This document shows, one piece after another, positions 1-64,000 of a stretch of 64,000 nt of DNA. Location of the stretch: positions 1 through 64,000 of the forward strand of contig CANKJK010000008.1 of assembly GCA_947482665.1 (NCBI GenBank), given 5' to 3'. Each line of letters begins with the position of its first letter. The stretch's first letter is position 1. Position numbers and translations under genes: made by a program. The stretch is from Acidobacteriota bacterium (GTDB lineage Bacteria; Acidobacteriota; Vicinamibacteria; Vicinamibacterales; UBA2999). The notes beneath the pieces are model-generated. The model did not search any database. It worked only from the letters and a program-made list of their open reading frames with translations, and was not told the DNA's origin.

Positions 1-908
1 AGATCCTCGCGGAACTGGCCGTCCTTGACCGCCTGCTGGAGGTCCGTGTGCGTGGCCGCGATGAGTCGGAACTGTGTACGGATGGGGCGCGCGCCGCCCA
101 CGCGCTCGATCTCGCCCTCCTGGAGGGCTCGCAGCAGCTTGGCCTGCAGGTCCACCCGCAGGTCGCCAATCTCGTCGAGGAAGAGCGTCCCGCCCGATGC
201 GAGCTCAAACTTGCCGATCTGCTGCCGCACCGCGCCCGTGAACGCGCCGCGTTCGTGGCCGAAGAGGGTGCTTTCCACCAGTTCCTTTGGGATGGCCGCC
301 ACGTTGACCGCCACGAACGGCGCGTCGACGGTCGCGCCGGACCGCTCGTGGATATGTCGCGCCAGCAGTTCCTTGCCTGTCCCGCTCTCACCGAGGATGA
401 GCACCGTCGCGGGGAGTGCCGCCACCTTCTCCACGATCCCCATGACCGTCGCCATGGCCGGGCTGGACCCCGCCACGAATTCCCGGCTGGCGCTGTCCTC
501 CACCTCGGCCGAGAGGCGCAGGACCTGCCGGCTCATGGTCTGATGCTCCAGCGCCTTGCCGACCAGCGCCCGGACGTTCTCGTAGTCGAACTCCTTGGTG
601 ACGTAGTGATAGGCCCCGCGCTGCATGGCGGTCACGGCGCAGTCCAGCTCCCGGACCGCCGACACCATGATGACTTCGCAGAGGGGGTAGTTCTCCTTCA
701 CGATGGTCAGCACGTCCAGGCCGCCGATGCCCGGGAGTCGGACGTCGAGCAGCACGAGGTCCACGTGCTCTGACTGCATCAGCGAGAGGCCTCCTTCACC
801 GCTCGAGGCAAACAGCAGGCGGAAGTCGCCGCGCAGGATGGCACCGAGTGTCTCTCTGGTACCCTCGTCGTCGTCGATGATGAGAACGGTCTTCCGGGGA
901 GGGGCCAT
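1..908 (-). CDS. Sigma-54-dependent response regulator (NtrC family), 3' part cut by window edge
   Basis: About 302 codons are visible, from an ATG whose complement lies at 906-908. The N-terminus is a receiver domain with the acidic triad DDD at residues 12-14, the phospho-acceptor D55 in LLDVRLPG and a conserved Lys in VTKEF. A AAA+ sigma-54 activator domain follows, with Walker A GESGTGKE and the intact sigma-54 contact loop GAFTGA (in [10 protein letters not shown]), plus [10 protein letters not shown] as Walker B. The sequence runs off the window at ...GQFREDL, so the end of the AAA+ domain and any Fis-type HTH are unseen. By family knowledge it activates sigma-54 promoters after phosphorylation by a histidine kinase. 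No kinase gene is visible here. It is transcribed divergently from the small membrane gene at 1005. Confidence 0.95.
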
Positions 909-948
909 GGGTGCGTTCAGGGGGCTGCCGCGACATTGTACCCGTGCC

Positions 949-975
949 TTGACACCCTCGGATGAGGTCTATAAG
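949..975 (+). promoter_or_regulatory. Candidate sigma-70 promoter for the 1005 gene
   Basis: TTGACA at 949-954 matches the -35 consensus exactly and TATAAG at 970-975 resembles a -10 box. The spacer is only 15 bp, shorter than the usual 17, which lowers confidence. It lies in the divergent gap between the NtrC-type regulator and the small membrane protein. Confidence 0.4.
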
Positions 976-1004
976 GTACGAACCGGGACGGTAAGCCTCG
1001 CGAA

Positions 1005-1247
1005 ATGATGCTGTTATGGGGAATCGCGGGCGTGGCGCTCGTGGCGTCTGCCGTGTCGTGGATGCGAGTCCGGCGAACGTCCCGGCAGCTGGCGCAGCTC
1101 ACGGAGGCGTACTGGGAGCTGAAATACCAGCATCTGGAGCTGCGCGCGCAGCTGCAACGCGCGCTGGGGCCGGAGCCCGAGTCGGTTCCCGCGCCTCCAC
1201 CGCCGGCCGCCGGCGGCTTTATTCCCCTCGCGTCCTTGAAGCGCTAA
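1005..1247 (+). CDS. Small single-pass membrane protein, function unknown
   Basis: This 80-residue protein has one N-terminal transmembrane segment (LLWGIAGVALVASAVSWM, about residues 3-20) and a basic stop-transfer stretch (RVRRTSR). A short helical, probably coiled-coil region (QLAQLTEAYWELKYQHLELRAQL) and a proline-rich tail follow. I do not recognise a family. It is followed after about 50 bp by the lpdA-E2-lipB genes and may be co-transcribed with them. An ATG-ATG pair at 1005/1008 gives two equivalent starts. Confidence 0.6.
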   Translation: MMLLWGIAGVALVASAVSWMRVRRTSRQLAQLTEAYWELKYQHLELRAQLQRALGPEPESVPAPPPPAAGGFIPLASLKR

Positions 1248-1301
1248 CGGTTTCTGGCCGTGCCGCCTGAGTGCGGCGGCCTTGTCCGATGAGGAGTGTC
1301 C

Positions 1302-2711
1302 GTGCCGAACGCCTATGACTTGGTTGTGATCGGAGCCGGAACGGGCGGTTATGTTGCCGCCATCCGCGCGTCCCAGCTCGGCATGAAGGTCGCCGTCGTC
1401 GAAAAGCAGAAGTCGCTCGGCGGCACGTGCCTCATCTGGGGATGTATCCCGACCAAGGGCCTGCTTGAGCACGCCCACGCGCTGAAGGTGATTCAAGAGG
1501 CGGACACGTGGGGCGTGACCCTCCCCGAGGGCAAGCCCGCGATCGACATCGTCAAGGTGCACGCCCGCAAGGACAAGATCATCACGGGCCTGACCAAGGG
1601 CATCGAGTTCCTCTTCAAGAAGAACAAGATCGACTGGATCAAGGGCACCGCACGGCTGACCGGCAATGGCGGCGTCGAGGTGTTCGAGGGCGAGAAGCAG
1701 ACGCTGACGGCCAAGGAGATCATCGTGGCCACCGGCTCCTCGCCACGCAGCCTCCCGGGCATCACCATCGACGGCACGCGCATCATCACCAGCGACGAAG
1801 CCATCCATCTGCCGTACGTGCCGAAGTCCATGGCCATCATGGGCAGCGGCGCCGTGGGTGTGGAGTTCGCGTCGATCTTCCGGAGTTTCGGGTCCGAGGT
1901 CACCATTCTCGAACTGCTGCCGCGCCTGGTGCCGGTGGAAGACGAGGCGGTGTCGGCCGAACTGCAGAAGGCGTTCAAGAAGCGCGGCATCACCTCGCTG
2001 GTCGGCACCAAGGTCACCAAGGCCGTCGTCAAGGGCGACAGTGTGGAGATCGAGGCCGAGACCGGCGGCAAGACGCAGACGCTCAACGTCGAGGTCCTGC
2101 TCGTGGCGACCGGCCGCGGCCCTGTGACCACGGGCCTGGGTGCCGAGGAACTGGGCCTCCAGATGGAGCGCGGCTACATCAAGGTCGACAACCTGTTCCG
2201 GACGAACGTCCCGCACGTGTCCGCCATTGGCGACGTGATCACGATTGACGGCCCGCACAAGCAGCTCGCGCACGTCTCTTCGGCCGAAGGCATCATCGTG
2301 GCCGAGCGGCTGGCGGGCAGGGACGTGCAGCCGATCAACTACGACCACGTGCCCGGCTGCACCTACTGCGAGCCCGAGATTGGCAGCGTCGGGCTGACCG
2401 AGGCGCAGGCCAAGGCCAAGGGCTACGACGTCCACGTCGGAACCTTCCCGTTCGGCGTGCTCGGCCGCGCCAAGATGGCCAACGAGACGGACGGCTTTGT
2501 GAAGATCGTCGCCGACAAGAAGTACGACGAGGTGCTCGGCGTGCACATGATCGGCCCGCGTTCGACCGAACTGGTCGCCGAGGCCGTGCTCGCCCTGCGG
2601 CTTGAATGCACGGTCGAGGAACTCATCAAGACCATCCACGCGCACCCGACGCTGTCGGAAGGCGTGGGTGAAGCCGCACACGCCACGCACGGCGCCGCGA
2701 TTCACATGTAA
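1302..2711 (+). CDS. lpdA: Dihydrolipoamide dehydrogenase (E3)
   Basis: E3 re-oxidises dihydrolipoamide on 2-oxoacid dehydrogenase or glycine-cleavage complexes, passing electrons through FAD to NAD+. The 469-residue protein has the FAD-binding GAGTGG at about 11-16 and the redox-active pair C43/C48 in GGTCLIWGCIPTK. A NAD-binding GSGAVG motif and the C-terminal catalytic-base motif HAHPTLSE are also present. I chose GTG 1302 because GAGGAG at 1291-1296 sits 5 nt upstream; GTG 1296 would overlap that Shine-Dalgarno sequence. The next genes encode a lipoyl E2 and LipB, so this is a lipoate-dependent enzyme cluster. No E1 gene is in view. Confidence 0.97.
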   Translation: MPNAYDLVVIGAGTGGYVAAIRASQLGMKVAVVEKQKSLGGTCLIWGCIPTKGLLEHAHALKVIQEADTWGVTLPEGKPAIDIVKVHARKDKIITGLTKGIEFLFKKNKIDWIKGTARLTGNGGVEVFEGEKQTLTAKEIIVATGSSPRSLPGITIDGTRIITSDEAIHLPYVPKSMAIMGSGAVGVEFASIFRSFGSEVTILELLPRLVPVEDEAVSAELQKAFKKRGITSLVGTKVTKAVVKGDSVEIEAETGGKTQTLNVEVLLVATGRGPVTTGLGAEELGLQMERGYIKVDNLFRTNVPHVSAIGDVITIDGPHKQLAHVSSAEGIIVAERLAGRDVQPINYDHVPGCTYCEPEIGSVGLTEAQAKAKGYDVHVGTFPFGVLGRAKMANETDGFVKIVADKKYDEVLGVHMIGPRSTELVAEAVLALRLECTVEELIKTIHAHPTLSEGVGEAAHATHGAAIHM

Positions 2712-2780
2712 CAGCCCGCCGAGCACCGGGTGGTCCCGCGTGGGGCGCCCGGTGTCGCGCGCACTTTCGCCAGTCCGCAC

Positions 2781-3968
2781 ATGCCCACACCAGTCCTGAT
2801 GCCCCAGATGGGGGAGTCGATCGCCGAGGGGACGCTCGTCCGCTGGCTGAAGAAGGTCGGCGACACCGTCGACCGCGACGAACCGCTGTTTGAAATCTCC
2901 ACCGACAAGGTCGACGCGGAAATCCCGTCGCCGACCGGCGGCGTGCTCCTCGCCATCCACGTCAAAGAAGGCGAGATGGCGGCTGTCAATGGCGTGGTGG
3001 CCGTAATCGGACAGGCCGGCGAATCCGCTGGTGACATTCCCACGGTGATCGCGGTGGCTCCAGCAGCGGCCGCGGCGGCCTCTGCGTCGGCGGCGCCCAG
3101 GGCAGCGGCCGGTGGCCGCCAGCGATCGTCGCCGCTCGTGAGGCGTCTGGCGCGCGAGCACCAGGTGGACATCAGCGCCATGGCGGGATCCGGCCTCGAA
3201 GGCCGCGTGACGAAGACGGACTTCCTGCGCGCGCTGGCGGGCGGGGGGGCGGCGAAGCCGTCATTGCCAGGCGTCGGGCCCAACGACCGCGTCGAAACGC
3301 TCTCCGTGATGCGCAAGAAGATCGCGGAGCACATGATCCTGAGCCGGCGGACGTCGGCCCACGCGCACACCGTGTTCCAGGTGGACTTCACGCACGCGTC
3401 GGCACTGCGCGCGCAGAAGAAGGCCGAGTACGAGAAGGCCGGCGTGAAGCTCACGCTGATGGCGTTCATCGCCAAGGCGACGCTCGACGCGCTCAAGAAT
3501 CACCCGGTGCTGAATGCGTCGCTGGACGCGAACAACGTCATCTACCGGCGCGACGTGCACCTGGGCGTGGCCGTGGCACTCGACAACGGCCTCATCGTGC
3601 CGGTGATTCCGAACGCCGAGGCGAAGTCGACGAAGGAGTTGGCGGTCGCCATCGCGGATGTCGCCAATCGCGCCAGGACCAAGAAGCTGGCGCCAACCGA
3701 GGTTAACGGTGGCACCTTCACCCTGACCAACCCGGGCCAGTACGGCGCGCAGTTCGGTCTGCCGATCATCAACCAGCCGCAGGTCGGCATCCTCTGCGTG
3801 GGCACGGTGGAGAAGCGCGCGGTCGTGGTGAACGACGAGCTGGTCATCCGCACGATGTCGTACCTGACCCTTGGCTTCGATCACCGCCTCGTCGACGGCG
3901 CCGTGGCTGACGCCTTCATGGCCGAGATCAAGCACGGGATCGAACACTTCGACCCGAAGGACCTGTAG
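2781..3968 (+). CDS. 2-oxoacid dehydrogenase E2 dihydrolipoyl acyltransferase
   Basis: The 395-residue E2 core subunit transfers the acyl group from lipoamide to CoA. A single lipoyl domain (about 1-75) carries the modified lysine K43 in ISTDKVDAE. An Ala-rich linker leads to a peripheral-subunit-binding domain (SSPLVRRLAREHQVDI to TDFLRAL, about 112-152). The C-terminal catalytic domain ends with the DHRLVDG motif, with catalytic His near residue 368 and Asp near 372. ATG 2781 starts exactly at the conserved MPTPVLMPQMGES; the frame is open further upstream but without homologous sequence. Whether the substrate is pyruvate, 2-oxoglutarate or a branched-chain acid cannot be told without E1. 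It lies between lpdA and lipB, the enzyme that supplies its lipoyl group. Confidence 0.95.
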   Translation: MPTPVLMPQMGESIAEGTLVRWLKKVGDTVDRDEPLFEISTDKVDAEIPSPTGGVLLAIHVKEGEMAAVNGVVAVIGQAGESAGDIPTVIAVAPAAAAAASASAAPRAAAGGRQRSSPLVRRLAREHQVDISAMAGSGLEGRVTKTDFLRALAGGGAAKPSLPGVGPNDRVETLSVMRKKIAEHMILSRRTSAHAHTVFQVDFTHASALRAQKKAEYEKAGVKLTLMAFIAKATLDALKNHPVLNASLDANNVIYRRDVHLGVAVALDNGLIVPVIPNAEAKSTKELAVAIADVANRARTKKLAPTEVNGGTFTLTNPGQYGAQFGLPIINQPQVGILCVGTVEKRAVVVNDELVIRTMSYLTLGFDHRLVDGAVADAFMAEIKHGIEHFDPKDL

Positions 3969-3975
3969 CTCGCTG

Positions 3976-4635
3976 TTGCGCCCCCTCGACGTTCGGCGTC
4001 TCGGCGTCGTGCCCTATGAGGAGGCGCTCGCGCTCCAACGGGAGCTTGCCGAGGAGCGCCGGCACGACCGCATCCCCGACACCCTGCTGCTGCTGCAGCA
4101 TCCGGCCGTCGTCACGCTCGGCGTGAAGGGCGACGGTGGCCGCTCGCACGTCGTGGCCACACCCGAGCGTCTCGCGGAGCTGGGCATTTCCGTCTGTGAG
4201 ACCGGCCGCGGTGGCGACGTCACGTATCACGGCCCTGGCCAGGTTGTGGGTTACCCGATCCTCGACCTGAAGCCTGACCGTCAGGACGTGCACCGCTATG
4301 TGCGCGACCTCGAGAGCGTGATGATCCGCGTCTGCGCCGAGTACGGCATTGAAGCCAGCCGGATTCAGGGTCTGTCGGGCACGTGGGTGGGCGCGGAGAA
4401 GATCGGCGCCATCGGCGTCCGGATCTCCCGGTGGATCACCAGCCATGGCTTTGCCTTCAACGTGAACACCGATCTCTCGCACTTTCAGCTGATCGTGCCG
4501 TGCGGAATCGGTGACCGGGGCGTGACCTCTCTTGCGAAGCTCTGTGGCCGCCCCATGCCGCTTGAGGAAGTGGAAGCGGCGTTCGTGCGCCATGTGGCCG
4601 ACGTCTTCGAGCGCAACGTGTCGGCGCAGGCGTAG
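3976..4635 (+). CDS. lipB: Octanoyltransferase LipB
   Basis: LipB moves octanoate from octanoyl-ACP to the lipoyl domain lysine, the first step of endogenous lipoate assembly. The 219-residue protein has the family signature GRGGDVTYHGPGQVVGYPILDL, the catalytic lysine in GAEKIGAIGVR and the thioester cysteine in LIVPCGIGDRGVTSL. The start is uncertain because no ATG or GTG precedes LRPLDVRRLG. TTG 3976 is chosen and CTG 3973 is the alternative. The gene begins 7 bp after the E2 stop codon, consistent with translational coupling to its own substrate protein. Confidence 0.95.
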   Translation: MRPLDVRRLGVVPYEEALALQRELAEERRHDRIPDTLLLLQHPAVVTLGVKGDGGRSHVVATPERLAELGISVCETGRGGDVTYHGPGQVVGYPILDLKPDRQDVHRYVRDLESVMIRVCAEYGIEASRIQGLSGTWVGAEKIGAIGVRISRWITSHGFAFNVNTDLSHFQLIVPCGIGDRGVTSLAKLCGRPMPLEEVEAAFVRHVADVFERNVSAQA

Positions 4636-4644
4636 AGAGCCGGC

Positions 4645-5673
4645 CTACCGCGCTTCGTCGATCGTGCCGAGGACCTCCTCGCAGAGGTCCTCCATCGTGA
4701 CGAGTCCGAGCGGCTCGCCGGCGTCGCCTGTCACAATCGCCAGCTGCGTGCGGTGGGAGCGCATCGCTCCCAGAACGCCATCGAGCGTCGCCGTCCGTGC
4801 CAGAAACGGCAGCGGCCGCGCATCGCGCACGTCGACACCGCGGCCGCGCCGCATCAGCCGCAGAAGCGCTTTGATGTGAATGCTGCCGACGACGCGCGCG
4901 CCGTCCAGCACCAGATACCGCGTGTGGGGCTCGGTCCGCACGAGCGTCCGCAGCGTGTCGAAGTCCGTGCCGGCTGACACGCTGGCGACCTGGGCGATGG
5001 GCACCATGACACGCTCCGCCGTCAGGTCGCCGAAGGTGAAGAGTTCGCGCAGTACCTGACCTGACTCGCCGTCGAGCAGTCCTCCGCGTTCGCTCTCCTC
5101 GATGACGAACTGCAGTTCCTGGGCTGAGTGGTGGCGGTCCGTGCTCTCGCCCGCCTGGGCGATGCCCGCGAGGCGCAGCACCAGTTGGCCCGACCCGCTC
5201 AGCACCCGGACCAGAGGACCAAGTGCGGCTTCCACCGCACTCATCGCAGGCGCGATCCCGACGATCATCGCGGCAGGGCGCTGGAGCGCCAGGGCCTTCG
5301 GGATGATCTCGCCGATCACGATATGCAGCGAGGTGAGCACCGCCAGGGCCACGGCTCCGGCCAGGGCATGGGCCGTCAGCCACGCCGGGCCGAGCCAGCC
5401 AGGCAGATGCGCCTCGATGGCGACGGCCACCTGCTGCTCCCCGTACATGCCGAGGGCGATGCTGGCCAATGAGATTCCGATCTGCGTCGTGGCGAGGAAT
5501 CGGTCCTGCCCCTGCGGGCTCTCAAGCAGCGCCATCACCCGGGCCGCTGCCGTGCTTCCACGCGCGGCCGCGTGTTCGAGCGACGTGCGGGGCGCCCCAA
5601 CCAGTGCGAATTCGGCCGCCACGAAGAAGGCGTTGGCGAGGAGCAGGGCCGCGATGATCAGCGCGACGGTCAT
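4645..5673 (-). CDS. CNNM/DUF21 membrane protein with CBS domains, short form
   Basis: The 342-residue protein has an N-terminal CNNM (DUF21) membrane domain beginning MTVALIIAALLLANAFFVAAEFALVG. A cytosolic pair of CBS domains follows (about 205-335; LVTMEDLCEEVLG is the typical second-CBS end). Unlike its upstream neighbour it ends right after the CBS pair and lacks the CorC/HlyC domain. Family members are implicated in Mg2+/Co2+ export or homeostasis; the haemolysin label is historical. ATG 5673 overlaps the upstream stop codon by 4 bp (ATGA), so the two genes are translationally coupled and may form a hetero-oligomer. Confidence 0.9.
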   Translation of the reverse strand: MTVALIIAALLLANAFFVAAEFALVGAPRTSLEHAAARGSTAAARVMALLESPQGQDRFLATTQIGISLASIALGMYGEQQVAVAIEAHLPGWLGPAWLTAHALAGAVALAVLTSLHIVIGEIIPKALALQRPAAMIVGIAPAMSAVEAALGPLVRVLSGSGQLVLRLAGIAQAGESTDRHHSAQELQFVIEESERGGLLDGESGQVLRELFTFGDLTAERVMVPIAQVASVSAGTDFDTLRTLVRTEPHTRYLVLDGARVVGSIHIKALLRLMRRGRGVDVRDARPLPFLARTATLDGVLGAMRSHRTQLAIVTGDAGEPLGLVTMEDLCEEVLGTIDEAR

Positions 5674-6983
5674 CGGACCTCCTCGCCAGGCGGAGGCAGC
5701 CGCGAGGCGAGCATCGACTCGACCGCCCGGCCGGCGAGGCGCTCCACCTGCCACCGATGGCCGGCGAATTCGACGACGTCACCCTGGGCGGGCAACCGGC
5801 CCAGCTCCGCGACCACGAGACCGCCGAGCGTGGCGGCCTCCTCCTGCAGCTCGACGCCCAGCAGCGCGGCAGCGTCGGCAAGGCTGAGTGCTCCCGGTAG
5901 GCGCCACAGCCCGTCACCGAGTTCCTCTGGCACCGGGTCTACGCTCTTGAATTCGTCACCGACCTCGCCCAGCAGCTCCGCCAGCACGTCATCCAAGGTG
6001 ACGAGGCCGGCCGTGCCGCCGTGTTCGTCCACGACGATACCGACGTGCGCGCGCTGGCCACGCAGCACGCGAAGCAGCGCTCCAATCGTGGCGCTTTCGG
6101 GTACTGCGGCGACCGGCCCGATGAGTCCGTCGATCGAGGTCGCCTCCCCGTCCGAAGCGAACCGCTCCACCACATCCTTCGTGCGCAGCAGTCCGATGAT
6201 GTTGTCGACGTTGCCGCGATAGACCGGCAGGCGCGAGTACGGACTGGCCGCCATGATCTCGAGCACGCGCGAGGGCGGCGTGGCGACGTCCAGGCTCTCC
6301 ATCTGCGTGCGTGGCACCATCAGGTGGCGCGCCGTCTTCTGCGTGAGGCGCAGGGCCCGCTGCAGGCGGCGGTATTCGTCGGGCTCGAGCTCGCCGCCAT
6401 CGCGGCTGTCGGCCAGGAGCAGCGCGATCTCCTGCGGTGAGTGGACGTGGCGGCTGGGGAGATGCCGCGCCCCGATGGCGCGGAGCAGCAGGCCCGCGGT
6501 GCCGTTCAGCAGGAGAATGAACGGCCGGTAGAGCCAGCGGGAGGGCGCCAGGGGCAGGAACGTATAGAGCGCGGTCTCGGTTGGGAATCGGAGCGCCACC
6601 GCTTTGGGGACCAGTTCCGCGAAGACGGTGCTGGCCCCGGTGACGAGCACCAGCACGACGGCCGTGGAGAGGCCCTCGATGAACGCCGGCGAGAGTGGGC
6701 CGGCAGGCCAGGCTGCGGCCAGCATCGGTGCCAGGCGCGACTGGGCCACGGAGCCGAGGAGCAAGCCTGACAGCGTGATACCGATCTGGCAGGCCGAGAT
6801 GGCGCGATCGAGGTCGCGCGGTGTGTCGATCGTGGGCAGGAGCCAGGCCGCGAGGCGCGAGCCCTCACCGGCCAGCTGTTTTACACGGCTGCGGCGCACC
6901 CCGACCACGCCAAACTCGGCCGCGACGTAGACGGCGTTGATGAGAATCAGGCCCGCCGCGAGCCCCAGGCTCGCCCACAGCAT
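5670..6983 (-). CDS. CNNM/CBS/CorC_HlyC transporter-like protein, long form
   Basis: The 437-residue protein contains a CNNM/DUF21 membrane domain (about 1-195, starting GLILINAVYVAAEFGVVGVRRSR) and a CBS pair (about 215-340, with VPRTQME and HGGTAGLVTLDDVLAELLGE). The C-terminal CorC_HlyC domain covers about 355-430 (DGLWRLPGALSLADAAALLG). This is the full architecture of YfjD/YtfL-type proteins linked to divalent-cation homeostasis. It starts 5 bp downstream of the M28 peptidase stop and overlaps the short CNNM gene by 4 bp, so it is the third gene of a packed four-gene minus-strand operon. Confidence 0.92.
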   Translation of the reverse strand: MLWASLGLAAGLILINAVYVAAEFGVVGVRRSRVKQLAGEGSRLAAWLLPTIDTPRDLDRAISACQIGITLSGLLLGSVAQSRLAPMLAAAWPAGPLSPAFIEGLSTAVVLVLVTGASTVFAELVPKAVALRFPTETALYTFLPLAPSRWLYRPFILLLNGTAGLLLRAIGARHLPSRHVHSPQEIALLLADSRDGGELEPDEYRRLQRALRLTQKTARHLMVPRTQMESLDVATPPSRVLEIMAASPYSRLPVYRGNVDNIIGLLRTKDVVERFASDGEATSIDGLIGPVAAVPESATIGALLRVLRGQRAHVGIVVDEHGGTAGLVTLDDVLAELLGEVGDEFKSVDPVPEELGDGLWRLPGALSLADAAALLGVELQEEAATLGGLVVAELGRLPAQGDVVEFAGHRWQVERLAGRAVESMLASRLPPPGEEVR

Positions 6984-6988
6984 ATGGG

Positions 6989-8860
6989 TCAGGGACGCGT
7001 GGTGAGCGTGACGGAGGCTGTGATGGGCTGGCCGGACCGCAGCACGCGGACTTCTACCGTCTCGCCGGGGTTGTGCTCACGCAGAGCGAACGTGAAGTCC
7101 GCGAGGGATGTGATGGCCTTGCCGCCAAATTCCACCAGGACGTCGCCACGCTTCAGGCCGGCCTTGCCCGCCGGGCTTGTTTCTCGCACCTCCGAGAACT
7201 TCACGCCCTTTTCGGACTGCGCGAAATCCGGCACCGAGCCGAAGTAAGCGCCGTAGCCACCGGATTGCGATGTCTCGCCGCTGGACGTGCCGTGCGAGGA
7301 CGTGTCCTGAGGAATGAACTCCGGCCGCGCCGTCCGCGAGGAGAGGCGCGAGACTAGTTCCACCGCCATGCTGAGCACCTTCACGGCGCCATCGGTGTCG
7401 ATCTTCTCCCAGTCGTCCGTCGGGCGGTGGTAGTCGCTGTGAAAGCCTGAGAAGAAGCCGAACGAGGGAATCTTCTTCAGGAGGAATGAGGTGTCGTCGC
7501 TCGAGCCGACCCCCGCGCCGTCCTGGAAGCGCTTGACCTCGATCGGGCGACCAGCTTCGGCCGCGACATCCATATCGGCGCGCACCGAGGGCGAGCTGTC
7601 GAGGCCGCTCACGAGCACGTTCTCCTTGGCGCGGCCGACCATGTCGAGGTTGACCATCGCGACCACCTGCTCCAGCGGCACGGTTGGATTGTTCACCCAG
7701 TGCGTCGAGCCGAGCAGGCCCAGTTCCTCACCGGCGAACGTCATGAAGATCGTGGTGCGAGGGAAGCGCTTGCGCGCGGCCGCCGCGCGGCGCGCAATCT
7801 CAATCACAGCTGCCGTGCCTGAGGCATTGTCGTCGGCGCCGTTGTGAATCTGACCCGCCAGCTCAGGGCTGAGCGAGTGCGTGCCGCCGAGGCCGAGGTG
7901 GTCGTAGTGCGCGCCGACGACGACCGCTTCATGCGTCCGCCCGGCTTCGCTCCCCGGGAGTACACCGATGACGTTGCGCACCGTGCGACGGGTCCGGCTC
8001 AGCCGTTCGCTGTAATCGAGCGTCGCGCCTTCGAGGGCTTGCGAGCGCGGTTGCAGGTCCTTGTCGATCTCGCGGGCCAGCGCGTCCAGCTTCCAGGCGT
8101 CCAGGAGAGGCTGGGCGCGACTGCGGTCCACGCGCAGCACCGGGATGCCGAAATTCTCGGCCTGGGGATCCTTCGTGAAGCCATTGAAGGCCGCCGGGTC
8201 TTTCTCGTGCGTCGGGTCGCCGACCACGACAAGCGCCACGGCGCCGTGGTTCTTGGCGGCCATCGCCTTCTCGATGAGCAGCGAGACGCTCGCTGGCCGT
8301 GCGCCGTTGAAACGGCTGGAGGGGTCTTGCTCCTGCGGTTCGTGGCTGAAGACCAGCACCGCCTTGCCGTGCACGTCGACCGAGCCGTAGTCGTCGTACT
8401 TCAGCGCGCGCGCCGAGATGCCGTAGCCGGCAAAGACCAGTGGAATCCGGCGGAAGTTCTGGGCCTGGATGCCGCCGTCGCCGGCGGCCGCGGACATCGG
8501 GTAGTAGGAGAGGCCCAGGTCGAAGCTGACCGCGTGTTGCCCGGTGGTCAGCGTCAGCCGGTTGCCGCTGCCGATTGTGAGGCCCGTGATGATGTCGAAC
8601 GGCTGGAACCAGGTGCCGTCCCGGCCGCCGGGCTTGAGGCCTGCGGCTTTGAATTCGGCCGCGATGTAGTCGCCGGCCTTCTCCAGTTCACGGGAGCCGT
8701 TGCCGCGCCCTTTCAGTTCATCGGAGGCCAGATACCGGATGTGCCGGATGTAGGCATCCTCCGGCGCAAGGTCGCGCCGGGTGCCGCTGGCGGCGGTCCA
8801 CGCCGTCAGTCCCAGGACGGCGGCAATGAGGGCGACCGTGCGTCGACGCATGCTGCTCAT
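6989..8860 (-). CDS. Secreted M28-family aminopeptidase with PA and PDZ domains
   Basis: The 623-residue protein has a signal peptide (RRRTVALIAAVLGLTAWTAASG). A protease-associated insert lies at about 130-260. The two-zinc M28 site reads GAHYDH (H318, D320), GADDNASG, the catalytic EE in FAGEELGLLGS, NLDMVGR and a final His ligand in FHSDYHRPTDDW. A C-terminal PDZ domain (about 540-620; SPAGKAGLKRGDVLVEFGG) is expected to modulate substrate access. It probably acts in the periplasm on peptide N-termini. The gene lies 12 bp after the MDH-like gene and 5 bp before the CNNM gene. Confidence 0.93.
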   Translation of the reverse strand: MSSMRRRTVALIAAVLGLTAWTAASGTRRDLAPEDAYIRHIRYLASDELKGRGNGSRELEKAGDYIAAEFKAAGLKPGGRDGTWFQPFDIITGLTIGSGNRLTLTTGQHAVSFDLGLSYYPMSAAAGDGGIQAQNFRRIPLVFAGYGISARALKYDDYGSVDVHGKAVLVFSHEPQEQDPSSRFNGARPASVSLLIEKAMAAKNHGAVALVVVGDPTHEKDPAAFNGFTKDPQAENFGIPVLRVDRSRAQPLLDAWKLDALAREIDKDLQPRSQALEGATLDYSERLSRTRRTVRNVIGVLPGSEAGRTHEAVVVGAHYDHLGLGGTHSLSPELAGQIHNGADDNASGTAAVIEIARRAAAARKRFPRTTIFMTFAGEELGLLGSTHWVNNPTVPLEQVVAMVNLDMVGRAKENVLVSGLDSSPSVRADMDVAAEAGRPIEVKRFQDGAGVGSSDDTSFLLKKIPSFGFFSGFHSDYHRPTDDWEKIDTDGAVKVLSMAVELVSRLSSRTARPEFIPQDTSSHGTSSGETSQSGGYGAYFGSVPDFAQSEKGVKFSEVRETSPAGKAGLKRGDVLVEFGGKAITSLADFTFALREHNPGETVEVRVLRSGQPITASVTLTTRP

Positions 8861-8872
8861 CTTAGTGCCCCG

Positions 8873-9712
8873 TCAGCGCCCCAGGGCGGATTCCAGCTGC
8901 ACCTGTTCCCGGCCGCTCAACGGGGGTAGGCGGACCTCCGCGAGGCCTCGTCCCGAGACGAGCACGGGCAGTGCTGCGACCCGTCCCCGGACCCCCAGCT
9001 CGCCATCCAGGACCACGAAGGCCGTGAACGTCCGGCGACTCGACTGCGCGACGCCCTCCACGAGGCGGGCGGCGGCGACGCCCAGCGTCTCGGGGCCTGG
9101 CGGCCACAGCCGGGCCACCCGGGCTTCGATCCGGGCCAGTGCGGCCTGCGGGAGCACAGTGCTGGCCCCGAACCCGGCTATCGAAGCCTGACTCCAGGGG
9201 ATTACGAACGCTGTGCCTGAGCCGACCAGCCCAAGCGCCACATCCGTCGCGGAGCAGCCGGCATCCAGCGCCGTGAGCGCCCGGGCGGCCGAGGCGAGCC
9301 CGGCCGGGGCCGAGCCCAGCAGCCGCGCGCGGGGGATATGCAGCTCGGTGACCGCCTGCTCCATCAGCGTGGCGGCGTGCGGTCCTGCGAAGACGAGCGG
9401 CGCCCGCGAAGCCAGCGGCGCGAGGCGCGCCACCAGCGCGAGACCGGCGTCACCCGTCCACTCGCCGGCCGGTGCGCTCATCCGGTCCGCGATCACGCAG
9501 ACGTCCGCGTGGATGGCCGCCGCCAGATCCGCCGTACCTTCCAGCCGCGCATCGAAGAGGTCGATGGGTCCCGATTGCTGGATGTCGAGGGCCTTTCCCG
9601 CCGCGGCGACCTCGTCAATCAGGATGATCCGGCGTACGCGCTCAGCGGCCGCGAGCGCCCGGGCGCACGCGGCGCCGATTTCTCCTGCACCGATGATGGC
9701 CACCGTCGACAT
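8873..9712 (-). CDS. Lactate/malate dehydrogenase-like protein lacking catalytic residues
   Basis: The 279-residue protein begins with a Rossmann fold (VAIIGAGEIGAACARAL, residues 4-20) and an acidic residue at the end of beta-2 (LIDE), as in the LDH/MDH family. R77 in VIADRMSAPAGEW aligns with the mobile-loop region. The later signatures are degraded. The usual G-x-LDSARFR segment reads LLGSAPAGLASAARAL (133-146), losing the Asp. The usual GGHGDTMVP reads VGSGTAFVIP (163-172), losing the catalytic His. It is also shorter than typical enzymes (about 310). I infer a pseudoenzyme or a NAD(H)-sensing protein; a strongly diverged active dehydrogenase is less likely. It is the first gene of the M28/CNNM operon. 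Confidence 0.7.
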   Translation of the reverse strand: MSTVAIIGAGEIGAACARALAAAERVRRIILIDEVAAAGKALDIQQSGPIDLFDARLEGTADLAAAIHADVCVIADRMSAPAGEWTGDAGLALVARLAPLASRAPLVFAGPHAATLMEQAVTELHIPRARLLGSAPAGLASAARALTALDAGCSATDVALGLVGSGTAFVIPWSQASIAGFGASTVLPQAALARIEARVARLWPPGPETLGVAAARLVEGVAQSSRRTFTAFVVLDGELGVRGRVAALPVLVSGRGLAEVRLPPLSGREQVQLESALGR

Positions 9713-9753
9713 AGCTGGGGACAGAGGGAGGTATTGTACTGGGCGTCCGCACG

Positions 9754-10014
9754 ATGTCCGTCTTCGAGAAGCACAAAGACACGCTGGAAGTACACGAAAC
9801 CATGCTGGGCGCCTCCCATGGCCGCCTGGCCGTGGCCCTGGACCTGCTCACCGATGCGCAGGCGCTCGTGGGTCAGCACGGCGTGTACTGCCAGAGCGCG
9901 CGGCTGGGTGGCGGTCCGCGCATGGACATTGCGCTGGTGCTCGAGCAGATTGCCGACGCCAAGGAGCTGCTGCAGAGCGTCCTTGAAGCCGTCAATCGTG
10001 GACCGCGCGCATGA
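9754..10014 (+). CDS. Hypothetical 86-residue protein
   Basis: The product is small, soluble and mostly helical (MSVFEKHKDTLEVHETMLGASHGRL...). It has no signal peptide and only one Cys. I recognise no family. Its stop overlaps the start of the pseudokinase gene by 4 bp (ATGA at 10011-10014), which argues strongly that it is real and co-translated. It is divergent from the MDH-like gene with a 41-bp gap. No strong Shine-Dalgarno sequence is seen before ATG 9754. Confidence 0.65.
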   Translation: MSVFEKHKDTLEVHETMLGASHGRLAVALDLLTDAQALVGQHGVYCQSARLGGGPRMDIALVLEQIADAKELLQSVLEAVNRGPRA

Positions 10015-10910
10015 CGCCGGGTGTGCCAGAGCCGCTCGGTTCGGTCGGCGACTACACGCTGCTGGAGCGGTTGGACCCGGCCGGGCCCGGCGAGCTCTAC
10101 CGCGCCCGCGACACGCGGCGGGGCCGCACCGTGGCGTTACGGCTCCTGATACCCGGCGAGGCCACGACCGCGGATGTCCGGTCCGCGTGGGTGCGTGAGC
10201 ACCGGGCGCTGGCCGCGTTCACGCACCCGAACGTCACCACCATCTTCGATGCCGGAGAATCGGTCGGCCGGTGCTATCTCGTGTTCGAGTTTGTGAAGGG
10301 GCGGTCGCTCCGGGCGGAAATCGGCGGGCGTCCGCTCCCGCCGCGGCGCGCCGTCGACCTCACGGTGCAGATCGCGGACGCCATCGCGGAGATCAACGCC
10401 GCGGGGCTGGAGCCGGCAGGTCTCGGCGCGGAATCGATCATGGTGACCGAGAAGGGCCACGCCAAGATTCCACTGGCGACGCTGGCCGCGCGCGGCGGCT
10501 TCGACGACGGCTCCGAGCTCCGCCTCCGGGAAGTGCGCCCGCCGGAAGCGCGGGAGGGCGAGGCCCGGGATGAAGGGGCGGATGTCTTCACCGTCGGGAG
10601 TTTGCTCTACGAGATGCTGTCGGCCCAGCCGCCGAGAGGCGTGCAACAGGCTCCGAGCACGGTGAATGCCCTGGTGCCGAAGGAACTTGATGCCGCGGCG
10701 ATCCGTGCCACCGCGCAGCAGCCCGGCTACCGCTATCAGAGTCTCGTCACGATGGCCGCTGAGCTGCGCAGCATCGCCGCTATTCTGGATGTGCGCGAGG
10801 CAGCGGCCGACGAAGCCGCGGCGGCAGCGCCGCCTTCGGCAGGGCGTCTGGCGCTGCTGCTCCTCGGCCTCGCGGTGGTCGCGGCGCTCGGCTGGTGGCT
10901 GCTGCGCTGA
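10011..10910 (+). CDS. Tail-anchored Ser/Thr pseudokinase
   Basis: The 299-residue protein follows the Hanks-kinase layout: YTLLERLDPAGPGELYRARDTRRGRTVALRLL, a helix C-like segment, HPNVTTIFDAGE, the hinge YLVFEFVKGRSL and the alpha-F region ADVFTVGSLLYEML. The residues for phosphotransfer are missing. The beta-3 Lys is Arg (VALRLL). The HRDLKPEN loop reads LEPAGLGAES. The DFG Asp is gone (AKIPLATLA). A single C-terminal transmembrane helix (about 275-297, ALLLLGLAVVAALGWWLL) would leave the domain in the cytosol. It is translationally coupled to the preceding 86-residue protein, so I infer a scaffold or sensor role. Confidence 0.8.
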   Translation: MTPGVPEPLGSVGDYTLLERLDPAGPGELYRARDTRRGRTVALRLLIPGEATTADVRSAWVREHRALAAFTHPNVTTIFDAGESVGRCYLVFEFVKGRSLRAEIGGRPLPPRRAVDLTVQIADAIAEINAAGLEPAGLGAESIMVTEKGHAKIPLATLAARGGFDDGSELRLREVRPPEAREGEARDEGADVFTVGSLLYEMLSAQPPRGVQQAPSTVNALVPKELDAAAIRATAQQPGYRYQSLVTMAAELRSIAAILDVREAAADEAAAAAPPSAGRLALLLLGLAVVAALGWWLLR

Positions 10911-10917
10911 GAGCCGC

Positions 10918-11271
10918 TCAGGCGGCGCCGGTCAGGATGTCGCCCAGTTGCGCGACGAAGGCCGAGCGTGCTCGCACGTCGTCGATCCCGGCCGAACGCG
11001 CCGAGGCAATCCGCTCCGCCTGCACGTGCGATACATATCCGAGGGTGCGCACGCCGCGCGTCGCCGGATCCGCCTTCAGCGCTGTGATGGTGTCGATGGG
11101 GCGTAGACGGGCGGCGTCGAGGTCGAAGATCACGAGCGTTGGCGATTCCGACAGGACGCGAGCGGCCACCGCGCCCGCCTGCTTCTCAAAGGCGATCGTG
11201 ACGCCGAGCGCGCCGGCGGCCGCGCGGATCTTGCTGGCGAAGAGGATGTCGTCGACGACGCAGAGCACCAT
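10918..11271 (-). CDS. Degenerate receiver-domain protein
   Basis: The 117-residue protein resembles a stand-alone response-regulator receiver: MVLCVVDDILFASKIR at beta-1 with paired Asp, LVIFDLDAARL at beta-3 holding the candidate phospho-acceptor, and LGYVSHV at beta-4. The conserved Lys after beta-5 is replaced (DDVRARSAF), so normal phospho-signalling is doubtful. ATG 11271 was chosen because translation upstream loses receiver similarity and overlaps the divergent MBL gene. Its stop faces that of the pseudokinase gene with only 7 bp between them. Confidence 0.65.
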   Translation of the reverse strand: MVLCVVDDILFASKIRAAAGALGVTIAFEKQAGAVAARVLSESPTLVIFDLDAARLRPIDTITALKADPATRGVRTLGYVSHVQAERIASARSAGIDDVRARSAFVAQLGDILTGAA

Positions 11272-11290
11272 CAGGTGAGGATTACAGAGA

Positions 11291-11944
11291 ATGCTGATTG
11301 AGTCGAGGGCGGTGGGGCCGTTTTTCAAAAACGGATTCGTGCTGGCGTGCGAGCGGACCGGCGAGGCCGTCATCGTGGACCCGGGCGATGAGGTGGCGGA
11401 GCTGGTCGCCATCGTGCAGGAGCGCCAACTGGCCGTGCGGCACATCCTGCTCACACACGCCCACATCGATCATGTGACTGGCTGCGCGGCCGCGGTGCGC
11501 GCCTTCAAGGTGCCGCTCTGGCTGCATCAGGACGACATGTTCCTCTACGAGCGCGCCGGTCAGCAGGCCCAGATGTTCGGACTGAAGGTGGAGCTGCCCC
11601 TGCCGCCCATCGACCACTTCTACGACGGCACCGTGTTCACCTTCGGCGACTATCGCGTGGACGTGCATCACACGCCCGGGCATTGCCCTGGTGGCGTGTG
11701 TCTGGCGGTCAGTGGGCCGGATTTCCCCGCGCCGCACCTCTTCGTGGGTGACACGCTCTTCGCCGGCTCGATTGGCCGAACGGATCTGCCAGGTGGAGAC
11801 TACGACGTGCTGATGAAGGCGATTACCGGCGTGATCTTTCCGCTCGGGGACGATGCCATCGTGCACCCGGGCCACGGGCCGGACACCACGATCGCCCGTG
11901 AGCGGGCGACGAATCCCTTTGTGCTGGAGTATCTCGCGACCTGA
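11291..11944 (+). CDS. MBL-fold hydrolase, glyoxalase II-like
   Basis: The 217-residue cytosolic metallo-beta-lactamase-fold protein has the metal motif LTHAHIDHVTG, then HTPGHCPGGVCL, the bridging Asp in GDTLFAGSIGRTD and the final ligand His in HPGHGPDTTI. This set matches the YcbL-like, glyoxalase II-related hydrolases that act on thioesters such as S-lactoylglutathione. The substrate here is not established. It is divergent from the receiver-like gene, 19 bp between starts. Confidence 0.9.
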   Translation: MLIESRAVGPFFKNGFVLACERTGEAVIVDPGDEVAELVAIVQERQLAVRHILLTHAHIDHVTGCAAAVRAFKVPLWLHQDDMFLYERAGQQAQMFGLKVELPLPPIDHFYDGTVFTFGDYRVDVHHTPGHCPGGVCLAVSGPDFPAPHLFVGDTLFAGSIGRTDLPGGDYDVLMKAITGVIFPLGDDAIVHPGHGPDTTIARERATNPFVLEYLAT

Positions 11945-11964
11945 GCGCCCGCCGGGGCTCTCTG

Positions 11965-12309
11965 CTAGCTCGTTCGTGCCCGACGCCGACGATACAGCGT
12001 GCCCCACGCGCGAAGCGCCTCGATGGCGGGCAGAGCCGTCCGCCCCAGCGGTGTGATGTCGTAATCCACGTGCGGTGGCACGACCGGGTGCACGGTTCGG
12101 GTGATGAGTCCGTGCTGCTCCATCTCCCGCAGTTGTTGCGTCAGCATCTTGTGCGAGATGCCCTTCAGCTCCCGGCGTAATTCGTTGTAGCGCCAGATGC
12201 GCTGATTCAGCCGCCACAGGAGCGGCATCTTCCACTTGCCCCCGATGACGCCCTGCGCGAGCTCGACAGGGTTGTTGTAGCGCGCGCCTTCGAAGTCGAA
12301 TTCCGGCAC
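11965..12309 (-). CDS. HxlR-family transcriptional regulator
   Basis: The 114-residue winged-helix protein has the HxlR signature GGKWKMPLLWRLNQRIWRYNELRRELKGISHKMLTQQLREMEQHGLI followed by a wing (HPVVPPHVDYDITPLG). GTG 12309 was chosen because AGGAG lies 7-8 nt upstream and homology starts there (VPEFDFEGARYNNPVE). HxlR proteins often respond to electrophiles or redox stress and regulate a divergent neighbour. Here the neighbour encodes a DJ-1/PfpI protein and an oxidoreductase, which fits. Unlike YodB/HypR types, no conserved sensing Cys is visible. Confidence 0.9.
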   Translation of the reverse strand: MPEFDFEGARYNNPVELAQGVIGGKWKMPLLWRLNQRIWRYNELRRELKGISHKMLTQQLREMEQHGLITRTVHPVVPPHVDYDITPLGRTALPAIEALRAWGTLYRRRRARTS

Positions 12310-12329
12310 AGGCAGGCTCCTCGTGGTGA

Positions 12330-12352
12330 GTATCGCACCCCAATGTGCATAC
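12330..12352. promoter_or_regulatory. Candidate HxlR operator in the divergent gap
   Basis: GTATCGCAC (12330-12338) and GTGCATAC (12345-12352) form an inverted repeat with a single extra base in the left arm and a 6-bp spacer. It lies in the 93-bp gap between the HxlR gene and the DJ-1 gene, where such regulators normally bind. The assignment is inferred from position and symmetry only. Confidence 0.4.
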
Positions 12353-12402
12353 TTCACGAAAGGGGCTGTATCTCCTACCGTGAAGGACAGAGGAGCGCAG
12401 CC

Positions 12403-13173
12403 ATGAGTCTCAAGGATCCGAACACCACCAACCCCCGGCGCCCGAAGCGGGTGGCGATCGTCATTGCCAATCCGGCCGTGTCGTCCTCGACCGGCTGGCC
12501 GGTGGGCTTCTGGTGGAGTGAGCTGACCCACCCGTGGATCGTGTTCTCGGAAGCGGGCTACGAGGTTGAGGTGTTCAGTCCTGACGGCGGCGCGTGCCAG
12601 GCCGATGCGATGAGCGATCCAGGCGACGCCAGTGGCTACAGCAGCACCGACCTGATCAGCCAGGGCTTCATTCACACGCCGTCACTGGCCGCGCTTGTGG
12701 CTGGCACCAGGCCGGTTCGGGAGATCGGGCTCGAGCAGTTCGACGCGCTCCTGGTTGCCGGTGGTCAGTCCCCGATGTTTACCTTCCAGGCAGCGACCGG
12801 TCTGCAGGAGAAATTCGTCGAATTTCACTCGGCCGGCAAGATCGTGGCGGCGCTGTGCCACGGGACAGCGCTGCTCGCGTTCCTGACGGGGCCGGACGGC
12901 GAGCCTCTCGTGAAGGGCAAGACCGTGACGGGCTTTGCAAACGTGGAGGAGGACTTTGCCGACGAGGCGGTCTGGAGCTACGGCCTTCTATCCCGAGGCA
13001 CACACGTCATGCCCTGGCGCATCGAGGATCGACTGAAGGCGCTGGGCGGCAACTTCGTCCAGGCAGGACGATGGCGTGGGTTCGCCGTGCGCGATGGCAA
13101 CCTGATCACGGGACAGCAGAACTTCTCGGGTGAAGCGACCGCGCAGGCCGTGGTCGCGGCGCTGGGTCTCTAG
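12403..13173 (+). CDS. DJ-1/PfpI family protein (class I glutamine amidotransferase-like)
   Basis: The 256-residue Hsp31-like member has the nucleophile elbow AALCHGTALL with C152. The region WSELTHPWIVFSEAGYEVEVFSPDGG is typical of the larger DJ-1 proteins that act as chaperones, glyoxalase III or deglycases. ATG 12403 has AGGAG upstream at 12391-12395. It is followed after 9 bp by a Rossmann oxidoreductase and is divergent from an HxlR regulator, suggesting a stress-inducible two-gene operon against reactive carbonyls or electrophiles (inference). Confidence 0.9.
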   Translation: MSLKDPNTTNPRRPKRVAIVIANPAVSSSTGWPVGFWWSELTHPWIVFSEAGYEVEVFSPDGGACQADAMSDPGDASGYSSTDLISQGFIHTPSLAALVAGTRPVREIGLEQFDALLVAGGQSPMFTFQAATGLQEKFVEFHSAGKIVAALCHGTALLAFLTGPDGEPLVKGKTVTGFANVEEDFADEAVWSYGLLSRGTHVMPWRIEDRLKALGGNFVQAGRWRGFAVRDGNLITGQQNFSGEATAQAVVAALGL

Positions 13174-13182
13174 GGGGGAGTG

Positions 13183-13803
13183 ATGCGTATCGCAGTAGTC
13201 GGAAGTGGGCGTATTGGGGCGGGGCTCGGGCGGGCGTGGGTTCGTGCCGGTCACGCGGTGGTCTTCGGTGTACGGCATCCGGACGATCCGAAGTATGCCC
13301 CGCTCATGGCCGAGACCGGAGCCGTGGTGACCACCCTGGCTGCCGCCCTTGATGGCGCGGATGTGACGGTGCTGGCGACGCCGTTCAGTGCCGTGCCGGA
13401 CGTCGCGCGGGAACTGCCTGACTGGTCAGGCCGCGTGGTCATCGACTGCACCAATGCAATCGGGCCAGGCCCGAGTCTGGCGGTCGGCCACACGGACTCG
13501 GCCGCCGAGGTGAACGCGCGCCTGCTTCCCGGGGCTCGGCTGGTCAAGAGCTTCACGGCCCAAGGCGCGGAGAGCCTCGCGCATCCGGTGTATGCCGGGG
13601 TGCGGGCGACCAACTTCTATTGTGGCGATGACGCCCACGCGAAGGGCGTTGTGCGCGGGCTGATCGAGGATGTCGGTTTCGAACCGCTGGATCTCGGCGG
13701 GTTGAGTGCCGCCCGGGTGCTTGAGCCGATGACGCTCGTGTGGTTGCTGGCGAGCCGGGCGCTCGGTTCCCGGGAGTTCGCGTTTACGCTGCTGCGCCAA
13801 TAG
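13183..13803 (+). CDS. NADP-dependent F420 reductase-like Rossmann oxidoreductase
   Basis: The 206-residue protein starts MRIAVVGSGRIGAGLGRAWVRAGHAVVFGVRHPDD, an NADP-type Rossmann fold with basic residues after beta-2. It continues with VVIDCTNAIGPGPSL and LVKSFTAQGAESL, the pattern of NADPH:F420 oxidoreductase-like and related reductases. No other F420 genes are in view, so the actual electron acceptor is unknown. ATG 13183 is used; GTG 13180 directly precedes it. It is the second gene of the HxlR-linked operon. Confidence 0.85.
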   Translation: MRIAVVGSGRIGAGLGRAWVRAGHAVVFGVRHPDDPKYAPLMAETGAVVTTLAAALDGADVTVLATPFSAVPDVARELPDWSGRVVIDCTNAIGPGPSLAVGHTDSAAEVNARLLPGARLVKSFTAQGAESLAHPVYAGVRATNFYCGDDAHAKGVVRGLIEDVGFEPLDLGGLSAARVLEPMTLVWLLASRALGSREFAFTLLRQ

Positions 13804-13808
13804 CGGCG

Positions 13809-14105
13809 TCAGTCCTGATCTTTCAACGCGATCAATTCCACCCGGCCCACTTTCACGAGGTCGCCAGGCACCAGGCGCGCATTCGTGATCCGCGTGCCAT
13901 TCACAAAGGTGCCGTTGGTGCTGTCGAGGTCGACCACGTCGAGATCGCCCGAGATGTTCACCTGCACCCGGCAGTGCACGCGCGAGACGAGTGCTTCATC
14001 CAGGATGAAGTCCGCACCGGTGGCGCGGCCGATCGTTTTGACGCTCCCCGGCAGCAGGCGGAACGTTGTTTCAGTAGGCTGGCCGACGGTACGAAGAATC
14101 CACAT
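13809..14105 (-). CDS. Stand-alone FHA-domain protein
   Basis: The 98-residue protein is almost entirely one forkhead-associated domain: TIGRATGADFILDEALVSRVHCRV and DLDSTNGTFVNGTRI contain the phosphothreonine-binding Arg, Ser, His and Asn residues. FHA domains bind phosphothreonine peptides, so a Ser/Thr kinase should exist elsewhere; the kinase-like protein at 10.0-10.9 kb appears inactive. ATG 14105 begins the domain; the upstream open frame is not homologous. Confidence 0.88.
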   Translation of the reverse strand: MWILRTVGQPTETTFRLLPGSVKTIGRATGADFILDEALVSRVHCRVQVNISGDLDVVDLDSTNGTFVNGTRITNARLVPGDLVKVGRVELIALKDQD

Positions 14106-14135
14106 GGGGCGACGGTGCGGAGCGGGAGGGATGGT

Positions 14136-14163
14136 GGACCGCGAACCGTGTGGCTCGCGGTCC
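14136..14163 (-). terminator. Hairpin downstream of the glutathione peroxidase gene
   Basis: GGACCGCGA (14136-14144) and TCGCGGTCC (14155-14163) are perfect 9-bp inverted repeats with a 10-nt loop, 13 bp beyond the peroxidase stop. No clear U-tract follows on the minus strand, so it may be a weak terminator or a 3'-end stabiliser. Confidence 0.45.
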
Positions 14164-14176
14164 AGGAGACGGTCTC

Positions 14177-14767
14177 TTACTTTGCGGCGAGCGCCTTTTC
14201 GAGCGCGGCCTTGAGTTCCGGCGCATCCGGAGTGGTCTTGCTCGGGAAGAACGCGACAACGTTGCCGTTCTTGTCGATCACATACTTGCTGAAATTCCAC
14301 GCGGGCAGATTGCCTGACGCCTTGCCGAGGTGGGAATAGATCGGCGACTGCTTGTCACCGGGCTTGGTCTGGACCTTCGAGAAGAGCGGGAAGGTGACGT
14401 CGTAGGTGTTCTTGCAGAAGGTGGCGATCTCTTCCGCGGTGCCGGGTTCCTGGCCGCCGAAGTCATTGCTGGGGAAGCCAAGCAGGGTCACGCCCTTGCC
14501 CTTCATCTCCCGATAGAGCTTCTCGAGGCCCTCGTACTGCGGGGTGTAGCCGCACTTGCTGGCCACATTGACCACCAGCGTCACCTTGCCCTTGTAAGCG
14601 GAAAGGTCGGCCGGCTTGCCATCCAGTGTTTCGGTCTTCAGATCGTAGAAGGACTTCACGGAACCCCCTGCCGGTTTCTGGGTCTGGGCCTGCGCCGCGG
14701 ACGCCATGAGCAGGCCTCCGATCGCCAGCGCCGAACACAAGATGCGAGCCGAATTCTGCGTCTTCAC
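14177..14767 (-). CDS. Periplasmic glutathione peroxidase (cysteine type)
   Basis: The 196-residue protein has a signal peptide (ILCSALAIGGLLMASAAQAQ). The peroxidase core contains NVASKCGYTPQ with peroxidatic C72, the FPSNDFGGQEPGT motif and WNFSKYVIDKNG, together giving the Cys/Gln/Trp/Asn site. It has Cys rather than selenocysteine and probably uses thioredoxin-like donors, as most bacterial members do. It should reduce hydroperoxides in the periplasm. ATG 14767 gives the complete signal sequence. Confidence 0.95.
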   Translation of the reverse strand: MKTQNSARILCSALAIGGLLMASAAQAQTQKPAGGSVKSFYDLKTETLDGKPADLSAYKGKVTLVVNVASKCGYTPQYEGLEKLYREMKGKGVTLLGFPSNDFGGQEPGTAEEIATFCKNTYDVTFPLFSKVQTKPGDKQSPIYSHLGKASGNLPAWNFSKYVIDKNGNVVAFFPSKTTPDAPELKAALEKALAAK

Positions 14768-14953
14768 AGTTCACTCCTAGGTACCGGGCGGGCGGGATGA
14801 CCGCCGGCAAAAACGTAAGAAACGCGTGAGATTGTCACCTGAATCTATGTATACGGCAAGGCAATGCCCGAGGTTGCCCGATCACGGTATAGATCTGAAA
14901 CCACGCAGCCCGAATGCCCGTAGAGTGCTCAGGTGGCCCCTGGCGTCAAGTTC

Positions 14954-15562
14954 ATGACACTGCTCTCGAGCGACGCAGACCTGGCAAAACAGGCCCTGGC
15001 GGGGTCTGAGGATGCCTATCGGGTCCTCGTGCAGCGGTATGCCGGACCGGCCGTGAACCTGGCCACCCGCATGGTCCGCGACCGGGCACTGGCCGAGGAT
15101 CTGGCTCAGGAGGCCTTTGCCCGCGCCTTCGACCGGCTGGCCAGTTACAACGCCGACTACAAGTTTTCATCCTGGTTCTTCCAGATTCTCCACAACATCA
15201 CCGTCGACCATCTCCGCCGGAAGCGCGTGCCGAGTGTGTCGCTCGACGAACTGCAGGAGGCGGGGCACCCGGGCTTCGCGGACCCGGTGCGCCTTGCCGC
15301 GCCGGATGCAGCGGCCGAGCACGGTCAGCTCTCCGCGGCACTCTCCGCGGCGCTGGCGCATCTCAGGCCGGAGTACCGCGAGGTGGTGGTGCTCCGGTAT
15401 CGCGAGGAGCTCTCTGTTGAGGAGATTGCTGGCGTGATGGGCATTCCAGCCGGCACCGTGAAGACGTATCTGTTCCGCGCACGCAAGGAGATGGCGGACC
15501 TGATGAACACCGCCGGCTGGGGACGCCCGCCGGTTGAAACCCCATCCGGGAACCGCCCGTAG
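14954..15562 (+). CDS. ECF RNA polymerase sigma factor
   Basis: The 202-residue protein has sigma-70 region 2 (EDAYRVLVQRYAGPAVNLATRMVRDRALAEDLAQEAFARAFDRL and KFSSWFFQILHNITVDHLRRKR) and region 4 (LRPEYREVVVLRYREELSVEEIAGVMGIPAGTVKTYLFRARKEM). ATG 14954 is chosen; GTG 14933 is an in-frame alternative, and neither has a strong Shine-Dalgarno sequence. The next gene, 14 bp downstream, is a membrane protein in the usual anti-sigma position, so it probably reports on envelope state. Confidence 0.95.
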   Translation: MTLLSSDADLAKQALAGSEDAYRVLVQRYAGPAVNLATRMVRDRALAEDLAQEAFARAFDRLASYNADYKFSSWFFQILHNITVDHLRRKRVPSVSLDELQEAGHPGFADPVRLAAPDAAAEHGQLSAALSAALAHLRPEYREVVVLRYREELSVEEIAGVMGIPAGTVKTYLFRARKEMADLMNTAGWGRPPVETPSGNRP

Positions 15563-15576
15563 AGGGAGTGCCAGAT

Positions 15577-16092
15577 ATGCAGACCAACCCCAACCAGCCG
15601 TGGCGCGAGTGGCTCGAGGCCGAAGCGCAGGAGCGCGAGGACGCGGCAGACGCCGCCTTCGCGAGCCTGATGGCCGAGGCGCCGCGGGTGGAGGTGTCCG
15701 CCGCATTCGTTGAGCGGACGATGTCGGCCGTGCGGAGCCGCCGCGCCCGGGAACGCCGTCTCCAGTGGGCGGCCCGCACGGTGGCCGCCGTCGCGGTGGC
15801 GGTCACCGCGGCGGCCGGTGTGTGGGCTGGCGGTGCGCTGCTGGCCGATGCCCTTGCCAACGTTCTCCTGGCGGCGGTGCGGGGCCTGCTCTGGACGACG
15901 GAAGCGATGGGAGGTGGACTGCGGTGGTGGGCGGTCCTCGCGAGATTCGGGTCGGCGATTGGGACAGCGGCGGCGACGCCGCTATCGATGGCGGTGCTGG
16001 TGGCGCTGCAGGTGGTGGGTGCCCTGGCGATGTACGGCATGAAGCAGTTGCTCGGCGACGAGCAGGCTGCACAGGAAGAGGCACGCGTATGA
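15577..16092 (+). CDS. Putative membrane anti-sigma factor
   Basis: The 171-residue protein has a cytosolic helical N-terminus (about 1-65, with acidic EWLEAEAQEREDAADAAFASLM and basic SRRARERRL). Two or three transmembrane segments follow (about 69-90, 95-115 and 130-155). No zinc-binding HxxxCxxC anti-sigma motif is present. Position directly after an ECF sigma gene and before a translationally coupled membrane gene suggests it sequesters the sigma factor; that role is inferred from context. Confidence 0.65.
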   Translation: MQTNPNQPWREWLEAEAQEREDAADAAFASLMAEAPRVEVSAAFVERTMSAVRSRRARERRLQWAARTVAAVAVAVTAAAGVWAGGALLADALANVLLAAVRGLLWTTEAMGGGLRWWAVLARFGSAIGTAAATPLSMAVLVALQVVGALAMYGMKQLLGDEQAAQEEARV

Positions 16093-17525
16093 GTGGAAAG
16101 GGTCTTGTCGGAAGCATCGTGACGATGGTCGTCCTGCTGTTGAGCCTCGCTGCCGGCGTGAACGCTCAGTCAGATGTGGCGGCACTGCGCGATCAGGCGC
16201 GAGCGCGCTTCGATGTCGTCACGCTGACAGGTGGGGTGGGGCTGGTACCGAAGCAGCCCATCGCCGGCGTGCGGTTGATCGAGGTGCGGGAGGGCGCGGT
16301 GAGCATCAACGGCGAGCCCGCCAGCGCGAAGGACGTGAAGGCGAAGCTCGGCAAGGATGCCGAACTCGTGCTGCGCGTCACCTATCTCGACGCCGCCGGC
16401 GTGGCCACGCTGACTGCCGCGCCCGGTGCGCCAGCCATCGTCCCGGGCCAGCCCACGCCACCCGTGCCGCCCACCGCGCCGCCTGCGGTGCCCGGCGATC
16501 GTGAATCGCGGCGTGAGGGCCGCCGGGAGCGCGAGGGTCGAGACAAGAACGACATCGTCCGATTCGGCGGCAACGTGACAGTCGAAAAGGACGAGCGCGT
16601 GGCTGGCGAGGTCGTGGTCATGGGAGGCTCGGCCAGCGTGCTCGGCACGGTCGACGGTGAGCTGGTCGTCATCGGCGGGACCGCCGAGGTGGAAGGCACG
16701 GTCGAAGGCGACGTCAGCGTGGTTGGAGGGACGCTCCGTCTTGGCCCGCAGTCCGTCGTCCAGGGCAACGTGTCCGTCGCGGGCGGCACTCTGCATCGGG
16801 AGTCCGGCTCGCGCGTGGACGGCAAGGTCAGTGAAGTCGGTGTGGGGAAGGGCAAGACCACCATCACGATCGGACCGAGCGATAGCCATCAAATGGGCCG
16901 ATGGAGCCTGTTCGGGCCCATGCGGAGCGTTGGCGGTCTGTTTGGTCTGCTCACCCGCGCCGTGTTGCTCCTGCTCGTGGTGCTGGTGACGGTGGCGCTG
17001 GGCGGCCGCTACGTGCGTCCGATTGCCGCGCGGGCCGCATCTGAGCCGCTGCGCTCGGGTGGACTGGGACTCCTAGCCGAAGTGCTCTTCATTCCGGTGC
17101 TGGTCGTCACCGTGATCGTGCTCGCGGTATCCATCGTCGGGATTCCCTTCCTGCTCCTGCTGCCCTTCGCGATGGTGCTGCTGCTGGTTGTGGGTCTGGT
17201 GGGCTTCACCGGCGTCGTCGTGCGCCTTGGAGACCTTGTCTCCGACCGTGTGGGCCTTGCCTCCGATAGCCCGTATGCGCGGGCCGCGGTGGGTGTCCTT
17301 GCCGTCATGGCTATTCCCCTTCTGGGTCGTGCGCTCTCGGTCGTCTTCGGAGGGTTCCTCGCCGGGTCCGTGGCCGTCGTCGGATTCCTCATCGAGTACG
17401 TCGCGTGGACGGTTGGCTTCGGTGCCGCGCTCTGGGTGCTGCGCCGTAGCCGTGGCCGCATTCCCGAGGACGAGACGCCGATGAGCGGACCGCCCTCTGA
17501 GATGGGTCCTGAGCTGATGGCCTGA
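16089..17525 (+). CDS. Secreted/membrane bactofilin-like (polymer-forming) protein
   Basis: The 478-residue protein has a signal sequence (VTMVVLLLSLAAGVNAQ), a PDZ-like or degenerate N-terminal domain and a proline linker. At about 160-250 lies a right-handed beta-repeat: GGNVTVEKDERVAGEVVVMGGSASVLGTVDGELVVIGGTAEVEGTVEGDVSVVGGTL. This matches the bactofilin/polymer-forming repeat rhythm. Several transmembrane helices follow (about 280-305, 325-390 and 420-455). Bactofilins are usually cytosolic; here the repeats follow a signal peptide and so probably face the periplasm. ATG 16089 overlaps the anti-sigma stop by 4 bp, making it the output gene of an ECF operon. Confidence 0.8.
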   Translation: MSGKGLVGSIVTMVVLLLSLAAGVNAQSDVAALRDQARARFDVVTLTGGVGLVPKQPIAGVRLIEVREGAVSINGEPASAKDVKAKLGKDAELVLRVTYLDAAGVATLTAAPGAPAIVPGQPTPPVPPTAPPAVPGDRESRREGRREREGRDKNDIVRFGGNVTVEKDERVAGEVVVMGGSASVLGTVDGELVVIGGTAEVEGTVEGDVSVVGGTLRLGPQSVVQGNVSVAGGTLHRESGSRVDGKVSEVGVGKGKTTITIGPSDSHQMGRWSLFGPMRSVGGLFGLLTRAVLLLLVVLVTVALGGRYVRPIAARAASEPLRSGGLGLLAEVLFIPVLVVTVIVLAVSIVGIPFLLLLPFAMVLLLVVGLVGFTGVVVRLGDLVSDRVGLASDSPYARAAVGVLAVMAIPLLGRALSVVFGGFLAGSVAVVGFLIEYVAWTVGFGAALWVLRRSRGRIPEDETPMSGPPSEMGPELMA

Positions 17526-17559
17526 CCTGGAGCACGACGTCTCGACGAGCGTCACCCCG

Positions 17560-17600
17560 CCCGGTGCATGCCTGAGCCAGGGATGCACCGGGCATTTGTC
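17560..17600 (+). terminator. Rho-independent-like terminator of the ECF operon
   Basis: CCCGGTGCAT (17560-17569) pairs perfectly with ATGCACCGGG (17583-17592). Inside it, CCTG/CAGG close around AGC, giving a 14-bp stem with one mismatched pair. A short T-rich run (CATTTGTC, 17593-17600) follows. It lies 35 bp beyond the stop of the bactofilin-like gene. Confidence 0.7.
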
Positions 17601-17631
17601 CGCGCACGTCCGATCCGGGACACTAGGCCCG

Positions 17632-20289
17632 GTGCGCAACTTCCCGGAGCAGTTCGCCGCGACGGTCTCGCGCATCGGAGACCGGCTCGCCGTCTCGGTG
17701 CGTGGTCCGTCCGGCGTCCGCCGGCTCACGTATCGGGAACTGGACGCCATGTCGCGGCTGGCGGCTGGGCGCCTCGCCTCGGCCGGCGTCGGAGCGGGCG
17801 ACCGCTGTGCCCTGCTCGCCGAAAACAGCGCCGAGTGGTGCGCGGTGTACCTGGCGGTGCTGCGCCTGGGCGCCATCGCCGTGCCCTTCGACACGAACTA
17901 CAGCGCTGCGCAGGTGACGACGCTGCTCGGCGACAGCGGCGCCCGGCTGTTGCTGGCGTCGGAGAAGTTCACAGAAACATCCGCCGTCGCTGCGGCCGTC
18001 ACCGCGACGCCCGTGCTGGCGCTGGCCACAGCCGTTGCCGCTGGACCGGCTCCGGATGAGGGCAGCCTGCCGCCCATCGACGCCATTGGGCCCGGCGACC
18101 CGGCAGTGATCCTCTACACCTCTGGCACCACGGCCGATCCCAAGGGCGTCGTCCTCACGCATGGGAATCTCCTCGCCGAGAAGGATGGCGCGTTCTCCGC
18201 CGTGCACGTCGACGAGCGCGACGTCGTGCTGGGCGTGCTGCCACTCTTTCACTCCCTCGCGCAGATGGCGAACCTGCTGCTGCCGCTGTCCATCGGCGCG
18301 CACGTCGTCTTCCTGGAGACGCTCAACACGCAAGAGCTGCTTCGGGCGCTTGACGAAGAAGGCGTGAGCGTCTTTGCCTGCGTGCCGCAGTTCTTCTATC
18401 TGATTCACGGCCGCGTGATGGAGCAGGTGCGGCGCAGCGGTCTCGTCACGCGAGTGGTGTTTGGTCTGCTCAAGAGAGTGAACCGGCGACTGCGGGGTGC
18501 GGGCCTCAATCTGGGCCGGGTGTTCTTCGGCCGCGTGCACCGGACCATTGGCCGGCGCATGCGGCTCTTTGTGACCGGCGGATCACGATTCGACCCCGTC
18601 ATCGGTGAAGACTTGCGCGACCTCGGCCTGACGATTCTCCAGGCCTACGGCCTGACCGAGACCTCCGGGGCCTCAACCGTGACGCACAGTGGCGATCCCA
18701 TCGCCACCGTGGGGCGGCCGCTGCGCGGCGTGGAGATTCGCGTCGCGCCGCTCGCGCCGGGTGCTGACGACGGCGAAGTGCTCATCCGCGGCGGCGTCGT
18801 GATGCGGGGCTACTGGAACCGGCCAGATGCCACCGCCGAGGTGCTGCGCGATGGCTGGCTCCACACCGGGGACCTCGGGCGGCTCGACGCGCGGGGCTGC
18901 CTCACCATTACCGGCCGCAGCAAGGAAGTGATCGTCCTCGGCAACGGCAAGAACATCTACCCCGAGGAAGTCGAGGCTGGCTACAAGGGCTCGGCCTTCA
19001 TCCGGGAACTCTGTGTGCTTGGCGTGGCCAGTGAAGGCGGGCGCGCCGACGAGCGGCTCCACGCCGTGGTGGTGCCTGACCTCGACGTGCTCCGCGAAAA
19101 GCGCATCGTCAACACACAGGAGCTGATCCGATTCGAACTGGAAAGCCTCTCCGTGGCGCTGCCACCGCACAAGCGCATCCTGAGATTCGATGTCTCGCTC
19201 GACCCGCTGCCGCGGACGACGACCGGCAAGTTGAAGCGGCGGGAGATCCGTGCGCTGGTACGTGAGCTCGCCGCGAAGAAGGTGGAAGATCGAACCGGCC
19301 CGGCCGTGGAGGCGGCGGACGTCGAGCCCCACGTCGCGCGGGTGATCGCCGTCGTCCAATCCCAGGTGCCGGGTACCCACGTACGGGCGGCCTCGAACTT
19401 CGAGCTGGACCTCGGCCTCGACTCCATGGAGCGCGTGGAGTTGCTGGCGGCGCTGGAGCGACAGTTCGGCGTTCGCGTGCCGGAGGCCGTGGCACAGCAG
19501 GCCTTCACCGTCGAGCAGTTGGCCGACGTGTTTCGCGACGCCCACGCGGGCCACGACACTGGCGCGCAGGACTGGGGCGCGCTGCTCACCGGTGGCGAGG
19601 TGCCCGCCGCCCTTGCGCCAATTCTGCGCAGCCGTCCAATCGCTGCCCCGATCTTCTTCGCGCTGACCCGCACCATCGTCCGCCTCGTCGCGCGTCCGCG
19701 GGTGTCAGGGCTGGAGCACCTGCCGCGCGAGGGCGCGTTCATCGTCAGCCCCAACCACCAGAGCTACCTCGACCCGTTTCTGGTCGTGCCGTCGCTGCCG
19801 TACTTCGCCTTTCATCGCATCTTCTCCGTGGGCGCGGTCGAGTACTTCGAGACGCCCTTCACGGCGTGGCTCGCGACCCAGTTGCATGTCGTACCCGTGG
19901 ACCCAGATGCCAACCTGCTGCCTGCGATGCAGGCCGCGGCAGCAGGACTGCGGCACGACCGCGTGCTGATGCTCTTTCCGGAGGGCGAACGGTCGATCGA
20001 CGGCACGCCGAAGAAGTTCAAGAAGGGGGCGGCGATTCTGGCCCTGCATCTGCATGTTCCAATCGTGCCGGTGGCGATCTCCGGGGCGTACGAGGTGTGG
20101 CCCCGCAAGCGACCGCTGGAGTGGCGGCGCCTGCTCCCCTGGAGCGGGCACCGGCTGACGGTGACGTTCGGAGAGCCCCTTCGCGCCCGCGTGGATGAGA
20201 CGGACGAGGCGCTGACCGCGCGTCTCAGGAGCGAGGTAGAGCGGATGTGGCTGGCCGAGACGCCAGCATCTGGACCGCCGTCGCGCTGA
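17632..20289 (+). CDS. Fused acyl-CoA/AMP ligase, acyl carrier and 1-acyl-glycerol-phosphate acyltransferase
   Basis: The 885-residue protein has three modules. An AMP-forming ligase covers about 1-545, with YTSGTTADPKGVVLTHGN, LQAYGLTETSG and the lysine motif TGKLKRREIR. A carrier domain covers about 565-640, with the phosphopantetheine Ser near 598 in LGLDSMERVE. A PlsC-type acyltransferase covers about 665-870, with NHQSYLD (about 708-714) and FPEGERSIDG (about 783). The chain likely activates a fatty acid, loads it on its own carrier and transfers it to a lysophospholipid or other acceptor, similar in logic to Aas. GTG 17632 begins the conserved region after the terminator; the start is not certain. 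The 3' end overlaps an antisense gene by 65 bp. Confidence 0.88.
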   Translation: MRNFPEQFAATVSRIGDRLAVSVRGPSGVRRLTYRELDAMSRLAAGRLASAGVGAGDRCALLAENSAEWCAVYLAVLRLGAIAVPFDTNYSAAQVTTLLGDSGARLLLASEKFTETSAVAAAVTATPVLALATAVAAGPAPDEGSLPPIDAIGPGDPAVILYTSGTTADPKGVVLTHGNLLAEKDGAFSAVHVDERDVVLGVLPLFHSLAQMANLLLPLSIGAHVVFLETLNTQELLRALDEEGVSVFACVPQFFYLIHGRVMEQVRRSGLVTRVVFGLLKRVNRRLRGAGLNLGRVFFGRVHRTIGRRMRLFVTGGSRFDPVIGEDLRDLGLTILQAYGLTETSGASTVTHSGDPIATVGRPLRGVEIRVAPLAPGADDGEVLIRGGVVMRGYWNRPDATAEVLRDGWLHTGDLGRLDARGCLTITGRSKEVIVLGNGKNIYPEEVEAGYKGSAFIRELCVLGVASEGGRADERLHAVVVPDLDVLREKRIVNTQELIRFELESLSVALPPHKRILRFDVSLDPLPRTTTGKLKRREIRALVRELAAKKVEDRTGPAVEAADVEPHVARVIAVVQSQVPGTHVRAASNFELDLGLDSMERVELLAALERQFGVRVPEAVAQQAFTVEQLADVFRDAHAGHDTGAQDWGALLTGGEVPAALAPILRSRPIAAPIFFALTRTIVRLVARPRVSGLEHLPREGAFIVSPNHQSYLDPFLVVPSLPYFAFHRIFSVGAVEYFETPFTAWLATQLHVVPVDPDANLLPAMQAAAAGLRHDRVLMLFPEGERSIDGTPKKFKKGAAILALHLHVPIVPVAISGAYEVWPRKRPLEWRRLLPWSGHRLTVTFGEPLRARVDETDEALTARLRSEVERMWLAETPASGPPSR

Positions 20290-20605
20290 GTCCCACCGAC
20301 CGGCCGCGCAGCTCCGCGAGCGCAAGGTTCTCGAGCGCCTCGACCACCGCGTCGAGATGTTCCGTGGCGAAGCCGAAGTAGGCGAGTACCGCCTCGCGCG
20401 GCACATCCTGTGCGCTGAAGTCGTCGGGCGCGATCTCGATCTTGTGGCTGTCGAGGAAGGTGAGCACGTCCCACTCGACGGGGGTGAGCTGTGCCGCAAG
20501 CTCCGCGAACTGCGGCGCGCCGGTCCAGCCCGGCACGGTTCGCCGAATCTCCAGTGGCCCGCCGGGAGCCGCCAGTCGCTCCAGCGCCGCCCGGCTCGGC
20601 GTCAC
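20225..20605 (-). CDS. Hypothetical winged-helix-like protein
   Basis: The 126-residue protein contains LAAQLTPVEWDVLTFLDSHKIEI and TEHLDAVVEALENLALAELRGRSVGLSATAVQML, which look like a winged-helix fold. No specific family is assigned. GTG 20605 overlaps the stop of the upstream ferredoxin gene by 4 bp (GTGA), strong evidence for translational coupling. Its last 65 bp are antisense to the end of the AMP-ligase fusion gene, an unusually long convergent overlap. Confidence 0.65.
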   Translation of the reverse strand: MTPSRAALERLAAPGGPLEIRRTVPGWTGAPQFAELAAQLTPVEWDVLTFLDSHKIEIAPDDFSAQDVPREAVLAYFGFATEHLDAVVEALENLALAELRGRSVGLSATAVQMLASRPATSALPRS

Positions 20606-20823
20606 GGCGTCTTGCGGATGTACTGCAGGGCGCCGGAGGGGCAGGCGTCCACCTGGCCCATCACCGCGTCCGCGTCGGCGTTGCGAAGGTCGATCCAGCG
20701 CTTGCGCGAGACATCGAAGACCGCCGGGAGGCCGACCAGGCAGACAGCCGCGTGGATGCACTTGCCCGGGTCGAAGGTCACCACGATCTCGTCCGTCTCG
20801 TACGATTGCACGCGGTCGCTCAT
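20602..20823 (-). CDS. Small [4Fe-4S] mono-cluster protein (Fer4_19/YjdI type)
   Basis: The 73-residue protein reads VTFDPGKCIHAAVCLVGLPAVFDVSRKRWIDL and ends VMGQVDACPSGALQYIRK. This is the divergent mono-cluster ferredoxin family with KCxHxxxC and a later CPSGAL. Three cysteines lie at cluster positions, as is usual in this family. It likely shuttles single electrons for an unidentified partner. It is the first gene of a two-gene unit with the winged-helix protein. Confidence 0.88.
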   Translation of the reverse strand: MSDRVQSYETDEIVVTFDPGKCIHAAVCLVGLPAVFDVSRKRWIDLRNADADAVMGQVDACPSGALQYIRKTP

Positions 20824-20868
20824 GATCTCTCCTCTCCTGGGTGATGTGTCAGGGCTGCTGGTAGGTGT

Positions 20869-21936
20869 CTAGCCGAGCGCGGCCACGATGGCTGCGCCCA
20901 TCTCCTTCGTTGAGGCCTTGCCGCCGAGGTCCGCCGTCTTCACGGCGCCGTCGGTGAGCACCTGCTCGATGGCCTTCACGATGCGAGCGCCCGTGCCGGC
21001 CTGACCGAGGAACTCCAGCATCATCGCGCCAGCCCACACCGTGCCGATGGGATTCGCGATGCCTTTGCCGGCGATGTCCGGCGCCGAGCCGTGCAGCGGC
21101 TCGAACATCGAGGGGAAGGTCCGCTCCGGGTTGATGTTGCCAGAGGGGCCCACGCCGAGGCTGCCGGAGATGGCCGAGCCGATGTCGGTGAGGATGTCGC
21201 CGAACAGGTTGGACGTAATCATCACGTCAACCGTCTGCGGGTGCGTGATCATCCGGGCCGCCAGCGCGTCCACGTAGTACTTCTTGAATTCCACGTCCGG
21301 ATAGTCCTTCCGGACCTCGTCGACCACCTCATCCCACAGCGTCATCGAGTGGCGAAGCGCATTGCTCTTCGTGGCGCTCGCCAGCAGCTTGCGGGGGCGC
21401 TTCCGCGCCAGCTCGAAACCGAACCGCGCCACGCGCTCGATGCCCTTCTTTGTGAAGATGCCCGTCTGCTCGGCCATTTCCAGGTCCGTGCCCACATGGA
21501 TGCGGCCGCCGACGCCGCAGTACTCGCCCTCGGAGTTCTCGCGGACGCAGATCATGTCGATGTCCGCGGCGGTCCGTCCGCCGAGCGGGCTCTTGATGCC
21601 GGGCATCAGACGCATTGGCCGCAGGTTCACGTACTGCACGAGCAACTGGCGGAGCGGAAGCAGGAGCTGACCGGCGGAGATGTAGTCCGGCACGGACGGC
21701 GCGCCGATGGCGCCCAGATAGATCGCATCAAAACCCTTGAGCGTCTCCACCCAGTTGTCGTCCATCATCTTGCCGGTCTTGAGATAGAACTCGCAGCCCC
21801 AGGGCAGGTCCACGAAGTCGAGCGCGAAGCCCTCCTGCTGGGCGGCGCGCTTCAGGATGTCCACGCCAACGGGGATGACTTCGGGGCCGATGCCGTCGCC
21901 GGCAATCACTGCGATGCGGTAGCTCTGCTGTGCCAT
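20869..21936 (-). CDS. Isocitrate/isopropylmalate dehydrogenase family protein, tartrate-dehydrogenase type
   Basis: The 355-residue beta-decarboxylating dehydrogenase begins IAVIAGDGIGPEVIPVGVDIL. It has PWGCEFYLKTGKMMDDNW and YLGAIGAPSVPDYIS, features closer to the TTUC (D-malate/tartrate) subgroup than to LeuB. RPMRLMPG binds the substrate; VRENSEGEYCGVGG, TSNLFGDILTDIGSAISGSLG and EPLHGSAPDIAGKGIANP complete the active and cofactor sites. It oxidises a 2-hydroxy-acid with NAD+ and decarboxylates it. D-malate, tartrate or isopropylmalate cannot be separated by eye, and no other leu genes are nearby. Confidence 0.88.
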   Translation of the reverse strand: MAQQSYRIAVIAGDGIGPEVIPVGVDILKRAAQQEGFALDFVDLPWGCEFYLKTGKMMDDNWVETLKGFDAIYLGAIGAPSVPDYISAGQLLLPLRQLLVQYVNLRPMRLMPGIKSPLGGRTAADIDMICVRENSEGEYCGVGGRIHVGTDLEMAEQTGIFTKKGIERVARFGFELARKRPRKLLASATKSNALRHSMTLWDEVVDEVRKDYPDVEFKKYYVDALAARMITHPQTVDVMITSNLFGDILTDIGSAISGSLGVGPSGNINPERTFPSMFEPLHGSAPDIAGKGIANPIGTVWAGAMMLEFLGQAGTGARIVKAIEQVLTDGAVKTADLGGKASTKEMGAAIVAALG

Positions 21937-21980
21937 CCGGTGATTGTACCCACGGCGGGGCCGCAGCCGGAGCGTGGGGC

Positions 21981-23378
21981 TCAGGCGCGCGCGGTGCGGG
22001 GCAGGGCGAGCGTCACCAGAAAGGCGAGCGCGGCGACGATGAGGCCCACGAAGGTCGGGTCCATCCACGGCGAGAGGCCGCGCAGGGTATAGCGGACGAC
22101 GAGCCAGGTGATGACGCCGCCGGCTATCGAGGCCAGGGCTTCCCGTGACCCGGCGCGGGCGACGAAGAGTCCACCGACGACCGGCACCAGCAGCGTCACG
22201 CCGAGGAGCGAGTAGAAGATGCTCAGGCCCTCAACGACCGTTGGCAGGTAGATCGAGAAGACGACGCCGGCGGCGCCGCCGATCACAGCCGAGAGCCGTG
22301 CGACCGCGAGGAGCCGGCTGTCGCTGGCCTGCGGGTTGAGGTGCCGTTTGTAGAGATCCTGCGAGAGCGACGTCGAGAGCATGAAGAGCACCGCGTCGCA
22401 TGTGTCCACCTCGGTGGAAAAGATCGCGGCGAGGGCCACGGCGCCGAGCCACGGCGTGAGGTGGTGCGTGAGCAGCTGCGGCAACACGGCGTTGGTATCC
22501 GTGAGGCCCGGTTCAAGTACGCGGGCCGCCATGCCCAGGAGGACCGGCGCGAAGGTGAACCCCATCAGGGCCACGGCGTTCAGGCCCACGCCCCAGCGCA
22601 GCGCCCGTGTACTCGCGGCCCCGTAGGACTTCTGGATGAGCCCCGGAGACACGATGAAGGCTGGGCCCACAAGCAGCAGCAGGGTCCACCCGGAGCCGGG
22701 GCCTGAGGAATAGAAGAACGAACCGAAGCTGGCGGGCAGGTCCGGCGCGGCCACGAGCGCGCCGACACCGCCCGCGTCGCCCACCACGGCAGGCACCGCG
22801 ATCGCAAAGCCCACCACCATCACCGCGAACTGGAGCGTGTTGACCCACGCGGATCCGAGCAGGCCCCCGGCGGAGAAGTAAGCCGTCATGATGGCGCCGC
22901 CGATGAGCGACCCCTCCCAGCGCGGGATGCCCGCGATCACATTCATGATCGTGGCCCCGGCGAGGAGCTGCGCTGCGAGGATCGAGAGCGACCCGACCCA
23001 GATGAGCGAAGTGACGACGGCCCGCACGGATCCGCCGTATCGCGCTTCGAGGAAGTCGCCGGTGGTGTAGAACCCGTGCGCCTTGGCGAGGCGCCAGAGG
23101 CGCGGCCCCACCCAGAAGGCCAGCACCAGCGACCCGAAGCCGGCTGATCCGCTCCACCACCACGCGCTGAGGCCATCGCGATAGGCGAGGCCCGTCACGC
23201 CGACCGTGGCCCCGGCGCCGATGTTGGCCGCGATCATGGACGAGAAGATGAGCCCGGGCCCGAGGCTCCGTCCGGCGACGAAGAAGTCGCTGCTACCGCG
23301 CACGAGCCTGGCGCTCCACAGGCCCAGCGCGACGACGAGTACGGAGTAGCCGGCGAGCAAAATGAGCGGGAGGTTCAC
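21981..23378 (-). CDS. Sodium:solute symporter (SSS family)
   Basis: The 465-residue membrane protein has about 13 hydrophobic helices. Family landmarks are DFFVAGRSLGPGLIFSSMIAANIGAGATVGVTGLAYRDGLSAWWW near the N-terminus, FYTTGDFLEARYG, and AAIFSTEVDTCDAVLFMLSTSLSQDLYKRHLNP with the second sodium-site region. The substrate is unknown; SSS members import sugars, amino acids, proline, acetate and others. GTG 23378 starts the first helix and has GGAG close upstream; the open frame extends further but is not hydrophobic. It is divergent from PPK2. Confidence 0.88.
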   Translation of the reverse strand: MNLPLILLAGYSVLVVALGLWSARLVRGSSDFFVAGRSLGPGLIFSSMIAANIGAGATVGVTGLAYRDGLSAWWWSGSAGFGSLVLAFWVGPRLWRLAKAHGFYTTGDFLEARYGGSVRAVVTSLIWVGSLSILAAQLLAGATIMNVIAGIPRWEGSLIGGAIMTAYFSAGGLLGSAWVNTLQFAVMVVGFAIAVPAVVGDAGGVGALVAAPDLPASFGSFFYSSGPGSGWTLLLLVGPAFIVSPGLIQKSYGAASTRALRWGVGLNAVALMGFTFAPVLLGMAARVLEPGLTDTNAVLPQLLTHHLTPWLGAVALAAIFSTEVDTCDAVLFMLSTSLSQDLYKRHLNPQASDSRLLAVARLSAVIGGAAGVVFSIYLPTVVEGLSIFYSLLGVTLLVPVVGGLFVARAGSREALASIAGGVITWLVVRYTLRGLSPWMDPTFVGLIVAALAFLVTLALPRTARA

Positions 23379-23441
23379 GGCTCCAGATTTGTACTCCGGA
23401 TTCGCTGCCCGCGATACGATCCGCGAACAGGACGGCGACAT

Positions 23442-24218
23442 ATGAGCGATATCACGCGGCGGGAGTACGAGCGGCACCTGGAGCCGCTCCAGCAGGACTT
23501 GAATGACCTGATGCATTGGCTCTCGCACAGGCGTCAGCGTCTGCTGGTCGTGTTCGAGGGCCGCGACGCGGCTGGGAAGGGCGGCGCGATCAACGCCATC
23601 ATGCAGCGCGTGAATCCGCGGCAGGCGCGCGTCGTCGCGCTGGGGCGGCCCACGGAGCGCGAGCAGGGGCTGTGGTACTTCCAGCGCTATGTCGAGCACC
23701 TGCCGTCGGCGGGCGAGCTCGTGCTAATGGATCGGAGCTGGTACAACCGCGCAGGCGTTGAGCGGGTGATGGGCTTCTGCACCGACGACGAGTACCACCG
23801 CTTCATGGAGGCCACGCCCGTATTCGAGCGCCTGCTCGCCGACGATGGTCTGATGATCCGGAAGTACTGGCTGGCGGTCGACCAACGCCAGCAGGAGGCC
23901 CGCTTCGCGGAGCGGGCCTCGGATCCGGTCAAGCACTGGAAGATCTCGCCCGTGGACCTGGAGGCGCGGTCACGCTACCGCGACTACGGCCAGGCGCGCG
24001 ACGCCATGTTCGAGGCGACTCACCGCCGGTTCGCGCCGTGGACGGTCGTGAACTTCAACGACCAGCGGAGGGGGCGGCTGAATCTGATTCGCCACCTGCT
24101 GAAGCACGTACCGTACGACCGTCTGGAAGATGTCCCGATCCTGCTGCCGCCGCTCGAATCGAAGGTGAAAAGCGAGCGGTTCACCGGGCCGGTCAAGGCG
24201 ATCCACGGCTGGTACTGA
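23442..24218 (+). CDS. ppk2: Polyphosphate kinase 2 (class I)
   Basis: PPK2 phosphorylates nucleoside diphosphates using polyphosphate as donor, or runs in reverse. The 258-residue protein has Walker A FEGRDAAGKGG (K46), Walker B/lid residues LMDRSWYNRAGVERVMGF and the tail WKISPVDLEARSRYRDYGQARDAMF. Together with the single-domain length, these fit class I. ATG 23442 follows AGGACGGCGAC. It is divergent from the SSS symporter with a 63-bp gap. Confidence 0.95.
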   Translation: MSDITRREYERHLEPLQQDLNDLMHWLSHRRQRLLVVFEGRDAAGKGGAINAIMQRVNPRQARVVALGRPTEREQGLWYFQRYVEHLPSAGELVLMDRSWYNRAGVERVMGFCTDDEYHRFMEATPVFERLLADDGLMIRKYWLAVDQRQQEARFAERASDPVKHWKISPVDLEARSRYRDYGQARDAMFEATHRRFAPWTVVNFNDQRRGRLNLIRHLLKHVPYDRLEDVPILLPPLESKVKSERFTGPVKAIHGWY

Positions 24219-24240
24219 TGAGCGGCCGCTGGCCGCCTTG

Positions 24241-24801
24241 TCAGTCCCCGTATCGCACGGCGACGGGCGCTGCGAGCAGGCGCTGCACCTGCCGGCGCTC
24301 GTCCACCAGCGGTCGCCAGTCGTAGAGGATGACTTCGAGTGGCCGCCACATCGCCACCCACCCGGTGATGACAAGGCCCTCTCGCAGGATGTCCCGTACA
24401 GGTCCGGCTGGCAGGGCCTGCGTCAGCCCGGCCAGGCTCAGGAACACCGCCAGAACCGTCACGCCGACAATCAGGAATTGGCGCCCGCGGCGGATGTACT
24501 CACCGCGGCGGCGGCTGATCTGCTCAAGTTGATAGGCGAAATGCTCCCGCACGGCGTGCGCTACCACGTCACCTGAAAGCGGCGGCTCGGTTGGCTCGGC
24601 AATCGTCACGACGATCTGGAGCGGCCGGTGTCGGGGAATCTCCTGCGCGGATCCCAGCAGGTACTCGACGGCGTTCTGGTCAAGGTCGCGCTCGCGAAAT
24701 GGCGCCGGGTCCCGGCTGTCGAAGAGCTGCCGCGCCTGCCGGACCTTGATATCGATGCACCAGCGTCCATCCTCAACGCGGTAGCGCGGACGTTCGGCCA
24801 T
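24241..24801 (-). CDS. Hypothetical protein with two membrane helices
   Basis: The 186-residue protein has a soluble N-terminal domain (about 1-100; WCIDIKVRQARQLFDSRDPAPFRERDLDQNAVEYLLGSAQEI). Two transmembrane helices follow (FLIVGVTVLAVFLSLAGLTQAL and the segment around LVITGWVAMWRPLEVIL), then a short cytosolic tail. No family is recognised by name. The motif RDPAPFRERDLDQNAVEYL looks conserved in style, and a similar domain may be widespread as an uncharacterised family. It converges on PPK2 with 22 bp between stops. Confidence 0.7.
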   Translation of the reverse strand: MAERPRYRVEDGRWCIDIKVRQARQLFDSRDPAPFRERDLDQNAVEYLLGSAQEIPRHRPLQIVVTIAEPTEPPLSGDVVAHAVREHFAYQLEQISRRRGEYIRRGRQFLIVGVTVLAVFLSLAGLTQALPAGPVRDILREGLVITGWVAMWRPLEVILYDWRPLVDERRQVQRLLAAPVAVRYGD

Positions 24802-24936
24802 AGGGGATTGTGGCGGCCTCGCCGCGTATCGTCAAAGGTGAGCCGGAAGGGTCACGTGACCGGAACGGTGTGGGAGCTGGGCCCGGTGCCGAGGTGTCGG
24901 GGACGTGGCTCGGTGCGTCATGGGCGCCAGCCGGCG

Positions 24937-26070
24937 CTACCGGGACGGCTTCAGGTCTCGCACCGCCGGGAAGCCGGGGAGCCCTTTCGCTTCGGTGGCG
25001 GCGCGGAGGATGGCCTCGGTAAGCGCCTCGGCGGCGAGCGCGCCGATCGTGCTGATGTCGGCCGAGCCGCCCCACCGCCCGGTGGCCAGGGCGAATACGG
25101 TGTCGCCGTCACCATTCGTATGTGATGGATTCAGGGCTCGCGCCAGGCCGTCGTCGGCCATCAGCGCCAGCCTGCCCGCCTGGGCCTTTGACAGCTTGGC
25201 GTTTGTCGCCACGACGGCGATCGTCGTGTTGCGGCCCGGTGTGGACGGTGGAAGCAGCGCTCCCGAGCGCAGCAGCGCCCGCGCATCGGCGAGCGTCCCA
25301 TCGGCGTTGCGCACGCCCGCAACGACCCGCCCCGTTCTCGGATCCACCACATCGCCCACGGCGTTGACCACGGCGATGGCGCCGACGATGAGTCCGTTCG
25401 GCAGGGTTACGGACCCGGTGCCGACGCCGCCCTTCATCGCGCCGTACTTGCCGCCGGGGGCAAAGCCGCCGATCTTGCCCAGCGTGGCGCCTGCACCCGC
25501 GCCGACGCTGCCTTCCACCACCGGGCGATCAGAGGCGGCAGTGGCCGCGCGATAGCCGCAGTCGGCGCCGGGCCTGACTTTCGGGTTGTTGCCGACGTTC
25601 AAGTCGAAGATCACCGCAGCTGGGACGATCGGCACCCGGGCCACGCCGGTGTTGAAGCCGAAGCCGTGCTCTTCGAGCCAGCGGACCACGCCGCTCGCGC
25701 TGTCGAGACCGAAGGCGCTGCCCCCGGTCAGGACGATCGCGTTGACGCGGTCGACCATGTTCAGCGGGTCGAGCAGATCCGTTTCGCGCGTGCCGGGCGC
25801 GGCGCCGCGCTGCGACACGCCGCCGACCGCGCCGTCGCCATCCACGAGGATGGCCGTGCAGCCGGTGGGTCGCTGCGTCAGCGTGTAGTGGCCGACCTTG
25901 ATCCCTGGCACGGCCGTGAGTCCGTGCGGCTCCGTGCTCCGCATCTGCTGGCCGGCCTGTGGCGCGGCCGAGGCCAGCGCCAGCACGGCGAGGCCCAACG
26001 CGACCGGGCCCAGCACGGCGGGGCGCAGGCGGGAAGTCGGACGTCTGGTGCGGGTGGTGCCGGGCATCAT
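24937..26070 (-). CDS. P1-family (DmpA/NylC-like) autoproteolytic hydrolase, exported
   Basis: The 377-residue protein has an N-terminal hydrophobic signal (AVLGPVALGLAVLALASA). The P1/S58 core reads ILVDGDGAVGGVSQRGAAPGTRETDLLDP, IVLTGGSAFGLDSASGVVRWLEE and MKGGVGTGSV. Members are Ntn-type enzymes that cleave themselves to expose a nucleophile. Here the likely processing site is N281/T282 in PGRNTTIAVVATNA, matching the Asn/Thr site of NylC rather than the Gly/Ser site of DmpA. Substrates may be N-terminal amino acids or amides. The start may be ATG 26070 or 26067. Confidence 0.88.
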   Translation of the reverse strand: MMPGTTRTRRPTSRLRPAVLGPVALGLAVLALASAAPQAGQQMRSTEPHGLTAVPGIKVGHYTLTQRPTGCTAILVDGDGAVGGVSQRGAAPGTRETDLLDPLNMVDRVNAIVLTGGSAFGLDSASGVVRWLEEHGFGFNTGVARVPIVPAAVIFDLNVGNNPKVRPGADCGYRAATAASDRPVVEGSVGAGAGATLGKIGGFAPGGKYGAMKGGVGTGSVTLPNGLIVGAIAVVNAVGDVVDPRTGRVVAGVRNADGTLADARALLRSGALLPPSTPGRNTTIAVVATNAKLSKAQAGRLALMADDGLARALNPSHTNGDGDTVFALATGRWGGSADISTIGALAAEALTEAILRAATEAKGLPGFPAVRDLKPSR

Positions 26071-26138
26071 GCGGGGATGGGGTAACTCTACCCGAGGCCG
26101 AGGGCGGTCCGTGCCCGCTGCTGCATACAATCCGGGGC

Positions 26139-26585
26139 ATGGACTGTCTCATCTGCCGCATCAACGATGGGTCCGAGCCGGCACCTCACGGGCTGCTCTA
26201 CTGCGATGACCTCTGGGTGGTGCGGCACATGCCGCCGCCGTACGCCCTCGCTGGATGGTTCATCCTGCAGACCCGCCGCCATTGCCCGGAGCTGGCGGAG
26301 TTCACCGACGCCGAGGCGGCCTCCTTCGGGCCGATGCTGCGCCGGTGTGAGCGGGCTGTGCGGGAGGCCACCGGTGCGGCGCGCATCTATACGGGCTCGC
26401 TTGGCGAGAAGGTCCGGCACTTCCACTGCCACATGGTGCCGCGGTATGAGCCCGCGCCGCAGGGCGCACTTGGATGGGAGACGTTCGGTCTGGAACGTCG
26501 CGCCGCGGCAGGGGAGTTCCACGTTGAGGCCGCGGAGGTTGACCGCGTCGTGCGGGCCTTCATGGCACGCCTGACCGCCGGGTAA
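26139..26585 (+). CDS. HIT-family (histidine triad) protein
   Basis: The 148-residue protein begins MDCLICRINDG and contains the triad HFHCHMVP (HxHxH followed by hydrophobics). Cys pairs at the N-terminus (CLIC) and a distant His may bind zinc, as in many HIT hydrolases. The family hydrolyses nucleotide phosphoramidates or dinucleoside polyphosphates. It is divergent from the P1 hydrolase with a 68-bp gap. Confidence 0.9.
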   Translation: MDCLICRINDGSEPAPHGLLYCDDLWVVRHMPPPYALAGWFILQTRRHCPELAEFTDAEAASFGPMLRRCERAVREATGAARIYTGSLGEKVRHFHCHMVPRYEPAPQGALGWETFGLERRAAAGEFHVEAAEVDRVVRAFMARLTAG

Positions 26586-26598
26586 CCGGACCTGTTTC

Positions 26599-26625
26599 GG
26601 GCCTGGCAGGCCCCTTGCCTTTCTC
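26599..26625 (+). terminator. Possible terminator after the HIT gene
   Basis: GGGCC (26599-26603) and GGCCC (26609-26613) flank a TGGCA loop, followed by a pyrimidine-rich CCTTGCCTTTCTC. The stem is short, so this is a weak call. It lies in the 68-bp gap before the TSP3-repeat gene. Confidence 0.35.
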
Positions 26626-26653
26626 GCCGTGTCGCACTGCTGAAGGAGACACG

Positions 26654-29509
26654 ATGAGATCCCGCTATTTCCGAGTAATTACACTGATTATTCCGTTCCT
26701 GCTGGTCGCCGGCTCTGCCCGGAGTCAGTCACAGAATTTTGTCAGCGATGTCAGTACTGCAATCGACCGGGGTCTTCAGTGGTTTTCGGACACCGGCTAT
26801 TTTGTGCCCGGTGCGGCGGGCGATGCCACCGGCCTTGTCGCGCTGACACTGCTGGAAAAGCGGCCGGGCGGGAACCCGAGCGCGCCGGCGCAAGGCTATT
26901 CGGGTGCTTCGCCCGCGGATCAGGCGCGGATCGACGGACTCATCGGCTATCTCGTCTCCACCGCGAACCTGCCGTTCTCCGCCTACCGCAACGGTCAGGA
27001 GATGATGGCGCTCGCGCTCTATCTCCGCACGGGAGGCGCCGACCAATCCGGCGCGCTCGCGGCGCTCAATCTCGCCTTTGACGAGGCCGCGAAGCTCGTG
27101 GGCCTGAAGGACTGCACACCAAACGGCTTTGGTGGCTGCGAGCCCGCGACCGGCGGCCCCGAGCCCTGCGTGGCTGACGGCTTCGGCGGCTGCCGACCGG
27201 GGCTGCCGAGCGCCGCTGGCGTGGCTGCGTGGGACGGCTACTGGTGCTACATGGAGCTGAACTGCCCAGACTCGTCGACCACGCAGTTTGTCATCTCGGG
27301 TATGGCGGCCGCTCGCACGGTCTTCGCGGACCCGGCCTACTCGGACCCGGCTCGAGTCACGGCGCTCAACCTTCTTACGGCGCGCTCGGCCGCGGCCTAT
27401 GCGGCCAACGGGCTCGCCGGCGAGTACTGCAGCCCCGGTGGAACCCTCTCGGCCACTGAAGCAGGCCACGGCTACAACGTCGGCAGCTGCAACTCCTTTC
27501 AGCAGACGGCGAGCGGGGTGTGGGCGCAGCTGCTTGGCGGTGGCTCCATCAATACGCCTGGCGTGCAGCACTACCTCGAGTGGATGCGCAACCGGTACCG
27601 CTACGTCGACAACGAGGCGAACGACTGGGGGAACGCGTCCTACGGCTACGGGCTCTGGAACGCCAGCCGTGTCTTCTCATTTCTCGATGGCTCGCCTGTA
27701 GTGGCTGACCCGGGGAATCTGTCAACGACGTCCTTTGGTGTCCTCGCCCCGGATGCCGCCCCGGCCTATCCCTTTGCCATCGACGACTCGGGCGTGATCA
27801 TCAGCGCAGGTCGTCAGCTCCATCTCAACCCCGCTGACGTGGCGCGGCCGCCGCTCTTTGGCCCGGAAGGCCCCGGCTACTACGCGGACGCGGCGACCCT
27901 CGCGCCGTGGTACTTCGACTTCGCCGCCACGCTCATCGCGCGGCAAGACGGCTCAGGCTTCTTTGAGTCCAGCAGTGGGTGGAGTCTGGAATCCGAGCAG
28001 GCGTACCACATCCTGGTGCTTGAGCGGTCCGCGGGCGGCACCTGCGTGGACACGGACAACGACGGTATCTGTGATCTCGTCGACAACTGCCCGCTGGTCT
28101 CGAATGGCGACCAGGCTGACGCCGATGGCGACGGCAAGGGCGACGCCTGCGATGCCTGCCCGCAGGATCCGAAGAACGACGTGGATGGCGATGGCGTCTG
28201 CGGCGGCGTGGACAACTGTCCGTACATCTCCAACGCGGACCAGACCGATGGTGACACCGACGCACTGGGTGATGCCTGCGATGCCTGCCCGGACGACCCG
28301 GAGAACGACAAGGACGGCGACGGTGTCTGCGGCAACATCGACAACTGCGCCGCCGTGGCCAATGCCGACCAGGTCGATACGGATGGTGACGGTATCGGCG
28401 ATGCGTGCGACATCTGCCCGACCGACGCGTCGAACGATGCGGACGGTGACGGCGTGTGCGGTGCCGTGGACAACTGTTCGGCGGTCGCCAATGCTGATCA
28501 GGCGGATGCCGACGGCGACGGGATCGGGGACGCCTGTGATACCTGCCCCAACGATGCCGCGAATGACGTGGATGGCGACGGCGTCTGCGGCAACGTCGAC
28601 AACTGCCCGCTGGTGGCCAATGCGGACCAGGTGGACGCCAACCACAACGGTGTGGGCGACGCATGCGACAACCAGCCGCCCACTGCTGTCACCGACACGG
28701 CGACGACGCCGTCTGGCACCGCGGTCGACGTCTCCGTCCTGGCCAACGACTCGGATCCCGAAAACGACCCGTTGACCGTGACCGCCGTGACCCCGCCACT
28801 CCATGGCACGGCGGCAATTGCGCCGGCAGGCAAGGTGACGTACATGCCCGCCGCCGGCTATATCGGCGCGGACCAGTTCACCTACACGGTGAGCGACGGC
28901 CGTGGTGGTGCGGCCACCGCAACGGTGATCATGACCGTGACGCAGGCCGCCAATCAGCCTCCGGTCTGCACGGCCGCGACGGCCAACGTGCTCAGCATCT
29001 GGCCACCCAACCACCAGATGGTGCCCGTGTCGGTGGTCGGTGTCACCGACCCGAACGGCGATCCGGTGAGCATCGCGGTGACCGGCATCTTTCAGGATGA
29101 ACCGACCAACACCTACGGGGATGGCAACACGCCGGTCGACGGCCAGATCAGCGGATCGTCGGCGCTGGTGCGCGCCGAGCGGCAGGGTAACAAGGACGGT
29201 CGCGTCTACCACATCCGCTTCACGGCGTCGGATGGCCGCGGCGGTTCATGCACGGGCGAAGTGACGGCGTGCGTGCCCCACGACCAGGGCCGCTACCACT
29301 CGGATGACGATGACCGGAGCCACGACTGGAAGTCGCGGACACGCAAGTCGAGCGCGTCCTGCTCGGACGGCGGGGCTCTCTACAACTCGCTGGTCCCGAC
29401 ACCGAAGCCCAAGCCGGATCACGACCCGCGTGGATGCCATGACGCGGGACACGACCACGGCCGGTCTGACTACGAAGATTGGGATCGGGAGTACCGGAAG
29501 CGCCGGTAG
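26654..29509 (+). CDS. Large secreted protein: alpha/alpha toroid domain, TSP3 calcium repeats, cadherin-like domains
   Basis: The 951-residue protein has a signal peptide (about 1-24, VITLIIPFLLVAGSARS). Residues about 28-455 hold repeated helix pairs around AIDRGLQWFSDTGYFVPG and DATGLVALTLLEK, resembling prenyltransferase/terpene-cyclase-type toroids. Residues about 465-671 contain about ten acidic DxDxDG-type units with regular Cys (DADGDGKGDACDACPQDP), i.e. thrombospondin type 3 repeats that bind Ca2+. A tandem-domain region follows: NQPPTAVTDTATTPSGTAV...YTVSDGRGG (about 673-766) and NQPPVCTAATANVLSIWPPNHQM (about 768-876). The tail is rich in Asp, His, Arg and Lys. ATG 26654 has a good GAAGGAGA Shine-Dalgarno sequence. 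The first 100 bp are AT-richer than neighbouring genes. It has no sortase or PEP-CTERM signal, so its anchoring is unknown. Confidence 0.85.
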   Translation: MRSRYFRVITLIIPFLLVAGSARSQSQNFVSDVSTAIDRGLQWFSDTGYFVPGAAGDATGLVALTLLEKRPGGNPSAPAQGYSGASPADQARIDGLIGYLVSTANLPFSAYRNGQEMMALALYLRTGGADQSGALAALNLAFDEAAKLVGLKDCTPNGFGGCEPATGGPEPCVADGFGGCRPGLPSAAGVAAWDGYWCYMELNCPDSSTTQFVISGMAAARTVFADPAYSDPARVTALNLLTARSAAAYAANGLAGEYCSPGGTLSATEAGHGYNVGSCNSFQQTASGVWAQLLGGGSINTPGVQHYLEWMRNRYRYVDNEANDWGNASYGYGLWNASRVFSFLDGSPVVADPGNLSTTSFGVLAPDAAPAYPFAIDDSGVIISAGRQLHLNPADVARPPLFGPEGPGYYADAATLAPWYFDFAATLIARQDGSGFFESSSGWSLESEQAYHILVLERSAGGTCVDTDNDGICDLVDNCPLVSNGDQADADGDGKGDACDACPQDPKNDVDGDGVCGGVDNCPYISNADQTDGDTDALGDACDACPDDPENDKDGDGVCGNIDNCAAVANADQVDTDGDGIGDACDICPTDASNDADGDGVCGAVDNCSAVANADQADADGDGIGDACDTCPNDAANDVDGDGVCGNVDNCPLVANADQVDANHNGVGDACDNQPPTAVTDTATTPSGTAVDVSVLANDSDPENDPLTVTAVTPPLHGTAAIAPAGKVTYMPAAGYIGADQFTYTVSDGRGGAATATVIMTVTQAANQPPVCTAATANVLSIWPPNHQMVPVSVVGVTDPNGDPVSIAVTGIFQDEPTNTYGDGNTPVDGQISGSSALVRAERQGNKDGRVYHIRFTASDGRGGSCTGEVTACVPHDQGRYHSDDDDRSHDWKSRTRKSSASCSDGGALYNSLVPTPKPKPDHDPRGCHDAGHDHGRSDYEDWDREYRKRR

Positions 29510-29611
29510 CGGAGTCTGCACGCGCGGGCAGGTGGCTTCGGCTCCTGTCCGCGCATCTGATCTGTGGCGAGGGGCTGACCTGCCGCGGTTGGCTGCAGCA
29601 GGTGCGCGCGA

Positions 29612-30007
29612 TCAGTGGCCCGAGAGAATCTCCATGTTCAACTCGGAGACGTCGTGGGCCGGGAGTTCGTGCTTCAACCGGTTCTGCTCGTCGACGACGA
29701 TCATCTTCGGCGTCACCGGTTCATCGGTCACCGCGAAGGCGGCGACGATGATCGTGTCGCCCTGATGGAAGTGGCGGGCCGCCGCGCCGTTGATGACGAT
29801 CTGGCCTGAGGCGCGCGGGAGCGGAATGGCGTAGGTCTCGATCCGCTGACCGTTGTTCACGTTCCACACGGCCACCTGCTCGCCGGGCACAATATCGGTG
29901 AGGTCCATCAGGTCGCGATCGATCCCGATGCTGCCGATGTACTTCAGGTCGGCGCCGGTGACCGTGGCGTGATGGATCTTGGACTTGCAGATAAGGCGTA
30001 GGTTCAT
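29612..30007 (-). CDS. panD: Aspartate 1-decarboxylase (PanD)
   Basis: PanD makes beta-alanine from L-aspartate for pantothenate synthesis. The 131-residue proenzyme contains the self-cleavage site G25/S26 in LKYIGSIGID that generates the pyruvoyl group. Other conserved stretches are MNLRLICKSKIHHATVTGADL, YAIPLPRASGQIVINGAAARH and GDTIIVAAF. ATG 30007 matches the family N-terminus. It lies 78 bp downstream of panC on the same strand. Confidence 0.96.
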   Translation of the reverse strand: MNLRLICKSKIHHATVTGADLKYIGSIGIDRDLMDLTDIVPGEQVAVWNVNNGQRIETYAIPLPRASGQIVINGAAARHFHQGDTIIVAAFAVTDEPVTPKMIVVDEQNRLKHELPAHDVSELNMEILSGH

Positions 30008-30085
30008 GGTCGTGTGTCGTGCCTGGATCAACCGTACCGTACCTGCCGCCGCGCTGCCAGGCTACTGAAAACCCCCGGGGCGCGA

Positions 30086-30949
30086 TCAGTGCGGCCCGGG
30101 CGAGGCGGGCATGTTGTCGATCAGGCGGACGCCGTCAGCCCACAGGGCGCCCGCCACGAGGACTGGACCGCGCACCTGGTCCACCGGCTGCAGGGTGGCC
30201 GGGTCGACAATCTCGAGGTACTCGAGGCGCACGGCGTCGTCCTCTCGGACCTCCCGCTGGCCAGCGGCCCTGGCCGCTACGGCGTCGGCGACGCCCTCAA
30301 CGATGGCCCGTGTCGTGGCGGTGAGCGCCCGTACCAATGCCAGCGCGGCCCTGCGGCCCTCCGGCGACAGGCGCCGGTTGCGCGAACTCATCGCCAGCCC
30401 GTCCGCCTCGCGGATGGTCGGCATGCCCACGATGGTGACCGGGAGGTTGAAATCCGTCACCAGCCGCCGGATGATGGCTAGCTGCTGCGCATCCTTCTCC
30501 CCGAAGTAGGCCCGGTCGGGCTGCACGATCTGGAGCAGCTTCAGGACCACGGTCGCCACGCCGGCGAAGTGCCCCGGCCGCGACGGGCCGCACAGGTGGT
30601 CGCCGAGCCGGCCGACCGTGACGCCCATCATCAGGGGCTCGGGATACATCTCCGCGGCAGTCGGGGCGAAGACGACATCCACACCCAGCGTCTCGCAGAG
30701 GGCCGCATCCGCCTCCAGGGTTCTCGGATACCGCGCGAGATCCTCCTGTCGGTCGAATTGCAGCGGGTTCACGAAGATGCTGACGACGACGGTGGCGTTG
30801 CCCTTACGCGCCCCGCGGATGAGCGTGGCGTGACCTTCGTGAAGTGCGCCCATCGTTGGCACGAAGCCGACGGGGCCGAGCGTCCTGCGCGCGGCCAGAT
30901 GCTCGCGGAGCCCCGAGATAGAGGCGACGAGGGCCGGCGGGTGAGGCAC
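30086..30949 (-). CDS. panC: Pantothenate synthetase (PanC)
   Basis: PanC joins pantoate and beta-alanine using ATP. The 287-residue protein has the ATP-binding FVPTMGALHEGH, SIFVNPLQF, PDRAYFGEKDAQQLAII and the KMSKS-like SSRNRRLSPEGR. GTG 30949 (VPHPPALVASISGLREHL) is chosen since homology begins here and the upstream hydrolase gene ends 8 bp before it. With panD it supplies both beta-alanine and its condensation. No panB is in view. Confidence 0.96.
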   Translation of the reverse strand: MPHPPALVASISGLREHLAARRTLGPVGFVPTMGALHEGHATLIRGARKGNATVVVSIFVNPLQFDRQEDLARYPRTLEADAALCETLGVDVVFAPTAAEMYPEPLMMGVTVGRLGDHLCGPSRPGHFAGVATVVLKLLQIVQPDRAYFGEKDAQQLAIIRRLVTDFNLPVTIVGMPTIREADGLAMSSRNRRLSPEGRRAALALVRALTATTRAIVEGVADAVAARAAGQREVREDDAVRLEYLEIVDPATLQPVDQVRGPVLVAGALWADGVRLIDNMPASPGPH

Positions 30950-30957
30950 TGGCGGGC

Positions 30958-32607
30958 CTACTTCCCGGCCAGCGTGCGGCCGAGCCAGTCGACCAGGCTC
31001 TTCGTCAGGTCGCGGCTCACGGTGCGGTCTGCCAGCGTGCCGTATTCGGTGACCTCGCCGGTCGTTGCCGGGACGAGCAGGTGATTGACGCCCTTCACCG
31101 TGACGACCTCCACCGACTTGGACTTGCTGGTCTTCTTCGCGAGCGCGCCGAGCTTGTCCGCGTGGGTTGCGGGCACCTGCTGGTCCAGTTCGCCCTGGAG
31201 GATCAGCAGCGGCTGATTCACGTCCTTCAGCGTCTTCGCGGGGTCGTACTGCAGGTAGCTCTGGAACCACGGCGTGTCCGCGGACCGGTACTCCTTCGGA
31301 ACTTTGTCCCATCCGGTGCCCGACAGCACGGCGTCCTGAATGGCCTTCTGCAGTTCGACCTTCTGCTGCCGCTCCTCCGGCGTCGCCTTGGCGAGGTCGA
31401 GCTGGTGCTGCTGCTGCTCGAGCACCAGTTCCGCGCCCGTCGTACCCGGACCCGAGATGGAGGCCACGGCCGCAACCTTGCCGTCCTTGCCAGCTGTCAC
31501 CAGCGCGACGGCCGCGCCCTCGCTGTGGCCCACCAGCGCGATCCGCTTCGGGTCTACGTCCTTCCTGCCGGCGATCCATCGAAGGGCCACCCGGGCGTCG
31601 TTGGCGAAGTCCGCGATCGTGGCCGCCTCCGCCCGCCCGCCCGACTGGCCCGTGCCGCGCTTGTCGAAGCGCAGGACGACGTAGCCGGCATCGGCCAGGG
31701 AGCCCGCCAGCTGGCTCATGATCGCGATGCCCGCCACGACGCTGTCCCGGTCCGTCACATTCGACCCGGCGAGGAGGATCACGGCCGGGTTCTTTGCGGC
31801 CGGCTTCTTCGGCATCGTCAGCGTGCCGGCGATGTTGAAGCCTTCCGCGGGTATGGTCACCGGCTCGTCGGTCGGGTTGGAGTGGGTGAGCATGCGCGAG
31901 CTGGAGGCCGCCACGTCCTCCCGGACGATGTCCAGACCCTGCACGGGCACGGTGAGCCGCACGAGGTGCCCGGCCTCATCCGAGGTCACCTGCATCATCA
32001 GTTCGCCGCCGGGGCTCGGCATCGCGATGGTGTGCCGCCTGAGGCTCAGGACGACGCGGCCCGTCTGCACACGGTCGCTCTCCACCTTCACCACCCGCAC
32101 GGGAATTTCCGTCTGTGGCGCCACGTAGGCGAAGAGTGACGCGCCCGCCTGGGCCGAGCTGAGCCGCTGGGAGAGCGCCTCGTAGGCGCCGAAGAAGAGG
32201 TTGGGGACCATGATGGTCTTGGGTGAGACCTTGTCCGTCTTGGTCGTGATGGTGCCCTCGTCATTGGCGTCGACTGTGGCCTCCGTGCCCGCAAACGCCA
32301 CCTTGAGGCTGAAGAAGCGGCCGCGGACCTGGCCCGAGAGATTCATCGAGACGGGTGTCCAGTCGGCCCGGTACTTCACTTCGGCGTTCTGCACGGCCAC
32401 GTTGAGCGGGGCGCCCAGGCGCTCGCGGCCGCTGATCGTGAGGCTCTCGGCGGTACGCTCCACCGTCACGTCCTCACGGCCGATGGGCGAGCCGCTCAGA
32501 AACACCACGTAGCCGCTGGTCGTCGTGCCCGTGGCCGGCTGCGCAGCGGCGAGCGGCGTCGTTGCCAGAAAGCCCACCAGCGCCCAGATAGAATGAACTC
32601 GAGACAT
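30958..32607 (-). CDS. Secreted alpha/beta hydrolase with N-terminal beta-domain
   Basis: The 549-residue protein has a signal peptide (SIWALVGFLATTPLAAAQ). A roughly 240-residue N-terminal domain of unknown function is beta-rich (GYVVFLSGSPIGREDVTVERT). The C-terminal alpha/beta hydrolase has LAGSNVTDRD near the oxyanion hole, RFDKRGTGQSGG, the nucleophile elbow GHSEGAA and the final His in VKGVNHLL. Ester or peptide substrates are likely; the exact one is unknown. ATG 32607 has AGGA 8 nt upstream, while ATG 32616 lacks spacing. It is divergent from ygfZ with only 19 bp between, and 8 bp upstream of panC. Confidence 0.88.
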   Translation of the reverse strand: MSRVHSIWALVGFLATTPLAAAQPATGTTTSGYVVFLSGSPIGREDVTVERTAESLTISGRERLGAPLNVAVQNAEVKYRADWTPVSMNLSGQVRGRFFSLKVAFAGTEATVDANDEGTITTKTDKVSPKTIMVPNLFFGAYEALSQRLSSAQAGASLFAYVAPQTEIPVRVVKVESDRVQTGRVVLSLRRHTIAMPSPGGELMMQVTSDEAGHLVRLTVPVQGLDIVREDVAASSSRMLTHSNPTDEPVTIPAEGFNIAGTLTMPKKPAAKNPAVILLAGSNVTDRDSVVAGIAIMSQLAGSLADAGYVVLRFDKRGTGQSGGRAEAATIADFANDARVALRWIAGRKDVDPKRIALVGHSEGAAVALVTAGKDGKVAAVASISGPGTTGAELVLEQQQHQLDLAKATPEERQQKVELQKAIQDAVLSGTGWDKVPKEYRSADTPWFQSYLQYDPAKTLKDVNQPLLILQGELDQQVPATHADKLGALAKKTSKSKSVEVVTVKGVNHLLVPATTGEVTEYGTLADRTVSRDLTKSLVDWLGRTLAGK

Positions 32608-32626
32608 TTTTCGCATCCTACCAGCA

Positions 32627-33616
32627 ATGACTCAACCCGACGACTATCGCTTCATCCGCACCGGTGCCGTGCTCGCGACGGTCGCGCCCCGTGGCCTGCT
32701 GGCTCTGTCGGGCCGTGACCGCGGCACGTATCTCCACGGGCTGCTGACCAACGACACCGCCGCGCTCAAGCCGGGCACCGGTTGCTATGCCGCCTGGTTG
32801 ACCGCGAACGGCCGCATGACGACGGACATGCACGTGCTCGAATCGGGCGACATGATCCTGTTGGACGCTCCCGAGGCCGAAACGGCCGCGCTCGCCGCCC
32901 GGCTCGATCAGTTCATCTTCACCGAGGACGTCCAGGTGGCCGACGTCACCGCCAGTCTGCGCCGCGTCGAAGTGCATGGACCGGCCGCTCCAGCCGTGAT
33001 CGCACAGGCCCTCGGCGCGCCGGAGGCACTTGCTGACCTGGCGTCGTGGCCCCAGTGCCGGAACGCACGTGTCGAGTCCGCGGCTGGCGCCGTGGTCGTT
33101 GCGCGGATTGATCGCCTCGGCGTTCCGGGCTTCGTGCTGTATGTCGCCGCCTCGGACGAAGCCGCCGTGCGGGCAGCGCTTGAGTCTGCGGGGGCGTGGA
33201 CCGTGGCCGGGGAGGCTGTTGAGGCTGCCAGGATTGAAGCGGGCTGGCCTGTCTATGGAATCGATATGAACGCGGAGATCATCCCGCTTGAGGCCGGCAT
33301 CGAATCGCGCGCCATCTCCATGACGAAGGGCTGCTATGTCGGCCAGGAGATCATCGTGCGGGTGCTGCATCGTGGCCACGGCCGCGTGGCGAAGAAGCTG
33401 GTGGGTCTGCGCATCGAGGGCGAAGGAGCCGTGACGCCGGGCGAGAAGCTCGATGTCGGGACGCAGGAACTGGGCTGGGTGACCTCGTCTGCCGTGTCAC
33501 CTGCGCTCGGATGCGTGGCGCTCGGCTATCTCCACCGCGACCACGCCAAGCCGGGCACCCAGGTCGTGACGGCTTCGGGTCGAAACGCCGTCGTCAGCGC
33601 GTTTCCCCTGAGCTGA
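32627..33616 (+). CDS. ygfZ: Folate-binding YgfZ/GcvT-like iron-sulfur repair protein
   Basis: The 329-residue protein has the YgfZ signature KGCYVGQEIIVRVLHRGH with the conserved Cys, and the aminomethyltransferase-like fold (LTNDTAALKPGTGCYAAWLTANGRMTTDMHV). YgfZ proteins support folate-dependent assembly or repair of [4Fe-4S] enzymes such as MiaB and LipA-type proteins. Several Fe-S proteins lie in this window. Its 3' end overlaps convergently with mutT by 23 bp. Confidence 0.92.
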   Translation: MTQPDDYRFIRTGAVLATVAPRGLLALSGRDRGTYLHGLLTNDTAALKPGTGCYAAWLTANGRMTTDMHVLESGDMILLDAPEAETAALAARLDQFIFTEDVQVADVTASLRRVEVHGPAAPAVIAQALGAPEALADLASWPQCRNARVESAAGAVVVARIDRLGVPGFVLYVAASDEAAVRAALESAGAWTVAGEAVEAARIEAGWPVYGIDMNAEIIPLEAGIESRAISMTKGCYVGQEIIVRVLHRGHGRVAKKLVGLRIEGEGAVTPGEKLDVGTQELGWVTSSAVSPALGCVALGYLHRDHAKPGTQVVTASGRNAVVSAFPLS

Positions 33617-33995
33617 GCCGCGCGATCAGCTCCTCGTCGGCCGGCGGGAACTCCAGACCCGCCAGTTCCCCCGGCTCCACCCACCGCATCTCCTGACCCA
33701 GCACCGCGAGCGGCTCCTCCGTGAGCGTGCACGCATAGAACGCGAGCGTCACCGAACGTTCCGGATAGTGATGCGTCGTGCGCAGAATCAGGTCACCCAA
33801 CGAGGCTCCGGCGCCGAGTTCCTCCTGGAGTTCGCGTGACAGCGCCTCATGCTCCGTCTCACCCGCGTCGACTTTGCCTCCCGGAAACTCCCAATAGCCC
33901 GCCAGGTGCGTGCCTGCCTGGCGGCGCGTAATCAGGTAGTGCCCATCGCGGAGGATGACCGCGGCGACGACCAGAATCGCGGGCGCCTCAGACAC
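33594..33995 (-). CDS. mutT: 8-oxo-dGTP diphosphatase, MutT-type NUDIX
   Basis: The 133-residue protein has a complete Nudix box in GGKVDAGETEHEALSRELQEELGA, with REx(2)EE catalytic residues. HLAGYWEFPGG upstream is the usual MutT binding loop. It removes 8-oxo-dGTP from the nucleotide pool. GTG 33995 has AGGTG upstream. It lies downstream of a short mutY on the same strand; the 297-bp gap between them holds repeat R1a. The 3' end overlaps ygfZ antisense by 23 bp. Confidence 0.92.
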   Translation of the reverse strand: MSEAPAILVVAAVILRDGHYLITRRQAGTHLAGYWEFPGGKVDAGETEHEALSRELQEELGAGASLGDLILRTTHHYPERSVTLAFYACTLTEEPLAVLGQEMRWVEPGELAGLEFPPADEELIARLSSGETR

Positions 33996-34069
33996 GACGC
34001 ACCTGGAGGCGGGTCCCGTCCGCAAGCCTCACTGAATGTCGCCGCGGCTCCACCGGTGAGTCATTGCCA

Positions 34070-34226
34070 GGTCCTGTCCGCAACCAGCATTGAGCACCCT
34101 CGACGCTCCTCGGCACACCAGCGCCGGGTGGCCGCGAACGGGGCGCCCCAGCGAGCGCGCAAGACCTCTCCCGTCGCGCGTGTCGTTGGTCGAGCACTCG
34201 ATGGGGCTGTTCGCGGACAGGACCCG
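34070..34226 (-). repeat. Structured repeat R1a, between mutY and mutT
   Basis: The element is bounded by a perfect 12-bp inverted repeat: GGTCCTGTCCGC at 34070-34081 and its complement at 34213-34224. Read on the minus strand it matches R1b at 37862-37965 over about 105 nt, with a variable apex of about 20 nt. Nested stems on the minus strand are CCGCGAAC/GTTCGCGG (34209-34216 with 34132-34139), GCCCCA/TGGGGC, CGAGTGC/GCGCTCG and GACC/GGTC. A third partial copy of the end motif (CGACAGGACCCG) lies at 34259-34270. The rest of 33996-34292 shows no gene. Confidence 0.8.
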
Positions 34227-34292
34227 GCGTGGAGAAGCCGAGTTCCAGGCTGTCCGGCGACAGGACCCGCCCGCCGCGGCGGCTACGCCGGG

Positions 34293-34967
34293 TCACCGGT
34301 CGCTCCACGGATACGACCGGCACTGCCGCTTCATCGGGCACACAAGGCAGGCAGGTTTGCGCGCCGTGCAGAGCGTCGCGCCGAAGTCCATCAGTGCCTG
34401 GTTGAAGTCGAACACGCGCTTGCGCGGCAGCAGCACCTCGGAGGTGGCCCAGAGCCGCTTCTTCATCGCGTGAGCCTTCGGGTCGCCCTTGGCGATGAAC
34501 ACGCGAAAGAGCACCCGCGCCACGTTCGTGTCGAGGATCGCCGCGCGTTCACGGAAGGCGAAGCTGCGGATGGCGCCCGCGGTGTAGGCGCCAATGCCCT
34601 TGAAGGAGAGGAGCGTCTCCTCATCCGAAGGGAGCGCCCCGCCGAAGCGCGCCACCGACTCGCGGGCGATGGCATGCAGACGCCGGGGGCGGATGTTGTA
34701 GCCGAGCGGCCGCCACGTGTGGGCCACGTCCTCAATCGGCGCGTCGGCCAGTGCCGAGAGCGAGGGGTACTTCTCCAGCCACTCGGCGTACTTGGGCAGC
34801 ACGCGGTCCACCTGCGTCTGCTGCAGCATCACCTCGGAGACGAGGATGTGGTACGGGTCGTCCGTCGTCCGCCACGGAAGGTCGCGTCCATGCGTGTCGT
34901 ACCAGGCGAGCAACTGGCGGCGGAACGTGCGCCGCTGCGCCTCGGTGGGCAGTGAGACCTTCTTCAT
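34293..34967 (-). CDS. mutY: Short A/G-specific adenine glycosylase (MutY-like)
   Basis: The 224-residue protein has the MutY core: LPWRTTDDPYHILVSEVMLQQTQV with catalytic Glu, the HhH motif FKGIGAYTAGAI (Tyr at the helix position), and catalytic Asp in AILDTNVARVLFR. The [4Fe-4S] cluster CTARKPACLVCPMKRQC sits at the very end. It stops there and lacks the C-terminal MutT-like domain (about 120 residues) that recognises 8-oxoG in standard MutY (about 350 residues). It may still remove A opposite 8-oxoG less selectively, or act on other mismatches as short MIG-type glycosylases do. It is divergent from the adenosyltransferase gene. Confidence 0.88.
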   Translation of the reverse strand: MKKVSLPTEAQRRTFRRQLLAWYDTHGRDLPWRTTDDPYHILVSEVMLQQTQVDRVLPKYAEWLEKYPSLSALADAPIEDVAHTWRPLGYNIRPRRLHAIARESVARFGGALPSDEETLLSFKGIGAYTAGAIRSFAFRERAAILDTNVARVLFRVFIAKGDPKAHAMKKRLWATSEVLLPRKRVFDFNQALMDFGATLCTARKPACLVCPMKRQCRSYPWSDR

Positions 34968-35008
34968 GGGGCCGTATACTTGGAACTCATCGAGAGGGAG
35001 CGGCGAGA

Positions 35009-35542
35009 GTGAAAATCTACACGAAAACCGGGGACGCCGGAGAAACGTCGCTCTTCGACAACACGCGCGTCCTCAAGTCGGACCCGCGCGTGGACGCCTA
35101 TGGCGAGGTGGACGAGCTGAACGCCTGCCTCGGCGTCGTCCGTGCCGCCGGGCTGCCGGATGACATCGGCACCTTGGTCGACACGATTCAACAGAAGCTG
35201 TTCGCACTTGGGGCGCGCCTGGCTGATCCGGCTGCGAAGATCGCCGCCCGGGTCACGAAGGCGACGGTGACCGACGCCGATGTGACCGTGCTTGAGCAGG
35301 CCATCGACCGTCTCGAAACCGAACTGCCGCCGCTGCGCGCCTTCATCCTTCCGGGCGGCTCGCCCGCTGGCGCCGCGTTGCACCTGGCGCGGACCGTGTG
35401 CCGCAGAGCCGAGCGCCGCATCGTCACGCTCGACGGCGTCGAGCCGGTGGTCATCACCTACGTGAATCGCCTCTCCGACTGCCTCTTCGTGCTGGCCCGC
35501 GCGGTTAATCACCGCATGGGCGTCGCCGAAACCGAGTGGTGA
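35009..35542 (+). CDS. Cob(I)alamin adenosyltransferase (PduO type)
   Basis: The 177-residue protein makes adenosylcobalamin from cob(I)alamin and ATP. It begins KIYTKTGDAGETSLFDNTRVLKSDPRVDAYGEVDELNACLG, the PduO-type ATP-binding signature. The helical bundle includes FILPGGSPAGAALHLARTVCRRAERR and VNRLSDCLFVLAR. GTG 35009 has GGGAG 8 nt upstream. It is the first gene of a run with thiI (1-bp gap) and the aldolase gene. Confidence 0.95.
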   Translation: MKIYTKTGDAGETSLFDNTRVLKSDPRVDAYGEVDELNACLGVVRAAGLPDDIGTLVDTIQQKLFALGARLADPAAKIAARVTKATVTDADVTVLEQAIDRLETELPPLRAFILPGGSPAGAALHLARTVCRRAERRIVTLDGVEPVVITYVNRLSDCLFVLARAVNHRMGVAETEW

Positions 35543-35543
35543 T

Positions 35544-36758
35544 GTGACCTCATTCGTCATTCACTACCAGGAGATCGCGCTCAAGGGGAAGAACCGCCCC
35601 TGGTTCCTCAAGCGTCTCGTGAGGAACCTTCGGCGGGCCGTCGCCGACCTCGACGTCAAGGAGGTCAAGACCGTGATGGGGCGCATCGAGCTCGTGCTGG
35701 GCCCGACGGCAGACCCCGCCGTGGTGGGCGAGCGCATTGGCAAGACGTTCGGTATCGCAAACTACTCCTACGCTGGCCGTGCACCACTGGACCTGGACGC
35801 CATCGCGAAGGCCATCCTCGAGGACCTGGGCGATCGCACCTGCAAGAGCTTCCGTGTATCGGCTCGGCGAGCCGACAAGCGCTTCCCGATGCCCTCGCCG
35901 CTGATTGAGCGCGAGGTTGGCGGGCGTATTCACGAGGCCCGAGGCTGGAAGGTGGACCTCCACAACCCGGAGTTGGAAATCCACGTCCAGATGCTGACGC
36001 ACGACGCGTTCTATTACTTCGGTAAGGAACGCGGCGCTGGGGGGTTGCCGACGGGCACCGCCGGGCGCGTGGCGTGCCTGCTCTCGGGCGGCATCGATTC
36101 TCCTGTGGCGGCGTGGCGGATGATGAAGCGCGGGTGCGACGTCACCTTCATCCACTTCCACAGCTACCCGATCCTCTCGCGCGCCTCGCAGGAGAAGGCG
36201 AAGCAGCTTGCGGAGCTGCTGACGCGCTATCAGCAGAAGTCGCGGCTCTACCTCGTGCCCTTCGGCGACATTCAGCAGCAGGTGCTGCTCGCGATTCCCG
36301 GGCCGATGCGCGTGGTCGTCTATCGGCGGCTGATGTTGCGCATCGCCGAGAAGATCGCGCGGATGCGGCGGGCGCAGGCGCTGGTGACGGGCGACGCCGT
36401 CGGCCAGGTGGCCTCGCAGACCCTTGAGAATCTGGCCGTGGTGGGTGCCGTGGCGACCCTCCCTCTGTTCCGTCCGCTCATCGGCATGGACAAGGAAGAG
36501 ATCATGGACGAGGCGCGCCGTCTCGGCAGCTACAACATCTCGATCATCCCGGACCAGGACTGCTGCACGCTCTTTACGCCCAGAAACCCCCAGACCAAGT
36601 CGCGGCTGCACGAGATCGAGCATGCCGAGACCGCCCTGCCAATCGATGAGCTGGTCGCCAAGGCCGTGGCGGAGGTGGAGGTGCTGGACCTGGAGTTCCC
36701 GGTGGCCAGAAAGAAGAGAAATCCGCCCGTCGGAGACTCGGTAGGCACCTTGGTTTGA
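35544..36758 (+). CDS. thiI: tRNA 4-thiouridine synthetase ThiI, without rhodanese domain
   Basis: ThiI adenylates U8 of tRNA for sulfur insertion and can feed sulfur to thiamine thiazole. The 404-residue protein has an N-terminal ferredoxin-like region, THUMP domain and the PP-loop ACLLSGGIDSPVAAWRMMKRG. The GDAVGQVASQT and DQDCCTLFTPRNP motifs include the catalytic-site Cys region. The C-terminal rhodanese domain of the 482-residue E. coli enzyme is absent, as in Bacillus-type ThiI, so a separate sulfur donor is needed. GTG 35544 starts 1 bp after the preceding stop. Confidence 0.95.
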   Translation: MTSFVIHYQEIALKGKNRPWFLKRLVRNLRRAVADLDVKEVKTVMGRIELVLGPTADPAVVGERIGKTFGIANYSYAGRAPLDLDAIAKAILEDLGDRTCKSFRVSARRADKRFPMPSPLIEREVGGRIHEARGWKVDLHNPELEIHVQMLTHDAFYYFGKERGAGGLPTGTAGRVACLLSGGIDSPVAAWRMMKRGCDVTFIHFHSYPILSRASQEKAKQLAELLTRYQQKSRLYLVPFGDIQQQVLLAIPGPMRVVVYRRLMLRIAEKIARMRRAQALVTGDAVGQVASQTLENLAVVGAVATLPLFRPLIGMDKEEIMDEARRLGSYNISIIPDQDCCTLFTPRNPQTKSRLHEIEHAETALPIDELVAKAVAEVEVLDLEFPVARKKRNPPVGDSVGTLV

Positions 36759-36785
36759 TAGGATCGCTGACTGCGAGGTGTGACC

Positions 36786-37850
36786 GTGGCCCCAGCCAGT
36801 ACCGTTGATATTGAATCGATTCTCGGCGCAGACGCGAGCCTGCTGACCTATCAGTCCAAGACGATTCCCGCCAGCCGGATTCATCTGCCTGGTTCTGACT
36901 CCGTCGAACGCGTGTTCGGCATTTCTGACCGGTCGCCCCGCGTACTCGGGAGCCTCCAGAGCCTCTTCGATCACGGCCGCCTTGGCGGCACGGGCTACGT
37001 CTCGATCCTGCCGGTGGATCAGGGCATCGAGCATTCGGCGGGTGCGTCGTTTGCGCCCAACATCGACTACTTCGACCCCGAGAACATCGTGAAGCTGGCC
37101 ATCGAAGGCGGGTGCAACGCCGTGGCCTCCACGCTCGGCGTGCTCGGCTCCGTCTCGCGCCGCTACGCGCACCGGATTCCCTTCATCGTCAAGTTCAACC
37201 ACAACGAGTTCATCTCGTATCCAAACGCCTACGACCAGATCCGCTTTGCTTCCATCAAGCAGGCGTGGAACATGGGCGCGCAGGGCGTGGGGGCGACGAT
37301 TTACTTCGGGTCCGAGGAGAGCAAGCGTCAGATCGTGGAGGTCGCCTCGATGTTTGAGCAGGCGCACGACCTGGGCCTCTTCACCGTGCTCTGGTGCTAC
37401 CTGCGCAATCCGGCCTTCAAGACGAAAGAGATCGACTACCACGTGGCGGCTGACCTGACGGGGCAGGCCAACCACCTGGGCGTGACGATCCAGGCCGACA
37501 TCATCAAGCAGAAGCTGCCGGAAAATAACGGCGGCTTCACAGCGCTCAACTTCGGCAAGACCCACAAGAAGGTCTATTCGGAGTTGACGACCGATCACCC
37601 GATTGATCTCACTCGCTACCAGGTGGCCAACTGCTACATGGGCCGCGCAGGCCTCATCAACTCGGGCGGCGCGTCGGCGGGCGAGGGCGATCTGAAGGAG
37701 GCCGTGCGCACGGCCGTCATCAACAAGCGCGCCGGCGGCATGGGCCTCATCTCGGGCCGCAAGGCTTTCCAGCGTCCACTCAAGGAAGGCGTGGGGCTGC
37801 TCAACGCCATCCAGGACGTCTATCTGTCGCCCAAGGTCACGATCGCCTAG
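36786..37850 (+). CDS. fbaB: Class I fructose-bisphosphate aldolase (FbaB/DhnA type)
   Basis: The 354-residue protein belongs to the DeoC/LacD-type class I aldolases (DhnA/FbaB). Landmarks are [54 protein letters not shown] and [20 protein letters not shown]. The C-terminal phosphate-binding region is [38 protein letters not shown]. It uses a Schiff-base Lys and needs no metal. GTG 36786 is preferred because GAGGT at 36775-36779 is correctly spaced; GTG 36780 is not. The 3' flank holds repeat R1b. Confidence 0.93.
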
Positions 37851-37861
37851 GCGACTGATAG

Positions 37862-37965
37862 CGGGTCCTGTCCGCAAACAGCCCCACCGGGTGCTCGACC
37901 AAGAGCGCCCCTCACGGCTGAGGTCTTGCGCGCCCGTTGGGGCACCCCGTTTGCGGCCACCCGCG
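37862..37965 (+). repeat. Structured repeat R1b, downstream of the aldolase gene
   Basis: This element begins 12 bp after the aldolase stop. It matches R1a in inverted orientation: about 42 nt nearly identical, a variable apex, then about 43 nt nearly identical. Nested stems are CCGCAAAC/GTTTGCGG (37872-37879 with 37949-37956), GCCCCA/TGGGGC (37881-37886 with 37938-37943), CGGGTGC/GCGCCCG (37888-37894 with 37930-37936) and GACC/GGTC (37897-37900 with 37922-37925). Compared with R1a, two pairs differ by compensatory change. The region up to 37979 has no gene. Confidence 0.8.
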
Positions 37966-37979
37966 TGCGGTTCCCGGCG

Positions 37980-39773
37980 CTACTCGCCGAGCGCCGCGTA
38001 GCGCATCAGGCGGAACCGCAGCCCCTGCGTGCCGCGCATCGCTGTGGCCAGCCGCTGGTGCAACTCCGGGGTCCACGCCGTCCACTTGGTGAAGAACGCC
38101 GCCGCTGCGGCCTGGTCACCCTCGTACTGGAGCGCCAGCACCTCGCGCAGCATGGCCGTGACGGTTGCCGGATAGCGTTCGTGGTGCACGCGCACGCGTC
38201 CGGTCGCGTCCATCTCGATGAGTCCGCGATCACGGAAGTAGTTGAACTGCGCCAGCTGCATCCTGCCGTAGGGCTGGTTCCGGCGTGGCTCAGTCAGCAG
38301 GAGCGTACGCATGATGCCCGAGGCCTGCGCTTCCCGAAGGCCAGCTGGAGTCACGGCGCCTGCCTGTGCCTGAGCGCCAATCGTGAAGAGCGAGACGAGG
38401 TCCGCCTTCATCTCCTCCAGGCTGTCTGAGTACTCACCGAGGGCGACATCGAGCGCACGCCCCTGACGGTCTCGGTCCACACCCAGGTAGTGTCCGATCT
38501 CGTGCCAGAGCGTCCGTTGGAAGCCGCCGGCGGGCGTCAGGTCACCGGCGTGCGGTGCCGCCACGGCCGCCTGCCAGCGCGTGAGCTCGAGTGCGTTGAG
38601 GCCGGGGTCTTCGAGAATGTTGCGGCGGAGCAGGATCGTGCGGCCATACCGGCGCGTGTGGGTCGGGTTGTTCGGGAGGATGGTGGCCGTGTTCGTCCCG
38701 CGGGCATGGCCGAAGTCCGCGATGATGTCGTAGACACCGACCGGGATGTCCTCGCGGATGCGCTTATGGTGGTCGTACGGCAGCGCATCCTCGACGGCCT
38801 GCAGGCTCCGGATCCGCGTGCGCAGCTCGCGCGTCGCGGCGTCGTCCGCGAGCAGCAGGCTCAGCTCCGGGAAGGCCTTGGCGCCATAGAGCCCGTCCCG
38901 GTAGCTCTCGTAGGACCCGATGGAGGCATTGAGGTGCCTGAAGCGCCCCGTCACCCAGGCGGCGTCGCCGCTCTCGTAGTTGTTGGTCAGCAGGTCACGG
39001 GCGCGGTTCCGGAGGTAGCCGGCGAAGTCGGCGTCGTCGTGCTCAAGGGCATCCGCGGCCTCGAGCAGATGTGCGTACACCTTCCTCAGCGGCCCGGCCC
39101 AGGCGACGGCCTGCGGCACCGCGTAGAGGCGTGCCGGGTCAGGTCTCCGTGCCAGCACCTCCAGTTGCCGCGCCACGGCAGGGTGCAGCGTCCGCAATGT
39201 GGGGTCGGCCAGCGCCTTCCGGTCCGCCTTGAGGCTTGCGGTCGTGGCGCGGCGGACCACGGTCCGCTCGGCCAGGAGAGTGTCGGCATCCTCGGGATGG
39301 GCCTTGAGGAAGGCGTCGATCTCGGTGCGTTCGATGCCGGCGGGATAGACGTTGCGTCCGTCGCCGGGTTGAGAGACTGGTGCGAATGGTTCGACGGCGC
39401 CGTCGGCAGTCGTGCCCATGGGCCCACCGAACAACCGGTAGAGGGTCAGCAGATCCCGGTTTGCCTGGGCGGGAAGCCCCGTGCGCCCCGCCGTGAGCCT
39501 GGCCCGCACGGCGAGCGCCTCAGGATGCAGTGTGTCCTCGTAGAGATCCTGGATGACTCGCCCGGCGGCGATGAGCGCGTCGACCGCCCTCCGTTCGCCA
39601 GCTGTGAGTTGGGAGAGATCCGGCGCCAGCCGGATCGGCTCTGTCCGCGAGAGGACGGCCGCCACCTTCTCTGGCGGCCAGTAACCCGGCTGTCCGGAGC
39701 CCTGGCCGGCAGCCTGGCCGGCCAGGGTGCCCGCCGCCAGCAGGAGCGCGAGAGCCCTTAGCCAGCGTCGCAT
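37980..39773 (-). CDS. Secreted M49-like (dipeptidyl-peptidase III family) metallopeptidase
   Basis: The 597-residue protein has a signal peptide (WLRALALLLAAGTLAGQAAG). The zinc motif is LWHEIGHYLG (H424, E425, H428) and the downstream ligand motif is EEMKADLVSLF, the M49 pair HExx(G)H and EExxAD. Here the first motif is the pentapeptide HEIGH rather than the usual hexapeptide HELLGH. Other family-like stretches are YPAGIERTEIDAFLKAHPEDA and LPNNPTHTRRYGRTILLRRNI. ATG 39773 gives the signal peptide. The gene follows the methyltransferase gene after 2 bp. Confidence 0.85.
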   Translation of the reverse strand: MRRWLRALALLLAAGTLAGQAAGQGSGQPGYWPPEKVAAVLSRTEPIRLAPDLSQLTAGERRAVDALIAAGRVIQDLYEDTLHPEALAVRARLTAGRTGLPAQANRDLLTLYRLFGGPMGTTADGAVEPFAPVSQPGDGRNVYPAGIERTEIDAFLKAHPEDADTLLAERTVVRRATTASLKADRKALADPTLRTLHPAVARQLEVLARRPDPARLYAVPQAVAWAGPLRKVYAHLLEAADALEHDDADFAGYLRNRARDLLTNNYESGDAAWVTGRFRHLNASIGSYESYRDGLYGAKAFPELSLLLADDAATRELRTRIRSLQAVEDALPYDHHKRIREDIPVGVYDIIADFGHARGTNTATILPNNPTHTRRYGRTILLRRNILEDPGLNALELTRWQAAVAAPHAGDLTPAGGFQRTLWHEIGHYLGVDRDRQGRALDVALGEYSDSLEEMKADLVSLFTIGAQAQAGAVTPAGLREAQASGIMRTLLLTEPRRNQPYGRMQLAQFNYFRDRGLIEMDATGRVRVHHERYPATVTAMLREVLALQYEGDQAAAAAFFTKWTAWTPELHQRLATAMRGTQGLRFRLMRYAALGE

Positions 39774-39775
39774 CG

Positions 39776-40786
39776 CTACTTGATGCCGACCACCATCGAG
39801 TCCGGTCCGACGAGGTGTGCCACTCGGGTAGAGCTGAACCCGGCGTCCTTGAGCCACCCTTCGCCGTCGGCGCCGGTGTAGTCGAAGCCGCCAGGCGTCT
39901 CGATGAGCATGTTGAGACTCATCATCAGACCGAAGGCGTTCTGCTTCCGGTCGTTGTCGATGATCGCCTCGTAGATGATCACGGCTCCACCGGCCGGCAG
40001 GGCGTCGTAGGCCTTCTTGATCAGCATCTGCTTCGTGGGGAGATCCCAGTCATGCAGGATGTGGCCCATCGTCACCACGTCGGCTTTGGGCAGGTCGTCC
40101 GTGAAGAAGCTTCCGGCCGTGAAGGTCACCCGGTCGGCCACGCCGAGCTGGTTCACGTAGTCGGAGAAGATCGGCCCGACCTCGGGCAGATCGAACCCCT
40201 GCCCCGTCAGATGTGGATTGGCCAGGGCGATCTGCGCGGCCAGGTCGCCCTGCGCGGTGCCGACGTCCACATAGGTCCGGTAGTCCTTCCAGGGGAACAC
40301 CTTCGCGATGGTCATGTTGGCGCCATGACTGAGCGCCGACATGGCCCGCAGGAACTCCTTGAGCCGGGCCGGCTCGGCGTAGAGCCCTTCGAACAGGCCC
40401 TGCGTGCCGCGCTTGACCTCATTCTGCGGAAGGCCCGTGCGCAGGCCCTCGGTGAGGTCGGCCCAGAAGGGGTAGAGACGGCTGTTTGCCATCTCCAGAA
40501 TGCCCCCCACGTACGACGGCTTCTGCCGGTCAAGGAAGAGGTCGGCTTCGGGGCTGTTTGAATACACATCCCCGTCCCGCGTCAGGAAGCCGAGCGCGGT
40601 CAGCGTGTCGAGGAAGTCGCGCGAGGCGCGCGGGTGGAGACCAAGCGTCGTGCGCAGCGCATCGTAGCCCTGCGGTCCATGCGCCAGCTCGGTGAACACG
40701 CCGAGTTCGATGGCGCTCAGCAGCGTCTTGGAGGCAAAAAAGGCAAATCCGGTATGGAGGATGTGTTCGGGACTCAGCTGGCTCAT
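39776..40786 (-). CDS. SAM-dependent O-methyltransferase (winged-helix dimerisation type)
   Basis: The 336-residue protein has an N-terminal winged-helix dimerisation domain ([25 protein letters not shown] ... [21 protein letters not shown]). The SAM fold has motif [16 protein letters not shown] and the catalytic HDWD in [28 protein letters not shown]. This is the O-methyltransferase family 2 layout seen in secondary-metabolite and carotenoid/quinone-type enzymes; the substrate is unknown. It is separated by 2 bp from both neighbours, so NUDIX, methyltransferase and M49 form a tight operon. Confidence 0.9.
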
Positions 40787-40788
40787 GG

Positions 40789-41319
40789 TCAGGACTCCGC
40801 GTCGAACGGCGGCAGTTGCAGGAACTCCCGCAGCGCCACATGGGTGTTGCGGAACGCGAGGGCGTCCCAGGGAATTTCGGCCGGTGTGAACCAGCCCGCT
40901 TCGAGGCCTTCGTCGTCCACGGCGAGTGTGCCGCCGATGACTCGCGCGGTGTAGGTGATGACCACAGGCGTCGTGCCGGCGAACGAGTAGACGTTCAGGA
41001 GCCGCAGCAACTCCACGTCGAAGCCGCACTCTTCCCGGGCTTCCCGCATCGCCGCTGCCCGGACCTCTTCGCCTCGGTCAACGTAGCCCCCGGGGAAGAC
41101 CCACTTGCCGTAGCCGGGCTCGATGGCGCGGCGGACCAGCAGGACCCGGCCCTCGTCGTCCGCGATGATGGTGCCGACGGCCAGCTTCGGGTCGATGTAG
41201 AAGACGAAGTCGCAGCCCTCGCAGACCAGGCGCTCGGGCTCGCCCGCTTTGAGCAGGCGCAACTCCAGCGCATGGCCGCAGCGGGGACAGTACCGGTAGG
41301 CGACGTCAGCGTTGAGCAC
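40789..41319 (-). CDS. NUDIX hydrolase with N-terminal zinc ribbon
   Basis: The 176-residue protein begins with a zinc ribbon ([13 protein letters not shown]...[14 protein letters not shown]). A Nudix box follows in [24 protein letters not shown]. The YCPRCG-CEGC layout resembles NudC and ADP-ribose-type hydrolases. The FYIDPK segment links ribbon and Nudix domain as in that group. GTG 41319 is the start, 22 bp from the divergent def gene. Confidence 0.9.
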
Positions 41320-41341
41320 GGTGGGGCATAATTATGTCCGC

Positions 41342-41869
41342 ATGTCCATCCTGAAAGTCGCCCGCATGGGGAACCCGGTGCTCCGGGAACGCACCCGCGC
41401 CCTGGACAAATCCGATATCCGCAATCCCGCCGTCCAGAAGTTCATGGACGACATGATCGACACGATGTACGAGTACCACGGGGTCGGCCTGGCCGCGCCG
41501 CAGGTGCACGAGAATCTGGCGATCTTCGTCGCCATGCTGGACGAGGAACCGGCCGAGGACAGCGAGGCGACCGTCTTCGTGAATCCCGTCATCGTCCCGG
41601 TGGGCGACGCCATCGTCGACGGCTGGGAAGGTTGTCTCAGCATCCCCGACATCCGTGGCCGTGTGCCGCGCCATGTGGAAATCCGGCTGAAGGCGCTGGA
41701 CCGCCAGGGCAAGGCCGTCGAGCTCCCCCTCACGCACTTCCCGGCGCGCGTGGCGCAGCACGAGACTGATCATCTCAACGGCGTGCTGTTCCTGGACCGC
41801 ATGACCGCGATGAAGAGCCTGACCTTCATCGACGAATACACGCGGTATCACGCCAAGGACGGCGACTAA
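41342..41869 (+). CDS. def: Peptide deformylase
   Basis: Peptide deformylase removes the N-formyl group from new proteins. The 175-residue protein has all three motifs: [17 protein letters not shown] with metal ligand C98, and QHETDHLNG with H140 and H144. ATG 41342 matches the family N-terminus ([15 protein letters not shown]). It heads a plus-strand run with thyA, folA, an MFS gene and a Gfo/Idh gene. Confidence 0.97.
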
Positions 41870-41879
41870 CCGGCTCGCC

Positions 41880-42674
41880 GTGCAGGCGTATCACGACCTC
41901 GTCCGCCTCATCCTCGACCACGGCGTCCGCAAGGACGACCGCACCGGCACGGGCACGCTCAGCGTGTTCGGGCACCAGATGCGCTTCGACCTGGCCGAGG
42001 GCTTCCCGCTCCTGACGACGAAGAAGGTGCACCTGCCCTCAATCGTCCACGAGCTGCTCTGGTTTCTGACGGGCGGCACCAACGTGCAATACCTCCAGGA
42101 GCGCGGCGTCACGATCTGGGACGAGTGGGCCGATGCCGAGGGCAATCTCGGCCCGGTCTACGGCTTCCAGTGGCGCTCGTGGCCCGCGCCAGGCGGCGCC
42201 TCGATCGATCAGGTGGCGCAGGTGGTGGCGGCCATCCGACGCAACCCGGATTCGCGGCGCCTCGTCGTGAGTGCGTGGAACCCGGCCGACGTGGACCGCA
42301 TGAAGCTGCCGCCGTGCCACGTGCTCTTCCAGTTCTATGTCGCCAACGGCCGGCTCTCGTGCCAGCTGTATCAGCGCTCGGCGGACGTATTCCTCGGCGT
42401 GCCCTTCAACATCGCCTCCTATGCACTGCTGACGATGATGGTGGCGCAGGTGACCGGGCTACAGCCTGGCGAGTTCGTGCACACCTTCGGCGACGCGCAT
42501 CTCTACGTAAACCATCTCGATCAGGCGCGCCTGCTGCTCTCGCGCGAGGAGCGGCCCTTGCCGCGCATGCACCTGAATCCCGACGTTCGCGACATCGATG
42601 CCTTCCGCTACGAGGACTTCACGCTCCACGGTTACGATCCGCATCCGGCCATCAAGGCCCCTGTGGCCGTATGA
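41880..42674 (+). CDS. thyA: Thymidylate synthase ThyA
   Basis: ThyA makes dTMP from dUMP with methylene-tetrahydrofolate. The 264-residue protein equals the E. coli length. C146 is the catalytic nucleophile in [11 protein letters not shown]. Further motifs are [20 protein letters not shown] and [23 protein letters not shown] 41880 follows def by 10 bp. Its stop overlaps folA by 4 bp, a classical pairing since folA regenerates the folate ThyA oxidises. Confidence 0.98.
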
Positions 42675-43174
42675 GCCTGGCCATCATCGCGGCCGTCGGC
42701 GCCAACGGCGTCATCGGTCATAAAGGGCAGCTGCCGTGGCGCCTGCCCGAGGATCTGCGCCGCTTCAAGGCGCTGACGATGGGGCACACGCTCATCATGG
42801 GCCGGGCCACCTACGACTCCATCGGCCGCCCCCTGCCGGGCCGGCGGACCATCGTGGTCACGCGTCAGGCCGCGTGGCGGACTCCCGGGGTCGATGTGGC
42901 GCACTCCGTTGAGGAAGCGCTGTTGATGGCGGGTCGCGGCACGGTGTTTGTGGCGGGCGGCGGCGAGATCTACCGTCAGTGCCTCGACCACGCGGACCGC
43001 TTGCACCTGACGTTGGTGGACGCCCGCGTCGAGGGAGACACCTGGTTTCCGGACTTTGACCGCGGCGCCTTCCACGAGGTGGCCCGTGAGGAGCATGCGG
43101 AGGGGGACGTGCCGTTTGCCTTCGTGACCTACGAACGCAACGAGCCGGTCACCCCCGGTCTTCCCGCATACTGA
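42671..43174 (+). CDS. folA: Dihydrofolate reductase
   Basis: The 167-residue protein reduces dihydrofolate with NADPH. It begins [31 protein letters not shown] with the substrate-binding acidic residue, then [23 protein letters not shown] and [17 protein letters not shown] 42671 overlaps the thyA stop (ATGA), so both are co-translated. Confidence 0.97.
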
Positions 43175-43186
43175 GGCCCACCGTAC

Positions 43187-44374
43187 ATGAGTCCCCTCAC
43201 CATCATCTTCATCACGGTCTTCATCGACCTGATCGGCTTCGGCATCGTCATTCCGCTCGCACCCTTCTACGCGGAGCACTTCGGCGCGACCGGCCTGATG
43301 GTGGGCATGCTCCAGGCATCCTTCTCGCTCATGCAGTTCCTGTTCGCGCCCTTCTGGGGCCGCCTCTCGGACCGCATTGGCCGGAAGCCAGTCATCCTCA
43401 TCGGCCTGCTCGGCTCGGCCATCTGCTATCTCGTGTTCGGCCTCGCCCAGTCGCTGGCGGTGCTCTTTATCGCCCGGATCCTGGCCGGCGTGGCCGGCGC
43501 CAACATCGCGACGGCCCAGGCCTACATGGCGGATGTGACGACGCCTGAAAACCGCGCGAAGGGGATGGGGCTCATCGGCGCCGCCTTCGGGCTGGGCTTC
43601 ATCTTCGGTCCCGCGATCGGCGGCGTGCTGAGCGGCTTCGGACCATCGGTGCCGCCGCTCTTCGCGGGTGCGCTCTCCTTTGTGAACTTCGTGGCGGCCT
43701 GGTTCGTGCTGCCGGAGTCGAGGGCCGTGTCGGCGGTGGCCCGCCAGAAGGTCTCGCGGCTGAAGGCGCTTGTCGCGGCGGTGACCCGGCCTGGCCTGCC
43801 GCAGCTGCTCGTGATCTTCTTCCTGGTCACGGCGGCGTTCTCGAGCTTTGAGGCGACTTTCGCGCTCTTCGGCGAGAAGCGCTTCGGCTTCACGCCGAGC
43901 AACATCGGCTACGTGTTCGCATTTGTGGGCGTGGTGCTGTCGGTCATCCAGGGCGGTCTCGTGGGCCGGATGGCGAAACGCTTCGGGGAGCAGCGCCTTG
44001 TGCCCTTCGGCATCCTGGCGCTGGCCGTGGGCCTCGCGCTCCTCCCCCGCGTGCTCTCGGTGCCGGGGCTGCTCGTGGCCTGCGGTCTGCTCGCGGTCGG
44101 AAGCGGCTTCAACAATCCGTCCATCAGTTCGCTCATCTCGCGCATCACGAGCGCGGACGATCAGGGCGGCGTGCTCGGCGTCTCGCAGTCCGTGTCCAGC
44201 CTGGCCCGCATCGTCGGGCCGTTCGCCGGGGGCGCCGTCTACGACCGCTTCGGCCCGCTGGCGCCGTTTTCGGGAGCCGCGGCCGTGATGGTCGTGGCGC
44301 TCTTCGTGGCGATGGGCAGCATCGCCAGGATGCGCCTCAGCACGACCGAGGCAGGCCACAGCCGTCTGCACTGA
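43187..44374 (+). CDS. Major facilitator superfamily transporter, TetA-like drug:H+ antiporter group
   Basis: The 395-residue protein has about 12 transmembrane helices. It begins PLTIIFITVFIDLIGFGIVIPLAPFYAEHFGA, with motif A in WGRLSDRIGRKPVILIGLLG. It also has RILAGVAGANIATAQAYMADVT and LMGAAFGLGFIFGPAIGG-like motif C (GLIGAAFGLGFIFGPAIGGVL). This resembles 12-helix drug exporters of the TetA/Bmr type. The substrate is unknown. It starts 12 bp after folA, so it may share the transcript. Confidence 0.9.
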   Translation: MSPLTIIFITVFIDLIGFGIVIPLAPFYAEHFGATGLMVGMLQASFSLMQFLFAPFWGRLSDRIGRKPVILIGLLGSAICYLVFGLAQSLAVLFIARILAGVAGANIATAQAYMADVTTPENRAKGMGLIGAAFGLGFIFGPAIGGVLSGFGPSVPPLFAGALSFVNFVAAWFVLPESRAVSAVARQKVSRLKALVAAVTRPGLPQLLVIFFLVTAAFSSFEATFALFGEKRFGFTPSNIGYVFAFVGVVLSVIQGGLVGRMAKRFGEQRLVPFGILALAVGLALLPRVLSVPGLLVACGLLAVGSGFNNPSISSLISRITSADDQGGVLGVSQSVSSLARIVGPFAGGAVYDRFGPLAPFSGAAAVMVVALFVAMGSIARMRLSTTEAGHSRLH

Positions 44375-44384
44375 GGATCCACAC

Positions 44385-45515
44385 ATGAGTAGCCCACTGA
44401 AGGTCGGCATCATCAGCGCGAACTGGGGCGTGGCCGCCCACCTGCCCGCGTGGCGGGCCAATCCGGATGTGGAGGTCGTGGGCATCTGCACCGCGCACCA
44501 GAACACAGCCGAGGCGGCGGCGAAGGCCAACGGCATCCCGATGCCTTTCTGGGACTACCGCGAAATGGTGAAGCACCCCGACATCGATATCGTCGACGTC
44601 GGCACGCGGCCGAACCTGCGCTACGAGATGTGCAAGGCCGCCTTCGCGGCCGGCAAGCACGTCTACAACGGCATCCCGTTCGCGGATTCGATGGCGCATG
44701 CCCGTGAGCTGGGTGCGGCGCAGGTCGCATCGGGCAAGGTCGGGTCGGTGGATGCCTATTCGGAATACCTGCCGCCGATTGCCTTCGCCAAGGAACTCGT
44801 CAACGAGGGCGCCGTCGGCGAACTCTACTCGGTGACGTGCACGCTGCAGTCGTCCCTGTTCAACACGCAGGTGTCGACGTTCCCCTATAACTGGTTCTGG
44901 AACCGCGAGGCCGGGTGCAGCGCGCTTCGGAACCTCGGGTCACACGCGCTCAACGTCCTCTACTACCTCTTCGGGGAAGTCGAGAGCGTGGTCGCGCAGA
45001 ACGACATCTGCCTCAAAGAGTGGACCTTCACCGACAACGGTCAGGTCGTGACCCCGCAGATCGAGGACACCGCCAACGTCCTGCTGCGCTTTGCCGGTGG
45101 TGGCATGGGCGTGCTGGCTCCGGCCTGGTGCGCGATCGGGGGGCGTGGATTTCTCGTTGACGCATTCGGCAGCAAGGGCCGGCTGGTCATTGAATCCCCG
45201 ATGATGCCCTCGAACGGGGCGCGGGTCTGGCTGGCCAAGCTCGGAGAGATGGCGCCCACGGAGCTCACCGTGCCGGACCGCTTCCGTGAACGGCCGGGCA
45301 TTGCCATGACGGCCAAGCCGGATTCGCCGGTCTTCATGGGCCCGCACTTCGCGATGGCCCTGAGTTTCGCCGACATGCTCGAGGCCATCCGCACGGGCCG
45401 TGGGTCGCGGCCCGGCTTTGCCCAGGCGCTGCACACCCACGCGGCGATCGAGGCGGCTGAGCTCAGCGCCCGCGAAGGCCGTTGGGTGAGCGTGGCCTCG
45501 ATGCTTGGCGCGTAG
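44385..45515 (+). CDS. Gfo/Idh/MocA-family oxidoreductase
   Basis: The 376-residue protein has an N-terminal Rossmann fold (KVGIISANWGVAAHLPAWRANPDVEVVGICTAHQNTAEAAAKANGI). The family dinucleotide loop reads HPDIDIVDVGTRPNLRYEMCKAAFAAGKHVYNGIPFADSMAHARELG, where the usual EKP is NGIP. The C-terminal beta-sheet domain includes NWFWNREAGCSALRNLGSHALNVLYYLFGEVE. The catalytic Lys of the usual EKP motif is therefore replaced, so its activity on sugar or cyclitol substrates is uncertain. It ends immediately next to the converging RND pump gene. Confidence 0.88.
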   Translation: MSSPLKVGIISANWGVAAHLPAWRANPDVEVVGICTAHQNTAEAAAKANGIPMPFWDYREMVKHPDIDIVDVGTRPNLRYEMCKAAFAAGKHVYNGIPFADSMAHARELGAAQVASGKVGSVDAYSEYLPPIAFAKELVNEGAVGELYSVTCTLQSSLFNTQVSTFPYNWFWNREAGCSALRNLGSHALNVLYYLFGEVESVVAQNDICLKEWTFTDNGQVVTPQIEDTANVLLRFAGGGMGVLAPAWCAIGGRGFLVDAFGSKGRLVIESPMMPSNGARVWLAKLGEMAPTELTVPDRFRERPGIAMTAKPDSPVFMGPHFAMALSFADMLEAIRTGRGSRPGFAQALHTHAAIEAAELSAREGRWVSVASMLGA

Positions 45516-48500
45516 CTACTTCGACGACGCGGGTTCCAGCCCAGCGGCGGCGGGCGTGGAGCCGGTCCGACGTCCGCGGCGGCCCTCGAAGAAGAGCCGG
45601 GTCTGCTCGATATACACGTAGTAGACCGGCGTGATGTAGAGCGTCAGGAACTGCGAGACGACCAGGCCTCCCACGACGGCCAGGCCGAGGGGCTGCCGAG
45701 CCTCGCCGCCCGCGCCGTAGCCCAGGGCGATCGGCAGAGTGCCCACGAGCGCCGCCATCGTCGTCATCATGATCGGCCGGAACCGGACGACGCAGGCTTC
45801 GTGGATGGCCTCGGCCGGCGTCCTGCCGTGCTGCCGCTGGGCCTCGACCGCGAAGTCCACCATCATGATGCCGTTCTTCTTCACCAGGCCGATGAGCATG
45901 ATGATGCCGACCATCGCGTAGAGGCTCATCTCCGTCTTGAAGATCAGCAGCGTCAGCAGCGCGCCGAACGCAGCCGAGGGCAGGCCGGAGAGAATCGTCA
46001 ACGGGTGCGTGAAGCTCTCGTAGAGCACGCCGAGCACGATGTAGATGACGACCACCGCCATCAGCAGCACGAGCCCGATGCCGGCCAGCGACGACTGGAA
46101 GACCTGCGCGGTGCCCTGGAATGCCAGGGTGACCGTGGCAGGCAGCGTGTTGACGGCCGCGGCCTTCAGCTGCGGGACGGCGTCGCCCAGCGCAAGGCCC
46201 TCCTTCAGGTTGAAGCCGATGGTGACGGCCGGCAGCTGGCCGACGTGGCCGATCGCCTGTGGCCCGAAGTCCGTCCGCACGCGGGCAACGGAGTTGAGGG
46301 GAATCAGCCCGCCGTTCCGGGAGCGGACGTAGAGCAGCGAAAGCGCCGCCGGATTGGACTGGAATTCTGGCGCGACCTGCAGCACGACCTGGTACTGGTT
46401 GTTCGGTGCGTAGATCTGCGAGACCTGGCGCGACCCGTAGGCGTTGTAGAGCGCCGTCTCGACCTGCGTGGCCGAAAGGCCCAACGTCGAGATCAGGTCG
46501 CGGTTCATCTCGACGCGCACCTGCGGATTGCGCAATTGCAGGTCGGAGGTGACGTCCTCGAAGCCCGGCATCGAGCGCATCTTCTGCTCGAACACGGGCG
46601 CCCACTTGTAGAGCTCGTCGGTGTTGGAATCCTGCAGGGTGAGCGAGTAGAGCGTCCGGCCGAATCGGTCGAGCGAGATGGCCGGCTGGTTCACCGGGAA
46701 CGTGCGCACGCCGGGGATCTGGGCCAGCTTGGGCCGCAGACCCGCGATGATCTGGTCGACGGACTTCCGTTCATGCCGGGGCTTGAGGTCGATGAGGAAG
46801 CGGCCGTTGTTCATGGAGGCATTCGGACCACCCGCGCCGACCACGCCGCCGAAGGTGGCGATGTTCGGGTCCTTCAGCAGGACGTCCGCCACCATCACCT
46901 GGTGCCGCAGCATGTCGTCGTAGCCGATGCCCTGGATGGCCTCCATGCTGACGGCGAAGCGGCCCTTGTCCTCCGCGGGCATGAAGCCCACTGGCGTCAT
47001 CTTGTAGAGGTAGTACGTTGCGCCGAAGAGCGCGAACGAAAAGAGCAGCGTCGCGGCCTTGTAGCGGAGGCTGAAGCGCAACGTCACGTCATAGACGTGG
47101 AGCCATCCGTCGAACATCTTCTCGAAGAAGTTGTAGAGCCACCCGTGCTTCTGCTCGTGCGGCGGCTTGAGGAAGCGGCTGCACAGCATCGGCGTGAGGC
47201 TGATCGAAACGAAGCCGGAGACCAGGATGGCTACGCCGATCGTGACGGCGAACTCACGCAGCAGTCGGCCAACGACGCCGCCCATGAAGAGCACCGGGAT
47301 GAAGACCGCGGCCAGCGAGATCGTCATCGAGACGATGGTGAAGGCCACTTCCTTCGAGCCTTCGAAGGCCGCCTGCATCGGCGGCTTGCCCATCTCCATG
47401 TGCCGGACGATGTTCTCCAGCATCACGATCGCATCGTCGACGACGAAGCCGACCGCGAGCGTCAGCGCCATCAGCGAGAGGTTGTCGAGGCTGTAGCCCA
47501 GCAGATACATCACGGCGAAGGTGGCCAGGATGGACGCTGGCAACGCCAGGCTGGGGATGATGGTGGCCGAGAGGTTCCGCAGGAACAGGAAGATCACCAT
47601 CACGACGAGCGCGATCGTGAGGAGGAGCGTGAACTTCACGTCGGAGACCGACTCGCGGATGCTGAGCGAGAGGTCGCTGCGGAGTTCGAGTGAGACGCTC
47701 GGCGGGATCTGTTCGCGCAGGTTCGGGATGGTGGCCTTCACCGCGTCGCAGACCTCGACGACGTTGGTGCCAGGCTGCTTGAAGACGGAGAGGAAGATCG
47801 ACCGTTCCAGCTTCGTCGAGCCAGCGGCGATGTCGCCGTACCAGGCGGACCAGCGGTCGTTGTCGACGCCGTCGTAGACGCGGGCGACTTCGTCGAGGCG
47901 CACCGGGTTGCCGTTCCGGTAGGCGACGATCATCCCGGAGTACGCCTTGGCGTTGAGCAGCCTGCCGTTGGCGAGCACCGTGAAGCTGCGGTTCGGTCCG
48001 TAGATGACGCCCGTGGGCAGGTTCGCGTTGTTCGAGTTGATCGAGTCGGCGATTTCGTCGATGCCGATCGTGTTGGCGGCCAGTTGCCGCGGGTCGACAT
48101 CCACGCGGACGGCGAACCGCGGAGCGCCCAGCACCTGTACCTGGGCCACGCCGCTGATCATCGAGATGCGCTGCGCCAGCGTGGACTCGGCGTACTCGGT
48201 CAGCTGCGAGACCGGGATCGTCTTCGACCGCAGCACCATCTGCAGCACCGGCTGGTCGGCCGGATTGACCTTCTGGAACGAGGGCGGCGCTGGCATGCCG
48301 GGCGGGAGCGACCCGAGCGATCGCGAAATCATCGACTGCACGTCCTGCGCGGCGGCGTCGATGTTGCGTTCGAGCGCGAACTGCAGCGTGATGGCCGACC
48401 GACCCATCGTGCTCGTGGAGGACATCGAGTCCAGCCCCGAGATCGTGGAGAACTGCTTTTCAAGCGGCAGCGCCACGCTCGTGGCCATCGTTTCGGGGCT

Positions 48501-48662
48501 GGCGCCCGGGAGTCCCGCGTTGACCTGGACAGTCGGGAAGTCCACCGTCGGCAGGTCGCTCACGGCCAGCTTCTGATACGCGAGGACGCCGAAGACGGCG
48601 ACCCCCAGCAGCACCAGCGTCGTGGTGACTGGGCGCCGGATGAAGAGTTCCGAAGGGTTCAT
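45516..48662 (-). CDS. RND multidrug efflux pump inner-membrane subunit (AcrB-like)
   Basis: The 1048-residue protein is of the HAE1 type. It begins NPSELFIRRPVTTTLVLLGVAVFG, and the TM4 region has GFVVDDAIVMLENIVRHME with the proton-relay Asp pair. It has two large periplasmic loops and ends FFEGRRGRRTG. Full length and tandem RND halves support an intact drug or lipid exporter. ATG 48662 overlaps the adaptor stop by 4 bp. No TolC-type outer-membrane gene follows within the window. Confidence 0.95.
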   Translation of the reverse strand: MNPSELFIRRPVTTTLVLLGVAVFGVLAYQKLAVSDLPTVDFPTVQVNAGLPGASPETMATSVALPLEKQFSTISGLDSMSSTSTMGRSAITLQFALERNIDAAAQDVQSMISRSLGSLPPGMPAPPSFQKVNPADQPVLQMVLRSKTIPVSQLTEYAESTLAQRISMISGVAQVQVLGAPRFAVRVDVDPRQLAANTIGIDEIADSINSNNANLPTGVIYGPNRSFTVLANGRLLNAKAYSGMIVAYRNGNPVRLDEVARVYDGVDNDRWSAWYGDIAAGSTKLERSIFLSVFKQPGTNVVEVCDAVKATIPNLREQIPPSVSLELRSDLSLSIRESVSDVKFTLLLTIALVVMVIFLFLRNLSATIIPSLALPASILATFAVMYLLGYSLDNLSLMALTLAVGFVVDDAIVMLENIVRHMEMGKPPMQAAFEGSKEVAFTIVSMTISLAAVFIPVLFMGGVVGRLLREFAVTIGVAILVSGFVSISLTPMLCSRFLKPPHEQKHGWLYNFFEKMFDGWLHVYDVTLRFSLRYKAATLLFSFALFGATYYLYKMTPVGFMPAEDKGRFAVSMEAIQGIGYDDMLRHQVMVADVLLKDPNIATFGGVVGAGGPNASMNNGRFLIDLKPRHERKSVDQIIAGLRPKLAQIPGVRTFPVNQPAISLDRFGRTLYSLTLQDSNTDELYKWAPVFEQKMRSMPGFEDVTSDLQLRNPQVRVEMNRDLISTLGLSATQVETALYNAYGSRQVSQIYAPNNQYQVVLQVAPEFQSNPAALSLLYVRSRNGGLIPLNSVARVRTDFGPQAIGHVGQLPAVTIGFNLKEGLALGDAVPQLKAAAVNTLPATVTLAFQGTAQVFQSSLAGIGLVLLMAVVVIYIVLGVLYESFTHPLTILSGLPSAAFGALLTLLIFKTEMSLYAMVGIIMLIGLVKKNGIMMVDFAVEAQRQHGRTPAEAIHEACVVRFRPIMMTTMAALVGTLPIALGYGAGGEARQPLGLAVVGGLVVSQFLTLYITPVYYVYIEQTRLFFEGRRGRRTGSTPAAAGLEPASSK

Positions 48663-49894
48663 GGACGAGCCTTTCCGGCAGGTGCGCCGTCCTTGATCGC
48701 GACCGGGCTTCCGGGCGTCAGGCGGAGCTGGCCGTCGGTGACGACGGTCTCGCCAGCCGTGACGCCGGCCGAGAGGATGGAGTCGTCGCCAAACGTGCGC
48801 TCGACGGTGACGGGCCTGACTTCGGCCGCCTTTTCGGCGGTCACGACATACACGAACGTCCCCTGCGGGCCGCTCTGCACGGCTACCGAGGGCACGGCGA
48901 TGGCGTCCTGGACCGTGGTGAGCGTCACGGCGACGTTGACGAACTGGCCAGGCCACAGCCGCCGGTTGGCATTGGCGAAGGTCCCCTTCACCTTGATGGT
49001 GCCGGTGGTGCGGTCGATGAGGTTGTCGATGAAAGTGACGCGGCCTGTTTCCACGGCGCCGTCGCCGGGCACCTGCGCGCGGACCACCACGGGGCCTTTG
49101 GCCATGTAGCGCTTGAGCTCGGGCAGCTGACGCTCCGGGATGCTGAACGTGACGCTGACCGGTGTGACCTGGTTGATGACGACGAGCGGCGTCGTGTCAT
49201 TGGCGCGCACGAGGCTCCCAGGGTGGGCCATCAGTGCGCCGGTGCGTCCGGAGAGCTGGGCGGTGATCGTGGCGTACTGAGTCTGGACTTTGGCGTTCTC
49301 GATGGAGGCCCGGTCGGCGTCGACCACGGACTCCAGGGCAGTTGCGGCCGTGCGGGTGGTGTCGACCTGTTCCTTGGTCGCGATGCCGCGCTGGGCGAGG
49401 TCCTGGTAGCGGGCAGCCTGCGCGCGAGCATTGGCGGCCTGCGCCAGGTCCCGGGCGAGGTTGGCCTCTGCCTGCGCGAGGACGGCCTCGAGAGGCCGTC
49501 GGTCGAGCGTGAAGAGCACCTGGCCCTTGGTGACGTCGTCACCTTCGCGGAAGTTGACCGAGGTCAGTTCGCCCGTCAGCTGCGCGCGGACGGGAACCGT
49601 GGAGACCGGCTCCACCGTGCCGATGACCTGAATCTCCACTGGCACGGCCTTCTGGGCGACCGTTGTGACCGTCACCGGTACTGCCTGACCGCCCCCGGGT
49701 CCGCCGCCTGGTCTACGGGTTGGTCCGCCGCCAGGGGCGCCGTTTGCCGGGGCGCCCGCTGGCCCGGTTTCGCCCGTGGCCGGAGCCACCGCCGGATTGG
49801 ACGCGTCTCCCCGGCTGAGCCGGGAGCACGCGCCAAGCGTGCCGCTGATGACGAGTGAGGCCGCAAGAGCAACGCAGGTGAGCGATCTGGACAC
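48659..49894 (-). CDS. RND efflux periplasmic adaptor lipoprotein (AcrA-like)
   Basis: The 411-residue adaptor has a lipobox (SGTLGACS) after its signal sequence, then a Gly/Pro-rich linker (GAPGGGPTRRPGGGPGGGQ) before the barrel-sandwich domain. GTVEPVSTVPVRAQLTGELTSVNFREGDDVTKGQVLFTLD is the lipoyl-like half, and a coiled-coil hairpin follows. GTG 49894 starts the signal peptide; longer frames upstream lack one. It is coupled to the AcrB-like gene and divergent from the LolA-like operon. Confidence 0.93.
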   Translation of the reverse strand: MSRSLTCVALAASLVISGTLGACSRLSRGDASNPAVAPATGETGPAGAPANGAPGGGPTRRPGGGPGGGQAVPVTVTTVAQKAVPVEIQVIGTVEPVSTVPVRAQLTGELTSVNFREGDDVTKGQVLFTLDRRPLEAVLAQAEANLARDLAQAANARAQAARYQDLAQRGIATKEQVDTTRTAATALESVVDADRASIENAKVQTQYATITAQLSGRTGALMAHPGSLVRANDTTPLVVINQVTPVSVTFSIPERQLPELKRYMAKGPVVVRAQVPGDGAVETGRVTFIDNLIDRTTGTIKVKGTFANANRRLWPGQFVNVAVTLTTVQDAIAVPSVAVQSGPQGTFVYVVTAEKAAEVRPVTVERTFGDDSILSAGVTAGETVVTDGQLRLTPGSPVAIKDGAPAGKARP

Positions 49895-50051
49895 GGGTAT
49901 CCGGGCTTTCTCGAGAGAGTCAGTGAGGTCGTGCGCGTAATGAAACGGCCCGACGGTAGTCGCACAACCGTTATACGACGTGCGAGCGGTGCCTATTACC
50001 TCAAGCTGTCGCGCCAGAAGCGCTCCGAAATACGCCAAAACAGGCCTGAAC

Positions 50052-50081
50052 TTGACATTGTTGTGAACCGATTCACACAAT
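50052..50081 (+). promoter_or_regulatory. Promoter with embedded palindromic operator for the LolA-like/MMPL operon
   Basis: TTGACA (50052-50057) is a perfect -35 box. CACAAT (50076-50081) is a plausible -10 box with an 18-bp spacer. Between them lies TGTGAACCGATTCACA (50062-50077), two exact 6-bp arms around a 4-bp centre, the type of site bound by TetR-like dimers. Transcription would start near 50088, leaving about 25 nt before GTG 50113. No TetR gene is in view, so the regulator is unidentified. Confidence 0.65.
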
Positions 50082-50112
50082 TTCGTACATGAGCTTCACG
50101 CGGAGGACAGTC

Positions 50113-50931
50113 GTGAATCGGCTCACCGGGCGCATCGCGATGGCAGGCCTTGCCCTGCTGACGCTGTGGCAGCCGCGTCCCGTGCACACGCAGCCGAAGC
50201 CGGCACTCACGGCGGAAGCCGTCGTCCGCCAGGCACAGGACCGCGAGACGGGCCGTGACTCGCGAGCCGACATGCGGATGCGTCTCATCGACCGCCAGGG
50301 CCGCGCGCGTGAACGCGTGATGACGCTGCTGACCCGGCGTGGGTCGGGCCAGACCGGCGATCGGACCCTGCTGCGTTTCTCTTCGCCCAGCGATATCCGC
50401 AACACGGGCCTGCTGGTGTGGGAGCATCCCGAGAAGGAGGACGAGCGCTTCCTGTTCCTGCCGGCTCTCGGCCGCGTGCGTCGCATCGCCGGGGCGGAGA
50501 AGCAGGAGAGCTTCGCCGGCAGCGACCTCAGCTACGAGGACATCGGCGGACGCCAGATCGCCGACTACACCTATGCGTTCGCCGACGAGCACGGGGCGTG
50601 GACGGCCCCGGACGGCTCGAAGCAGGAGGCGTGGCTCGTCGAGTCGCGGGCGAAGGATGCGGGCGCGCCCTATCCGCGCTCGGTCTCGACCATCCTGAAG
50701 GCGAGCCACGTCATGGTGCATGCCGATGAGTTCGACCGGCACAACGAGCGCGCCAAGGTGTTCGACGTCCGCCGGCTGGACAAGGTGGATGGCATCTGGA
50801 CCGTGCTCGCCCTCTCCGTCACTAACGAGAAGGCTCACACGCGGACCGAACTGGAGACGACCGGCATTCGCTACAACGTCGGGCTGACCGAGGACGACTT
50901 CAGCCGGCGGCGGCTGGAGCAGGTGCCGTGA
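50113..50931 (+). CDS. LolA-like outer-membrane lipoprotein-sorting protein (PF17131 type)
   Basis: The 272-residue exported protein (signal IAMAGLALLTLWQPRPVHT) contains RADMRMRLIDRQGRARERVMTLLTRR, LLRFSSPSDIRNTGLLVWEHPEKEDERFLFLPALGRVRRI and SYEDIGGR. This is typical of LolA/LolB-fold proteins found beside MMPL pumps. It probably carries a lipid or lipid-linked substrate through the periplasm. GTG 50113 has GGAGG at 50102-50106, 6 nt upstream. ATG 50089 would start at the predicted transcription start. It overlaps the MMPL gene by 4 bp. Confidence 0.9.
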   Translation: MNRLTGRIAMAGLALLTLWQPRPVHTQPKPALTAEAVVRQAQDRETGRDSRADMRMRLIDRQGRARERVMTLLTRRGSGQTGDRTLLRFSSPSDIRNTGLLVWEHPEKEDERFLFLPALGRVRRIAGAEKQESFAGSDLSYEDIGGRQIADYTYAFADEHGAWTAPDGSKQEAWLVESRAKDAGAPYPRSVSTILKASHVMVHADEFDRHNERAKVFDVRRLDKVDGIWTVLALSVTNEKAHTRTELETTGIRYNVGLTEDDFSRRRLEQVP

Positions 50932-53252
50932 GCGCCTGGGTCGCCCGCCAGCTCTGGCGTGCGCGGTTCGTGCTCTCGGCGTTCATCGTGATCGGCGCGG
51001 CCGCGTTGGCCCCGCTCACCAACTTCACCAGCCTCGACAACGACATCACCGCCTGGATCTCGAAGTCCGATCCCGTCTACCAGACCTACGAACGCTTCCG
51101 GAAGGAGTTCGGCGGTGGCCGGGTGCTGCTCGTGGCGCTCAAGAGCGACCACCTCTTCACCGACCAGTCGCTCCGCGCCATCCGCGAGATGAGCGACGAA
51201 ATCCGCCGCGTACAGCTCGTGGAGCGCGTCGACAGCCTGGCGACGGCCAATGTGGTGCGATCCCTGCCAGCCGATGGTGACGATGGCGGCGGCATCGAGG
51301 TGCAGCCACTGGTGCGCGATCTGGGCGCCGCCGGCGGGGCGGAGGCCGTCCGCACGCGCGCGCTCCAGGACGACCTCCTGCGGGGCGACCTCGTCTCGGA
51401 GGATGGCACGACGACGGCCATCGTCGTCACCTTTGACGAAGACCGCATCGACGACGTCCGCAGCGCTGTGATTGAGGCGATCCACGCCATCGTCGACCCG
51501 CGCCTGCCAGCCGGTATGCAGGCCTTCTACAACGGCAGCCTCGAAATCAGCGAAACCTACAATCGCGTCACCATCGCGAACGCCCGGAATCTGACGCCGC
51601 CGATCCTGGCCCTCATGATCCTGGGCGTCATCGTCATGTTCCGCTCGTGGCGGGCGACGCTGCTCGTTGTGATCTCGGTCCTGGCGAGTGCGTCCTGGAC
51701 GATGGGGCTCTACGTGCTGATGGGCTTCAAGTACAACGTGTTGGCCAGCATGTTGCCGCCCCTGATTCTGGTGCTGGCCGTGGCGGACGACGTCCACATC
51801 GTGCAGCACTTCATCCACGAGCTGCGCGAGTCGGGGCGGACACGCGAGGCGTTCCTCTCCACGGTGGAGCATCTCTGGCTGCCGCTACTGGGCGCCAGTG
51901 CGACCACGGCCCTCGGGCTCCTTTCGCTTGCCACCAGCAATGTCCAGGCGGTGCGGCAGTTCGGTATCGGGTCGGCCGTCGGCGTGATGGTCGATTTCGT
52001 GATGTCGATCGTGTTCCTGCCGACGCTGCTGACGCTGGTCAAGCCAGACACGGCTCCGCCGCCGCAGGAGCGGTGGCTCGCGAAGCCCATGGGGGCCGTG
52101 GCCACCTTTGCCATGCATCGTGCCCGCCCGGTCCTTGTCGCGGTCGGTGTGGCCTCGGCCGTGGCGATTGCCGGTATCTGGCATCTGCGGGTCGATACCA
52201 ACCACATCAACTTCTTCGCCGAGCGCCATCCCCTGCACCAATCGGCGGCTGTCATCGACCGGGAACTCGCAGGGGTCTATAGCTTCAACGTCCTCTTCGA
52301 GGGTGATGCCGGCGTGATGAAGTCGCCCGACACGATGCGGCGGCTGGAGGCACTCGCCACCGAGCTGCGGCGACTGCCCTCGGTGAAGAAGGTCACGTCC
52401 GCCTCGGACTACGTCAAGCGCGTGAACCGCGAGCTGAATGGCGGCGGCGCGGATCAGGCCGTCGTGCCCGCCTCCGCGGAGGCCATCGCGCAGGAACTCT
52501 TCGTCTTCGAACTCTCCGACGAAGGGCGCACGGATCTCGCGCGCCTCGTGGCGAGCGATTACTCCCGCGGGCAGATGTCCGTGAAGATGGCGTCGATGAG
52601 CTCGGATGTCGTCTTCGAGCAGATCAATGAAGCGGAAGCCATCGCGGCCCGCCTCTTCGCGGGATCCGGCATCAGGACGACGGCGACGGGCTCCGGCCGG
52701 ATGTTTGCCACGCTCGATCACTACCTGGTCACCTCGCAGTTCACCAGCTTCGTGACCGCCTTCGTGACCGTGTTCGCGGTGATCTTCGTGCTGTTTCGCT
52801 CGGCTCGCTTCGGCGTCCTCGGCGTCATCGCCAACGCCATTCCGGTGCTGGCCGTCCTGGGACTGATGGGCTGGATCGGCATCTCACTCAATATCGCCAC
52901 GGTGATGGTGGCGAGCGTGGCCCTCGGCATCACCGACGACGACACGATTCACTTCATCGGCCGCTACCGCCGCGATGCCCTCGACGGCTACACGACCGAG
53001 GACGCCATCCGTTCCGCGGCCGAGCACGAAGGGCGTGCCTCGCTGACCACCGCGATCATCAACTCCGTGTCATTTGCCGTGATGCTGGGTTCCGACTACA
53101 AGCCCACGGCCTGGTTCGGCGGCCTGATGGCGCTCACCATGGCGACGGCCTTCCTTGCCGAAATCTTCATCGTGCCGGCGGTGATGACGCTCTTCCCGAC
53201 GATCTACGGCACGGATGCCATCCGCCGGTCGTTCGCGCGGCGGACGGCGTGA
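50928..53252 (+). CDS. MMPL/RND-superfamily exporter (two sterol-sensing-like halves)
   Basis: The 774-residue protein has two repeats, each with an N-terminal helix, a periplasmic loop and five helices. The halves carry VLAVADDVHIVQHFIHELRESG and VALGITDDDTIHFIGRYRRDAL, with paired acidic residues at the proton-relay position. This is the HpnN/MmpL-like family exporting hydrophobic lipids such as hopanoids or surface lipids. GTG 50928 overlaps the LolA-like gene; its own stop overlaps the barrel gene by 4 bp. Confidence 0.92.
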   Translation: MSAWVARQLWRARFVLSAFIVIGAAALAPLTNFTSLDNDITAWISKSDPVYQTYERFRKEFGGGRVLLVALKSDHLFTDQSLRAIREMSDEIRRVQLVERVDSLATANVVRSLPADGDDGGGIEVQPLVRDLGAAGGAEAVRTRALQDDLLRGDLVSEDGTTTAIVVTFDEDRIDDVRSAVIEAIHAIVDPRLPAGMQAFYNGSLEISETYNRVTIANARNLTPPILALMILGVIVMFRSWRATLLVVISVLASASWTMGLYVLMGFKYNVLASMLPPLILVLAVADDVHIVQHFIHELRESGRTREAFLSTVEHLWLPLLGASATTALGLLSLATSNVQAVRQFGIGSAVGVMVDFVMSIVFLPTLLTLVKPDTAPPPQERWLAKPMGAVATFAMHRARPVLVAVGVASAVAIAGIWHLRVDTNHINFFAERHPLHQSAAVIDRELAGVYSFNVLFEGDAGVMKSPDTMRRLEALATELRRLPSVKKVTSASDYVKRVNRELNGGGADQAVVPASAEAIAQELFVFELSDEGRTDLARLVASDYSRGQMSVKMASMSSDVVFEQINEAEAIAARLFAGSGIRTTATGSGRMFATLDHYLVTSQFTSFVTAFVTVFAVIFVLFRSARFGVLGVIANAIPVLAVLGLMGWIGISLNIATVMVASVALGITDDDTIHFIGRYRRDALDGYTTEDAIRSAAEHEGRASLTTAIINSVSFAVMLGSDYKPTAWFGGLMALTMATAFLAEIFIVPAVMTLFPTIYGTDAIRRSFARRTA

Positions 53253-54625
53253 CGAACGTTCGCGGATTCGCCGCGCCGCTCCTGGGCCTCGCGCTCCTGT
53301 GCGCCGCAGGGGCTGCGCAGGCGCAATCCTCCTTCCAGGGGTCGGCGTCGGTGATGACCGACGTGCTGCCTGATGTCTCCGAGGCGGCCGGGCAACAGCG
53401 CGTGGGCGAACTGCGGACGCGCGTCTTCGCGGATGCACGTCACGCCTTCGGCGACCACCTGCAGGTGCGGGCAGCCGGTTTCGTCGACGGCCTCGTGGGG
53501 GCGTGCTGGCCCGCGCGTCAGCCGGCCTGTGGTGGGCGCGACGCCAGTGGGAGGGGCGCCGTCGTGCGTCCTACGGACCTGTATGTGGAATGGCGGGGCG
53601 CCCACGCAGAGCTCAGGGCCGGCGCGTCGCGTGTCGTGTGGGGCCGGCTGGATGAATTCCAGCCAGGCGATGTCGTCAATCCGCTCGACCTCTCACGCTT
53701 CCTGCTTGAAGGCCGCAGCGAGGCGCGGCTGGCGTCGGCGATGGTGCGCGGACGGGTGTTCCTGCCGCGCGGCTGGACGCTCGAAGGCGTCGCCGTGCCC
53801 TGGTTCCGCCGAGGCCAGTTCGATCTGGTGGGAGAGGATGATTCCCCGTTCAACCTCGGTCCACGCCTGTCGGCCTGCGCGGGCGGACCACGTGTGTGCC
53901 CGACACTCGTGACCCATGCATCGTCTCCGCGGGCCGGCCGCAACGACTGGCAGGGCGGTGGCCGCGTCACCGGGAGCCTCGGCCGCGTTGACGTGGGCGC
54001 GAGCCTCTACCGCGGCTTCGAGGCGTTTCCCATCTACAGCCTCGCGCAGGCGCCGACGTTTGCGCCGGGCCCGCCGGTCTTCGTGGTCAACAGCACGCAT
54101 CCGCGTTTCACGATGGTGGCAGGTGATGCCGAGACGGTGCGCGGGCCGTGGGGCCTCAGAGGCGAGGTCGCGTGGTTCCCGCGGAGCACGCTGCAGTCGC
54201 TCGGCGCGGGTGCCACGGTGGGGCTTCCCGGCAACACGCTCGCCGTCGGCGTCGGCGCTGACCGGAAGACGGGCAACTACCGCGTGGCCGCCAATCTCGT
54301 CGTCACCCGGAAGCGGCTCGATGCCGATGTCTTGAACCGGGCGTTGCTCGCGGCTCCCATCGACCCGGCTGTGGCGTCCACCGACGTGCTCCTCGTGGGC
54401 TGGGCCGAGCGGTCCTTCGCGAGGGAGACGCGCACGGTGCGGCTCCTTGCCGCGCACGACCCGCAGGCGGGAAGCCTCTTCCTCCGGGTGATCGGGTCGT
54501 GGAGCCTGCGGGACGACGTAGCCGTTGAAGCCTCGGGCGGCTGGCTGAGCGGACACGGGCAGGACCTGCTCTCGCAACTGTCACGGCGAGACTTTGTGTA
54601 CGCTCGACTGAAGGTCCACTTCTGA
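53249..54625 (+). CDS. Outer-membrane beta-barrel protein (DUF1302-like)
   Basis: The 458-residue protein has a signal peptide (AAPLLGLALLCAAGAAQAQ) and alternating hydrophobic strands ending FVYARLKVHF with a terminal Phe. TDLYVEWRGAHAELRAGASRVVWGRLDEFQPGDVVNPLDLSRFLLEGRSEARLASAMVR resembles DUF1302/outer-membrane barrel proteins paired with LolA-like/MMPL operons. It probably provides the outer-membrane port. GTG 53249 is coupled to the MMPL stop. Confidence 0.82.
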   Translation: MTNVRGFAAPLLGLALLCAAGAAQAQSSFQGSASVMTDVLPDVSEAAGQQRVGELRTRVFADARHAFGDHLQVRAAGFVDGLVGACWPARQPACGGRDASGRGAVVRPTDLYVEWRGAHAELRAGASRVVWGRLDEFQPGDVVNPLDLSRFLLEGRSEARLASAMVRGRVFLPRGWTLEGVAVPWFRRGQFDLVGEDDSPFNLGPRLSACAGGPRVCPTLVTHASSPRAGRNDWQGGGRVTGSLGRVDVGASLYRGFEAFPIYSLAQAPTFAPGPPVFVVNSTHPRFTMVAGDAETVRGPWGLRGEVAWFPRSTLQSLGAGATVGLPGNTLAVGVGADRKTGNYRVAANLVVTRKRLDADVLNRALLAAPIDPAVASTDVLLVGWAERSFARETRTVRLLAAHDPQAGSLFLRVIGSWSLRDDVAVEASGGWLSGHGQDLLSQLSRRDFVYARLKVHF

Positions 54626-55413
54626 AGCCGATCCCGATTCACGCGCAGAACCCAGGCCCCCTCACCGGGGATGGCAACATCACCTGGCTCGTCCCCGGCG
54701 CGGAGCCGCTCCTCGTGGATGCGGGGACCGGCACGCCCGCGCACGTTGAGGGTGTGGCCGCCGCACTCGACGGGGCTTCGCTCACCCGTGTCGTCGTCAC
54801 GCACAACCACAGCGACCATGCCTCCGGTGCGCCGCACCTGGCCGGGCGTTTCAGCACGCCAAGCTTTGCCAAGATGCCCTGGCCGGAGAAGGATGCCCGC
54901 TACGCCGTGGCGTGGCAGGAGCTCGGCGATGGCGACGGCATCGCGGCGGGAGATACGACGCTGCGAGTCGTGCACACACCCGGTCACGCCCCGGATCACA
55001 TCTGCCTGTGGCACGAGGAGACGCGCACGCTCTTCTCTGGTGACCTGGCGCTGGCGCACACGACCGTCGTCATCCCCGCCAGCGCGCATGGCGACATGGC
55101 CGCCTATCTGGATTCGCTCGAGCGCGTCCTCGCACTCAACCCGTCGCAGATGCTGCCGGCACACGGGCCCGTGATCGAAGAGCCTGTGATGCTCCTGCGC
55201 GCCTACCTGCGCCATCGGCGAGCCAGGGAATTCGAGATCCTCCAGCGCCTTGGACGTGAGGCGGCCACACTCGCCGCGTTGACCGCTGCGATCTACCCCG
55301 GACTTCCCGAGGCGCTCCTGCCCTCGGCCGCGGACGGGTTGCTGGCGCACCTGATCAAGCTCGAGCGTGATGGCCGGGCACGGCGCGATGAGGATGTGTG
55401 GATGGCCGGCTAG
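54622..55413 (+). CDS. MBL-fold hydrolase (LACTB2-like), probable CTG start
   Basis: The 263-residue protein has the metal motif VVTHNHSDHASG, then HTPGHAPDHICLW, GDLALAHTTVVIP and PAHGPVI, and a C-terminal winged-helix-like segment, matching LACTB2-type hydrolases or RNases. The conserved start (KPIPIHAQNPGPLTGDGNITWLVPG) lies upstream of every ATG or GTG in frame. CTG 54622 has GAAGGT 6 nt upstream and overlaps the barrel stop as CTGA, so it is the best candidate. ATG 54715 would lose about 31 conserved residues. The function may relate to the export operon or be independent. Confidence 0.85.
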   Translation: MKPIPIHAQNPGPLTGDGNITWLVPGAEPLLVDAGTGTPAHVEGVAAALDGASLTRVVVTHNHSDHASGAPHLAGRFSTPSFAKMPWPEKDARYAVAWQELGDGDGIAAGDTTLRVVHTPGHAPDHICLWHEETRTLFSGDLALAHTTVVIPASAHGDMAAYLDSLERVLALNPSQMLPAHGPVIEEPVMLLRAYLRHRRAREFEILQRLGREAATLAALTAAIYPGLPEALLPSAADGLLAHLIKLERDGRARRDEDVWMAG

Positions 55414-55560
55414 CTGGCTTCGTCGGCGAGGCGAGAGGGCGCGAGTGGGGTGCTTCGTGCGGCATCCCGGTTCCGATGACCGCCACGACCGCGCGATTTG
55501 GCGAGAAGCCGGAGGGGAACAGCGAGACGGCGGAATCCGAGTGACGCGCTGGGCCGGTTC

Positions 55561-55673
55561 GGCGGTGGTGGGGGTGACTCGGTTCGCTTCCAGCGCGACT
55601 GAAGTGAACGAGCCGAGTGCTCTTATCAGGCGCCCGCGGAGCGCAGGAAGCGAACCGAGTCACCTCCGCCGCC
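55561..55673 (+). repeat. Structured repeat R2a
   Basis: A 19-bp perfect inverted repeat (GGTGACTCGGTTCGCTTCC at 55573-55591, complement at 55646-55664) is extended by further imperfect pairing to 55561 and 55673. It brackets a 54-nt core. The core opens with AGCGCGACTGAAGTGAAC and ends CGCGGAGCGCA, shared exactly with R2b and R2c. GAGC/GCTC makes a small hairpin inside. The remaining 55414-55707 gap holds no recognised gene. Confidence 0.85.
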
Positions 55674-55707
55674 ATTCATCCCGACCCCACACGGTAGAAT
55701 GCGGCCC

Positions 55708-57078
55708 ATGGACCAGACCGTCGATTTCATCAACGTCAACCGCGACCGCTACGTCGAGGAACTCAAGGCCTACCTGGCGATCCCGAGCATCAGTGCCCTG
55801 CCCGAGCACGCCGGCGACGTGCGCCGTTGCGCCGAGTGGACCGCCGAGGCGCTGCGCGGCGCCGGCCTTCAGAACGTCCGGCTGATCGAGACGCCCGGGA
55901 ATCCCGTGGTCTATGGTGACTGGCTCGGTGCCCCAGGTGCGCCGACGGTACTGTTCTACGGCCACTATGACGTGCAGCCGGTCGATCCGGTGGAGCTGTG
56001 GACGTCGCCGCCCTTCGAAGCCACCGTGCGCGACGGTGAGATCTATGCGCGTGGCGCGGCCGATGACAAGGGCCAGGTGTTTATGCACATCAAGGCCGTC
56101 GAGGCGCACCTGAAGCAGACGGGAAAGCTCCCCATCAACATCCGCTTCTTCATCGAGGGTGAGGAGGAAGTCGGGAGCGTCCACCTCGACGAGTTTGTCC
56201 GCACGCACAAGGCAGACCTGGCGGCTGATGTGGTGGTGATTTCGGACTCGCCGATGTTTGACCGTGGCATCCCGTCGATCTGCTACGGTCTGCGCGGCCT
56301 GGCCTACTTCCAGATCGATCTGCGCGGCACGAAGAGCGACCTGCACTCGGGTTCCTTTGGCGGCGCGGTCGCCAACCCGGCCTTCGTGCTGGCGCAGATC
56401 CTGAATCAGATGAAGGACCGTAGCGGCCGTATCAGGATTCCCGGCTTCTATGACGACGTCCGTGAGCTGAGCGAGGCCGAGCGGGCCGAGTGGAAGAAGC
56501 TCCCCTTCAACGAGACGCGGTACCGCAAGGAGCTGGGAGCGCCGAAGCTCTTTGGCGAGACGGGCTACTCGACACTCGAGCGCGTGTGGGCGAGGCCGAC
56601 CTTCGAGGTGAACGGCCTGCTGAGCGGCTTCACCGGTGACGGCGCCAAGACGGTGCTGCCGGCGACCGCGATGGCCAAGGTCAGCATGCGACTCGTGCCG
56701 GATCAGCAGCCGGAGAAGATCGCGGAACTCTTCGAGGCCTATCTGAACGATGTGTGCCCGAAGACGGTAGAGCTGACGGTCACGCGCATGCACGGCGGCA
56801 AGCCGTGGATGACGGAGTTCGACAACAAGTTCGTGCGGGCAGCCGGTCGCGCCATCGAGCGCGGCTTCGGCAAGGCGCCGGTCTTCAACCGCGAAGGCGG
56901 CTCAATTCCGGTGGTGTCGACGTTCCAGGAAGAGCTGGGCGTGCCGAGCGTGCTCTTCGGCGTGGGCCTCCCGGACGAGAACGCCCACGCGCCCGATGAG
57001 AAGCTCGATCTCGGCAACTTCCACAACGGCATCATTGCCGCCGCGTATCTCTACGCCGAGTTGGCCGTCGTCGAATAG
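55708..57078 (+). CDS. M20-family dipeptidase/metallopeptidase
   Basis: The 456-residue protein has YGHYDVQPVDP with the first His/Asp ligand, ARGAADDKGQVFMH with the bridging Asp, EGEEEVGS with catalytic Glu, and ISDSP. The C-terminal ligand lies in ENAHAPDEKLDLGNF. It contains a lid dimerisation domain as in carnosinase-like M20A/M20F dipeptidases. ATG 55708 is used; ATG 55699 is 3 codons upstream. No signal peptide, so it acts in the cytosol. Repeats R2a and R2b/R2c lie directly upstream and downstream. Confidence 0.92.
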   Translation: MDQTVDFINVNRDRYVEELKAYLAIPSISALPEHAGDVRRCAEWTAEALRGAGLQNVRLIETPGNPVVYGDWLGAPGAPTVLFYGHYDVQPVDPVELWTSPPFEATVRDGEIYARGAADDKGQVFMHIKAVEAHLKQTGKLPINIRFFIEGEEEVGSVHLDEFVRTHKADLAADVVVISDSPMFDRGIPSICYGLRGLAYFQIDLRGTKSDLHSGSFGGAVANPAFVLAQILNQMKDRSGRIRIPGFYDDVRELSEAERAEWKKLPFNETRYRKELGAPKLFGETGYSTLERVWARPTFEVNGLLSGFTGDGAKTVLPATAMAKVSMRLVPDQQPEKIAELFEAYLNDVCPKTVELTVTRMHGGKPWMTEFDNKFVRAAGRAIERGFGKAPVFNREGGSIPVVSTFQEELGVPSVLFGVGLPDENAHAPDEKLDLGNFHNGIIAAAYLYAELAVVE

Positions 57079-57120
57079 CAAGTGCCTTGGACGCCGTGTC
57101 GTAGGGGCCCAAGCGCGGTG

Positions 57121-57255
57121 GTACCGAGCGGGAGTGACCCGCCGGTCAAGCGTCGAGCGCGACTGAAGTGAACCGAGCCCCACGGCAGGGGTTCACCTGA
57201 ACCGGGCGGTCGCGGAGCGCACGAACGATGCCTGCGGCCCTTCCCGCGCTCGGCG
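57121..57255 (+). repeat. Structured repeat R2b (first tandem unit)
   Basis: This 135-bp unit is repeated at 57256 onward. The 66-nt core (57156-57221) matches R2c at 64 of 66 positions and starts and ends with the same 18- and 11-nt blocks as R2a. Its left arm (57130-57155) is close to that of R2c, but the right flank after 57221 is not complementary, so the outer stem has decayed or never formed. Internally CCCC/GGGG and GTGAACC/GGTTCAC can pair. The 57079-57120 stretch before it shows nothing recognisable. Confidence 0.82.
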
Positions 57256-57382
57256 GTACCGAGCGGGAGTGACCCGCCGGTCATGCATCGAGCGCGACTG
57301 AAGTGAACCGAGCCCCACGGCAGGGGGGCACCTGAACCGGGCGGTCGCGGAGCGCACGATGCATGACCGGCGGGTCGCTCCC
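57256..57382 (+). repeat. Structured repeat R2c (second tandem unit)
   Basis: The 66-nt core (57291-57356) is flanked by 26-nt arms, 57265-57290 and 57357-57382, complementary at 25 of 26 positions; the single exception is a U-G wobble in plus-strand RNA. Arm sequence differs from R2a except for a shared GTGACYCG box at the outer end. The core begins AGCGCGACTGAAGTGAAC and ends CGCGGAGCGCA. Confidence 0.85.
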
Positions 57383-57409
57383 GCGAGAGCGGCCCAGCGC
57401 TCTCGCGGG
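57380..57409. terminator. Perfect 12-bp hairpin between convergent genes
   Basis: CCCGCGAGAGCG (57380-57391) and CGCTCTCGCGGG (57398-57409) pair perfectly around a GCCCAG loop. It touches the end of R2c and lies 9 bp beyond the minus-strand stop at 57418. There is no U-tract on either strand, so it may act as a barrier or RNA stabiliser rather than a classical terminator. Confidence 0.5.
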
Positions 57410-57417
57410 AACCACCC

Positions 57418-59130
57418 TTAGTCGGGCAACTCCACGCGCATGATCTCGGCATTGCGCGTATTGGCGAAGAGCAGCACCGTCTTCTTCGTGGTCGGGTCGT
57501 AGTTGATCTTCTTCGTGTCGAAGTTGCCCGGCCCGTTCGGCATCGGGAACTCGACCATCTCGCCCGTCTTCGGGTTCAGGCGCAGGAGCCGCTCGGAGGT
57601 GTTGCTCGACGAGTAGATGTAGCCGTTCTTGTCGGGCACGGTCGCGAGGTAGGGCGTGGTGTAGGGTGTCGACCACTTCCACGTGCTCATCTTGCCCGTG
57701 TTCGTGTCGAGCATGTTGACGGCGTTGCCACCGTAGAGGCCGAACCAGAAGCGATCCTGCGTATCGATGCGGCCCCGGCGCGGAAAGTTGTCGATGTCAC
57801 CCGTCTCGTAATAGGTGATCTCGTCCTTCTGCGTGTTGACGCCCATCACCTTGCCGCCCATGAAGTCCGTGCCGAAGGGAAAGCCCTTCGTGTTCACCGA
57901 GAAGCCGTAGCCGCCAGCGCTCCGGCCCGGTGCGATGTTCTTCGGTTTGCGGAAGTCGCCGTCCACCTTGGCCGTCTTGGTGTCCACGCGGAGGAAGCCG
58001 ATCCAGATGTGCTTGCCGTCGTGGTCCGTCTCGCCGAAGGCGCCGCCGCCCGTGGCGCCCTCCACCTTGGTCAACACCTTGGTGGCCGGGTCGTACTTGT
58101 GCAGCACCGTGCCCATGCCCTTGCGCAGCGGCAGCCAGAGGGCGTCCTGCTTGTCGATCATGATGTCGCGGGAGCCCGCGATGCTGGCGTCCTCGTCCGG
58201 GTCGGCGGGCTTCACCGGGTACTCGGTGATCGTATTGGTCTTCGGGTCGAGCATGCCCACGAACCACGCATTTTCCTCGTTGTACCAGACCCGGCCCTTT
58301 GAATCGACGACGGCGTCATGGCTCACGGCATCCTTGCGCGGGATCTCCCACGTCGTGACGATGGCCTTGGTGGCCAGCCCCTTCGGGCGGGGCAGCACCT
58401 TCAGCTCGTAGGCGTGGGCGGTCTTGCCACCACTCAGGTTGGCGGCCGCGATCAGGCTCGCCATGTCGGTCTTGGAGACTCGACCGAACCACGCCTGCTG
58501 CTGCTCGATGCCCTTGAGGCGGTCCTTCTCCTTGAGCGTGGCCTTGGCGCGGCCCGTGCCCGTCGGCACGGCGCTGCCGTCCTCGAAGTAGCGCGTCATC
58601 CGCGTGATGACGGGGATGAGCTGCTCGGCCGTGTACTTGGTCTTGAGGATGCGCTCCACGGAATGGCAATAGGTGCAGCTCAGGCCGTTCTGGATGAACT
58701 GCCGCTTGAGCGCGTCCGTGCCGGGCATGCTGAGCGCCCACTCACGTGAGGAGATCTGGCTGGCGAGGTCCTTGGTCTTGACCAGCGCGAGGTCCTGCGC
58801 CGCCGCCTTGCCCTTGGCGAGCGTCACCTTGCCAATCGGCGTCAGGTCCCAGCCGGTTGCGCGGATGGTGACGGTGTACTCACCGGGTTCGAGGTGCGTG
58901 GCCGGGAAGCTGTAGCGCCCCTTCTCGTCGCTCGTCACGCTGACGTAGAAGTTGGCGCCCGTGCGGCGTGCGGTGACGACCACCCCTTCCATGGCGCCTT
59001 CTTCAGCGGACTTGACGGTGCCGGCCAGCGCGGCCGGGGCGTCAGCGGCCTGCAGCCGCGTCTGCCGGGGACCAGCCACCGCGAACAGCACGGTCGCCGC
59101 GGCCAAGGTGAAAGTCAGCATCCAGCGCAT
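57418..59130 (-). CDS. Exported carboxypeptidase-regulatory/heme/Vgb-type propeller protein
   Basis: The 570-residue protein has a signal peptide (MLTFTLAAATVLFAVAG). A carboxypeptidase regulatory-like (CarboxypepD_reg) Ig-type domain follows (ALAGTVKSAEEGAMEGVVVTARRTGANFYVSVTSDEKGRYSFPATHLEPGEY). One heme motif CTYCH lies near residue 160. The C-terminal half is a virginiamycin-B-lyase-like beta-propeller (SHDAVVDSKGRVWYNEENAWFVGMLDPKTNTITEY). Such fusions are common in Acidobacteriota. ATG 59130 has AGGAGA 7 nt upstream. The role, perhaps periplasmic electron transfer tied to a ligand or enzyme activity, is unknown. Confidence 0.88.
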   Translation of the reverse strand: MRWMLTFTLAAATVLFAVAGPRQTRLQAADAPAALAGTVKSAEEGAMEGVVVTARRTGANFYVSVTSDEKGRYSFPATHLEPGEYTVTIRATGWDLTPIGKVTLAKGKAAAQDLALVKTKDLASQISSREWALSMPGTDALKRQFIQNGLSCTYCHSVERILKTKYTAEQLIPVITRMTRYFEDGSAVPTGTGRAKATLKEKDRLKGIEQQQAWFGRVSKTDMASLIAAANLSGGKTAHAYELKVLPRPKGLATKAIVTTWEIPRKDAVSHDAVVDSKGRVWYNEENAWFVGMLDPKTNTITEYPVKPADPDEDASIAGSRDIMIDKQDALWLPLRKGMGTVLHKYDPATKVLTKVEGATGGGAFGETDHDGKHIWIGFLRVDTKTAKVDGDFRKPKNIAPGRSAGGYGFSVNTKGFPFGTDFMGGKVMGVNTQKDEITYYETGDIDNFPRRGRIDTQDRFWFGLYGGNAVNMLDTNTGKMSTWKWSTPYTTPYLATVPDKNGYIYSSSNTSERLLRLNPKTGEMVEFPMPNGPGNFDTKKINYDPTTKKTVLLFANTRNAEIMRVELPD

Positions 59131-59236
59131 TGCTCGTCTCCTGTTGAAAATCATGTGTGCCGTCCCGGTCCGTGAGGGCAGAGACGGTCGAGAGTCTCAC
59201 ACAGGGGATGCCCGGGTCGCAAGCTCCGGACTACCG

Positions 59237-60187
59237 TTAGACCGGGCGTTTCAGCGTGTAGCGGTTCGCGCCGAGGGGGTCCCGCGTGGGGCGCACATCA
59301 CGGTCAATCCCGAGCATGTTGTCGACCATGTCCTGCGTGAAGACCGGGTCCCCAATGTGCCAGGAATGCTCCGGGCTGCCGATGATGGCCTGCCCGGCGG
59401 GAATCGTCTCGTAGTAGCTGCTGCAGTCCACGTTGACGGCATGCGCCGGGACGGAATCCGGTAGTCCCACGCGGCCGGCCCTGGGGGCCACGCCCGCCCG
59501 CTTCACATTGGAGATGCCGAGCACGTTATCGTGACGGTTCGAATAGCAGGTCAGCCGCGCGCAGTTCCGATAGAGGCCGTCCGAGCGCGGGTCTTCGTCC
59601 CGGAGCGAGCGGGATGAGATGTCGGGGGCGATGAGCATGGCCTGGCTCAAGCGCCACGTCTGCCCCGTGAGGTCGTCCGCGTCGTCGGCGGCCGTGAAGC
59701 CTTCGCGCGTGACGTAGGCACCCATCGAGTGCGCGAGGAGGTGCACGTAGACCTTGCAATCCGGTTGCTGCAGCGAGGCAAGGAGCATGATGCCGTCACT
59801 GACAAGCTGGATCGCGCTCCGGTTCGCATCCGAGAGGTCTTCCAGATAGAACGCCCCGACATTGCCGCTGGGCCAGTCAAAGCTCACGACGACGCCAGGA
59901 AAGTTCACGGCCGCGAGGTCGTCTCGCAGGCGCCGGTGGCGCTGCATCACGACCGTCTGGTCGTTGTTGTAGCCGTGCACGAAGACGAGCACGTGGCTCT
60001 CCTGCTTCGAGCCGGCCGACCGGGCCGCTCCCTGCAGCTGCTTGGCCCACGCCGTCCGCGTGACCACCTGCGAGCCGCCGGGCTTTGGCGCGGCATCACC
60101 CTCGATGACGAGATAGGTGGAGGGGGCCGGTTCGCTGCCGAACTGCTTCCCCTTGACGCTGCGCGCGCAGATGACGAAGTCACTCAT
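59237..60187 (-). CDS. Alpha/beta hydrolase of the DUF900 family
   Basis: The 316-residue protein has HVLVFVHGYNNDQTVVMQRHRRLRDDL at the oxyanion hole, VSFDWPSGNVGAFYLEDLSDANRS, and the nucleophile elbow LLAHSMGAYVTREG. These define the DUF900 group, thought to be esterases or lipases. A catalytic His is likely in SPEHSWHIGDPVF near the C-terminus. No signal peptide. It is third in an operon with two membrane-protein genes. Confidence 0.88.
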   Translation of the reverse strand: MSDFVICARSVKGKQFGSEPAPSTYLVIEGDAAPKPGGSQVVTRTAWAKQLQGAARSAGSKQESHVLVFVHGYNNDQTVVMQRHRRLRDDLAAVNFPGVVVSFDWPSGNVGAFYLEDLSDANRSAIQLVSDGIMLLASLQQPDCKVYVHLLAHSMGAYVTREGFTAADDADDLTGQTWRLSQAMLIAPDISSRSLRDEDPRSDGLYRNCARLTCYSNRHDNVLGISNVKRAGVAPRAGRVGLPDSVPAHAVNVDCSSYYETIPAGQAIIGSPEHSWHIGDPVFTQDMVDNMLGIDRDVRPTRDPLGANRYTLKRPV

Positions 60188-60199
60188 GATGTGGGGAGC

Positions 60200-60721
60200 T
60201 TACTCGGGTTGCGGGATGGGCGCGCTGCCGACAGCTGATCCGTACAGGCGTTCCGCGCAGTCAGGGCAAATGCCGTGGGAGAACAGCGATTCATGGCAAT
60301 AGCGCAGGTCCACGCGCTGCCAGGCGCCCGCGTCGTCAGTGCCGGCGCCAGGGATGCGCACGCGCTTGCACGAGGCGCACATCGAGACCAGCCGCTCCAT
60401 GGTGGTCATCAGTGCATTGACGAACCGTGACTGGATCGAGAGGCCCAGATAGATGAACACGGCTCCGAACGCGAAGATCAGGCCGACAAACGTCTCGCCG
60501 ACAATCTGCCACTGATGAAAGAACGCGAAGGCCGTCACGGCGTAGCCGAGCAGGAAGAACACCATCAGCCCCCCGTGCGCCTGAATCAGATGGCGGAGCA
60601 GATTCCGCGCCGATGGGTCGATGAACGGCATGGCGGCCAGCACCGACCGGTATCTGAAGAAGTTCAGAAACATGATGACGGCGCCCGCGGTAATCAGCGT
60701 GAGTCCAATCCAGCTGTTCAT
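60200..60721 (-). CDS. Membrane protein with C-terminal cysteine-rich module
   Basis: The 173-residue protein has three or four transmembrane helices (about 4-22, 45-66 and 72-98). The cytosolic tail reads SMCASCKRVRIPGAGTDDAGAWQRVDLRYCHESLFSHGICPDCAERLYG. The CxxC...SHGICPxC pattern is the module usually attached to PAS, receiver or kinase proteins in environmental bacteria; here it sits on a small membrane protein. The function is unknown, perhaps metal-dependent sensing. Its start overlaps the stop of the preceding gene by 1-4 bp. Confidence 0.75.
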   Translation of the reverse strand: MNSWIGLTLITAGAVIMFLNFFRYRSVLAAMPFIDPSARNLLRHLIQAHGGLMVFFLLGYAVTAFAFFHQWQIVGETFVGLIFAFGAVFIYLGLSIQSRFVNALMTTMERLVSMCASCKRVRIPGAGTDDAGAWQRVDLRYCHESLFSHGICPDCAERLYGSAVGSAPIPQPE

Positions 60722-62361
60722 CAGTTGACTCCCTGGTGGCTCGGGTTCTGATCAATCTCAAACAGAAAGTCGTCTCCATCGTGCGCGACGAGGTGCACCC
60801 CGGCGAGGTGCGCAGCCTCGTCAGCGGCGCGCGCCAGCTCGCTGGCCCTGGCGGGATGCAGCACGACGTAGCGGACGCCCGTGCTCCGGAGCGTCGCCAT
60901 GGCGTCGGGTGAGGGGAAGTGCCGCAGTGTCTCCATGCGCGCCATGTGCCCGGGCGGCTCGTGCCGGCCGAAGCCGTTCACGATCGGGTGCCAGTGTGCG
61001 GTCGAGAAGAGCAGATAGTCCGCTTCGTGGAAGTTGTCGGGTGCGAAGCGGTACGTGGGCAGCGAGAGCACGGCCCCAGCCGGCAGCGACTTCAACCGGG
61101 TGTAGACGGCCGGAATGGGCTCACGGGGCGGCGTGCCGCCAGGGAAGTTGATGACGTAGCTCTCCCATAGTCCGAACGCGGCCAGCGCCGTCAGCGCCAG
61201 CGTGGCTGGCCTTCGCCAGTGACGCCGCAGCCATGCCGCGCCTCCCGCCACGAGCACGGCCTGTGCAAAGACAACGAGGAGTGCGAAGCGCGCCGGCGCG
61301 CGCAGCAGGCCCATGGCTGGCAGCTTCGTGAAGACGTCGAAGGGCAGGTGGCCATGGGTGCCTGGCCCGAATGAGAGCGCCAGACCGACGCCCCCGGCCA
61401 TAGCCGCCGCGGCGGTGAGCCGGTCAGGTGTGCGCAGCCAACGCCACTTGCCGAGGCCGGCCAGCAGCACGCCGACGAGGCCCAGGTAGAGCGTCTGCTC
61501 GCCCCAGATCCAGCGCGGCTTCAGGGACGTGTGGGTGGCCACCCACTGGCCGAGCCGCGTGTTCTCCGGGGGCACGAGATAGGAGGCAATGTCGGCCGAG
61601 TTGCCCTGCACCTCCGCGAGCGAGTTGCCGGCGAGGTGCGTGTAGGCGCCCGCGAACCAGAGGATGGCGGGCACCGCGATCGCCACGGCCACGGCGCCCG
61701 ACGCCAGGTGGCGCAGCGTGAGGGGCCGCTTCAGCAGCAGGAACGGCGCGGCGACGACGAGAATGATAGCGAGGTCGACCGCCAGGTACCAGCCGGAGAG
61801 CGCCTGCAGGACGACCGCGGCCACCACGCCCGCCGTACGACCGGCCGATGGGCGCTCCACCCAGCGGTCCGCGGCGAGCAGCGCCAGCGGCATCGCCCAC
61901 GTCCACAGCATCTGCACGTGGCCGTGCGCGTGGTGCATGCGGAAGAAGCAGAAGGCGTAGAGCAATCCCGCCCCGAATGAGGCCACGGCGTCCTTCGTGA
62001 TGCGGAAGGCCAGCGCCTGCATGGCCAGCCCATTCAGCACGAAGGCGGCGAGCCACACACACCAGTAGGCGTAGACGGGGTCGTGCGTGAGGGCGTAGAC
62101 CGGGGTGGCGAAGAGGCCGAGGCCAATGTGGTGCTCCGCCCAGCCGAGTGCGCCGGCCTGCGGGAAGAACATGTTGGCGTCGAAGAGCGGCACATGGGTG
62201 AGGAGCGCATGGGCGTCCCACGCGAGGGTCCAGATGAGGAGCCTCGCGTCGCCGGGGTAGCTGGCGTCCGACAGGTTGTTGAGGTCGATGAGCGGCGCCG
62301 TCATCACGCGCGTGACCAGCGCGAACCCGATGGCGCTCAGCACCCACGCGCGTCGAGACAT
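60721..62361 (-). CDS. Multi-pass membrane protein, GT-C glycosyltransferase-like
   Basis: The 546-residue protein has about 10-11 transmembrane helices. Near the N-terminus a periplasmic loop reads DLNNLSDASYPGDARLLIWTLAWDAHALLTH, with an acidic residue in the position of a GT-C catalytic Asp. A soluble C-terminal domain (YTRLKSLPAGAVLSLPTYRFAPDNFHEADYLLFSTAHWHPIVNGFGRHEPPGH) follows. This resembles GT-C/YfhO-like membrane enzymes that use polyprenyl-linked sugars. Donor and acceptor are unknown. It is first in an operon with the Cys-rich membrane protein and DUF900 hydrolase genes. Confidence 0.75.
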   Translation of the reverse strand: MSRRAWVLSAIGFALVTRVMTAPLIDLNNLSDASYPGDARLLIWTLAWDAHALLTHVPLFDANMFFPQAGALGWAEHHIGLGLFATPVYALTHDPVYAYWCVWLAAFVLNGLAMQALAFRITKDAVASFGAGLLYAFCFFRMHHAHGHVQMLWTWAMPLALLAADRWVERPSAGRTAGVVAAVVLQALSGWYLAVDLAIILVVAAPFLLLKRPLTLRHLASGAVAVAIAVPAILWFAGAYTHLAGNSLAEVQGNSADIASYLVPPENTRLGQWVATHTSLKPRWIWGEQTLYLGLVGVLLAGLGKWRWLRTPDRLTAAAAMAGGVGLALSFGPGTHGHLPFDVFTKLPAMGLLRAPARFALLVVFAQAVLVAGGAAWLRRHWRRPATLALTALAAFGLWESYVINFPGGTPPREPIPAVYTRLKSLPAGAVLSLPTYRFAPDNFHEADYLLFSTAHWHPIVNGFGRHEPPGHMARMETLRHFPSPDAMATLRSTGVRYVVLHPARASELARAADEAAHLAGVHLVAHDGDDFLFEIDQNPSHQGVN

Positions 62362-62508
62362 GCCGCCTACGGTACCTCACGCCAGCCGCGGCCAGCCATG
62401 CCGACGCGCCAGGCCGCCCGGCCTGCGCGGTGCGCTCTCGCGATGTGCCGGAGCCGTACAGACGAAGGGCGGGAAGGCCTCTCGGCCCGCCCGCCCTTGG
62501 ATTTCGAA

Positions 62509-62534
62509 CACCGGCGGCCCGAAGGCTGCCGGTG
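62509..62534 (-). terminator. Hairpin terminator for the TonB receptor gene
   Basis: CACCGGCGGCC (62509-62519) and GGCTGCCGGTG (62524-62534) pair with one wobble or mismatch around a CGAA loop, 11 bp beyond the receptor stop. On the minus strand it is followed by a T/A-rich GTTCGAAATCC. A second GC-rich hairpin (GGGCGGG...CCGCCC, about 62468-62496) lies just beyond. Confidence 0.5.
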
Positions 62535-62545
62535 AGTGATAGCGA

Positions 62546-64000
62546 CTAGAAGTCGATCTGCGTGCCGAACTTGAAGAGCCGGCCGCCGAGGAGCGCGCCC
62601 GGCGTCTGCCAGCCCTGCGGTGTGCCCGGCGCGGTATACGTCGTGTTGTTGCCCTGCGACGGACGCGCGTTGAACACGTTGTAGAGCTCCGCGATGCCCT
62701 GCACCTTGGTCTTGCCGAACTTGAAGGTCCGGGCGAGGCGCGTGTCCACCTGGTTGAGGCGGTCGTCGTAGGCGGAAGATGCCAGTGCCGTCGAGCCCGC
62801 GTTGGGCGAGGGCAGCAGCTGGTAGTTGACCGGGCCATTCAGGGCGCGGCCCAGATTGTTCGTCAGCAGGACGCTGTTCGCGAGCGCCGTCACTGGGACG
62901 CCCGGCAGGTTCTTGTAGGAGCCTGAGAGCGAGAACCCGTAGCCAACTGGATAGACGAACTGGACCTTGGCCTGTGAGCCCACGCCGTTCCACCATGCGG
63001 GAGTCGTGTTGCAGAAGCCGGCCGACCGCGGGGTCAGGTCCACGCTGGCACCAGCGGTGGAGGGCTTCGACGAACCAATCTGCGCCACGTTCGGCAGATC
63101 GTTCTGCCAGCACTGGTCGACGATCGACCGGCCGACCGTGATGCCGCCGGCGATCAGGCCGCCCTTGCCCATCCGGTAGTCGACGCCGATGTCGAATCCG
63201 TTGAAGCGCTCGATCGGCTCGCCCTTGGCGCCGGTGATGTCCTTGATGCGCATGCGGACGTCCGAGACGGGACGGCCGAAGGCGGACGCCTTGACGTCGT
63301 AGAGGCCGCAGATCTGCTTGCCGCTCACGCTACCGAGCCGGGCGTCGGTCGGTGCCTGGATGCAGTAGCTGTCGAAGTCCGAACGGCTGACGGCCGTGTT
63401 GACCATCGCCTGCTTGTTCTTCCAGTCGTTGCGGTTGTAGGCAACCGTCAGACCGAGTTTGGGCGCCAGCTGGTGCTGCAGTGCGATGGACGTCTGGTAG
63501 CTGTACTCACGCACGCCCCAGCCCGTGGCCGCCGCCTTGTCCCAGCTGCTGGTCGGACGCAGCTGGCCGAAGTTCGGGTCGAGCAGGCCGCCGCACTCGC
63601 CGTTGGTACCAAACGCGCCGAAGAGATTCTTCAGGTCGCAGTCGGGCACGTTGTTGCCGTTGAAGTCGAACCACGGACGCAGCGCGCTCTGCACGGTGAC
63701 GTTCGAGGGCGAGAGCGACTTCGCTTCGCCGCCGCCCATGCCGGCGAGGTATTTGCCGAAGCCGCCCTTGATGGCCGTCTTGCCATTGCCGAACACGTCA
63801 TAGGCCACGCCGACGCGGCCCGTGATGTCCTTGTAGTTCGGCAGGTCCTTCGCCTCAGGGAAGGTCTGTTCCGGCTTGAAGAGCCCGGCACGCACCGTGA
63901 TTGCCGGCGCGAACGCGTTGAAGAAGTCGAGACGGCCGCCGAGGTTGATGGTCAGCCGCTTGATCGTCCACTGGTCCTGCGCGAAGAGGCCCTGCGACCG
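62546..64000 (-). CDS. TonB-dependent receptor, C-terminal part (5' end cut by window edge)
   Basis: The visible 484 residues are the barrel half of a TonB-dependent receptor: QGLFAQDQWTIKRLTINLGGRLDFFNAFAPAI, ITGRVGVAYDVFGNGKTAIKGGFGKYLAGM, QHQLAPKLGLTVAYNRNDWKNKQ, ending GGRLFKFGTQIDF with terminal Phe. This matches the large Oar-like receptors with carboxypeptidase-regulatory N-termini that are expanded in Acidobacteriota. It imports siderophores, oligosaccharides or other bulky ligands; the ligand is unknown. It continues beyond position 64000. Confidence 0.93.
   Translation of the reverse strand, partial: RSQGLFAQDQWTIKRLTINLGGRLDFFNAFAPAITVRAGLFKPEQTFPEAKDLPNYKDITGRVGVAYDVFGNGKTAIKGGFGKYLAGMGGGEAKSLSPSNVTVQSALRPWFDFNGNNVPDCDLKNLFGAFGTNGECGGLLDPNFGQLRPTSSWDKAAATGWGVREYSYQTSIALQHQLAPKLGLTVAYNRNDWKNKQAMVNTAVSRSDFDSYCIQAPTDARLGSVSGKQICGLYDVKASAFGRPVSDVRMRIKDITGAKGEPIERFNGFDIGVDYRMGKGGLIAGGITVGRSIVDQCWQNDLPNVAQIGSSKPSTAGASVDLTPRSAGFCNTTPAWWNGVGSQAKVQFVYPVGYGFSLSGSYKNLPGVPVTALANSVLLTNNLGRALNGPVNYQLLPSPNAGSTALASSAYDDRLNQVDTRLARTFKFGKTKVQGIAELYNVFNARPSQGNNTTYTAPGTPQGWQTPGALLGGRLFKFGTQIDF

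Follow-up and report, generated by a model that had tools for sequence, protein, structure and literature searches.

The window analysed here is a stretch of 64,000 nucleotides (contig C8:1-64000) from an assembly of 3.53 Mb that is 97% complete. Three copies of a repeated element, referred to as R2a, R2b and R2c, lie next to the 3' ends of genes, at the places where a first-pass annotation had put them. The genes and the parts of each copy are as follows.

54715-55413, plus strand: gene upstream of R2a, encoding a metallo-beta-lactamase-fold protein (Pfam PF00753)
55573-55591, plus strand: left arm of R2a, a perfect 19 bp, with a wobble extension to about 55564
55592-55645, plus strand: core of R2a, 54 nt, AGCGCGACTGAAGTGAAC...CGCGGAGCGCA, with GCGC/GCGC closure; covariance-model match at E 2.8e-25
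55646-55664, plus strand: right arm of R2a, with a wobble extension to about 55673
55699-57078, plus strand: gene between R2a and R2b/R2c, encoding an M20 peptidase (Pfam PF01546/PF07687)
57128-57155, plus strand: left arm of R2b, a copy of the R2c left arm
57156-57221, plus strand: core of R2b, the 66 nt variant with an additional inner hairpin
57222-57249, plus strand: right segment of R2b, pairing lost; weak covariance-model match at E 0.02
57263-57290, plus strand: left arm of R2c, 27 Watson-Crick pairs and one G-U pair in 28
57291-57356, plus strand: core of R2c, the 66 nt variant; covariance-model match at E 2.8e-13
57357-57384, plus strand: right arm of R2c, partner of the left arm
57418-59154, minus strand: convergent gene with its 3' end towards R2c, encoding a carboxypeptidase-regulatory-like/Vgb-like protein (Pfam PF13620)

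The core lengths of 54, 66 and 66 nt in R2a, R2b and R2c, the trailing A included in the count, agree with those first given, and so does the self-complementarity of the arms, which is perfect in R2a (55573-55591 with 55646-55664, 19 bp, the stem being extended further by G-U pairs) and broken by a single wobble pair in R2c. Both copies fold far more stably than their dinucleotide shuffles (z -8.4 for R2a and z -9.1 for R2c). The arm duplex energy of R2b is -32.6 kcal/mol versus -66.7 kcal/mol for R2c. Since the left arm of R2b is 88% complementary to the right arm of R2c but has lost its pairing within R2b, R2b and R2c, which together make up a 135-bp direct repeat, look like a tandem duplication in which one hairpin has probably decayed. 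Between R2c and the convergent minus-strand gene's stop codon, at 57372-57417, there is a second hairpin, with 20-nt arms that are 90% complementary and a 6-nt loop. It overlaps the right arm of R2c and may serve the minus-strand gene as an end hairpin of its own.

R2 is a family of about 40 copies in one genome, as expected of the multi-copy element proposed from the window. A covariance model built on 26 copies gave 39 matches with E below 1e-3, together with R2b at E 0.02, and the 18-nt core start with at most two mismatches was matched 36 times in the genome versus once for a reversed control. The copies, each about 115-135 bp long, are spread over many contigs and form local clusters on C1, C2, C4, C5, C7, C8, C14, C16 and C24, those on C5, C24, C1, C4 and C14 containing tandem and inverted copies. 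The core is conserved and measures 53-66 nt overall, with a common form of 53-55 nt; the R2b/R2c pair and the C5 cluster are core variants with a differing inner hairpin. Between the GCGC/GCGC closure and the small inner hairpin sits an asymmetric, nearly invariant internal loop, GACUGAAGUGAAC/CGMGGA. The C5 cluster (C5:247433-248478) holds at least six core-variant copies (GCGAGCCCC...GGGCGGTCGC) within about 1 kb, in both orientations and between two convergent genes; it includes two near-identical duplicates about 816 bp from each other. At C7:198389-198725 and C16:55582-55888, contig ends coincide with R2 copies that have an identical or nearly identical left arm, and the repeat has probably broken the assembly there.

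Almost every copy has, on either side of its core, arms of 20-30 bp that differ among copies and pair within a copy. Among 30 copies (C5 cluster excluded), Watson-Crick pairing of a copy's own arms was 82%, 80% and 63% in successive 10-bp bins and fell beyond 30 bp to the background of 26%, while arms taken from different copies paired at 55%, 36% and 36% in the same bins; each stem is therefore about 25-33 bp long, sharply ended and private to its copy. Mean arm duplex energy was likewise -51.8 kcal/mol with own partners versus -27.3 kcal/mol with partners swapped between copies. The inner 10 bp of the arms follow a consensus (GCGNTTCC / GGAAGCGC); at several of its positions U-A is exchanged for C-G, or G-C for A-U, as intact pairs, and purine/pyrimidine identity is retained. 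The outer 20 bp have no clear positional consensus across copies, and the GTGACYCG motif that had been described as common to the arms is accordingly shared by the window copies and is not a family feature. The outer left arm has a G content of 0.51-0.53 versus 0.33-0.38 in the flanks, and this G-richness extends as far as the pairing. That pairing rather than arm sequence is maintained, as had been suggested, is borne out by double compensatory changes in 24 of the 28 stem pairs (double changes in 197 cells, against 67.5 after shuffling) and by a covariation score of 0.676, which drops to 0.182 in shuffles and to 0.105-0.146 when partners are slid, all in a plain MAFFT alignment that was not fitted to structure. 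About 19% of arm pairs are non-Watson-Crick.

Long hairpins in this genome largely belong to R2. An inverted-repeat survey of 1.24 Mb found the R2 core in 15 of the 22 repeats scoring at least 15 and in 12 of the 13 scoring at least 18, whereas a Markov-shuffled control gave one inverted repeat, of score 15-17; because 12 of the 13 strongest hairpins contain the core, the stems can be assigned to the R2 family. The sole core-less hairpin scoring at least 18 in the 1.24 Mb, at C1:120557-120722, consists of two perfectly matched 22-bp arms around a 122-nt spacer.

R2 is associated with gene 3' ends, as the window had indicated. Genes were called by codon usage (about 90% coding), and intergenic regions of at least 80 bp served as background, of which 47 were convergent, 190 co-directional and 95 divergent. 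R2-bearing regions, each counted once by hand, comprised 14 convergent, 10 co-directional and no divergent ones, which corresponds to convergent enrichment with an odds ratio of 8.9 (P 1.6e-6) and to absence from divergent regions with P 3e-4. All copies in the window are in plus orientation downstream of plus-strand genes, as first noted, but this arrangement does not extend to the genome, where most copies lie between convergent genes and co-directional copies are mixed in orientation (7 sense, 5 antisense). Since the core is usually 33-66 nt from the nearest facing stop codon, the arm starts just past the gene end; taken alone, hugging of the stop codon where the intergenic region is longer does not reach significance (P 0.12). 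In 5 of 6 two-copy regions a strong hairpin is accompanied by a weak one, which suggests that one intact hairpin may be maintained per gene end. The left arm of the copy on C18 was considered as coding sequence, that is, as an inverted duplication of the gene end, and rejected because its frame differs from that of the real gene. The neighbouring genes encode, among others, an aldehyde dehydrogenase, an MgsA-type AAA ATPase, an arginine decarboxylase, a sigma-54 regulator, an Ada-type methyltransferase, an ABC ATPase, lipoyl synthase, and M1 and M20 peptidases. A common function of the host genes was rejected, as they share none, and a general role at gene ends fits such unrelated neighbours.

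The excess of U-G over A-C that had been seen in the window holds genome-wide. Counted within helices and read on the plus strand of the core (C5 cluster excluded), G-U pairs outnumber A-C pairs by 44 versus 17 (P=0.0007) and purine-purine mismatches outnumber pyrimidine-pyrimidine mismatches by 28 versus 6 (P 0.0002). The outer arms alone keep the bias, at 34:13 and 16:2, respectively. Divided by orientation to the neighbouring gene, G-U:A-C is 8:1 in sense copies and 18:8 in antisense copies, the antisense subset alone not reaching significance (P 0.08). The energy also differs between the strands (-51.8 vs -47.4, P 0.005), a modest difference that is partly compositional. The mismatch bias favours either folding of the plus strand as what counts or a mutational asymmetry that goes with the element, and host transcription sense alone does not explain it.

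Relatives were searched at several distances. A covariance-model search of 42 other genomes of the same family (no congeneric species among them) did not find R2, contrary to the expectation that relatives would carry copies; three scattered matches in same-family genomes were weak (E 0.01 to 0.08) and were rejected as R2 because they look like chance. Pattern searches did not find R2 in 161 genomes of the same order (no congeneric species among the genomes listed), in about 85,000 GTDB species or among IMG/VR viral contigs, and no plasmid matches were found. Seven degenerate-pattern matches in GTDB species were without arms and look like chance, and single pattern matches in species within or outside the family lack both the arms and the full core and look coding or chance. 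The design of a conserved core with variable arms was not seen in about 0.97 Mb sampled from four relatives, where other palindromes are present. Palindromes of other kinds, such as ACCACGAAGGACACGAAGG-type and GTTCGTGTTC-type repeats, occur in other genera of the family; they recur with recognisable arms and are thus of the opposite design to R2. Rfam gave no family at gathering score for R2, its sub-threshold matches being animal miRNA hairpins only, far below the cut-off.

A constant core, together with a stem that differs yet matches itself in almost every copy beside gene ends, suggests conservation of the hairpin fold rather than of the stem's sequence. The best, if still tentative, explanation is that R2 is a lineage-specific dispersed extragenic element whose long hairpins at gene ends are transcript-end structures. 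A stem of 25-33 bp, free to change in sequence, would carry the conserved asymmetric core at its tip immediately past gene 3' ends, and the hairpin would act in transcripts as a bidirectional terminator, a 3' exonuclease barrier or an insulator of convergent genes. Selection would maintain only the pairing of the arms, and the core sequence might be kept for protein recognition or for its fold. Terminator stems of Bacillus cereus evolve by compensatory changes, with bidirectional terminators being more conserved (PMC5381666). Several observations speak against the transcript-end reading. The chief obstacle is the G-U bias, which follows the plus strand of R2 and not the host gene, even where this strand is antisense (18 vs 8), and so is not expected of a role in the mRNA sense only. 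The hairpins also have no T-tract behind them, the majority of convergent gene pairs have no R2 element, and the stop-codon hugging in longer regions is, as stated, not significant.

That R2 is instead a selfish non-autonomous mobile element is a possibility of lesser weight, and rather doubtful. During copying the plus strand would then fold as a single strand, either ssDNA or RNA, a putative enzyme would read the core and need only a paired stem, and gene ends would be safe landing sites. Because the strand bias goes with the element rather than with the host gene, a single-stranded mobile form, whether DNA or RNA, stays a serious rival, as does correction of the arms at the DNA level; the dispersed copies with local tandem and inverted clusters agree with it, and absence from the 42 other family genomes implies gain in this lineage. 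Against it, the search for mobilising enzymes, which covered only two families, gave no match in this genome to the Y1 transposase (PF01797, Y1_Tnp) or to reverse transcriptase (PF00078, RVT_1) while positive controls were found, although in a genome that is 97% complete a Y1 copy might be missed. Constant ends or target duplications were not recognised, and the variation of cores among copies gives no sign of a recent burst.

It is unlikely that the arms are instead rebuilt by DNA copying, through fold-back template switching at replication or insertion (quasi-palindrome correction), so that complementarity would need no selection. Such copying would account for the near-perfect pairing of unrelated outer arms, and the proportion of non-Watson-Crick arm pairs is, by eye, similar to core divergence, as in neutral decay. 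Yet one strand of the outer arms is rich in G (0.52 vs 0.35 in the flanks) for as far as pairing extends, the inner arms hold their purine/pyrimidine identity, and strand-symmetric copying predicts neither the G-U nor the purine-purine excess. A regulatory RNA family, acting in cis or trans through a core that binds a putative ligand or protein, is improbable: the nearly invariant internal loop and the plus-strand mismatch bias agree with it, whereas no Rfam family reaches the cut-off, the host genes have no function in common and gene 3' ends are occupied in both orientations. Insertion of the core into pre-existing palindromes or terminators would suit the location at gene ends but is most improbable, given that core-less long hairpins are almost absent (1 of 13 at a score of at least 18 in 1.24 Mb) and that the arm composition and inner-arm consensus belong to the element.

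The first-pass interpretation is partly supported, and either the structured RNA or the mobile DNA that it proposed may apply. There is a smaller chance, perhaps one in five by our reckoning, that R2 represents a new type of dispersed element, which would be recognised by its tip core, read as a folded plus strand, keep or rebuild its stem from arbitrary sequence independently of known transposase or reverse-transcriptase systems, and serve as a gene-end structure. With some 30 natural stems around one core inside a single genome, R2 provides an unusually clean natural experiment on pairing kept by selection on a folded strand versus copying at the DNA level. It also bears on the separation of gene ends where a genome is otherwise almost without long hairpins.

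R2 can be compared with several known systems. ERIC and YPAL are miniature palindromic repeats of about 100-170 bp that are extragenic and fold into long hairpins, and their arms are conserved between copies; the outer arms of R2 are unrelated in sequence between copies, which sets it apart. In the attC sites of integrons structure is kept more than sequence, the folded form is strand-specific and the conserved parts are at the stem base, whereas in R2 the conserved part is at the tip and there is no array with cassettes. Covariation beyond controls, which marks a structured RNA, is found in R2. Elements of the group II intron, retron or DGR type differ in that no reverse transcriptase (PF00078) was found in the genome of R2.

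R2 is similar to intrinsic, including bidirectional, terminators in having hairpins between convergent genes with compensatory evolution of the stem (PMC5381666), and in placing a GC-rich hairpin just past the stop codon. It differs from them by its conserved 53-66 nt core in place of a short loop, its much longer stem and its being a repeated family. There is no T-run in the right flanks from 55665 or from 57385, and a terminator scan finds no site at R2 elements; since no T-tract follows them, the hairpins are not canonical intrinsic terminators. REP, BIME and REPIN elements have suspected roles in transcript ends (PMC8266576, PMC3733652, PMC3116915). Like those associated with TnpA-REP (RAYT), R2 is extragenic, hairpin-forming and present in many copies, with clusters in alternating orientation. 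REPs are 20-50 nt long and carry at their foot a conserved tetranucleotide tag, for instance GTAG, whereas R2 is about 115-135 bp long and its arms have no constant outer end or tag; its conserved part is the tip core, its stem is variable and longer, and the Y1 transposase of the REP/RAYT system was not detected in its genome. R2 therefore resembles REP/BIME and bidirectional terminators in location and dispersal and departs from what defines them, namely the foot tag and Y1 transposase of the former and the T-tract of the latter. Dispersed palindromic repeats usually have stems that are recognisable across copies; R2, filed here as a variant of extragenic palindromic repeats, keeps the core at its tip and lets the stem change.
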